NCBI GenBank assembly: GCA_016867715.1 | Contig: VGIW01000024.1 | Span: forward strand, 1 to 38,666 | Length of the DNA: 38,666 nt | Reading direction: 5' to 3' | Origin: Candidatus Eisenbacteria bacterium | GTDB lineage: Bacteria > Orphanbacterota > Orphanbacteria > Orphanbacterales > Orphanbacteraceae | Part shown: one piece after another, positions 1 through 38,666 of the stretch | Numbering within the stretch: the stretch's first letter is position 1 | Layout of the letters: each line of letters opens with the position of its first letter | Position numbers and translations under genes: made by a program | The notes under the pieces: model-generated | What the model saw: only the letters and a program-made list of their open reading frames with translations | Database searches by the model: none | What the model was told of the DNA's origin: nothing

Positions 1-1
1 G

Positions 2-181
2 GAGAAGCCCACGGCGCGGGCGGGAGCGTCCACTCCCTTGGCGGCCGGCCGGGGAACCGGGTCCGCGTCCCTCGTGGAAGCCGTTGCGGCGGGCGCGGAT
101 CCTCGACGCGGTCCGGCCGTTCGGTCGGGCACGCGCCTTGCACGGCGGGGGTGCGGGGAAAGGAGGGCGCCGTGGGAATGA
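2..181 (+). CDS. C-terminal end of an unknown upstream gene (partial)
   Basis: The frame beginning at base 2 is open from the window edge to a TGA at 179-181. That TGA overlaps the ATG at 178 as ATGA, the same coupling seen at other gene joints in this window. Codon third positions are G/C rich, as in real genes here. The 59 visible residues are Ala/Gly/Arg rich and show no recognisable domain, so no function can be given. It may equally be non-coding sequence before the next gene. Confidence 0.3.
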   Translation, partial: EKPTARAGASTPLAAGRGTGSASLVEAVAAGADPRRGPAVRSGTRLARRGCGERRAPWE

Positions 182-2049
182 GGTTGCTCGGGCTCCTCGC
201 CGTTCTGGCGGTCGCCGGAGGCTCGGGAGCCGCGCTCGGTTCGCACGCGGTCGACTCGTCGGGAACGCTCACGGTGGCCGTCGACACCACGGGCGGCTGG
301 AGACGGGCCCTCGCGGGAGACACGGTCGTGGTTCCGGTCCGCGCGATCGGACGTTGGGCAAGGGGGGACGTGCTGGCGGTCCGGTGGAGCGCCCGCGGGG
401 AGGAGGTCGGGAGCTTTCCGCTTCCGCCGCTCACGGGAGAAGACTCGGTCCTCTATCGAATCCCCGTCGCGCTCCCCTATGTGGAGGGGGAGGAGGAGTC
501 GCTCGCGGTCGAAGCGCGAAGGGACTCGTCGCGAGGGGGTCTTCTGGCGAGGACGGTCGTTCCGATCGGGCCGACCACGGCGGGCGAGCCGTTCGCGATT
601 CCGATCGATCCCGGACCGGCGGAGGGGATCGACCTTTGCTACCCGTTTCTTCTTGTGCGCGAGGCGGACGGCTTTCGCCTCTTCGATCTCGGGAGCGGTA
701 CCGAGGTCGAGGGGGCGGCGCGGAGCGGGCGCGATGCTTCACTCGGCAAAGGTTTCGCCCTCTACGAACGTCGGGGGCGGATCCACCGGCTCGAGATTGC
801 GAGCGGGACGTCGCGGCCGATCTCCGATCCGAACTTTCCCGGGGCGCACCCAGCAGCGGGCGATTCCCTCTCCGCCTGGTTCCGAAGCTGCTGCGGGACG
901 TTCGGAGAGATCTTCCTGCTCCCGGCTCAAGGCGAGGCGTTCTCCTTTCCGCTCGGGTTTCCTGCTTCCGGGCGCCCCTCGGTCCGCGCCGGACGGGCGG
1001 CGTGGCTCGAGAGCGACGGGGAGACGTGGGCGGTCTGGACGGCGAATCTCGCGACGCGCGGGCGCGCCCTCGTCCATCGGTCCGACGATTCGCTCCTCGC
1101 CCCTTCGGTCGGCTCCGAGGGGATCGCCTTTGCCGCACGGCGGGGAACCCAATGGGTGTTGCTTCTTCACCGCTTCGCCGAGGGGACGATCGACACGATC
1201 GCGGGCGGCGGGAGAGACCTACGCGATCCCGCCTTCGGGAGCGGGTTTCTCGCGTGGAGCGAGGAAGCGGGCGGGGAGCGGGATCTTCGCGGGCGGCGGC
1301 TCGCGGACGGCCGGGCGTTTCCGATCTCGCTCGCGCCGGGAAGACAGGGTCCCTTCGCCCTCGATGATTCCCTCGCCGTCTGGTTGGAGGAACGGGGGGA
1401 GGAGAGTGGGCTTCGCGGGCTCCGGATCCGCCTTCCGGTGGGACCCTCTCCCATCCTCCGGCTTCGGTTCCATCGCGCGCGTTTCGTTCGCGACCGGGTC
1501 CTTCTCGAGTGGAGCGTCGAGGGGCCCGTGGACCGGGCGCCGTACTCCGCCTTTCGCGACGACGGCGATTCGGGCGCCGGCGGCGTACTGGTCGCCCGCG
1601 GCGCTCTCGACGGTCCCGGCTACTACTTCTGCGAGGATCGAACGCTCCCCGCAGCGGGAGAGCGGCAGCGGGTTCGGTACTCCCTCTCGGTCGAGGTCCC
1701 TGGGGGACCTCTCCATTTCGGGCCCGTTGCCGTCCTCCTTCCGGATCGCTACGGCGCGCTCTCGATCGAACCGGAGGGTCCAAACCCGACGGCGGGGCCG
1801 GTTCGCTTCGCGATCGAGGTCCCCGTTGCGGTCGAGGGGATGGAGGCGGCGTTCTGCGTATACGACTGCGGCGGAAGAAGGATCCGCGATGTCGTGGCAG
1901 GCCGCCTGCGATCGGGGAGGGCGTCCGTCGTTTGGGACCGGAGGACCGAAAGCGGAAGGGAGGCGGCGGCCGGTGTCTACTTCCTTCGCTTCCGAGTGGG
2001 CTCCGCGTACACGGAGACGAAGAAGGTGATTCTTCTTCCATCCGGATAG
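178..2049 (+). CDS. Secreted beta-propeller-like protein with C-terminal FlgD-like/T9SS-type sorting domain
   Basis: About 623 residues. It starts with a signal peptide (MRLLGLLAVLAVAGG, then AALGSHA). The middle, roughly residues 150-420, has repeated units of the TolB-like propeller kind, with recurring 'aaWlE/aWsE' strands followed by 'l..l..G'. The last ~90 residues begin with GPNPTAGPVRF and continue with YDCGGRRIRDV and AGVYFLRF. This is the FlgD-like Ig fold used as a sorting domain on exported proteins of FCB bacteria. AGGAGG at 161-166 precedes both ATG 178 and an in-frame GTG 172; ATG 178 is chosen because it makes an ATGA overlap. The ligand or enzymatic role is unknown. Confidence 0.8.
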   Translation: MRLLGLLAVLAVAGGSGAALGSHAVDSSGTLTVAVDTTGGWRRALAGDTVVVPVRAIGRWARGDVLAVRWSARGEEVGSFPLPPLTGEDSVLYRIPVALPYVEGEEESLAVEARRDSSRGGLLARTVVPIGPTTAGEPFAIPIDPGPAEGIDLCYPFLLVREADGFRLFDLGSGTEVEGAARSGRDASLGKGFALYERRGRIHRLEIASGTSRPISDPNFPGAHPAAGDSLSAWFRSCCGTFGEIFLLPAQGEAFSFPLGFPASGRPSVRAGRAAWLESDGETWAVWTANLATRGRALVHRSDDSLLAPSVGSEGIAFAARRGTQWVLLLHRFAEGTIDTIAGGGRDLRDPAFGSGFLAWSEEAGGERDLRGRRLADGRAFPISLAPGRQGPFALDDSLAVWLEERGEESGLRGLRIRLPVGPSPILRLRFHRARFVRDRVLLEWSVEGPVDRAPYSAFRDDGDSGAGGVLVARGALDGPGYYFCEDRTLPAAGERQRVRYSLSVEVPGGPLHFGPVAVLLPDRYGALSIEPEGPNPTAGPVRFAIEVPVAVEGMEAAFCVYDCGGRRIRDVVAGRLRSGRASVVWDRRTESGREAAAGVYFLRFRVGSAYTETKKVILLPSG

Positions 2050-2070
2050 CCGCGGATGGACGCCGCGCCG

Positions 2071-2092
2071 CGACGAGGAGAGCACCTCGTCG
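2071..2092. terminator. Stem-loop between convergent genes
   Basis: CGACGAGG at 2071-2078 pairs perfectly with CCTCGTCG at 2085-2092 around a 6-base loop. It lies in the 51-base gap between two convergent genes, so it could serve both. Neither side has a T-run, so it may be a Rho-type or weak terminator. Confidence 0.45.
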
Positions 2093-2100
2093 ATCGGGAG

Positions 2101-3723
2101 TCAGTGTCCCGCGCCCGGCGCGTCATTCCTTCGAGACTGAAGTTTTTCGAGCTCGAGGCGCGCGGGGGTGAAGGCGGGGTTTTCGCGAAGGGCGTTCCGG
2201 AAAGCCCCCTCGGCCTCCGCGAGGCGCCCGGCGCGGGCGAAGAACGACCCCTGATTCCAGTAGACGAGATGGAGGCTCCCGGATCCTTTCCCCTCCTCGA
2301 TCGCGCGCTCGAACGCTCTCTCCGCCCCCGCGAGATCCCCGCGGTCGGCGAGGAAGGTGGCGATCTCGGTCTCCTGTTTGACGAAGCCGCGGTACGCGAA
2401 GGGCTGCGCGCGCCCGAAGAGCCAGACCGCGACGAGGAGAAGGGCGGCGAGAGCGGCGCGCCGGAGGGCGCGGGCGCGGAGCATCTCGAGAAACCCGAGA
2501 AACCCGTGCGCGGCGAGGGGGAGAAGACCGACGACGATCGGGAGGCGGTAGCGCGCGGTCACGTAGAGGACGAGGAGCGAGAGGAGGTACGCGATCACGA
2601 ATAGGTGAAGAAACCCGGTTCTTCTCCAATTGCGCGCGGAGAGCGCGAAGCCGAGAAGCGCGAAGGGAGAGATCCATAGGAACGAGGGAAGAAAGCCGCG
2701 GAAGATCCAGGAGACCCGCGCGAAGTACTTCTGGTCGTAGTTGTCCGGAACTTCGTAGCCGTTCCAGACGAGCCGGAACTTCCGCCCGATGAGGTGCGCC
2801 TCTTCCGCCGGATGCGCGCGCGCGAACGCGAGCGCCTTCCCAATCCAGAAGCTGGAGACTTCGGAGGGCTTCATCGGGCGCCCCGTTTCCCGCTCGGCGA
2901 AACGGGCGGCGTCCTCCTCCTCATGCTCCGGAACCGTGCGGATGTCGAAGGGGGGCGTGTGGATCCCGGTCGCGCGCGGGTTGTTCCCGACGTACACGTT
3001 GATCCCCGCGTCCGATTCGACGAGGACCCAGTCCCCTCCGACGACGCGGTTTCGGATCGTGACCGGAAGGATCGCGAGGCCGATTCCGAGAAGAAAGACG
3101 CCGGCGCGGGCGGCGGAGGCGCGCGCGAGGGGGCGCGGCTCTCGGAGGAGGAGCCACGCCGCGAGAAAGGGGACCCCGAAGAGGAGATTTCCGCGACCCG
3201 TGACGGCGATCCCGAAGAGAAGCCCCGCGAGGGCGATGCGAGCGAGGTTCTTTTCCCGAGCGGCGATCGCAAGCGCGAGGAGGGAAGCGGCGAGAAAGAA
3301 GATCTCGGCCACCGACTTCAGGATCATGAGGTCCATGAAGAGAAGGGGGGTGTAGAGGGCGGCGAGAAGCCCCGCGATGATGCCGCGCCGCAGAGAAAAC
3401 ACTTGAGATGTGAGCAAAAACAGGAAGACGCACGTGAGGGATCCGAGGACCGATTGGAGGATGCGGACGAGGAGGAGATCCCTGCCGAAGAGGGCGTAGA
3501 GCCCGCCGAGCATGTACGCGTAGAGGGGAGCCTGGTAGTAGACGCGCTCCCCCCAGAAATCGCCGGCCGCGATCTTCTGCGCCCAGCGGTCGTAGGAAGC
3601 CGGGTCGATCAGGAGGTTGTCGAAATAGGGGGAGGCGCGGAAGTCGCTGAGAAAGAGGAGCCGCGTCGCGAGCGCGACGATGAAGACGGCGAGCGCGGCG
3701 GCGATCTTTTCTCGATTCCGCAT
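2101..3723 (-). CDS. PMT/ArnT-like integral membrane glycosyltransferase with C-terminal TPR
   Basis: 540 residues. The N-terminal TM helix is followed by a luminal loop containing DPASYDRWAQKIAAGDFWG and YYQAPLYAYMLGGLYALFG. This is the acidic-residue loop typical of GT39/GT83-like dolichyl- or polyprenyl-phosphate-sugar transferases. About ten more hydrophobic segments follow, up to about residue 430. The final ~100 residues form two TPR-like units ('AGAERAFERAIEEG', 'AEAEGAFRNAL..NP'). It probably transfers sugars from lipid carriers to exported proteins or glycans; the substrate cannot be told. It has its own promoter (3748-3776) and a GGGGGAAG ribosome site before ATG 3723. Confidence 0.82.
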   Translation of the reverse strand: MRNREKIAAALAVFIVALATRLLFLSDFRASPYFDNLLIDPASYDRWAQKIAAGDFWGERVYYQAPLYAYMLGGLYALFGRDLLLVRILQSVLGSLTCVFLFLLTSQVFSLRRGIIAGLLAALYTPLLFMDLMILKSVAEIFFLAASLLALAIAAREKNLARIALAGLLFGIAVTGRGNLLFGVPFLAAWLLLREPRPLARASAARAGVFLLGIGLAILPVTIRNRVVGGDWVLVESDAGINVYVGNNPRATGIHTPPFDIRTVPEHEEEDAARFAERETGRPMKPSEVSSFWIGKALAFARAHPAEEAHLIGRKFRLVWNGYEVPDNYDQKYFARVSWIFRGFLPSFLWISPFALLGFALSARNWRRTGFLHLFVIAYLLSLLVLYVTARYRLPIVVGLLPLAAHGFLGFLEMLRARALRRAALAALLLVAVWLFGRAQPFAYRGFVKQETEIATFLADRGDLAGAERAFERAIEEGKGSGSLHLVYWNQGSFFARAGRLAEAEGAFRNALRENPAFTPARLELEKLQSRRNDAPGAGH

Positions 3724-3747
3724 CGACTTCCCCCGAAGAACAGGAGG

Positions 3748-3776
3748 AACATAGCGAGTGGAGCTTCACGCGTCAA
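3748..3776 (-). promoter_or_regulatory. Sigma70-type promoter for the glycosyltransferase
   Basis: On the minus strand, TTGACG (3771-3776) and TATGTT (3748-3753) are separated by exactly 17 bases. The predicted start is near 3741, giving a leader of about 18 nt that contains the ribosome site. I see no equally good promoter for comM in 3777-3929. Confidence 0.6.
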
Positions 3777-3929
3777 TTCCGGCGGTTCCCCGCCGAAGGC
3801 GGCCGAGGCCCGCGGAAGAGGAAGAGGGGACGCGGATCGAGGTGCGCGCGCCCGCGGAAGAACACCCGCGGGTCGGACCGCGAGTTCGCCGTTCCCGGAA
3901 ATCGCGCGGCGGTCCGACATCCGAACACG

Positions 3930-5462
3930 ATGCTCGCCCGCGTTCTCTCTAGCGCGCTGATCGGGGTCGATGCGTACCGCGTGACGGTGGAAGCGGATCT
4001 CGGGGGCGGGCTCCCGGCGTTCTCGGTCGTCGGGCTCCCGGACGCGACGGTTCGCGAGTCGAGGGAACGGGTCGCGGCGGCGGTGAAGAACTCGGGTTTT
4101 CACTTCCCCGCGCGGCGGATCACCGTGAACCTCGCCCCGGCCGGCATCCGCAAGGAAGGCGCGCTCTTCGATCTTCCGATCGCGCTCGGGATTCTCGTCT
4201 CGTCGGAGCAGATCGACCCGTTCGGATCGGACGGGGTTCTCGCGGTCGGCGAGCTTTCGCTGAACGGGAACCTTCGGCCGGTGCGCGGCGTCCTCTCGAT
4301 GGCGATGCTCGCCCGCCGGCTCCGCATCGGAGCGATTCTCCTCCCTCCGGAGAACGCGGAAGAGGCGTCGATCGTCGAGGGGATCGGGGTCTATCCGGTC
4401 CCCTCGCTCCGCGAGGCGATCGAGCATCTCCGCGCGCCGGAGAAAGCCTCTCCCTACCTTCCGACCGGCGGATCCGAGGACGGTTCGAGCCCCTTTCTCG
4501 ACCTCGAGGATGTCCGCGGGCAGGAGCAGGCGCGCCGGGCGGTCGAGATCGCCGCGGCGGGCGGACACAACTTGCTCTTCATCGGGCCGCCCGGCTCCGG
4601 AAAGACGATGATCGCACGGAGAATCCCCTCGATCCTTCCGGAGCTGACCCGAGAGGAATCGCTTGATGTCACAAGAATCTATTCGGTCGCGGGGCTTCTC
4701 TCGGCCGGCTCGTCGCTCGTCCGGAGGAGGCCGTTTCGCGCGCCGCATCACTCGACGTCCGATGCCGGACTCGTCGGCGGGGGCGCGTATCCCCGTCCGG
4801 GAGAGGCGTCGCTCGCGCACCACGGCGTCCTCTTCCTCGACGAGCTCCCCGAGTTCAAGAAGAACGTGCTCGAGCTTCTTCGCCAGCCGCTCGAGGAGGG
4901 GAGCGTCCGCATTGCCCGCGCGGCCGTCTCTCTCGTCTTTCCTTCCGCCTTCATGCTCGCCGCGGCCATGAACCCCTGTCCATGCGGCTATTGGGGAGAT
5001 CCGCGCTGCACATGCACGCCGGGGGAGATCCAGCGGTACGCGAGCCGGGTGTCGGGGCCGCTTCTCGATCGGATCGACATTCATGTCGAGGTGCCGCGGG
5101 TCGCCTACAACGATCTCGCCTCGATCGCCCCGGGGGAGCCGTCGCGGGCGGTGCGGGAGCGGGTCGAACGCGCCCGGATGGTTCAACAGTCAAGGTTCGC
5201 GTCGATTCCCGGCGTGTTCACGAACGCGCGGATGGAATCCCGCGAGCTCCGGCGCTTCGCGTCGCCTGACGAAGAAGGACGCCGCCTCCTCCGCGCGGCG
5301 ATGGAGAAGCTCGGTCTCTCGGCCCGCGCGCACGACCGGATCCTTCGCGTATCAAGAACCATCGCGGATCTCGTTGGAAGCGAGCACATCCGCGCCCCGC
5401 ATCTCGCCGAGGCGATCCAATATCGCTCGCTGGATCGACCGCGCTGGAGGGAGGGGGGATGA
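3930..5462 (+). CDS. comM: ComM/YifB family Mg-chelatase-like AAA+ ATPase
   Basis: 510 residues, the usual full length. The N-terminal ChlI-like domain ('GLPDATVRESRERV', 'ITVNLAPAGIRKEG', 'DLPIALGIL') precedes the AAA+ core with Walker A GPPGSGKT and Walker B GVLFLDELPEF. The Cys-rich NPCPCGYWGDPRCTC loop and the C-terminal helical lid (ending 'AIQYRSLDRP') are present. ComM proteins are hexameric helicases that promote branch migration during natural transformation. ATG 3930 has no clear ribosome site. Its last ~250 bases are repeated, diverged, at 6625-6885, so the 3' end may be a recombined copy. comM is a known insertion hotspot for genomic islands (AbaR-type islands in Acinetobacter). 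Confidence 0.93.
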   Translation: MLARVLSSALIGVDAYRVTVEADLGGGLPAFSVVGLPDATVRESRERVAAAVKNSGFHFPARRITVNLAPAGIRKEGALFDLPIALGILVSSEQIDPFGSDGVLAVGELSLNGNLRPVRGVLSMAMLARRLRIGAILLPPENAEEASIVEGIGVYPVPSLREAIEHLRAPEKASPYLPTGGSEDGSSPFLDLEDVRGQEQARRAVEIAAAGGHNLLFIGPPGSGKTMIARRIPSILPELTREESLDVTRIYSVAGLLSAGSSLVRRRPFRAPHHSTSDAGLVGGGAYPRPGEASLAHHGVLFLDELPEFKKNVLELLRQPLEEGSVRIARAAVSLVFPSAFMLAAAMNPCPCGYWGDPRCTCTPGEIQRYASRVSGPLLDRIDIHVEVPRVAYNDLASIAPGEPSRAVRERVERARMVQQSRFASIPGVFTNARMESRELRRFASPDEEGRRLLRAAMEKLGLSARAHDRILRVSRTIADLVGSEHIRAPHLAEAIQYRSLDRPRWREGG

Positions 5463-5533
5463 GGATCGGTCAGGAGGCAACGTGTTCAGTTTTAGGAGGT
5501 TGTTTCGTTGCGGCAAGGTGCTTGACTTTCGTA

Positions 5534-5554
5534 CACAATAGTTGCACGATTGTG
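5534..5554. promoter_or_regulatory. Inverted repeat, candidate operator upstream of the wHTH gene
   Basis: CACAAT at 5534-5539 and ATTGTG at 5549-5554 form a perfect 6-base inverted repeat with 9 bases between. It lies 27 bases upstream of the GTG of the wHTH-nucleotidyltransferase gene, in an AT-richer stretch (5480-5560). The position suits autoregulation by the encoded winged helix; this is inference. TTGACT at 5522-5527 could be part of a promoter, but I see no convincing -10. Confidence 0.4.
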
Positions 5555-5580
5555 CCGAAAAGTGGCAGGGAGGCACGGTC

Positions 5581-6162
5581 GTGGTCGAATGGCTCTTCCC
5601 GAGGACCCGGTGGATGATCCTGAGGGAGTTCTTTTCCCGGCCGGTACGGGAGCTGCATGTCAGCGAGTTGATCCGTTTGGCCGGTGGCGGCAGTGCCGCT
5701 GTCCAGAGGGAGCTTCGTCAATTCACGGAGGCGGGGCTCCTGATCCGAACGCGTGTCGGCAATCAGGTGCGCTATCGCGCGAATCCGAACCACGCCCTCT
5801 ACCCGGAACTCCGATCCCTCGTTCTGAAGACCGTGGGTCTGGTCGATGTCTTGCGGGAGAGTCTCGAGGGGATCCCTGGAATCGATGTCGCCTTCGTCTG
5901 CGGAAGCATCGCGAAAGGCGAAGACCGGACGGACAGCGACATCGACTTCGTCGTGATCGGCGGGGTGTCCCTCAGGAAGCTGGTCGGCTCGCTCGCGCCT
6001 GCGCAGCAGAAGCTGAAATGGGAAATCAACCCGACGTTGTACCGGCCGGGGGAGTACAGGGAGAAGCTCGCCGCGCGAAACCACTTCCTCGAACAAGTTG
6101 TGAAGGGTCGCAAGCTGTTCGTGGTGGGGGAGGAGAGTGACCTTCAGCGATTGGCTGAGTGA
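5581..6162 (+). CDS. Winged-helix/MNT-type nucleotidyltransferase fusion (antitoxin-like)
   Basis: 193 residues. Residues ~1-70 form an ArsR/MarR-like winged helix ('ILREFFSRPVRELHVSELIRL', 'VQRELRQFTEAGLLI'). Residues ~95-180 form a minimal nucleotidyltransferase with the GSIAKGEDRTDSDIDFVVIG signature, including GS and the DxD metal ligands, and a likely third acidic residue in KWEIN. GTG 5581 is preferred because GGGAGG lies 7 bases before it. Its stop overlaps GTG 6159 as GTGA. Such proteins pair with HEPN proteins in MNT-HEPN toxin-antitoxin-like modules; in studied MntA-HepT systems the nucleotidyltransferase AMPylates and silences the HEPN partner. Confidence 0.8.
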   Translation: MVEWLFPRTRWMILREFFSRPVRELHVSELIRLAGGGSAAVQRELRQFTEAGLLIRTRVGNQVRYRANPNHALYPELRSLVLKTVGLVDVLRESLEGIPGIDVAFVCGSIAKGEDRTDSDIDFVVIGGVSLRKLVGSLAPAQQKLKWEINPTLYRPGEYREKLAARNHFLEQVVKGRKLFVVGEESDLQRLAE

Positions 6163-6223
6163 TCGCTGAGACGAGATCGTCCCTGAGGCCACAAGTTGGG
6201 AGGAGATCGGCCATCTCCTCGCC

Positions 6224-6580
6224 GTGGTGGATCGGGAGCTCGGTGATTCGGAGAGCGCCCGTTCGTTGGATGGAAGATTCGTTCATGCCTGCTGGGCGTG
6301 TCTGACCGTGGCGCGGACGGCGCTCCGAGCGTGCGGATACCGGTTGCGCTCCGTCGCCGGCCACGTACGCACGATCGAGTCGCTGGAGCACACGATGGAT
6401 GTCGATCGGGAGAATCTAGGGCAGCTCCGAACATTCCGGGCTAAGAGGGCACGCGCCGATTACGAGATGACCGACACCGTCACCCAAGCAGACCTCGGTG
6501 AAGCCCGCCGGCTCGCCCGTAATCTTGCAGAGAGACTCCGTGCTTGGCTGCGCGACGAACACCCGGACCTGCTCCGCTGA
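6224..6580 (+). CDS. HEPN-domain partner of the nucleotidyltransferase, probably frameshifted near its start
   Basis: The open frame gives 118 residues from GTG 6224, but HEPN-like sequence clearly extends upstream in this frame (ATSWEEIGHLLAVVDREL) to a stop at 6167-6169. A GTG at 6159 overlaps the upstream stop as GTGA but is one frame off. Restoring one G near 6185 (CTGAGGCC to CTGGAGGCC) would join it to this frame, so a 1-base deletion is likely. The C-terminal helix has RAKRARADYEM, the R..R..ADY form of SAV_6107-like HEPN proteins. The RNase-type Rx4-6H motif is not seen. Function is inferred from the pairing: toxin-like partner of the upstream MNT protein. Confidence 0.65.
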   Translation: MVDRELGDSESARSLDGRFVHACWACLTVARTALRACGYRLRSVAGHVRTIESLEHTMDVDRENLGQLRTFRAKRARADYEMTDTVTQADLGEARRLARNLAERLRAWLRDEHPDLLR

Positions 6581-6608
6581 TCCACAAGCGGGCGGAGATG
6601 GTGCTACC

Positions 6609-6648
6609 GGACCGAAACAGTTGACGGTCCAAGTTGCGGAACTACCCC
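6609..6648. repeat. REP-like remnant at the junction with the comM fragment
   Basis: GGACCG (6609-6614) and CGGTCC (6625-6630) form a hairpin around a 10-base loop. It is followed by GCGGAACTACCCC (6636-6648), which resembles the GGAACTAC..CCCC ends flanking the RAYT at 6916 and 8272. It sits where comM homology resumes. The match is short, so this could be chance. Confidence 0.3.
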
Positions 6649-6885
6649 GGTGCCTTCACGAACGCGCGGATAGAATCGCGCGAGCTCCGCCGCTTCGCGG
6701 CACCCGACGACGATGGGCGGAAGCTCCTCCGCGCGGCGATGGAGAAGCTCGGCCTCTCGGCGCGCGCGCACGACCGGATTTTCCGCGTGGCGCGCACCCT
6801 CGCCGACCTCGACTCGAGCGACGCTGTCCGCGCCCCGCACCTCGCCGAGGCGATCCAATATCGATCTCTCGATCGACCGCGGTAG
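6625..6885 (+). pseudogene. Displaced, diverged copy of the comM 3' end
   Basis: The frame encodes about 83 residues closely matching the last 85 residues of the complete comM at 3930-5462. Shared blocks include RRFA, LLRAAMEKLGLSARAHDRI and RAPHLAEAIQYRSLDRPR. It lacks the ATPase core and has no start. The DNA is roughly four-fifths identical, offset by 1438 bases, and ends in its own TAG (6883-6885). Direct repeats at 5195-5447 and here therefore bracket the MNT-HEPN pair. The likely reading is that an incoming segment replaced the comM 3' end and pushed the old end downstream, or that a diverged homolog was recombined in. Confidence 0.85.
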
Positions 6886-6915
6886 AGGGACGGTGGATGA
6901 GGGGAGAATCCTCTT

Positions 6916-6954
6916 TCGGGGACGTAGTTCCGCTGTTTCCGTTTCTAAGTCCCC
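6916..6954. repeat. REP-like stem-loop flanking the RAYT (left)
   Basis: GGGGAC(G)TAG at 6918-6927 pairs with CTA(A)GTCCCC at 6945-6954 across a pyrimidine-rich loop. GTAG is the tetranucleotide typical of REP elements mobilised by RAYT transposases. Bases 6916-6932 recur inverted at 8272-8288 with 16 of 17 matching, so the pair marks the ends of the RAYT unit. Confidence 0.6.
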
Positions 6955-7014
6955 GCGGTGTCTCACGGCTCTTCCGCAATCGTCGTTTCTCACCCACCCG
7001 CTCATGGAGCGCAC

Positions 7015-7183
7015 ATGCCGAGTCAGCCTCGAATCGACATTCCTGGTTTGCTTCACCACGTTCGCGTCCGCGGGATCGAGTGTGGCCTCCTGTTCCGGTC
7101 CGACGGCGATCGGGAAGACTTCTTGGATCGTCTCAGGGCTGTCTGCGAGGAGGATGCCGCGTTCGTCTACGCTTGGTGCCTAA
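7015..7183 (+). pseudogene. 5' fragment of a REP-associated tyrosine transposase (RAYT)
   Basis: ATG 7015 begins 'MPSQPRIDIPGLLHHVRVRGIE', the standard N-terminus of Y1/TnpA_REP transposases, and runs to '..FVYAWCL' at 7182. There the family continues directly with MPNHVHL, but here a 236-bp insertion intervenes and coding resumes at 7419 in another frame. Removing 236 bases restores the exact family sequence and frame. The fragment alone lacks the HUH motif and the catalytic tyrosine. Confidence 0.8.
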
Positions 7184-7415
7184 CCTTGATCCGACAGAAA
7201 CTCGACCGGTGTCTTCCCGGCCGGGGCCCGGGGCGAGGGGGTGCCGGCAGAGACACCCCGAGCGCCGGGCTCACGACACGGTGCCGGGCCGGCAAGGCCC
7301 GGCGCGCTCGGGAACTCGCCGGTTCACCCCCTCGCCCCGTGCCCCGGCGGCCCTGCAAGGAGCACACTTCTGACGGATTGAGGTTAACCGAGTGACCCCT
7401 TCTGCTACATAGGAT
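7181..7415. mobile_element. Palindromic MITE/REP-like insertion inside the RAYT gene
   Basis: The tetranucleotide CTAA occurs on both sides (7180-7183 and 7416-7419), as in a 4-bp target duplication. Imperfect terminal repeats TAACCTNNATCCGNCAGAA match at 7181-7200 and, inverted, 7367-7386 (16 of 20). Inside, a ~24-base GC-rich arm near 7222-7246 recurs inverted near 7325-7348 with one mismatch. A perfect GCCGGGCC/GGCCCGGC hairpin lies at the centre (about 7283-7303). Almost the whole insert can fold into one long hairpin. It has no coding capacity of its own, so it is non-autonomous. Confidence 0.75.
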
Positions 7416-7418
7416 CTA

Positions 7419-8261
7419 ATGCCCAATCACGTCCACCTCGCTATCCGCGCGGGCACACAACCCCTCTCGAGGATCATGCAGCGTCTCTTGACCGGGTACG
7501 CAATTCGGTTCAACAAGACGCATCTGAGAGTGGGCCATCTCTTCGAGAACCGCTACCGCTCGAAGGTGGTCGATGAGGAGCCGTACCTGCTCGCTTTGGT
7601 CCGATACATTCATCCGAACCCCGTGCGTGCCGGCATCGTGCCCGACCTCGCCGGGCTCGAGTCGTACCCATGGAGCGGCCACGGCACACTCGTGGGGAAG
7701 GTCGAGCGCTCCTGGCAGGATACGGAGGCGGTGTTGTCTCGGTTCGGGAGCAGGGTCGGGCCCGCACGCGAGCGCCTCGAAGGTTTCATGCGATCGGATG
7801 CGGCGCGAGCGGACGTCAAGACGTTTGCTGGCGGCGGGACTTTGAACGCCGAGGAGGATCGGCGGGGTCGTTCGAGGACAGGAACGGGATCGAATAAAGT
7901 CCGTGACAATCGGATCCTGGGCGAAGGGCGATTCGTGGTGTCCATACTCGGGCAAGCGGAAGAGGAGGCACGGGAGAGATCCCTTCCGGTAGAAGAACGC
8001 ATGAGAGAGTTCGAGGAGATTCTGAACACAATCCCGGCCACCTACGGACTCTCCATCTCAGAAATCACTGGCGGCGGGCGACGAAGGAGCGTCCTGCAAA
8101 CGCGGAGTATCGCCTGCCACTTGGCGGTCCACAAACTGGGCCCTTCGGTAGCCGCTCTATCCCGCGAACTCCGTGTCTCGCCGTCCAGCGTCCTTCGGGC
8201 CGCGGAGCGAGGTGCGACGATGCTCGACCGGTCGGCCCTGAAAGAGGAAGATCCGCGCTGA
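7419..8261 (+). CDS. 3' part of the split RAYT (HUH transposase domain plus C-terminal HTH)
   Basis: 280 residues starting MPNHVHLAIRAG, the HUH metal-binding motif of TnpA_REP. It continues with 'IMQRLLTGYAIRFNKTHLRVGHLFENRYRS' and 'YIHPNPVRAGIV', the helix that carries the catalytic Tyr region. The last ~90 residues form the DnaA-like helix-turn-helix tail found in one RAYT branch ('YGLSISEITGG', 'VHKLGPSVAALSRELRVSPSSVLRA'). It is the downstream part of the gene starting at 7015, cut off by the palindromic insert. It could be translated from ATG 7419, but without the first beta strand it is unlikely to be active. RAYTs mobilise REP sequences as single-stranded DNA. Confidence 0.8.
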   Translation: MPNHVHLAIRAGTQPLSRIMQRLLTGYAIRFNKTHLRVGHLFENRYRSKVVDEEPYLLALVRYIHPNPVRAGIVPDLAGLESYPWSGHGTLVGKVERSWQDTEAVLSRFGSRVGPARERLEGFMRSDAARADVKTFAGGGTLNAEEDRRGRSRTGTGSNKVRDNRILGEGRFVVSILGQAEEEARERSLPVEERMREFEEILNTIPATYGLSISEITGGGRRRSVLQTRSIACHLAVHKLGPSVAALSRELRVSPSSVLRAAERGATMLDRSALKEEDPR

Positions 8262-8271
8262 ACCGAACGTA

Positions 8272-8288
8272 CGGAACTACATCCCCGA
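8272..8288. repeat. REP-like half site flanking the RAYT (right)
   Basis: CGGAACTACATCCCCGA is the inverse of 6916-6932 with one mismatch. It ends 3 bases before the stop codon of the minus-strand RND pump, so the RAYT unit abuts that operon. The second half of the REP stem seen on the left side is not evident here. Confidence 0.55.
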
Positions 8289-8291
8289 GGG

Positions 8292-11200
8292 CTACCTCCT
8301 TCCCCACTTGACGAAGAGCGCCGGGACAACGACGAGGTTCAGAAAGGTCGCCGAGAGAAGCCCTCCGAGAATCACGATCGCCATGGGAGACTCGAGCTCC
8401 GAGCCGGGCTTGTCGCCGGCGAGCGCGAGAGGTACAAGCGCAAGGCCGGTCGTCAGGGCCGTCATGAGGATCGGGCTCAGGCGTTCCAAAGAACCCTGCA
8501 CAACCGCCTGGTGGAGAGGAAGATGCTCCTCGTCGATCAGGTGATTGTAGTGGGACACCATCAGGATTCCATTCCGCACGGCGATTCCGAACAACGTGAT
8601 GAACCCGACGAGGGAAGCGATCGAGATCACGTCGGCGGTGAAGAAGATACTCACGATCCCACCGATCAGCGCGAGGGGGAGGTTCACCATGACGAGGATC
8701 GCCTGCCGGAAGTTTCCGAACTCGAGATAGAGGATGACGAGAATGGCGACGATCGAAAAGACGCTGAGGAGCGTCACCGTCCGACTCGCCCTCTCCTCGC
8801 TCTCGAACTGTCCTCCGTACTCGACGAAGTAGTCCTGGGGCAAGTCGACACGGTTCTCGATCCTCTCGCGAATCTGCTCGACGGTGCCACGCAGATCCCG
8901 TCCCGCTACATTCGCCTGAATGACGATCTTCCGCATGACGTTCTCTCTGCTGATGTAGTTCGGTCCCCGGTCGACCCGAATGTCCGCGACCCGTTCCAGG
9001 GGCACGGGCCCTCCGACGGGCGTGTCGATGAGGGCCTTCCGGACCGACTCGAGATCGTTTCGATACAGGGGGGCGTACCGAACCAGGAGATCGTGCCGGT
9101 GTTCGCCTTCGTAGATCTGAGACGTTCGGGCTCCCAGAAAGGCGACGTCGATCAGCTCGTCTATGTCGGATGAGCGAAGTCCGTACATGGCCATTCGCTC
9201 CCGGTCGGCTTGGATCCGGACCTGAGGAACATCGGTCTGCTGATCGACGAATAGATCGACGAGGCCGTCGATCTGTTCCATCTCGGCGCGAATCCTCTCG
9301 GCATACGTGCGGAGCTGATAGAGGTCGGGTCCGAACAGTTTCACGGCGATCGCGGCACGCGTGCCGGAGAGCATGTGATCGATCCGGTGGGAGATCGGCT
9401 GGCCGATCGTGATGTTCATCCCGGGAACGATCGCCAGATCTTCCCGTAGCTCCGCCAGAAGCTCCTGCTTCGAAGTGCGGGAGAGGTCGACCTGAACCTC
9501 GAGTTCGTGAGCATGCGAGCCCAAGGAGTGTTCGTCGAGTTCGGTGCGCCCGGTCCGGCGGGCGGTGGAGACAACAGCCTCGTGGGAGAGGAGGATCTCT
9601 TCGACCATGCCGCCCAGATGATCCGACTCCTCGAGGGAAGTGCCGGGGAGTGTCGCCAGAGAGATGTTCAGGGTGCCCTCGTTGAACTCGGGGAGGAAGG
9701 TCCTTCCGAAGAAGGGGAGAGCGACGAGAGAGGCGACCACGAGGACGGCGGAGGCCCCGATGATGCCGCCCTGGTGCTTCAAGAAGTAGCGCAGGCTCGG
9801 CTCATAGACCGCCTTGAGCTTCCGAACCGTCCAACTCTCTCCGCGGTCCTTTCGCGCCGAGACGTTCCGGAGAAGAAGGGAGCTGAGCGCAGGAGTCACG
9901 GTAACGGCGACGAGCAGCGATGCGAGGATCGAGACCACGTAGGCGAATCCGAGAGGTTTCAGCATGCGTCCTTCGACACCGCTCAGAATGAAGAGCGGGA
10001 TGAAGACGACGACGACGATGAAGGTCGCCATGGCGATCGGCGATCGGACTTCGCTCGACGCGGCGGCCACGACCGTTCCGAAGGGACGGCGTGCGGACTC
10101 CGGCTGCTCGGCGTTCTGGCGCACGCGACGGTACACGTTCTCCACGTAGATGATCGCGTCGTCCACGAGAACACCGATGGCGATCGCCATCCCTCCGAGG
10201 GTCATCGTGTTCACCGAGAACCCCAGCATGCGAAGGACGAGAAAGGCGACGACAAGGGAGAGGGGAATGGCGAGAACCGAGATCACCGTGGTCCGCACAT
10301 TGAGAAGAAAGAGAAACAGAACCAGAGTGACGAGAATCGCCCCGTCGCGGAGCGCCTTGACCACGTTGTCCATCGCGACCTCGATGAAGTCGGCCTGTCG
10401 GAAGATGTCGGTGTGCAAGGTGATGTCGGCCGGGAGCCCGCTTCGGAGGTTCTGAAGGATATCCAGTATCCGCCCGGTCAGGGCGAGGGTGTTCGCTTCG
10501 GGTTGCTTGGCAATCACCAGAAGAACGCCGTCCCGGTTGCTGATCGAGGCGGTGCCGAGGCGGAACGCGGGGGCGATCGTCACCTGGGAGATGTCCTTCA
10601 CGAGGACGGGGACGCCGTTCTCGACGGTGATGACCGTGCTCTCGATATCGGCGACGCTTCGGACGCGCCCGAGTCCTCGGATGAGGTACTCCTGGCCCGA
10701 CTCGACGAGGATTCCGCCGGTGGCGTTGATGTTCGATTCCGCAACGGCCTCCCGGACCTTGTGAAGAGTGAGACCCCTCGCGGCGATCTTGTACGGATCG
10801 ACGCCGACCTCGTACTGCTGGCGTTCGCCGCCGTAGACGAGGACCTGGGAAACGCCCGGGACCGACTGGATCCGCCGTGCGATGGTGAAGTCCGCGAGCG
10901 TGCGGAGTTCCATCGGAGAGGTCGTTTCGGATGTGAGCCCGACCAGCATGATCTCGCCCATGATCGAGGTGATGGGCGCCAGCACCGGCTGGTCCACGCC
11001 CTCGGGAAGCGTGTTGCGGACGGTGTTGAGCTTCTCGCCGACGATTTGGCGCGCCACGTAGATGTCGGTTCCCCAATCGAACTCGACCCATGTGGTAGAG
11101 AGTCCCTGGATCGAGTTCGAGCGCACGCGCCGGACTCCGGAGGCTCCGTTCACCGCCGTCTCGATCGGGAAGGTCACGAGATTCTCGACCTCCTCGGCCG

Positions 11201-11369
11201 CCATGCCGTGGGCCTCGGTCAAGATCGTGACGGTCGGTGCCGTGAGATCGGGAAAGACGTCGATGGGCATATCGAGGGTGACGATCGTGCCGACCACGAG
11301 TGTGGCAAGCGCTGCGAGGAGCACGATGAGTCTGTTGCGCAGACTGGTCTGCATCAGCTTGTCCAACAT
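8292..11369 (-). CDS. CusA/CzcA-type heavy-metal efflux RND inner-membrane pump
   Basis: 1025 residues, the full size for HME-RND pumps. TM1 starts at about residue 12 and is followed by 'PIDVFPDLTAPTVTILTEA' and 'GGERQQYEVGVDP'. The proton-relay helix TM4 reads GMAIAIGVLVDDAIIYVEN, with D403 where CusA has its essential Asp405. The first Asp of CzcA TM4 is Ala here, so the helix is CusA-like. Two porter domains and a second set of TMs end in 'VVVPALFVKWGRR'. It uses proton flow to drive metal ions (Cu/Ag or Zn/Co/Cd; specificity not resolved) out through the OMF. ATG 11369 is preceded by GGAAAGGAAG. It is the last gene of the operon. Confidence 0.92.
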   Translation of the reverse strand: MLDKLMQTSLRNRLIVLLAALATLVVGTIVTLDMPIDVFPDLTAPTVTILTEAHGMAAEEVENLVTFPIETAVNGASGVRRVRSNSIQGLSTTWVEFDWGTDIYVARQIVGEKLNTVRNTLPEGVDQPVLAPITSIMGEIMLVGLTSETTSPMELRTLADFTIARRIQSVPGVSQVLVYGGERQQYEVGVDPYKIAARGLTLHKVREAVAESNINATGGILVESGQEYLIRGLGRVRSVADIESTVITVENGVPVLVKDISQVTIAPAFRLGTASISNRDGVLLVIAKQPEANTLALTGRILDILQNLRSGLPADITLHTDIFRQADFIEVAMDNVVKALRDGAILVTLVLFLFLLNVRTTVISVLAIPLSLVVAFLVLRMLGFSVNTMTLGGMAIAIGVLVDDAIIYVENVYRRVRQNAEQPESARRPFGTVVAAASSEVRSPIAMATFIVVVVFIPLFILSGVEGRMLKPLGFAYVVSILASLLVAVTVTPALSSLLLRNVSARKDRGESWTVRKLKAVYEPSLRYFLKHQGGIIGASAVLVVASLVALPFFGRTFLPEFNEGTLNISLATLPGTSLEESDHLGGMVEEILLSHEAVVSTARRTGRTELDEHSLGSHAHELEVQVDLSRTSKQELLAELREDLAIVPGMNITIGQPISHRIDHMLSGTRAAIAVKLFGPDLYQLRTYAERIRAEMEQIDGLVDLFVDQQTDVPQVRIQADRERMAMYGLRSSDIDELIDVAFLGARTSQIYEGEHRHDLLVRYAPLYRNDLESVRKALIDTPVGGPVPLERVADIRVDRGPNYISRENVMRKIVIQANVAGRDLRGTVEQIRERIENRVDLPQDYFVEYGGQFESEERASRTVTLLSVFSIVAILVILYLEFGNFRQAILVMVNLPLALIGGIVSIFFTADVISIASLVGFITLFGIAVRNGILMVSHYNHLIDEEHLPLHQAVVQGSLERLSPILMTALTTGLALVPLALAGDKPGSELESPMAIVILGGLLSATFLNLVVVPALFVKWGRR

Positions 11370-11398
11370 GATTCCGTCTTCCTTTCCGCCGGTCTGCG

Positions 11399-12949
11399 CT
11401 AATGCGCGTGCCCGTGACCGATTGCGGCCGAGGTGGACGCCAGCTTGACGAAATACCCTCCTCGCGTGACGACTCGCTCGCCGGGGCGTATCCCGTCCTC
11501 GATGCCCACCCATCCGGCATCGTGCGGTCCTTTGGTCACGGGACGCTTCTCGAACGACTCGCCGCCTGTCTGCACGAAGACAACATCCAGCCCACCGTCT
11601 TCGAACAGGGCGCTTCTTGGAACAGCCACCGCCCATCTTCCGTCGCTCGCATACAGCTCGATCGGAGTCGATTCGTGGATGGTGAGACGGCCGTCTCGGT
11701 TGACCACTTGGAGGAGAACGGGAATCGTTCGGGTGACCGGGTCTAGGGACGCGCCGGTCGTGAGGACCTTCATGTCCTCTTCCGGAATCGTCCAGCCGCC
11801 GGATTCGCCGTCCGCGTTGACGTAAGCCCCGACGGGGCGCCCGAGACCGCGGAAGTCGCTCTCGTAGACGTTCACTCGGAGCCAAACGAGCGCGGGATCC
11901 ACGATCGCCATCAGCTTCTCTCCAGCCCTCACGCGCTGTCCCGCACGAACGGCCCAGTCGATGATCTTCCCGCTGATGGGTGCCTCGAGGGTGAGGACGT
12001 CGGGTCCGCCGCCGCCTGCGAGCCGGTCGTGGCCCGCCCGGCTCACGAGGAAGGCGTTGCGGGCGAGCTCGAGCTCCCTCTCCGAGATCGCCTCTCTCTC
12101 GCGAAGGCGCTGGGCCCGTTCATAGTCCCGCTCGGCCTGCTCGAAGGCGAGGCGGGCCGAGGCCCACCCCTCCCCTTGCACGGGGGGGGCGATCGAAGCG
12201 AGAGGATCCCCTCGTCGGACGACGGCTCCGGGAAGCGCCCATCGGCCGTTCTCGGGAGCGCGGATGACCCCATCGACGGGAGCGACGATCTCCGCATAGG
12301 CGTCCGGGCTCGGGAGAACTTCACCGATCGCCCATACGGCCCGCTTGACCTCTCGCATTTCCGCATCCGCGGTGGCGAAGGGCACCTTCCACTGCTGCTC
12401 TTTCAGGAAGGTGATCTCGTCGAAGCCGCTCTCGTCTTCCGGGGACGGGATACCTGCTCGGTCACGGAAGACGCGAAAGTCGTCGATCGTGAAGGTGGCC
12501 GGCGACTCGAGTCCTCGGTACGTCAGGGTGAAGGCGTACTCGCCCTCCTCGGGAAGGTTCACCGTAGGAGCGAAGATCCCCTCTCGAAGGAGTTCCTCCT
12601 CCACGAACTCGTGCTTCTTCCCGTGAGCCGATTCGAATCGAAGTGCCACGCTTCCTGCCCGAACCGGTTGGAATCGATCGAGAACGGTGAGATGGATGAT
12701 GAAGCGTCCGGATTCGCCGGCGACGAGGACGGGGTACTCCATGAAGAGCTCCATCTCGTCCGTCCATTGGGTAACCGCCACGGTAGGCGCTTCTCCCGAG
12801 TGCCCATGATCGTCGTGGGTCGCCTGGTCGTGGGCGTGGCCGCCGTCCGAATGATCATGGGATTCATCCGCGTGGTCGGAAGAACAGGAGACGAACCCCG
12901 CAAGCGCAAGCCCGAGCGACCAAGCGTAAAGGAGTTTCGGAAATCGCAT
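11399..12949 (-). CDS. RND membrane-fusion protein (CusB/CzcB-like) with His-rich N-terminus
   Basis: 516 residues. The signal sequence ends in GFVSC, possibly a lipoprotein site although Phe at -3 is unusual. Residues ~24-52 hold about ten His alternating with Asp ('HDHSDGGHAHDQATHDDHGHS'), a likely periplasmic metal-capture arm. An Ig-like domain follows, then the barrel-sandwich ('VDGVIRAPENGRWALPGAVVRRGD'), an alpha-hairpin with 'REREAISERELELARN', and beta-barrel/MP domains; the end is GHGHAH. It links pump and outer-membrane channel. It starts 10 bases after the OMF stop and ends 29 bases before the pump start. Confidence 0.9.
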   Translation of the reverse strand: MRFPKLLYAWSLGLALAGFVSCSSDHADESHDHSDGGHAHDQATHDDHGHSGEAPTVAVTQWTDEMELFMEYPVLVAGESGRFIIHLTVLDRFQPVRAGSVALRFESAHGKKHEFVEEELLREGIFAPTVNLPEEGEYAFTLTYRGLESPATFTIDDFRVFRDRAGIPSPEDESGFDEITFLKEQQWKVPFATADAEMREVKRAVWAIGEVLPSPDAYAEIVAPVDGVIRAPENGRWALPGAVVRRGDPLASIAPPVQGEGWASARLAFEQAERDYERAQRLREREAISERELELARNAFLVSRAGHDRLAGGGGPDVLTLEAPISGKIIDWAVRAGQRVRAGEKLMAIVDPALVWLRVNVYESDFRGLGRPVGAYVNADGESGGWTIPEEDMKVLTTGASLDPVTRTIPVLLQVVNRDGRLTIHESTPIELYASDGRWAVAVPRSALFEDGGLDVVFVQTGGESFEKRPVTKGPHDAGWVGIEDGIRPGERVVTRGGYFVKLASTSAAIGHGHAH

Positions 12950-12959
12950 GTCTGCTCTC

Positions 12960-14222
12960 CTATGATTCGAAGGAGACCAGGTCGGTCCCCGTGAGCGACT
13001 CGAGACGGAAGAGGTTCGCGTAGTAGGAGCCGAGCAGGTCGTAGTAATCCTCAAGACCCGCGACCTCGATCTGAATCGCGTTCAGCAGCGCATCGAGCGA
13101 AAGGACGCCCTCTTCGTAGGCGTACACGAGATCGGCCGCGACGCTCGGCTTCCTTTCCAGACGGTCGGCGATCGACGAGAGGAGATCGCGGGTCTGCTCG
13201 ATCGTTCGAACGAGCGTTTGGATCTCCCCGGCGAGCCGGGATCGACGGATCTCGAGATCTTGCTCCACCACGACGCGTTCCGCTTCGTGACTCCGCGAGG
13301 CGGCCGGATTCCGGTCGAAGAGGGGCAGGCGAAGGGCTCCGCCGAGGACGTATCCGTCGTGGGCGTCCTCGATCCGCTTGTACCCTCCGTACAGCGTGAA
13401 TCCGGGGAGGAGGCTGGGGCGGGAGGCATTCGCGCGAAGACCGAGCGCGTCCCGCAGGAACTCCCGAGCCTGCAGGCCCGGCTGACCGGCGGAGAGTCGC
13501 ACGAGCTGTTCCACGGGAGGGAGGTCGACCGCGTGAAAGGTAATCGGCGTGGCGAGGCGGACGCTGTCGTAAGCGGAGAAGCCCATCTCAGCCGCCCACG
13601 ACGCCGCCAGTTCCCCTCTCGACTCGATCGCGGCGATCCGCTGAGTCTCGAGAGAGAGGGCCGCGAGTCTCATCAAGTGCCCTCCCGCTCCGGAGATCTC
13701 TCCCTCGGCGTGCTTGCTCTCCGCCGCCGCTGACGCTTTTCTGACGGCCTTTTCGATGTGGGCGTGCCTCTCGAGGTAGACGTCGAGCAGTCGGAGGCGG
13801 ACATACCCGGACTTCAGGTCGGCGAGGAGATCCGCGCTTTCCTGCTCGATTCGCGCTCCGGTGGCCCGGACCTCCGCCGCCCAGCTCCGGCGGCGCTGCC
13901 CGTGGGAGAGAGGTTCGGAGAACTGCTTCTCCAGCGTGAGCTGCCACTCGCGCGAGGTTTCGACTTCTTCGCGATCGTGGGCGAGCTCGGGATTCGTCCA
14001 TTGGAGGGCCATGTCCCGTTCCGCCTCGATCTTGAAAAGTTCCTGCACGAGAATCCGAGCACGCGGGCTCCGATGCCGCATGAGGTCCTCGATGTCGTCG
14101 AATCGGATCGAGAGGTCGTCCGCCCACGCCGTCGGAGGGGGGATCGGTCCGCAGGACGCGATCCAGAGAACCCCCAACGCAAAGAGGGCGGAGGTGACCG
14201 ATGGTTCTGTTCGGCACGGCAT
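12960..14222 (-). CDS. TolC/CusC-like outer-membrane efflux factor, lipoprotein
   Basis: 420 residues. The signal peptide ends with the lipobox IASC, so it is probably lipid-anchored. OEP repeats follow: long helices 'LVQELFKIEAERDMALQWTNPELA' and 'LRLLDVYLERHAHIEKAV', and a second half with 'GFTLYGGYKR..DGYVLGGALRLPLFDRN', the family hallmark. ATG 14222 has GGAGG 8-12 bases upstream, which rules out the longer frame starting at 14405. It is the channel of the metal efflux complex with the two downstream genes. It begins 62 bases after the His-rich gene. Confidence 0.88.
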   Translation of the reverse strand: MPCRTEPSVTSALFALGVLWIASCGPIPPPTAWADDLSIRFDDIEDLMRHRSPRARILVQELFKIEAERDMALQWTNPELAHDREEVETSREWQLTLEKQFSEPLSHGQRRRSWAAEVRATGARIEQESADLLADLKSGYVRLRLLDVYLERHAHIEKAVRKASAAAESKHAEGEISGAGGHLMRLAALSLETQRIAAIESRGELAASWAAEMGFSAYDSVRLATPITFHAVDLPPVEQLVRLSAGQPGLQAREFLRDALGLRANASRPSLLPGFTLYGGYKRIEDAHDGYVLGGALRLPLFDRNPAASRSHEAERVVVEQDLEIRRSRLAGEIQTLVRTIEQTRDLLSSIADRLERKPSVAADLVYAYEEGVLSLDALLNAIQIEVAGLEDYYDLLGSYYANLFRLESLTGTDLVSFES

Positions 14223-14284
14223 AGAGTTCGTCCTCCGTCGTTCGGATGGAACGTCCGTTTCGAGTTTCGGTCGACCGAAGATGA

Positions 14285-14671
14285 TCAGCGAGCGAAGGGC
14301 GGAGCGCGCGGCCCGGGGGAGGCGATCCACGGGGAACGGACCGAACAACCGGAGCGCGCGGCGGCCTCCAAGGGGACAGGATCCGCATCGGGGGCCTCCC
14401 AACACGGCTGAATCAGGGCGGGTCGAGAGACCTGCTTCAAGTCGGGGAGGTTCCGGTGGATCGAATGGGGTTCGATGTGCTGAGTGAGTTCATGGTGATG
14501 ATGAGAGGTGCCTGACGGATTCTCCTTCCGGTCGGCATTCTCGTGAGGCGGCTGGTGATGGGTCGTGTGGGAAGGAGGGGTGGGGTGCGGTTCGGGGTGC
14601 CCATGGGGGAACGCCTGAACGGCGTAGATCAGAAGCAGGACCAGGGCGATGAACGCCTGGTGCCCCCTCAT
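14285..14671 (-). CDS. Small His-rich periplasmic protein leading the metal-efflux operon
   Basis: 128 residues from ATG 14671 (an upstream ATG at 14695 and GTG at 14701 are also possible). One hydrophobic segment (FIALVLLLIYAVQAF) acts as signal peptide or anchor. Residues 22-70 are packed with His and Pro (HGHPEPHPTPPSHTTHHQPPH, GTSHHHHELTQHIEPH). The C-terminal 45 residues are nondescript. No known family is recognised. Position and composition suggest metal buffering or delivery to the efflux complex. Existence is supported by the promoter at 14703-14730 just upstream; the ribosome site is weak. Confidence 0.6.
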   Translation of the reverse strand: MRGHQAFIALVLLLIYAVQAFPHGHPEPHPTPPSHTTHHQPPHENADRKENPSGTSHHHHELTQHIEPHSIHRNLPDLKQVSRPALIQPCWEAPDADPVPLEAAARSGCSVRSPWIASPGPRAPPFAR

Positions 14672-14702
14672 GCGCCTGGTGAACTCAACCCACATGAACA
14701 CA

Positions 14703-14730
14703 AAGATAATCGATCTCTTGCCCGATTCAA
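14703..14730 (-). promoter_or_regulatory. Promoter of the metal-efflux operon
   Basis: On the minus strand, TTGAAT (14725-14730) and TATCTT (14703-14708) are spaced by 16 bases. The predicted start is near 14696, about 25 bases before ATG 14671. Metal-responsive repressors (CueR/ArsR/Fur type) are not encoded nearby and no clear operator was recognised. Confidence 0.45.
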
Positions 14731-14818
14731 TCGTTTTCCCACGCCTCCCGCATTGGCCGGTCGGACCGAAAGGAGGCGAGTCGCAGACGCGAAACGCGCG
14801 AACCCCGTCTCCGATCCG

Positions 14819-14847
14819 TTGACACCCGGGAGCCGCCCGGCTAGCGT
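14819..14847 (+). promoter_or_regulatory. Promoter of the spermidine-synthase-like pseudogene
   Basis: Consensus TTGACA (14819-14824), 17 bases, then TAGCGT (14842-14847). The predicted start is near 14854. The translation start TTG 14884 is preceded by CGGAGGG. Confidence 0.6.
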
Positions 14848-14883
14848 CCTCTCGATGTCCCGGTCCTGATCGGAGGGTTCCTC

Positions 14884-17800
14884 TTGCGCCATCGCACGCG
14901 AACCGTCGCTCTTCTTCTCTTCGGGTCCGGCTTCTCTGCGCTCGTCTATCAAGCGGTTTGGCTTCGCGAGTTTCGCTTGGTCTTCGGCGCCTCCACCCCG
15001 GCCTCCGCGGCGGTGCTCGCGATCTTCATGGCGGGGCTCGGGTTCGGAGGCCTCGCGCTCGGACGGCGCGCGGATCGCGCCCTGAACGCGCTTCGCTTCT
15101 ACGGCCGTCTTGAGATCGGGATCGCCGTGTGCGCGGCGCTCTCGCCGGGGCTCTTCCTTCTCGTCCGCCGGCTCTACGTGCTGACGGGCGGCTCCCCCTC
15201 GCTCGGCATCGAGGCGGCCACGGTCGCGCGGCTCCTCCTTTCGGCGATGGTGATCGGCGTCCCCACGTTCCTCATGGGAGGGACCCTTCCGGCGGCGGCT
15301 CGCGCGGCGGCGACCGACGAGGATCGGAACCGGACGGGGGTCGCCCTTCTCTACGGCGCGAACACGCTCGGGGGGGTCGCGGGCGTTCTCCTCGCCACGT
15401 TCTTGATGCTTGAAGCGATCGGGATCCGCGAGTCCCTCTGGGCCGCATGCGCGCTGAACGGCGCGATCGGGCTTCTCGCTCTTCGCATCGCTCGGTCCGC
15501 TCCCGCCGCCGCGGATCGGTCCGCCTGCGAAGAAGACTCGCGGATCATCGTCGACTCCAATCGCCGCCCGGCCACGCTCCTCGTCCTCCCCGCCGCCGGT
15601 TTCGTCGGCTTCGTCTTTCTCGTGATGGAGATCGTCTGGTATCGGATGCTCGGGCCCCTTCTGGGCGGATCGACGTACACGTTCGGCCTCATCCTCGCGC
15701 TCGTGCTTCTCGGAATCGGCGCGGGCGGAGCGCTCTATGCCGTCGTCGGCCGGCGGCGGCTCGCGTCGCTCGAAACGTTCGCTCTCACCGGCGCGCTGGA
15801 AGCGGCGTGGATCGCGCTCCCCCTCGCTCTCGGCGACCGAGTCGCTCTTCTCGCGCTTCGCTTGCAACCCTTCGGCTCCGAGGACTTCTTCCCGCGCATC
15901 CTGGTCTGGTCGGCGGTCGCGTCTCTCGTCGTTCTTCCCGCCGCGCTCGTCTCGGGTTATCAGTTCCCGCTCCTCGTCGCGCTCCTCGGCGAGGGAAGGA
16001 AGAAGGTGGGGCGCGAGGGCGGCCTCGCCTACGGGTGGAACACGATCGGCGCGATCGCCGGCTCGCTCGCGGCCGGGTTCTTTCTTATAGAGACCCTCAC
16101 AGCGCCCGGAACATAGAGGCTCGCGGTTCTTCTCCTTCTCGCGCTCTCGGCCGCGGCACTTGTCCTTGCCGTTCGAGAAGGGAAGCGCTTCCGCTCGATC
16201 CTTCTCCCCGGGATCGTCTGGGGGATCGCGCTCCTTCTTCTTCGAGGACCCGGTCCGACCGCCGCGTGGCGGCACACGCCGATCGGCGCCGGCCGGGTCA
16301 AGCTTCCGGATGCGACGAAGAACGGCCAGCGCAACTAGCTCCACGCGGGGCGCCGCGGCATCGTGTGGGAGGCGGAGGGCCGGGAGAGCAGCGTCGCGCT
16401 CAAGACGACGTCGGGCCTCGCGTTCCTCATCAACGGGAAGAGCGACGGAAACGCCCGGCTCGACGCGCCGACGCAGGTCATGTACGGCATGGTGGGGGGG
16501 ATCCTCCGTCCCGACCCGAGGCGTGCGCTCGTGATCGGCCTCGGGACCGGGAGCACGGCCGGATGGCTCGCATCGATACCCACGATAGAAACAGTCGATG
16601 TCGCGGAGATTGAACCAGCAATTCTCGAGGTCGCAAGAGCTTGTTCCTCGGTGAACCGCGGCGCGATGGAGAACCCGAAGGTCCGGGTCTTCGTCGGGGA
16701 CGCCCGCGAGATCGTGCTCGTCTCCCGGGATCGATAAGACCTGATCACCTCGGAGCCCTCGAATCCGTACCGGGCCGGCATCGCGGACCTCTTCACGGCC
16801 GAGTTCTACCGCGCCGTCTCCTCGCGTCTCTCCGACGGCGGCCTCTTCCTGCAGTGGCTCCAGGCGTACGAAGTCGACGGGCAAACGATCCGAACGATCT
16901 ATGCCACGCTCGCCTCGGTCTTCCACTATGTCGAGACGTGGCAGACCAAGGTCCACCACCTTCTCCTTGTCTGTTCCCGAACACCGATCGAGTACGACGC
17001 TCCCGCTCTCCGCGACCGATTGGAGAAGAGCCGTACGCGTCCGCCCTCGCCTCTGCGTGGCGCGCGCACGGTCTCGAGGGGTTCCTCTCCCGGTTCGTCG
17101 CGGGCCATCCTCTCGCGAGGCGCGCCCCCCTCTGGGGACCTTCGCCGATCAACACGGACCATCGTCCGGCGGTCGAGTTCGGCTTCGCGCGCACGGTCGG
17201 CCAGAGCGGTCTTCATCACATCGAGGAATTGAGAAGGAGCGCCGTTTCGTATTCCGAGCACCGTCCGGAGCGAACGCGCGGCCGGGTCGATGGGGAGCGG
17301 GTTACGAAGGAGCGCCTCGGAATGTATATCCTTCAAGGGATTCGGCCGCCCCTCGAGGCGCGGGCGGGGGGCGCGGCGGCCCTTCGAGCGGAAGCGTACG
17401 GTCTCTACGCGGACGGAGACATCTCGGGCGCTTCCCGGGCTCTCCTCGACGACGAAGACCCGGAAGCTCTCGGGATGATGGAGCGGACCGTGCGGGCGCA
17501 CCTTCTCGCCGAGGCGGGGTCGGCCGAGGCGGGGAGCTGGATCGAACGGGTGCGAGGGGCGCACGCCGCCGACGCGGAGGTTCTCGAGGCGCTCCTCTTG
17601 TGGAGAGGGGGGAGGCGCGAGGAGGCGGCGGCGCTTCTCGCGCGGGCGTTCGGGACGTGCCGGCGCGATCCGTGGGCGCTTCCGCATCTGGTCGAACGGG
17701 GCCTCGATCTCGCCGTCGAGATGGCCGAGGCGGACGCCGCTAAGGCGCGGATCCTGTTCGACGCGCTCGGCGATCCCTTCGCGGCGTTCGTCCTCGACGA

Positions 17801-18014
17801 GAAGCGCCTCACCGCGCTCGTTCAGATTGGGTGCGCGCTCGGCCCGGAGGCGCTTTCCACCGCCATCGTGCCCTGGGAGCCGCACGTTCCCTGGGAAGAT
17901 GCGTTCCTCGCCGAGAGGGCGGAGGCCTATCGCCGCGCCGGGCATCCGCTCGCGGATCGCGCGGAGAGGGAGCGTGCGAAGTTCACAAGAGCCGCGCGAG
18001 AGTCCGGCTCCTGA
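14884..18014 (+). pseudogene. Membrane-fused spermidine-synthase-like protein, broken by three stops and a frameshift
   Basis: TTG 14884 opens an MFS-like N-terminal half with many TM helices ('SALVYQAVWLREFRLVFG', 'FLMGGTLPAAARA', 'GANTLGGVAG'). The same frame is interrupted by TAG 16114, TAG 16336 and TAA 16735, yet homologous sequence continues past each. It includes 'GIVWEAEGRESSVALK', the SAM-binding VIGLGTGSTAGWL, and DLITSEPSNPYRAG. Near 17025-17032 coding moves by one base into the frame of 'EEPYASALASAWRAHGLEGF' and 'INTDHRPAVEFGFARTVG', then a TPR-like tail to TGA 18012-18014. Family members are single ~1000-residue proteins transferring aminopropyl-like groups; the substrate is unknown. 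The good preservation suggests recent decay or assembly errors. Confidence 0.85.
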
Positions 18015-18182
18015 GCGCGGAGACACCTCGTGCGGAGAGCGTTGGTTGTCAGCGGAACATCCAGAACTCGTCCGTGGATTCTGGCGAAGTCCCCAGGGTT
18101 TTCTTCTCCGTATGAAGAGGCGAAGAGAAGAACGGGACGAGAAGGCGCTGCGTGCGGTTCCTTATTCGGCGAATCGGTCCTC

Positions 18183-18211
18183 TTGGTGTACGCCGCGGCG
18201 TGTGGTAATGT
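18183..18211 (+). promoter_or_regulatory. Candidate promoter of the Nudix-TIR gene with a palindrome in its spacer
   Basis: TTGGTG (18183-18188), 17 bases, TAATGT (18206-18211); the predicted start is near 18218. The spacer holds the perfect 12-base palindrome ACGCCGCGGCGT (18190-18201), placed where a repressor would block polymerase. No other feature was seen in 18015-18272. Confidence 0.4.
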
Positions 18212-18272
18212 GACCTGAGAACGGTTCGCAAGATTTCACACGTGGGGTGACGACCGAACGGAGAGGCCGATC

Positions 18273-19781
18273 GTGAGGCCGTTCAGATCCGAGTTCATAC
18301 GCCCATTGGGCGCTGCGGAAAACCACTTCTTGGAGGTGCTTCTCTTCGAGTTCGATCTCGAAAGACACGATGCGGGAAGTACCCTCCGAGTACGCTTCGA
18401 CGACCGTACCCCTACGATCTGGCGGAACAAGGGGAAGGAACATGCGCGGGCTCGGATGCCGAACTTCGCCCGCAAGGCACGGGAGTATCAAGAACGCCTC
18501 GACTCCCTCCTCCTTGGAAAAGACCGCGGCAAGTGGACGTTCAGGGATCCCGCGTTTCCCTTCCGTTACGCGAGTGGTGGTACGCTTCCCATCATTCGGT
18601 TCGGCGGAGAGCAGTACTACTGTCTCTTCTACCGGGACATCTTCCCGATCGGATGGAACATCGCCAACGGCGGCTGCGATGCGCGGCGCGAACTCCTTGA
18701 TCCGATCGTAACCGTCGAACGCGAATTCCGGGAGGAACTGATCGCGATCCATCCCGCAAAGCGCAAGCAATACGTCTTTGAGGCAGAGGAGGGAAACCCG
18801 CTTGAGAGGCCGGAGTTCGAAGATGCACGGCGCTACTGGCAAGCTCGGAAACCGGGCCTTAACTTCGACGAGATGGACAAGGTAACGATTCCTCTCCAGT
18901 GGCTTCAGGGTCCCGATCGGGTCGTCGTTCAATACGGATCCGACCCGCCCCACGAAGTGAAGGACTGCTTCCTGAACATCAATGCGCTCGACTTCGGGAT
19001 CGAGGTGGACAAGGTCGCCAAGGTCAGTCTTGACGAGCGAGCGATCTTGCTCGACGGAGAGATCTCCGCCGGATTCCTTCTGAACGAACCGATCGGGCTG
19101 TTTCGGACCGACGCGCTTGATTCCCGTGTCGAGGAGGATGCGCGCGAATACCGACCGGATCTTCTCTTCTGGGACGGGAGGCCGTGGAGGGGATCCGACA
19201 TAGATGACGTGCTGGAGAAATTCCTCGATTACCTTGCGGTGTTTCGGACAACCTCGGACTTGAAGGCGTATCGCTCCTGCGGGAACAAGCTCGATCTCTG
19301 TCCTGTGACCAGGAGAATCGTCTCAAGGTACGCGGCGCTCCGGCCGCGCGCGCCGAGACGATCGCCGGGCTGTGTGGATGTCTTCATCAGCGTTTGTCAC
19401 GAGGATGTGCGGATCGCGGAGAGGGTGCGCGCCTATCTCGGAGATCGACGGGTCTCCGCATTCTGCAGTAGCCAGGATATCAGGCACCCGTACTTCCCGC
19501 CGATCATCGATGATGCGCTCGACTCCGCCAGGACGCTCGTCGCCGTCGCGACCCGCGCGGACTATCTAAGGCGGCCGTGGGTCGAGTATGAGTGGAGAAG
19601 TTTCTTCACAACCAATCGATTGCTGGGAAAAAGACGCGACGCCAGGATGATTTCGTTCACCTCCGGAATCTCTCCGCTGGATCTTCCGAGGGTCTTCGTG
19701 CTCTGCCAACAAGTGGAGTTCGCCCCGAGGAGGATCGAGAGGGGACTGGAGGAGCTCGCGAAGTATGTTCTCGAGCCCTGA
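18273..19781 (+). CDS. Nudix-like/TIR fusion protein, candidate solitary NAD-cleaving immune effector
   Basis: 502 residues from GTG 18273, with GGAGAGG just upstream. Residues ~95-290 look like a Nudix fold: 'GGTLPIIRF..YYCLFYRDIFPIGWNIANGG' leads to a Nudix-box-like stretch with G133/G134, E140 and REFREE at 150-155. The canonical spacing and final Gly are not fully kept. Residues 367-490 are a TIR domain: VDVFISVCHEDVRIAERV (strand A/helix A), 'RVSAFCSSQDI', 'RTLVAVATRADYL', and RPWVEYEW with E440 as putative catalytic Glu. TIR domains of this kind cleave NAD+ to ADP-ribose-type products. A Nudix domain could bind or hydrolyse such products. No Thoeris ThsA, SIR2 or CBASS partner adjoins it. 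Confidence 0.75.
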   Translation: MRPFRSEFIRPLGAAENHFLEVLLFEFDLERHDAGSTLRVRFDDRTPTIWRNKGKEHARARMPNFARKAREYQERLDSLLLGKDRGKWTFRDPAFPFRYASGGTLPIIRFGGEQYYCLFYRDIFPIGWNIANGGCDARRELLDPIVTVEREFREELIAIHPAKRKQYVFEAEEGNPLERPEFEDARRYWQARKPGLNFDEMDKVTIPLQWLQGPDRVVVQYGSDPPHEVKDCFLNINALDFGIEVDKVAKVSLDERAILLDGEISAGFLLNEPIGLFRTDALDSRVEEDAREYRPDLLFWDGRPWRGSDIDDVLEKFLDYLAVFRTTSDLKAYRSCGNKLDLCPVTRRIVSRYAALRPRAPRRSPGCVDVFISVCHEDVRIAERVRAYLGDRRVSAFCSSQDIRHPYFPPIIDDALDSARTLVAVATRADYLRRPWVEYEWRSFFTTNRLLGKRRDARMISFTSGISPLDLPRVFVLCQQVEFAPRRIERGLEELAKYVLEP

Positions 19782-19894
19782 TCTCCCGGGACCTACCGTT
19801 GCTTCCTCCGCTCGCGTTCGATTCTCTCCAGCTCGACGCGGGGTGCGTGGTCTTGGGGGGCTTTCTCGGGAGTTCGGTCGGTCTTCTTCCGCGC

Positions 19895-22800
19895 CTAATC
19901 CCCGCTCTTTTCCCGCTTGCCGAGAACGAGCTCGCGGGCGGCGTCGGTCACCGCGTCGATCTTGACGGCGTAGCTGGTCCGGTTGGCGATGTCCTCATCG
20001 GTGATGAGGTACACGTCGAGAAGCCTCTCGCTGCGACAACCGGTGCGAAGGTAGTTCATCTCGGCGAGACAGAGGCTCCATCCCTCGAGCCAACTCATGA
20101 GCTCTCTCCTTTGACAGTCATCCCCCCGGAAGTGCACGAGAAGATCGATGTCGCTCGCGGGCCCGGCGGTCGCGTTCTTTGTGCTTCCGAAGACGTACAT
20201 CGCCTGGACCCCGAACCTGGCGGCGTCGATTTCCTCCGCGATCCGCTCGGCCATCTTCATCCGCCATTGCCAGTACTGGAGAGGCTTGCGGAGGGCTTCC
20301 GCTCCCGCCCCGCTTTCGGGCCGTCCGCGGGGCCCTTCCGCGGGCGCGATCAGAAAGGCCACCGCCTCGTCGATCTCGGCGTTTTGGAGCACGCGCAGGA
20401 CGCGGCCTTCGGCCGACGCGGGAACATCGATCACTCGAAGCGTGTCGGAGAGAAAATCGAACTCGGGAAGAACCTCGGGAAGCAAGTTCGGGGACTTCTT
20501 CAGAAAGGCCTCGTTGAAGACGACGCCGGGGTTGTCCGGATAGAGAGGGAGGAAGCGGATGCGGGACTCCACGAGATCCTGGAAGAAGTGGGTTCCGAAA
20601 GAAAGGTCGGGCACGTAGCTTCCCTTTCGGCGCGCGATCTCCACCAGCATCGACGTGTTGTTGATGTCGGCGTACGTGACGCTGACGCCCAGCTTCGGGT
20701 CGCCGCGGCTTCCCCATCGCCCCGGCCCCATCAGGATGAACTGCCTCTTGGGGAGCATCTTGTTCAGGCGTCCGACCGCCCGTCCGACCGAGAGAAGCTC
20801 CTCGCGGGTCTCGAGCCGGCCGTACCCGTCGAGGTCGACGTAGACGATGTGCGTGATGTCCGGCACGAAGCCGTTGGAGACGTACTGGTGGGCGGAGAAG
20901 ATCATGTCTTGCGGCGCGATGTCCTTCGGGATCGGCGCGGGCGCGGAATCGCCGACGTAGCTCTGCGGGCGGCACTGAAGGAGATAGAAGTCCCGCCCGT
21001 CATGAGCGAACTCCACGTCGACCGGCGTGTGCAGGTGCTCCTGCAGCACGGTCATGATGTTCCGCACGTGTCTCAGAAAAGGCGTGTCCGCGAGGAGTCC
21101 CTGGAAGGCGGCGACGAGCTCGTCCTTCTCCGGGTCGGCCAAGAGGTCGATCGGCTTCCGGAGCCTGTCGTCCTGCACGACGGAGAAGACGAGATCCATC
21201 GCCGGGAAGGCGCTCCCGCACTCCACGAGGAGATCGTCGAGGTCGGCCGTCTCGAGCGTCCGGGTTTCCCGATTGATGAGGTCGATCCTGCGCGGGGCGT
21301 AGCGGACGATCTCGTCGACGGAGACGTTCGCTCGGAGGTCCGGCTTCCCGGGCACCGCGAGGATCGGATAGTCGTCGGGGACCCGGTCCACCGCCCGTGT
21401 TCCGAGCCCGGCCACGATCCGAACGAGCCCGTCTTCCCTCTTGATGCGAGGCGACCACCGGAACTCGTTGTTGCTGAACGCGACCCCCGCGAACGCGGGG
21501 AAGAAGTAGCGTCCAACGCGGGTTCCGACGACCTCCTGAATGAGAATGCCCATCTCCTCGTCGAACTCCAAGAGGCCGTGCGCGCGCCGGTACTCGATCG
21601 GATCGGGCCCGAAGATCGAGGCATAAACCTCGGCGATCGCATCCATCAGAGCGTCCAGCCTCTCCTCCTTCGTCCCCTGGTTCGCGAGGAAGAGGCTCTT
21701 GTACTTGCCCGAGAAAGCGGTCCCGAGCCGGTCCTCCAGCAGGCTGGAGCTCCGCACGATCAGGGGAACCTCGCCGAGGTCGTCGAGGGCGAGCGAGAGG
21801 CCGCTGATCACGCGCGGCGTGAACGAGGCGCTCTTGAAGAGGCGAACGATGCTCGGGTATTCGTTTCGTACGTCATCGATCTCCTTGTACTTCTGCTCGA
21901 TGACGTCCTGGAGATCGTTGTGCTCGACGAAATCGAAGAGCCCGTCGGACGCGAGGTACCAGGTCTTCGGGACCTTCACCTCACCGATCGGCCGGTCCTT
22001 GCGGAGCGTTCTCTGAAGCACCTTGTGGGCGAGAAGAAGCCCCGCTCCCTTCCCACCCACCTTTCCGTGGCTCTCCGGGGGCATGATCAGCCGCTTGGTC
22101 AGATCGACGAAGTCCTCAATCTCCATGAAATCCTTGGCCGTTCGGACGAAGTCGAGCTGCTCGGTCAAGAGACGCTGGGTCAGCGAGACGCGGAGGCTCT
22201 TCAGCGTCGAATCGGGAAGCCCCGCGCCGCCGGATATGAGGACGTGGAAGCGGCGGATGCCGTCCACGAGCTCGGGGAGCGAGGAACGCGGGCTGTTCAG
22301 GATCTTGATGAAATAACCGGCCTTGTCCTCCACCAGCCATCGCTCGACGCGCCTCAGGATCTCCGCGCCGGAGAGATGCCGGCTCGCGAGCTCGAACGGC
22401 TTTTCGCTCATGAGAACGGCGCCGTCCGGCTCGAAGCAGCGGCTCGGCACGTTCTTCTCGCCCGCGCTCTCCTCGCCGCTCGGCCCCCCCTCGCCCACGA
22501 GGAGCCTTCTCGCCTCGTCGACTCCGACCCGAGTCAGGTGGTTCAGCATGCGCCGGGCGATGCGCGAGTAAACGCTGCGGTCCGACTCGCGCAAGAGGCG
22601 GATCGGCGCCCGCCAATCTTCCTTCGGGGCGTACAGATTCGCCTTTCGCGCCTCCTCGATGTCCCTTTGGAGGCTCCGAAGCTTTTGATAGAAAAGGTAG
22701 GCACTTAAACGGTTGGCCACGATGTTGACCAGCCGTTCCTCCTCGGAGAGAAAGGGACCCACATCCTCGGGGGGCATCTCCCTGAGATAGAAGACGGAGA

Positions 22801-23089
22801 GACGGCCGAGCGGCTCGCCTTGGATCTCCAGCGGCGCGGACAACACCCAAGAGGTCGGCTCGAACGGCCCCGAGCGGTACTCCTCATCGGCGCAGACGAG
22901 GAGCGCCCGGCATGCCTGGACGTGCTGAAAGCCGCCCGGGATCGCCTCCACGACCTCTTGGAGGATGACCTCCCGGGGAGCGTCCGATCGGCCGAGGTGC
23001 CTCTCGACCTCGTAGAGGCAGTTCAGCTCCTTGGCCCGCTCTTGAAGATCGCCGAGCGGCTCGTGCCGCGGCCGCGGGGGCTTCTCCAT
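19895..23089 (-). CDS. GAF / PEP-synthase ATP-grasp / nucleotidyltransferase fusion protein
   Basis: 1064 residues. A GAF-like sensor spans ~20-150. The PEP/pyruvate-binding ATP-grasp domain of PpsA/PPDK spans ~360-750 ('GKVGGKGAGLLLAHKVL', 'VPLIVRSSSLLEDRLGTAFSGKY', ending 'FYLLQCRPQS'). A second conserved domain contains 'ILMGPGRWGSRGDPKLG' and 'THFFQDLVES'. A minimal nucleotidyltransferase sits at ~960-1045 (GS at 968-969, DID at 980-982). The phosphohistidine and PEP-barrel domains of true PEP synthase are absent, so it cannot run the usual reaction. It starts 15 bases after gdh and is its likely operon partner. Function is unknown; a nucleotide-transferring regulator is possible. Confidence 0.82.
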   Translation of the reverse strand: MEKPPRPRHEPLGDLQERAKELNCLYEVERHLGRSDAPREVILQEVVEAIPGGFQHVQACRALLVCADEEYRSGPFEPTSWVLSAPLEIQGEPLGRLSVFYLREMPPEDVGPFLSEEERLVNIVANRLSAYLFYQKLRSLQRDIEEARKANLYAPKEDWRAPIRLLRESDRSVYSRIARRMLNHLTRVGVDEARRLLVGEGGPSGEESAGEKNVPSRCFEPDGAVLMSEKPFELASRHLSGAEILRRVERWLVEDKAGYFIKILNSPRSSLPELVDGIRRFHVLISGGAGLPDSTLKSLRVSLTQRLLTEQLDFVRTAKDFMEIEDFVDLTKRLIMPPESHGKVGGKGAGLLLAHKVLQRTLRKDRPIGEVKVPKTWYLASDGLFDFVEHNDLQDVIEQKYKEIDDVRNEYPSIVRLFKSASFTPRVISGLSLALDDLGEVPLIVRSSSLLEDRLGTAFSGKYKSLFLANQGTKEERLDALMDAIAEVYASIFGPDPIEYRRAHGLLEFDEEMGILIQEVVGTRVGRYFFPAFAGVAFSNNEFRWSPRIKREDGLVRIVAGLGTRAVDRVPDDYPILAVPGKPDLRANVSVDEIVRYAPRRIDLINRETRTLETADLDDLLVECGSAFPAMDLVFSVVQDDRLRKPIDLLADPEKDELVAAFQGLLADTPFLRHVRNIMTVLQEHLHTPVDVEFAHDGRDFYLLQCRPQSYVGDSAPAPIPKDIAPQDMIFSAHQYVSNGFVPDITHIVYVDLDGYGRLETREELLSVGRAVGRLNKMLPKRQFILMGPGRWGSRGDPKLGVSVTYADINNTSMLVEIARRKGSYVPDLSFGTHFFQDLVESRIRFLPLYPDNPGVVFNEAFLKKSPNLLPEVLPEFDFLSDTLRVIDVPASAEGRVLRVLQNAEIDEAVAFLIAPAEGPRGRPESGAGAEALRKPLQYWQWRMKMAERIAEEIDAARFGVQAMYVFGSTKNATAGPASDIDLLVHFRGDDCQRRELMSWLEGWSLCLAEMNYLRTGCRSERLLDVYLITDEDIANRTSYAVKIDAVTDAARELVLGKREKSGD

Positions 23090-23104
23090 TCCTCGCTCTC
23101 CGCG

Positions 23105-24394
<1,290 letters not shown>

Positions 24395-24516
24395 CTCGTT
24401 CCTCTCACTTTCAGCGGACGTTGGATCCCAATCCATGGGGTTGAAGAATGCCGCTGATGGCCGTCCGGGGCCCGGGGAGCTCCTGGGCGTCGACCGTCTT
24501 TCGAACTGCCGGAGCG

Positions 24517-24545
24517 AGTATATGCGGCGGACCGTCCCGCCGCAA
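24517..24545 (-). promoter_or_regulatory. Strong gdh promoter with an inverted repeat filling the spacer
   Basis: On the minus strand, TTGCGG (24540-24545), 17 bases, TATACT (24517-24522). The spacer is a perfect 8-base inverted repeat, TGCGGCGG (24523-24530) and CCGCCGCA (24537-24544), separated by 6 bases. It is a good candidate operator. The predicted start is near 24510, giving a ~115-nt leader. Confidence 0.6.
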
Positions 24546-24595
24546 GAGAAGCCGAACGATCCCGCCGCGATCCTTTCCGAGGGATGCGTCCTTCG

Positions 24596-24624
24596 TTGAC
24601 GATCCCGGTCGCGCGCACTACCGT
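24596..24624 (+). promoter_or_regulatory. Promoter for a leaderless RNase R-like mRNA
   Basis: TTGACG (24596-24601), 17 bases, TACCGT (24619-24624). Seven bases then separate it from ATG 24632, so transcription should begin at the start codon itself. No ribosome site precedes that ATG, consistent with leaderless translation. Confidence 0.5.
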
Positions 24625-24631
24625 TCCCCGA

Positions 24632-26269
24632 ATGAGGAAGGAGTGGAAGAGTCGAAAGAGAAACCGGGAGGCGGCCGTGCGCCCAGCGAAAGCGCGCGGG
24701 CCGAGGGAGGCGAGGCCCGGCGAACCGGGCCCGTCCGGCGCCGATCTTCTCGCGGTCGTTCGGACGTTCGGCTTCCCCGCGGCGTTCCCGGCTTCCGTCC
24801 TCCAAGAGGCGGACCGCGAGGCGGGGAAAGACACCTCGGCGGAGGAAGCGCGGCGGGTCGATCGAACGAAGGACCTCGTCTACACGATCGATCCGTCCGA
24901 CGCGAAGGACCACGACGACGCGATCTCCGTCGAGCGCCGGAAAGACGGCTATCGGCTCGGCGTCCACATCGCGGATGTTTCCCACTATGTGAGGGAAGGG
25001 AGCGCGCTCGACCGGGAGGCGCTCCGCCGCGGGAACTCGGTCTATCTTCCGGGTCTCGTGATCCCGATGCTCCCCGAGCCCCTCTCGAACGACGTCTGCT
25101 CGCTCCGCCCGAACCGCCGGCGCCTCGCGCATTCGGTCGTCATCGATTTCGATGCGAACGGATCACCCATCAAGTGGCACTTCGAGGAGACCGTGATCCG
25201 CTCCCGCGCCAAGCTCTCGTACGAAGAGGTCCAGCGCTTCTTCGACGTGGGAACGAAGGACGCGAAGACTCTTCGCGTTGCGGAGAACCTGCTCCTCGCG
25301 CGCGAGCTCGCGCGCCTTCTTTTCCGGCGCCGCTCCGAGGAGGGATCGCTCGACTTCGACCTTCCCGAGGCGAAGGTCGTCCTCGACGAGCGCGGAGAGG
25401 TCGTCGAGATCGGCAGGCGGGTCCGCCTCGAGTCCCATCGCCTGATCGAGGAGTTCATGCTCGCCGCGAACCGCGCGGTCGCCGTCGAGGTGATGCGGAA
25501 GGGTCAGCCGTTTCTCTATCGGGTGCACGGCCGGCCCGACCGGGAGAGCCTCGCGTTCTTTTCCTACATGATGGATCGTCTCGGGTACTCGTTCCCGGTC
25601 TCGGACGACATGCGCCCGATCCGCTTCGCGCGTTTTCTCGAGAAGGTGAAGCAAGCTCCGGACGCGGACCTCGTTCACGAGCTCATGCTCCGCTCGATGC
25701 AGAAGGCGGTCTATCAGCGGGAGAACATCGGCCACTTCGGCCTCGCCTTTCGACACTACACGCACTTCACCTCTCCGATCCGGCGCTACCCGGACCTCTT
25801 CGTTCATCGGATGCTGCGCGCGCTCCGCGGGCGGTCCGGCTACGTTCCCTCGTACGCGCGCCGCCTCGCGCCGCGAATCGACGCCGTGGGGAAGCACTGC
25901 AGCGAGGCGGAGCGGGCGGCGGAGGCGGCCGAGAGGCTCGCGGTGCGCATGCTGCAGGCGAGATACCTCGCGAGCCGCCTCGGCGAGGAGTACGAAGGCC
26001 GGATCACCGGCGTCGTTCGGTTCGGGTTCTTCGTTCGTCTGGACGGCCTCGGCGCGGAGGGGCTCGTCCGGACCTCGCTCCTCGGGGGGGACGACTTCCG
26101 ATTCGACGAGAGGAGCGCGCGACTCATCGGGCGGCGCACCCGGACCGTCTATCGAATGGGGGATCGGGTCCGGGTGGGGATCGCCCGGGCGGATCCGTCT
26201 CGCGGGGAGATCGATCTCTTTCTGCCGAACGAGTCGCGGTCGGCGCGTCCGAAGCGAGGAGGGCGGTGA
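24632..26269 (+). CDS. rnr: Compact RNase R/RNase II-family 3'-5' exoribonuclease
   Basis: 545 residues from ATG 24632 (an alternative ATG 24584 adds 16). The N-terminus is basic. The RNB catalytic domain starts at once with IDPSDAKDHDDA: D87, D93, D95 and D96 match the spacing of E. coli RNase II D201/207/209/210. Further RNB blocks are 'YRLGVHIADVSHYV', 'LPEPLSNDVCSLRPN' and 'HYTHFTSPIRRYPDLFVHR'. A C-terminal S1 domain follows ('YEGRITGVVRFGFFVRL'). E. coli RNase R is 813 residues; the two N-terminal cold-shock domains are missing here. It degrades RNA processively from the 3' end. Confidence 0.9.
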   Translation: MRKEWKSRKRNREAAVRPAKARGPREARPGEPGPSGADLLAVVRTFGFPAAFPASVLQEADREAGKDTSAEEARRVDRTKDLVYTIDPSDAKDHDDAISVERRKDGYRLGVHIADVSHYVREGSALDREALRRGNSVYLPGLVIPMLPEPLSNDVCSLRPNRRRLAHSVVIDFDANGSPIKWHFEETVIRSRAKLSYEEVQRFFDVGTKDAKTLRVAENLLLARELARLLFRRRSEEGSLDFDLPEAKVVLDERGEVVEIGRRVRLESHRLIEEFMLAANRAVAVEVMRKGQPFLYRVHGRPDRESLAFFSYMMDRLGYSFPVSDDMRPIRFARFLEKVKQAPDADLVHELMLRSMQKAVYQRENIGHFGLAFRHYTHFTSPIRRYPDLFVHRMLRALRGRSGYVPSYARRLAPRIDAVGKHCSEAERAAEAAERLAVRMLQARYLASRLGEEYEGRITGVVRFGFFVRLDGLGAEGLVRTSLLGGDDFRFDERSARLIGRRTRTVYRMGDRVRVGIARADPSRGEIDLFLPNESRSARPKRGGR

Positions 26270-26532
26270 GGAGGTCGGAACGGGCCGCTCGAAGACCCCT
26301 GCGGGGTCGGAGACGAGAGCATCGACCGGCGGTCTTGAGATCCCAGATGAGGGGGTCCGCGTAACAGCTTGTAATTGCAACGATTAGTAGTTATCGTCTG
26401 ACACGGTGCGAGCGGGCCGGTTGTGTGTCCGTTCAAGCCGCTCGCACGGTGCGCCGATCCTTTCGGCGGGGTTCCTATCGCGGGGTCTCCCCGTCTCGGA
26501 GAGGATCCTGTCGTGGCCGGGAGGGATTGCGC
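26270..26532. other. Intergenic stretch with small hairpins, no gene seen
   Basis: GACCCC-TGC-GGGGTC at about 26292-26306 is a tight hairpin 22 bases after the RNase gene and may end its transcript, although no T-run follows. An AT-rich patch at 26361-26400 has no clear promoter match. GTGCGAGCGG (26406-26415) and CCGCTCGCAC (26438-26447) form a perfect 10-base inverted repeat with a 22-base loop. CACGGTGCG occurs twice around it. No tRNA or small ORF was recognised. Confidence 0.4.
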
Positions 26533-26562
26533 TTGACCAGGCAGCGGTTGGCATGATAAGAT
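26533..26562 (+). promoter_or_regulatory. Promoter of the secreted PPC-domain protein
   Basis: TTGACC (26533-26538), 18 bases, TAAGAT (26557-26562). The predicted start is near 26569, leaving a ~160-nt leader. Confidence 0.5.
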
Positions 26563-26583
26563 TCGACTTGCTCAGATAGAAGG

Positions 26584-26657
26584 CGTTTGGCCAAACGTCG
26601 GGTTTCAACTTTTGAGTGACAGGGGGTGATGAGAGGAGCTCCAAGATTACCAGCTCC
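26584..26657 (+). promoter_or_regulatory. Palindrome and hairpin in the leader of the PPC-domain gene
   Basis: CGTTTGGCCAAACG at 26584-26597 is a perfect 14-base palindrome about 15 bases past the predicted transcription start, a possible repressor site. GGAGCT (26635-26640) and AGCTCC (26652-26657) make a second stem with an 11-base loop. Both roles are inference. Confidence 0.35.
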
Positions 26658-26729
26658 GCAAGAACCGGTTCGAGTGTTTGTTGCATCGATGCGGACCTTT
26701 GGCATGGTCTCTAGAAGGGAGGGAACCAC

Positions 26730-27686
26730 TTGAAGAGGATACTAGTTCTCGCGATCGGTTTGGCGTTCGCAGTGCCGGTCCTCGCCGATCCGATCACCGG
26801 CGTCGAGGAAAAGCCGTGGAGCTACTCGATTCCGTTCACCTCGCGCGGGGATGTCTACGAGGTGGAGCCGAACGGCTCCTGCGCGACGGCGAACCCGCTC
26901 GCCTGCACGGACGTCATGCACGCCGTGATCTCGACGGGGGGAACAGGGGGCGACTGGGATTACTTCCAGTTCACGATCACCACGTCCGGCTCGTTCCAAT
27001 TCGGGACGGACGCGGATGGCACGGGGTCGGTGGGCGACACGTACATCTACTTGTACAACTCGAGCTGCGTGCAGATCGCGTTCGATGACGACTCCGGCCC
27101 GGGGCTCTACTCGCTGATCACCTACAACATCACGACGCCCGGGACCTACTACGGGGCGGTGCGGAGCTACTCCTCGAGCTACACGGGCAAATACAAGGCG
27201 TTCATCGTCTGCCCGCAGCCTCCGCCGCCGAATGATCGTTGCGAGGGCGCGATCGAAATCCTTTGCAACACGACCATCAACATCAGCGGGTCGACGATGT
27301 CCGCGATCAACGACTATGATCCCGGCGTCCCGGGTCCGTCCTGCACGCGCTTTACTGCTGCGGGCAAAGACGTCACCTACAAGTTCACGGTTCCGGCGGG
27401 GTCCGTCGCCAACCTGAACTACACGAGTTCGGCGGACGGCTCGGTCTACATCGTGACCGACTGCTCGAATGTCACCGGGACCTGCGTCATCGGCGAGGAC
27501 AGCACGTATACGGGCGGTCTCGAGGACATCGAAAACTTCGCGCTTCCGGGAGCGAACACGTACTACCTGATCCTGGACAACTACGGGACGGGCGTGGGCG
27601 GGACGTTCACGCTGACCGGCATGATCACGTGCCCGACCGCGACCGAGGAGACGAGCTGGGGCCAGGTGAAGACTCTGTATCGTTAA
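26730..27686 (+). CDS. Secreted protein with two PPC-like beta-sandwich domains and a basic C-terminal tail
   Basis: 318 residues from TTG 26730, with AAGGGAGGGA 6 bases upstream. The signal peptide is MKRILVLAIGLAFAVPVLA. Domain 1 (~45-150): 'VEPNGSCATANPL', 'GDWDYFQFTITTSGSFQF', 'DTYIYLYNSSCVQIAFDDDSGPGLYS'. Domain 2 (~165-300): 'NDRCEGAIEI', 'GKDVTYKFTVPAGSVANLNY', 'NTYYLILDNYG'. Both are bacterial pre-peptidase C-terminal (PPC) type. Paired Cys suggest disulfides. No catalytic domain is attached. The final SWGQVKTLYR may be a sorting or anchoring tail (inference). It is a single-gene unit with its own promoter and a terminator 26 bases after its stop. Its richness in Asn, Thr and Tyr differs from neighbouring proteins. 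Confidence 0.8.
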   Translation: MKRILVLAIGLAFAVPVLADPITGVEEKPWSYSIPFTSRGDVYEVEPNGSCATANPLACTDVMHAVISTGGTGGDWDYFQFTITTSGSFQFGTDADGTGSVGDTYIYLYNSSCVQIAFDDDSGPGLYSLITYNITTPGTYYGAVRSYSSSYTGKYKAFIVCPQPPPPNDRCEGAIEILCNTTINISGSTMSAINDYDPGVPGPSCTRFTAAGKDVTYKFTVPAGSVANLNYTSSADGSVYIVTDCSNVTGTCVIGEDSTYTGGLEDIENFALPGANTYYLILDNYGTGVGGTFTLTGMITCPTATEETSWGQVKTLYR

Positions 27687-27711
27687 TCGAGATCTCAAAC
27701 TCTTGGCAAGG

Positions 27712-27740
27712 GGCCGCGGGACCGCCCGCGGCCTCTTTCT
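27712..27740 (+). terminator. Rho-independent terminator after the PPC-domain gene
   Basis: GGCCGCGGG (27712-27720) pairs perfectly with CCCGCGGCC (27725-27733) around ACCG. It is followed by TCTTTCT. It also lies at the end of the convergent glycosyltransferase gene and may act on both strands. Confidence 0.8.
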
Positions 27741-29442
27741 ATTGGGGGGCCGCATAGCCGGGGACGACCGTGCGGCGGTCCTCGTCGAAATGAAACGGCT
27801 CTCGGTCCGGGAAGTGCGTCTCGCGGAACGCGCGGTTTCTCGCCTCGCCGAGATCGTGGACATAGACCCTCGCCGCGCGCTGGAGGTCCGGCTCGTTGTT
27901 CACGAGGTCGAGGTCCGGGTTGTGGCCCCGTCCGTAGCGAAGGAAGAGGATCGATCCGGGCGGTGTCCGGCGCAGGACGAGGCGCTCGAAGCGGGCGTGA
28001 ACGGCCGCCTTCTCCCTTCGGAACTCGACCTGGAAGGGGAGGCGCGCGAAGGCGGCCCCTAGGGTGAGAGAGAGGAGAAGGATCGCCGAGAGGAAGACGC
28101 CGGGGCGCCTCTCGCGCGCCGCGCGCCCCATCGCCTCCCGCGCTCCGAGAAGAGGGAGCGCGAGAAGGAGGGGCGTGATCTCGTGGTAGTACGGCCCCCA
28201 AGGAAACCAATAGAGAAGATACGCGGCGTGGAGGAGGAGCGAGAAGGAGAGGGCCGCGCGGGCGGCCGCGCGCCGCGCGCCCCGAAGCGCGAGGAGGAAC
28301 GGCGCGAGAAAGAGGAAGCCGACCGGAGGGAGCGCCTCCCACGCCGACATCGGGATCCGCAAGGTGAGAAGCGACCGGACCGCGAGGCCCGGCGTGTAGC
28401 GAGTTCGATTCGGGTAGAGCACTCGTTCGTTGTAGATCCGCTTCCCCGCGGCGACCGCGCGTTCCTCGATCGGCTCCCCCTTGTAGAATCCGAACCGATC
28501 CTCGGGCTGGCTCCTTTCGGCATAAAGTTCCCAGGGGGTCGTGAAGGCCGAGCCGGTGAGGGCGCGGTTGTACGCGAGAACCGAAACCGCGGCGAGCGCG
28601 AGGGGAAGGAGGAGGAGGAGGAGGGTCCGCGCCGGCTTCCGAAAGGAAGCGCGCGCTTCCCGCGAGAGGAGGAGGCACGCGAATGCGAACGCTCCGAGCA
28701 CGACGGCGTTCCAATGCCGGACGAGGAACGCGAAACCGAGGAAGAGCCCCGCGAGAAGGGGGCTCGCGCGCCCGCCGCTCCGCACCGATCGCGCGAGGAA
28801 GAAGACGAAGAGGAGGAGCGAGAGGAGATACGACGTCTGCGAGAGGTAGGTGGTCGCCGTTTGGACCCCCGCCGGCGCGAGGCCGAAGAGAAGGACGAGA
28901 AGGAGGGATCCCGCGGCGCCGAGGTGCGGCCTCGCGAGGACCCCGATGAGCGGGAGGGAGAGGCCGGTCGCGAGGATCGGCATGAGCCACGGGACCCCGA
29001 GCGCGACACCGGGAAGAAGAAGGAGCGCGTGCCCCGGCGGGTACTTCGACGCGTAGACCGGATCGGCGAGGATGTGGAACGCGTCGAAGAAGAGCGGTTC
29101 GGGCGGGGAGGGAAAAAAGAGGCGACCCGCGAGAAAGGTTTTCGCCTGAAAGAGATAGGCGAACTCGTCGTGAACGACCGGCTGGAACCCATGCGCGTGA
29201 AACCCCCAGAGCCACACATAGAACCCGACGAGCGCCGCGGTGAGAAGCCCGAGGAGGAGGGGGAAGCGCCGCTCGATCCGCGCCCCCTCCCGTTCGGCGG
29301 CCGAGAGAAGACCGCTCGGGATCGGGGCGAACGAGACGGCGGCGAGGAGAAGCGCGGCGACCGCGATCGCCGGCGGTTGCCGGAGGAGGAGGGTTCCCGC
29401 GAGGACGAGCAGCGCCCCGATCGGAAGAAGAAGCGTGGTCAC
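27739..29442 (-). CDS. PMT-like polytopic membrane glycosyltransferase
   Basis: 567 residues from GTG 29442. The first TMs are followed by a luminal loop with VVHDEFAYLFQAKTFLAGRL and 'ASKYPPGHALLLLPG', the acidic DE pair and YPPG region of GT39-like transferases using lipid-linked sugars. About 10-12 TM helices run to ~residue 470. A soluble C-terminal domain follows ('GSILFLRYGRGHNPDLDLVNNEPDL'). It is unrelated in detail to the 540-residue enzyme at 2101. Acceptor and sugar are unknown. It lies 65 bases downstream of the epimerase gene and could be cotranscribed with the mutase genes. Confidence 0.8.
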   Translation of the reverse strand: MTTLLLPIGALLVLAGTLLLRQPPAIAVAALLLAAVSFAPIPSGLLSAAEREGARIERRFPLLLGLLTAALVGFYVWLWGFHAHGFQPVVHDEFAYLFQAKTFLAGRLFFPSPPEPLFFDAFHILADPVYASKYPPGHALLLLPGVALGVPWLMPILATGLSLPLIGVLARPHLGAAGSLLLVLLFGLAPAGVQTATTYLSQTSYLLSLLLFVFFLARSVRSGGRASPLLAGLFLGFAFLVRHWNAVVLGAFAFACLLLSREARASFRKPARTLLLLLLPLALAAVSVLAYNRALTGSAFTTPWELYAERSQPEDRFGFYKGEPIEERAVAAGKRIYNERVLYPNRTRYTPGLAVRSLLTLRIPMSAWEALPPVGFLFLAPFLLALRGARRAAARAALSFSLLLHAAYLLYWFPWGPYYHEITPLLLALPLLGAREAMGRAARERRPGVFLSAILLLSLTLGAAFARLPFQVEFRREKAAVHARFERLVLRRTPPGSILFLRYGRGHNPDLDLVNNEPDLQRAARVYVHDLGEARNRAFRETHFPDREPFHFDEDRRTVVPGYAAPQ

Positions 29443-29507
29443 CGGACTCGGCCGCCTCTCTGTCGTTTAGACATCAAACAAAAGAGCGCGCCGCGGCCAG
29501 GACCGGA

Positions 29508-29909
29508 TCACGCCTCGCACAGCTCGATCAGAATCCCGCCGGTCCCCTTCGGGTGGAGGAAAGCGATCCGCTTCCCCTCCGCGCCGCGCCGCGGCTTCTC
29601 GTCGATGAGAGGGATGCCGGCTTTCCGAAGCTCCGCGAGAGCCTCCTCGAGATCCTCGAGCGCGAGCGAGATGTGGTGGATGCCGTTCCCCCTCTTCGCG
29701 AGGAACCGATCGACCGGGCCGTCCGCGCCGGTCCCCTCGAGGAACTCGAGGGACGTTTCCCCCGCGCGGTGGGAGGTCGTCTTCACCCCCTGGTCCGGAA
29801 CCATCTCCACATGGGGCTCCCGATCGGGAAAGAGGGCGCGGAGAAGAGGAGCGATCGATTCGATCTCCTTCATCGCGATCCCGACATGATCGACGCGAAT
29901 GATCTTCAA
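29508..29909 (-). CDS. mce: Methylmalonyl-CoA epimerase
   Basis: 133 residues of the vicinal-oxygen-chelate fold. 'IRVDHVGIAMKEI' carries the first metal His, 'GNGIHHISLALED' the second, and the C-terminal 'GILIELCEA' the Glu ligand. It interconverts (2S)- and (2R)-methylmalonyl-CoA, feeding the mutase encoded just upstream. TTG 29909 is chosen over upstream codons because GGGAGG lies 7 bases before it and homologs start at this point. It begins 16 bases after the mutase stop, so the two are one operon. Confidence 0.92.
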   Translation of the reverse strand: MKIIRVDHVGIAMKEIESIAPLLRALFPDREPHVEMVPDQGVKTTSHRAGETSLEFLEGTGADGPVDRFLAKRGNGIHHISLALEDLEEALAELRKAGIPLIDEKPRRGAEGKRIAFLHPKGTGGILIELCEA

Positions 29910-29925
29910 GACGAAACCTCCCGAG

Positions 29926-31596
<1,671 letters not shown>

Positions 31597-31602
31597 GCGG
31601 GG

Positions 31603-31632
31603 AGACTAGCGGGAAGCGGGGCGCCGCGTCAA
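31603..31632 (-). promoter_or_regulatory. Promoter for a leaderless mutase mRNA
   Basis: On the minus strand, TTGACG (31627-31632), 18 bases, TAGTCT (31603-31608), then 6 bases to ATG 31596. There is no room for a ribosome site. Confidence 0.5.
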
Positions 31633-31689
31633 TCGGATAACCCTTTTGCGTTCGAACGAGTTACGCGCCGCGCCTCGGGGAGAATGCTG

Positions 31690-31719
31690 TTGACACCCCG
31701 CGCGTGGAGCGGCTAGCGT
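31690..31719 (+). promoter_or_regulatory. Promoter of the enoyl-CoA hydratase/acyl-CoA dehydrogenase operon
   Basis: TTGACA (31690-31695), 18 bases, TAGCGT (31714-31719), the same -10 as at 14842. The predicted start is near 31726. The leader to ATG 31887 is about 160 nt, with no feature recognised in it. Confidence 0.55.
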
Positions 31720-31886
31720 CGAGATGCGTGACCGGTCCGTTCCGGGAGGAGCTGCGCCCCATTCCGGCGACGAGCCGACCGGCACGTTCTCCGCGCGAGG
31801 CAAGGGACACGCATCCGGCCGGGCGGCGGACCGTTCGGACGGAGCGCGGCGCTTCTCGATTCGGACCGAAGAGAGGGGAGGCGAAC

Positions 31887-32669
31887 ATGGAGGCGAAGCA
31901 CCTCGTCGTCGATCGGACCGGAAGGACGGCGGTCGTCCGCATCAACCGTCCGAAGGTTCTGAACGCACTGAACAAGGAGACGATGAACGAGCTCCGCGAG
32001 GTTTTCCTTGAAATGCGAAGGGATTCCTCGGTAGGAGGAGTGATCGTGACCGGCGAGGGGGACCGCGCCTTCGTGGCGGGGGCCGACATCAACGAGATCG
32101 CCGCGCTCGACGCCGAAGGCGCCCGCGCGTTCTCCCTCTCCGGGCAGCACGTGTTCGGGTTGATCGAGAAGATCGGCAAGCCGGTGATCGCGGCGGTGAA
32201 CGGCTTCGCCCTCGGCGGAGGATGCGAGCTCGCCCTCGCGTGCACGATGCGCGTCGCCTCGGAGAAGGCGGTCTTCGGGCTCCCGGAGGTCACGCTCGGC
32301 GTGATCCCCGGTTACGGCGGGACGCAGCGCCTCGCGCGGCTCGTCGGGAAAGGGATCGCCTCGGAGATCGTCACGACCGGGCGCAAGGTCCTCGCCGACG
32401 AGGCGCTTCGGATCGGGCTCGTCAACCGCGTCGTTCCGCCGGAGAAGCTCATCGAAGCGTGCGAAGAAATCCTCGAGCCGATCTACAAGGTCGGACCGAT
32501 CGCGGTGCGCTTCGCCCTCGAGGCAATCCATCACGGTCTCGACATGACGCTGGAGGAGGGGAGCGCCTACGAGGCGGCTCTCTTCGGGCTTGTTTGCGGA
32601 ACCGAGGACGCGGAGGAAGGGTGCCGCGCGTTTCTCGAGAAACGAAAAGCGGAGTTCCGCGGGAAGTAA
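31887..32669 (+). CDS. Enoyl-CoA hydratase/isomerase (crotonase family)
   Basis: 260 residues. The oxyanion-hole signatures are 'DRAFVAGADINEI' and 'NGFALGGGCELALAC'. Both catalytic Glu of true hydratases are present (CELA and LPEVTLGVIPGYGGTQRL). It hydrates trans-2-enoyl-CoA to 3-hydroxyacyl-CoA. ATG 31887 has GGGGAGG at -11 to -5, which rejects the longer upstream frame. It is followed after 70 bases by an acyl-CoA dehydrogenase, giving the first two steps of beta-oxidation in one unit. It diverges from the methylmalonyl-CoA genes. Confidence 0.93.
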   Translation: MEAKHLVVDRTGRTAVVRINRPKVLNALNKETMNELREVFLEMRRDSSVGGVIVTGEGDRAFVAGADINEIAALDAEGARAFSLSGQHVFGLIEKIGKPVIAAVNGFALGGGCELALACTMRVASEKAVFGLPEVTLGVIPGYGGTQRLARLVGKGIASEIVTTGRKVLADEALRIGLVNRVVPPEKLIEACEEILEPIYKVGPIAVRFALEAIHHGLDMTLEEGSAYEAALFGLVCGTEDAEEGCRAFLEKRKAEFRGK

Positions 32670-32739
32670 ACGGCCCCGGATCCGCTCCTTGCCCGGGCGC
32701 GAAGGGTTCGTACGCCCCGCCCGGCCGCCGGAGAAGAAC

Positions 32740-33885
32740 ATGGACTTCAGTTGGACCGAAGAGCAAGAGATGATCCGGAACATGGCGCGCCAGTTCGCGG
32801 GCGAGATCCGCGACGAGGCGGCGGAGGCTGAGGAGAAGGGGGAGTTCTCGCGCCCGATCACCAAGAGGCTCGCCGAGAACGGCTTCCTCGGCATGTGCGT
32901 CCCCGAGGAATACGGCGGGCAGGGGCTCGATTTCACGAGCTATCTCATCGCCACCGAGGAGATCTCCCGCGCGAGCGCCGGGCAAGGGATGACGCTCGGG
33001 CTGCATAATTCGCTCCTCAACTATCCGCTTCTCGTCTTCGGCACCGAGGAGCAGAAGCGAAAGTACCTCCGCGGCTCCGCGACGGGAGAGCTTCTCGGAT
33101 GCTACGCCCTCAGCGAGCCGGACGCCGGATCGGACGCGACCCACATCAAGACGACCGCGGTGAAGAAGAAAGACCGCTACGTGATCAACGGAACGAAGAT
33201 CTTCATCACGAACGGCTCGGTCGCCGACTTCGTGATCCTCTTTTCGAAGGTCGATCGGGGGGGCGGCGTGATCCGGGGGATGTCCGCGTTTCTCGTCGAC
33301 ACGACCGCGCCGGGCTTCTCCGTCGGCACGGTGGAGAACAAGATGGGGCTGAAGAGCTCGCCCACGTGCGAGCTGATCTTCCGCGACGTCGAGGTTCCGG
33401 AGAGCGCGCTTCTCGGCGCGCCGGGGAAGGGGCTTCGGATCGCGGTCGAGACGCTCCACGGGGGCCGGGTCGCGGTCGCCGCTTCCGCGGTCGGCATGGC
33501 GGAGGAAGCCTTCGAGGCGGCGCGCGCCTACGCGCACGCGCGGGAGCAGTTCGGGCAGCGGATCGCCGACTTTCAGGGGATCCAGTGGCTCTTCGCCGAC
33601 ATGAGGACGGAGATCGACGCCGCGCGCCTGCTCACGTACGAGGCGGGTTGGCGGAAGGAGAAGGACCTTCCGTACGCACGGCAGGCCAGTCAGGCGAAGC
33701 TCTTCGCGACCGAGACGGCGACCCGCACCGCGAGCCGCGCGATCCAGATCCACGGCGGCTACGGTTACATGCGCGAGTACCGCATCGAGCAGATCTACCG
33801 GGACGCGAAGGCGGCGGAGATCTTCGAGGGGACCTCGGAGATCCAGAGAAGCACGATCGGGCGCGACGTGGTCCGAGGAGAATAA
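32740..33885 (+). CDS. Acyl-CoA dehydrogenase
   Basis: 381 residues, the standard short/medium-chain length. Signatures are 'GCYALSEPDAGSDATHIKTTAV' and 'YVINGTKIFITNG' (FAD and substrate region). The C-terminal 'QIHGGYGYMREYRIEQIYRDAK' and IFEGTSEIQ carry the catalytic Glu. It oxidises acyl-CoA to enoyl-CoA, passing electrons to ETF. ATG 32740 is preceded by GGAGAAGAAC. It ends 25 bases before a strong terminator. Confidence 0.94.
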   Translation: MDFSWTEEQEMIRNMARQFAGEIRDEAAEAEEKGEFSRPITKRLAENGFLGMCVPEEYGGQGLDFTSYLIATEEISRASAGQGMTLGLHNSLLNYPLLVFGTEEQKRKYLRGSATGELLGCYALSEPDAGSDATHIKTTAVKKKDRYVINGTKIFITNGSVADFVILFSKVDRGGGVIRGMSAFLVDTTAPGFSVGTVENKMGLKSSPTCELIFRDVEVPESALLGAPGKGLRIAVETLHGGRVAVAASAVGMAEEAFEAARAYAHAREQFGQRIADFQGIQWLFADMRTEIDAARLLTYEAGWRKEKDLPYARQASQAKLFATETATRTASRAIQIHGGYGYMREYRIEQIYRDAKAAEIFEGTSEIQRSTIGRDVVRGE

Positions 33886-33909
33886 TCCTCGGTTCTTGAA
33901 CCATTAAGA

Positions 33910-33945
33910 GACCGGACGGACGCGTCCGGTCTTCGTTTTCTTTCC
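33910..33945 (+). terminator. Rho-independent terminator after acyl-CoA dehydrogenase
   Basis: GACCGGACG (33910-33918), loop GACG, CGTCCGGTC (33923-33931), then TTCGTTTTCTTT. It closes the beta-oxidation operon. The stretch from here to the promoter at 34101 contains no gene I can support. Confidence 0.88.
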
Positions 33946-34100
33946 CCACTTCCCCCCACCCCCGGCGCCCGGGAGCCAATTGGCGCGCGGACATGAAGTT
34001 GCGCCGCCCCCTTCGACCGGATTCGAGGGAATCGGATCCGCGCGGTCCTCCGGGGGGGTGGGGAACGGGAAGATGGACCGGTCCGAACCGGAAAAAAATG

Positions 34101-34130
34101 TTGACACGCTCCCAAGCGGGGGGATAAAGT
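34101..34130 (+). promoter_or_regulatory. Promoter of the mraZ/dcw cluster
   Basis: TTGACA (34101-34106), 18 bases, TAAAGT (34125-34130); a 17-base spacing to ATAAAG is also possible. The predicted start is near 34137, inside the MraZ box. The leader to mraZ is about 208 nt. Confidence 0.65.
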
Positions 34131-34153
34131 GGGGATCCGTGGGTGGAAGTGGG
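34129..34153 (+). promoter_or_regulatory. MraZ-binding repeats (operator)
   Basis: GTGGG occurs at 34129-34133, 34139-34143 and 34149-34153, each separated by exactly 5 bases. This 10-base period of TGGG-type repeats is the known MraZ recognition site, on one face of the helix. It overlaps the -10 end and the transcription start, so bound MraZ should repress its own operon. Confidence 0.85.
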
Positions 34154-34219
34154 GCGCGGTCCCCTATGTTGTTTCGGAGCCCCCGAGCAGGAGCGCAGAG
34201 GCCATGGGTTCCTCGCATC

Positions 34220-34281
34220 GCTGTCGAGCGGAATCCGGGGGGCCGGATCTCGACAGCCGTGCGGGCGAAGGATAGCACGGC
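34220..34281 (+). promoter_or_regulatory. Two adjoining stem-loops in the mraZ 5' leader
   Basis: GCTGTCGAG (34220-34228) pairs with CTCGACAGC (34249-34257), continued inside by ATCCGG (34233-34238) and CCGGAT (34243-34248). This makes a 15-bp stem with a 4-base bulge and a GGGG loop. A second stem, GCCGTGC (34256-34262) and GCACGGC (34275-34281), shares two bases with the first, so the two may compete. No T-run follows. No known riboswitch class was recognised. Confidence 0.5.
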
Positions 34282-34344
34282 GCCCGAAACGAGCGAAGGG
34301 AAAACGCGAGTGCACCCGCCTTCCGCCGCACCCGGAGGGAAACG

Positions 34345-34818
34345 GTGGAACGGCTCTTCGGCTCCCATCGCGTCGTCGTCGACTCGAAGGGGCGCCTCAT
34401 CATCCCGGCGGCTTTTCGCAAGATCCTCTTCCCCGAGCCCGGCCGCTCGGGAACCCTGACCCTCGGCTACGAGCACTGCGTCGCCCTCTATCCTCCCGAC
34501 CGCTGGGAGGAAGAAGAGAACCTGATCCACCGCCTTCCGTTCACCTCGACCAACGTCCGGCGGATCGCCCGCATGATGGGATATCACGCGAAGCCGTGCG
34601 CTCTCGACGCGCAAGGACGGATCGTCCTCTCGAAGGACATCCGCGAGTACGCGAAGATCGATCGCGAAGCGCTCGTGCTCGGCGTGTTCCAACATATCGA
34701 AATATTCAACCCAGAAATCTATGAGGCGTATCAATCCGGATCGGACATGACGTTCGAGCGGGCCGCCGAGGAGCTGACTCGGTTGCACGAGAAGTCGCGT
34801 TCCGATGAGATCCGATGA
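34345..34818 (+). CDS. mraZ: MraZ, transcriptional regulator of the division/cell-wall cluster
   Basis: 157 residues from GTG 34345, with CGGAGGGAAAC upstream. Two AbrB-like half-domains each carry the DxxGR signature: 'VVVDSKGRLIIPAAFRKIL' and 'CALDAQGRIVLSKDIREYAKI'. MraZ forms ring oligomers that bind GTGGG-type repeats. A matching triple repeat lies at 34129-34153. The gene overlaps rsmH by 14 bases. Confidence 0.95.
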   Translation: MERLFGSHRVVVDSKGRLIIPAAFRKILFPEPGRSGTLTLGYEHCVALYPPDRWEEEENLIHRLPFTSTNVRRIARMMGYHAKPCALDAQGRIVLSKDIREYAKIDREALVLGVFQHIEIFNPEIYEAYQSGSDMTFERAAEELTRLHEKSRSDEIR

Positions 34819-35788
34819 CCCGGCCCTCGGCGGAGGGGGCCACGAACCGGTCTTGGCGCGCGAGGTCGCCGAGGCGTTGCGGCCGTTCCCGGGCGGCATC
34901 TTCGTCGACGCGACCTTCGGGCTGGGCAACCACACGGCCGCGGTCCTCGATGCCGTGGAGGGAATCGAGCGTGTCGTGGGGATCGATCGCGACGGAGAGA
35001 TTCTCGAGGAAGCCGGGCGCCGCTTCGCGCGATCCGCGGTTCCCGTGGATCTGGTGCGAGGGAATTTTCGGGATCTTCGCGCGCTCCTCGGCCCCGGAGC
35101 GGAAGGGCGCGTGGGAGGAATCCTTTTCGACCTCGGGATCGGCTCCTTCCAAATCGACCGTCCCGAGCGCGGGTTCTCCTACCGGTCCGAGGGGGCGCTC
35201 GACATGAGGATGGATCGGAGCGGGACTAGGAGCGCCTACGACGTGGTGAACGGCTATTCGGCCGAGGAGCTCGCGCGCGTGATCCGTCGGTGGGGAGAGG
35301 AGCGGAACGCCGGAGCGATCGCGCGTGCGATCGTCCGCGCGCGCCGGGCAGCTCCGATCGCCGGCACGCGCCGCCTGGCCGAGGTCGTCTCCTCGCGTCT
35401 TTCGGCGCGAGGGAGGATCAAGGGGCTCGCGCGCGTGTTCCAAGCGATCCGCATCGAGGTGAACGAGGAGATCGCCTCGCTCGAGGAAGGATTGTCGCAA
35501 GCGGTGGACGTGCTCGCGCCGGGCGGGCATATCGCCGTCATCGGATATCACTCGATCGAAGATCGAGTCGTCAAGCAACGGTTTCAGGAGTGGGCCCGGG
35601 GCTGCGTCTGTCCACCGCACCTGCCAGTCTGCCGGTGCGGACGCGCCCCGGCGCTCCGTCTCTCTTCCCGCCGGGCGATCCGGCCGTCCGAGGAAGAGGT
35701 GGCGAGGAACCCGCGGGCGAGGAGCGCCCGACTCCGCGCGGCGGTTCGGATCGCCCCCGAGGGAAGAGAAGGAAGGGGGAACGGATGA
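34805..35788 (+). CDS. rsmH: 16S rRNA (cytosine(1402)-N4)-methyltransferase RsmH
   Basis: 327 residues. The N-terminal HEPVLAREV and 'GIFVDATFGLGNHTAAVL' form the SAM site. 'GGILFDLGIGSFQID', 'RGFSYRSEGALDMRMD', 'RVFQAIRIEVNEE' and 'YHSIEDRVVKQRF' are family hallmarks. Homologs more often have DLGvSS where this has DLGIGS, a small deviation. It methylates N4 of C1402 in the ribosomal P site. It overlaps mraZ at its start and ftsL at its end (ATGA at 35785), indicating tight coupling. Confidence 0.96.
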   Translation: MRSDDPALGGGGHEPVLAREVAEALRPFPGGIFVDATFGLGNHTAAVLDAVEGIERVVGIDRDGEILEEAGRRFARSAVPVDLVRGNFRDLRALLGPGAEGRVGGILFDLGIGSFQIDRPERGFSYRSEGALDMRMDRSGTRSAYDVVNGYSAEELARVIRRWGEERNAGAIARAIVRARRAAPIAGTRRLAEVVSSRLSARGRIKGLARVFQAIRIEVNEEIASLEEGLSQAVDVLAPGGHIAVIGYHSIEDRVVKQRFQEWARGCVCPPHLPVCRCGRAPALRLSSRRAIRPSEEEVARNPRARSARLRAAVRIAPEGREGRGNG

Positions 35789-36231
35789 ACGCGAGGGCCC
35801 TCGTGCGAGGCGGTCTCCGGGCGTGGGTCCGGACCGGCCGCTTCGCTCCGCTTCTGGTCGTGTCGGTGATCGTGCTCGTCGCCTGCGTGAACCAACGCTT
35901 CTCCGTGACCCGCCTCCACCAGGAAAACAGAGATCTTGAAGTGCGGCTGGATAGGCTCCGCGACAACGTGGAGCGCGCGCGGGGGCGGATCGCCTCGCTC
36001 ACGAAGCGGGAGCGAATCGAGGAGATCGCGCTTTCCGACCTCGCGCTCGAGCTTCCCGAGCCCGAGCGGCAGGCGTATCTCCCCGAGTGGCGGGAGACCC
36101 CGCCCGTGCAGCCGGCGGGCGGATCGCTCGCCGCCGGGGTCCTCGGCTCGGCCGGCCGAAGGTTCGATCGTTTCTGGGAACGCGTCGGAGGACTCGGAAA
36201 GGGAACGAGGGGAGGGGAGCGGGATCGGTGA
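35785..36231 (+). CDS. ftsL: FtsL-like cell division protein
   Basis: 148 residues. A basic cytoplasmic N-terminus is followed by one TM helix (about residues 21-38: FAPLLVVSVIVLVACVN). A coiled coil follows ('TRLHQENRDLEVRLDRLRDNVERARGRIASL') with a leucine-zipper-like spacing. The tail is low in conservation. Sequence alone is weak, as for all FtsL, but the position between rsmH and ftsI plus the topology make the call firm. FtsL acts with FtsB/FtsQ to activate FtsWI. Both ends overlap neighbours (ATGA, GTGA). Confidence 0.82.
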   Translation: MNARALVRGGLRAWVRTGRFAPLLVVSVIVLVACVNQRFSVTRLHQENRDLEVRLDRLRDNVERARGRIASLTKRERIEEIALSDLALELPEPERQAYLPEWRETPPVQPAGGSLAAGVLGSAGRRFDRFWERVGGLGKGTRGGERDR

Positions 36232-38213
36232 GTCCGTACCAGGCTCGGTACCGGCTGTTTCTCGTTTGCGTCGGGGGGGTGTGCCTCTGGGTCTATCTCG
36301 TTGCTTGTCTCATGAATATTCAGATATTCAATCATGAGCACTACCGGGAGCGCGCTGAGAATCAGCACGAGTACCGCGTGGCGATCCCCGCGAACCGCGG
36401 GCGGATTTACGACCGGAACGGAGAGGTGCTCGCGCGGACGCTCTCCTCGAACACGATCATCGCGGACCCCGCGCGGATTCAGGAGCTCGGCGCTCTGGAC
36501 GAGACCGGCGCGGCTCTCGGAGGGATTCTCGGGATTCGTCCTTCCGCCGTGCGCGAGAAGCTCGAGAAGCGTTCCCGCTTCGCCTACGTCGCCCGCAAGG
36601 TCGACCCGGAGATCGGCGACCGGATCGCCGAGGCCGATCTCCCCGGCATCTACTGCATCCCGGAGAAGGAGAGGACGCGCCCGTTCGAGAACCTCGCCCT
36701 TCAGGTCGTCGGCGTCACCGACCTGGACATGAAGGGGATCGAGGGGATCGAGAAGGAGTTCGAGCCGGTTCTCCGCGGCGAGGACGGCTGGAAGGTCCTC
36801 CAGGCAATCCCGCGGGTCGGTCCCCGCTCCCTCCCCGGCTTCCCCTATCGCCCGCCCGTCGATGGTTGCGACGTAAAGCTCACGCTCGACGCTTCCCTCC
36901 AGATGATCGTCGAGCAGGAGCTCGGGAAGGCGGTCGAGAAGTCGGGAGCCGCGTGGGGGATGGCGTTGGCGATGGAGCCGTCCACCGGCGACGTGCTCGC
37001 GATGGCGACCTCGCTCTCCGACGAAGAGCGGAGGCGCTCGGGCGGGTCGATCCTGATGAACCGCTGCATCGCGGCGCAGTACGAGCCGGGCTCGACCTTC
37101 AAGCTCGTCACCTACTCGGGCGCCTTCGAAGAGAAGGCGGTCTCCCCCTTCGAGATCTTCGACGCCGGCAACGGCGAGATGAGCTTCGGCAGCTACAAAG
37201 TCAGCGAGGCGAGGACGAGCCGCTACGATCGGCTCGCGGCGCGCGAGGGATTCGAGAAGTCGTCGAACATCGTGAGCGCGCAGATCGGCTACCGCCTCGG
37301 AGGGCGCGGAGAAGGATCCTATGGGCGCGGTGTGGAGAAGCTCTACTCCTATTCTCGCGCGTTCGGGTTCGGGGCTCGCACCGGGATCGCGCTTCCCGGC
37401 GAGGTTCCCGGGCTTCTCCGCCGTCCCCGCGATTGGAGCAGGCGTTCGCTCGGGACGATCGCGTTCGGACAGGAAATCGCGGTCACCCTTCTCCAGCTCA
37501 CGGCCGCCTACGCCGCGATCGCGAACGACGGCATTCTCATGGAGCCCCGCATCGTCGAGTCGATCGTCGGCCCGGACGGGAGCGTCCGCGAGCGCTTTCT
37601 CCCCCGGGCGGTCCGCCGCGCCGTCTCCTCGGAGACCGCGGCGCTCATGCAGGACTGCATGCGGGGGGTCGTGCTCCGCGGGACCGGCAAGGGCCTCGAC
37701 GTTCCTCTTTGGCGTCTCGCGGGGAAGACGGGGACCGCGGAGATGATCGTGGAAGGGGGCGGCTATTCGGACACGCGGTTCATTCCCTCGTTCGTCGGCT
37801 ACGCGCCGGCCGACGACCCGAGGATCGTCTTGGCCGTCGTTCTCGTCGATGTCTCCCGCGTCTTCTACGGGGGCGCCGTCGCGGGCCCGGTCGTCCGGGA
37901 GATCTTCCTCAAGGCGGCGTGCTCGGAGCTCGGCGAGCCGTTTCTCCCGACGCTTCGCGGGGAAGCGGTTGCGACCTGGGCTCACGCGGGGGAGCCGGCG
38001 CGCGCCGATTCCGCCCCCTCCTTCGCCGCGTGTCTTCCCGAGACGATGCCCGACTGCACGGGGCGCTTCTTGCGCGAGGCGAAAGCAGCGCTTCTCCGCG
38101 CCGAGGCGGCGGTCCGCGTTCGCGGGTCGGGGACGGTCGTCTCGCAGGATCCCGCGCCGGGAACGCTTCTTCGATCGGGGATCGCGTGCATGCTCGTGGG
38201 GAGCGAGCCATGA
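36228..38213 (+). CDS. ftsI: FtsI/PBP3-type peptidoglycan D,D-transpeptidase with C-terminal PASTA domain
   Basis: 661 residues from GTG 36228 (GGAGGGGAGCGG upstream; GTGA overlap). One TM helix lies at ~12-30. The dimerisation domain starts at 'RVAIPANRGRIYDRNGEVLA'. The transpeptidase motifs are S289TFK, S345SN and K500TG. The last ~60 residues resemble a PASTA domain ('MPDCTGRFLREAKAALL', 'GTVVSQDPAPGTLL'), as in SpoVD/PBP2x rather than E. coli FtsI. It cross-links septal peptidoglycan together with FtsW. Confidence 0.94.
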   Translation: MSPYQARYRLFLVCVGGVCLWVYLVACLMNIQIFNHEHYRERAENQHEYRVAIPANRGRIYDRNGEVLARTLSSNTIIADPARIQELGALDETGAALGGILGIRPSAVREKLEKRSRFAYVARKVDPEIGDRIAEADLPGIYCIPEKERTRPFENLALQVVGVTDLDMKGIEGIEKEFEPVLRGEDGWKVLQAIPRVGPRSLPGFPYRPPVDGCDVKLTLDASLQMIVEQELGKAVEKSGAAWGMALAMEPSTGDVLAMATSLSDEERRRSGGSILMNRCIAAQYEPGSTFKLVTYSGAFEEKAVSPFEIFDAGNGEMSFGSYKVSEARTSRYDRLAAREGFEKSSNIVSAQIGYRLGGRGEGSYGRGVEKLYSYSRAFGFGARTGIALPGEVPGLLRRPRDWSRRSLGTIAFGQEIAVTLLQLTAAYAAIANDGILMEPRIVESIVGPDGSVRERFLPRAVRRAVSSETAALMQDCMRGVVLRGTGKGLDVPLWRLAGKTGTAEMIVEGGGYSDTRFIPSFVGYAPADDPRIVLAVVLVDVSRVFYGGAVAGPVVREIFLKAACSELGEPFLPTLRGEAVATWAHAGEPARADSAPSFAACLPETMPDCTGRFLREAKAALLRAEAAVRVRGSGTVVSQDPAPGTLLRSGIACMLVGSEP

Positions 38214-38666
38214 TGGTGAAGGACCGTCCCGGCCTCTCTCTCGCGACGCTCCTTCCCTCTCTCTCCGCGCGCGAGGTGCGCGGCTCGATCGATCGCGAGG
38301 TGCGCGATGTCGCGGCCGATTCGCGCGAGGCGGGCCCCGGGGTTCTCTTCGTCGCGCTCCGCGGGTTCCATGCGGACGGACACGACTTCCTTTCGGATGT
38401 CCTCCAGAAGGGCTCGCCGGCCGCGATCGTCGAGCGCGCGATCGCGTCCGTCCCGCTCGCGCAGATCGTCGTTCCCGACGCGCGTCTCGCCCTCGGCGTT
38501 GCCGCGGCCGAGGTCCACGGGCATCCGAGCCGCGCGATCGATCTTCTCGGCGTGACGGGAACGAACGGAAAGACAACCGTCACCTTCCTCGTCCGCTCGA
38601 TCCTCGATGCGGCGGGGCGCGCGTGCGGGCTCATCGGCACGCTCGGATGCCGCTGGGGAACGCACG
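38210..38666 (+). CDS. murE: MurE, UDP-MurNAc-tripeptide ligase (N-terminal part, runs off the window)
   Basis: 152 residues visible from ATG 38210 (ATGA overlap with ftsI; a second ATG follows at 38213). 'DVAADSREAGPGVLFVALRGFHADGHDF' is the uridine-nucleotide binding domain. GVTGTNGKTT is the Mur ligase ATP loop, followed by 'LIGTLG'. MurE adds the third amino acid (meso-DAP or Lys) to UDP-MurNAc-L-Ala-D-Glu; the specificity motif lies beyond the window. Order and overlaps fit the dcw cluster. Confidence 0.93.
   Translation, partial: MMVKDRPGLSLATLLPSLSAREVRGSIDREVRDVAADSREAGPGVLFVALRGFHADGHDFLSDVLQKGSPAAIVERAIASVPLAQIVVPDARLALGVAAAEVHGHPSRAIDLLGVTGTNGKTTVTFLVRSILDAAGRACGLIGTLGCRWGTH

Follow-up and report, generated by a model that had tools for sequence, protein, structure and literature searches.

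In many bacteria, the gene mraZ stands at the start of the gene cluster for division and cell-wall synthesis. In the window analyzed here, the whole 38,666-nt stretch of DNA that forms one contig of a draft genome (3.5 Mb, 172 contigs), mraZ lies toward the right end (34345–34818, plus strand, GTG start at 34345; PF02381, E 4.1e-27). It is followed by a MraW methylase gene (34805–35788; PF01795) and preceded on the same strand by an acyl-CoA dehydrogenase gene (32590–33885). Two overlapping hairpins are located upstream of mraZ, and the locus raises the question of what they do. Do they act within the mraZ mRNA, as proposed by the first-pass annotation, or do they belong to another control element? 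Comparative analysis was based on a phylum sample of seven genomes, all containing mraZ (7/7): the genome of the window (G000), five more distant family relatives (G002–G006), and G001, the single genome of the same genus that was compared, so that conservation within the genus rests on two species.

A consensus scan identified one plus-strand promoter-like site for mraZ: TTGACA (34101–34106), an 18-nt spacer and TAAAGT (34125–34130), matching the consensus at 10/12 positions. A single site of this class was found, compared to a mean of 0.1 in shuffled sequences, and both hexamers are identical in G001; the promoter is a prediction. Directly 5′ of the −35 box is an A-tract (AAAAAAA, 34092–34098) that may play an UP-element-like role, and a run of 6–7 A occupies this position in all seven family genomes. 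Three GTGGG boxes (34129–34153; TGGG at 34130, 34140 and 34150) are spaced at exactly 10 bp and span the predicted start site, and at least two TGGG motifs with 10-bp spacing are present near the mraZ promoter in 7/7 family genomes. The combination of mraZ with 10-bp-spaced boxes at the predicted start site suggests that these form an MraZ operator and that the promoter is probably MraZ-autoregulated. Transcription starting near 34137 would generate a 208-nt leader (34137–34344) with a Shine-Dalgarno region at 34333–34339; the leader length of about 208 nt given by the first-pass annotation fits the predicted promoter and the GTG codon at 34345.

Both stems described in that annotation are present base for base, including the GGGG loop, the bulge and the two-base overlap. 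Stem 1 (34220–34257, plus strand) consists of 9 + 6 bp with a 4-nt bulge; its outer arms are GCTGTCGAG (34220–34228) and CTCGACAGC (34249–34257), and its inner part comprises the bulge CGGA (34229–34232), ATCCGG (34233–34238), the loop GGGG (34239–34242) and CCGGAT (34243–34248). It is identical in G001. Stem 2 (34256–34281, plus strand) is formed by 7 bp, GCCGTGC (34256–34262) with GCACGGC (34275–34281), enclosing a 12-nt loop, and shares bases 34256–34257 with stem 1. In the ensemble predicted for 34137–34360, stem 1 is nearly certain (pair probabilities 0.53–1.0, the outer two pairs having 0.53 and 0.61), and stem 2 reaches 0.39–0.57. In the isolated fragment 34210–34300, the probability of stem 2 is 0.0, as it is displaced by pairing of 34262–34267 with 34281–34286. 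Its competitor in the longer sequences is an extension of stem 1 (34214–34218 with 34259–34263, spanning 34214–34263 on the plus strand; inverted repeat I12), with probabilities of 0.39–0.43 in 34137–34360 and 0.48–0.53 in 34137–34290. Stem 2 thus does compete with other folds, as had been suggested, being one of two or three alternatives, but these do not arise from the two shared bases.

None of the predicted alternative folds touches a terminator or the Shine-Dalgarno site of mraZ. The Shine-Dalgarno bases 34334–34339 pair with 34354–34359 at the start of the coding region (probability 0.93–0.94), and 34333 pairs with 34360 (0.83). On the plus strand, a scan found nothing resembling a terminator downstream of the stems, or anywhere in the leader beyond 34167; weak terminator-like sites of 5–6 pairs occur at 34149–34167, near the leader 5′ end. 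Mutually exclusive folds that control a terminator or the ribosome site are not predicted, and the leader does not appear to be a switching leader of the riboswitch or attenuator type.

The 91 nt around the stems, a stretch picked for containing them, fold with −47.4 kcal/mol (z −3.61; 0/200 shuffles as good). For longer folds, z was −1.89 for 34137–34360 (6/200 shuffles) and −2.13 for 34137–34344 (2/100). Against the genomic background, the 62-nt stem stretch (−33.1) is not extreme: the window has 42 other distinct places of equal stability, and energies as low were found for 81 of 4924 GC-matched stretches, the overlapping stretches of the target itself being counted. Since the window is GC-rich and offers 42 equally stable places, stability alone is weak evidence. 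The fold of 34137–34360 also suggested a long-range helix that would join the G-rich boxes at the 5′ end to a CCTTCC segment upstream of the Shine-Dalgarno site, but this was rejected: shuffles of the 3′ arm equalled it in 95/500 cases for G000 and 82/500 for G001. It stands out just in G003 (2/500) and G006 (13/500), which belong to one genus; G004 is not comparable in this test, in which a wrong upstream TGGG was used for that genome.

No known leader RNA had been recognized from the letters alone, and this held when Rfam was searched: no family fits in the window, in 34000–34450 or in the seven family loci. There were zero matches in the window at the gathering score and none in the seven loci at E up to 5; four weak matches obtained for 34000–34450 at E up to 10 were all implausible. 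The stem region is not a dispersed repeat, since the 91-nt stretch is single-copy in its own genome, where the 26 other matches are pieces of 14–21 bases. Across the phylum, a 101-nt query found a full-length match in G001 alone; the best of the remaining matches were a 31-base one in G003 (E 7e-4) and another in G001, 46 bases long with 81% identity (E 1e-3). Two further searches were uninformative: 92 stretches in viral contigs match a 15-base pattern, and the phage search gave zero matches. Elsewhere in the window, the segment 7181–7385 resembles a dispersed repeat, with 19 matches on 16 contigs of G001.

Comparison with G001 revealed that the leader is strongly conserved. The longest identical run in 28,213 aligned bases (~28.2 kb) is 135 bases long and extends from 34169 to 34303; the lead is narrow, as the next longest are 134 bases in a glutamate-dehydrogenase-family gene (23105–25132) and 129 bases in the MraW gene (in these lengths, a run is not interrupted by bases inserted in G001). 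Over 34170–34344, 174 of 175 bases are identical, and windows of 175 bases with at most one mismatch number 33 of 27,169, all located at the leader or the MraW gene. Lower agreement was observed at mraZ third codon positions (139/158) and in the region upstream of the mraZ promoter (33945–34094; 103/164 alignment columns). If sites are treated as independent, the probability that 175 bases differ at no more than one position is 4.6e-9 at the mraZ third-codon rate, 1.0e-7 at the window-wide rate and 2.8e-4 at the whole-mraZ rate. Judged from these sequence differences, the mraZ leader is under constraint within the genus of the window. The stems, an upstream ORF and a reverse promoter-like site (both described below) all lie within the identical block, and the conservation is therefore not assignable to any one of them; with just two species, it is not divisible among RNA, DNA and peptide. 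The 129 identical bases of the MraW gene (34899–35027) include third codon positions, and constitute an unusually unchanged coding stretch.

The first-pass annotation placed the function of the hairpins in the mraZ mRNA itself, as a possible post-initiation control. There they might provide protection, slow RNA polymerase or serve as a binding site for a small RNA or a protein, and the long mraZ leader of Rhodobacter may be such a case. We regard this cis-acting role as rather unlikely, although several observations are consistent with it: the local fold (z −3.61), the identity of the stems in the sister species, the competition between stem 2 and the stem 1 extension, and the precedent of a structured long mraZ leader in Rhodobacteraceae, as described in PMC5089854. 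Of the proposed post-initiation control, the constrained leader (135 identical bases) and the competing folds stand, but no involvement of a terminator or Shine-Dalgarno site is predicted: the plus strand has no terminator-like site after the stems, and the ribosome site lies outside the stems in the predicted ensemble.

Since G000 and G001 are identical over the stems, there is nothing for covariation to read inside the genus, and the six-leader alignment omits G001; this alignment is loose, with a mean column identity of 55%. Outside the genus, it shows no convincing compensatory changes for stem 1, the outcome that the first-pass annotation had named as refuting its reading: the 5′ arm of stem 1 corresponds to a gap in G002, G003, G005 and G006, and in G004 the aligned letters have a pairing probability of 0.0 and a different hairpin forms, so that in 5/5 relatives stem 1 is either missing from the alignment or does not pair. 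A count for stem 1, considered with regard to G004, of 24/29 paired cells and three two-sided changes exceeds every slid version; it was discarded, as shuffles reached these values in 35/500 and 72/500 cases and the pair probabilities in G004 are 0.0. On the same loose alignment, the columns of each stem contain three two-sided changes, a number reached by 72/500 shuffles for stem 1 and by 19/500 shuffles and no slid version for stem 2. The stem 2 count favors a cis-acting RNA, but in these columns only 59% of the cells are paired, and in 5/6 leaders the outermost base pair does not form. Although 9/17 pairs of the consensus fold of the six leaders show a two-sided change, its energy is only −2.94 kcal/mol, to which covariation contributes unfavourably. 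One consensus helix of six pairs (columns 56–61 with 193–198 of the loose alignment) retains its four inner pairs in 5–6 of the six leaders, and its 3′ side adjoins the reverse −35 box. On the plus strand, the leaders of the five relatives are hardly more structured than expected (z −1.91 to 1.35). Taken together, the pair counts and the consensus fold point to some two-sided changes, with nothing convincing on so loose an alignment. By eye, the leaders of loci L044 and L042 (genus g3) contain a tiny hairpin, AGU-GCA-ACU versus CGU-GCA-ACG, with one compensatory change that may be due to chance.

A different picture emerges from the opposite strand. The leader contains a minus-strand promoter-like site, TTCGCT (34297–34292), a 17-nt spacer and TATCCT (34274–34269), from which transcription would start near 34262. 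A minus-strand site with a spacer of exactly 17 bases, located 37–48 bases upstream of mraZ, is present in 7/7 family genomes. Its hexamers are TTGTCA/TATACT in G002, G003, G005 and G006, TTGCGC/TATACT in G004, and TTCGCT/TATCCT in G000 and G001, where the site is weak (7/12 consensus). When scored with an untrained promoter matrix, it is the top minus-strand site within 3.4 kb in six of the seven genomes, whereas G000 has two better ones; over about 6 kb, it is the top site in five genomes, the second in G001 and the fifth in G000. Outside the family, the best site at this position is among the top three in 1/23 mraZ loci (those fetched among 40 outside genomes with an mraZ match, with approximate start codons), a comparison made with the same matrix on loci placed differently around mraZ. 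Moreover, TTGTCA-17-TATACT is the sole site with at least 10/12 consensus positions and a 17-nt spacer on both strands of 6–6.5 kb in each of G002, G003, G005 and G006. The TATACT of the relatives aligns opposite another hexamer, a few bases from the reverse −10 box of G000 and G001, and therefore the old site may have decayed in this genus and the new match may be partly luck.

In the five relatives (loci L041–L045), a divergent gene encoding a sulfatase (PF00884) with TPR is adjacent to mraZ. The long leader in these genomes follows from the presence of two predicted promoters facing each other beside the divergent gene; in G002 the divergent ORF, taken mechanically, extends over the reverse site. 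In G000 and G001 the sulfatase-TPR gene is not adjacent to mraZ, and relatives of the sulfatase are found elsewhere in G000. The idea that the gene had been translocated in G000 with its own promoter was rejected, as no TTGTCA-17-TATACT occurs within 1500 bases upstream of the best 4 of 63 matches. The 63 stretches of G000 matching one sulfatase-TPR protein suggest a large sulfatase/TPR repertoire. No terminator-like site was found by scanning the minus strand over 33400–34262.

Stem 1 would constitute the first bases of the reverse transcript (34220–34262, minus strand), whose first 60 nt fold with −29.6 kcal/mol. These 60 nt gave z −4.38 in G000 and −4.27 in G001 (0/200 shuffles in each case), and the corresponding values for the other five genomes (−1.81 to 1.50) are nothing unusual. 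The hairpin cap, present in G000 and G001 alone, is therefore not a family trait. Across the seven genomes compared, the hairpins are a trait of the genus and the backward-facing promoter-like site is a trait of the family. A palindromic stem folds on either strand, and so stem 1 fails to single out the reverse RNA.

The reading that we tentatively prefer, while holding it at well below even confidence, is that the mraZ leader of the family may be a two-way control region with a hairpin capping a predicted reverse transcript; the 135-nt identical run contains both the reverse site and the stems. The mraZ promoter would fire rightward across the MraZ-type boxes, and the embedded second sigma-70-type site, 37–48 bases before mraZ, would fire leftward, giving opposed transcripts that, from their putative start sites, would overlap by ~91–130 bases across the seven genomes. 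In the genus of the window, where the divergent gene would no longer be adjacent, the reverse site may still produce an antisense RNA with stem 1 at its very 5′ end, serving for protection or helping pairing with the mraZ leader, and reverse transcription may interfere with mraZ initiation. The bidirectional promoter region would then be the older element, to which the hairpins were added at the level of the genus, and the hairpins would not be a translation or termination switch. A more far-reaching proposal, which we consider unlikely, is that in the family the dcw cluster would be wired to a divergent gene for an envelope sulfatase-TPR protein through 5′ leaders that overlap in antisense, the MraZ operator marking one end of the shared segment. 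In the genus of the window, where the partner would no longer be adjacent, the reverse transcript would survive as an antisense RNA that carries a hairpin cap and is dedicated to mraZ.

It is also possible, though improbable in our view, that the hairpins are a by-product of GC-rich DNA and that only DNA sites are conserved (the mraZ promoter, the operator and perhaps other protein sites), without a role for an RNA or a reverse transcript. The 42 other places in the window that fold equally well agree with this explanation, as do the TGGG boxes and promoter-like sites found in all relatives, but the identical block 34169–34303 reaches well beyond the operator and the local fold has a z of −3.61.

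Finally, a 23-codon ORF (34204–34275, plus strand; ATG at 34204, TAG at 34273–34275) spans stem 1 as well as the 5′ arm of stem 2, and its product MGSSHRCRAESGGPDLDSRAGEG might be a leader peptide, translated over the stems, with ribosome passage through stem 1 coupling mraZ expression to translation. The ORF is intact in G000 and G001, and AGGAG (34189–34193) lies ten bases upstream of its ATG. This idea draws on the good Shine-Dalgarno match because such ORFs (closed, starting with ATG, at least 10 codons, Shine-Dalgarno match 5/6) are rare in the background: 23/1040 plus-strand 208-nt stretches, a count that includes real gene starts, versus 0/1040 on the minus strand. It is a rival to be taken seriously but nevertheless quite improbable, given that an ATG ORF with a Shine-Dalgarno match of at least 5/6 occurs in 0/5 other leaders (G004 has a GTG ORF, 5/6), that no linked terminator or sequestered site was found, and that the two species are identical over the ORF, leaving no synonymous changes to read.

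If the two-way control region is real, the predicted leader of 160–210 nt and the reverse promoter inside it would reveal, in a family of which few genomes have been sampled, a second means by which control can be placed upstream of the cluster, and division would be tied to a divergent gene resembling an envelope enzyme. A literature search on mraZ leaders, dcw UTRs, antisense RNA and Gemmatimonadetes gave no title on such an arrangement among the matches listed, which is not proof of absence.

Among known systems, the mraW RNA motif (RF01746), located near mraW, resembles the mraZ leader described here in being a candidate cis-acting RNA of the dcw cluster. It has no match in the window at the gathering score and is absent from the four matches (E up to 10) in 34000–34450. 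PMC2864571 lists it for Actinomycetales. A closer parallel, and the nearest of all, is offered by the mraZ leader of Rhodobacteraceae with UpsM. According to PMC5089854, the leader of R. sphaeroides, which includes UpsM, is 268 nt long, and leaders of this type end in a strong Rho-independent terminator that gives rise to an sRNA; outside Rhodobacteraceae, mraZ leaders are typically 70 nt or shorter. Leaders of the UpsM type are also characterized by a length above 200 nt with one distant promoter, by the stability of the sRNA and by RNase E cleavage; here, a length of this order is a prediction from the one plus-strand promoter-like site that passed the scan (34101–34130) and the position of mraZ (34345). 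That terminator distinguishes the Rhodobacteraceae leader from the present one, where none follows the stems, in a comparison that covers features and not sequences. In G002–G006, the promoter positions imply an antisense 5′ overlap like that of excludons, or overlapping 5′ UTRs of divergent genes, as outlined in PMC4179725; unlike an excludon, the genus of the window lacks an adjacent divergent gene, and the predicted overlap would be short and confined to the leaders. The start site resembles that of the MraZ-autoregulated dcw promoter, which PMC7761207 describes for Burkholderia, citing E. coli, as carrying repeats at the start site. Here, too, repeats with a 10-bp period directly follow the −10 box and cover the predicted start site, but the leader is longer and contains an embedded reverse site.
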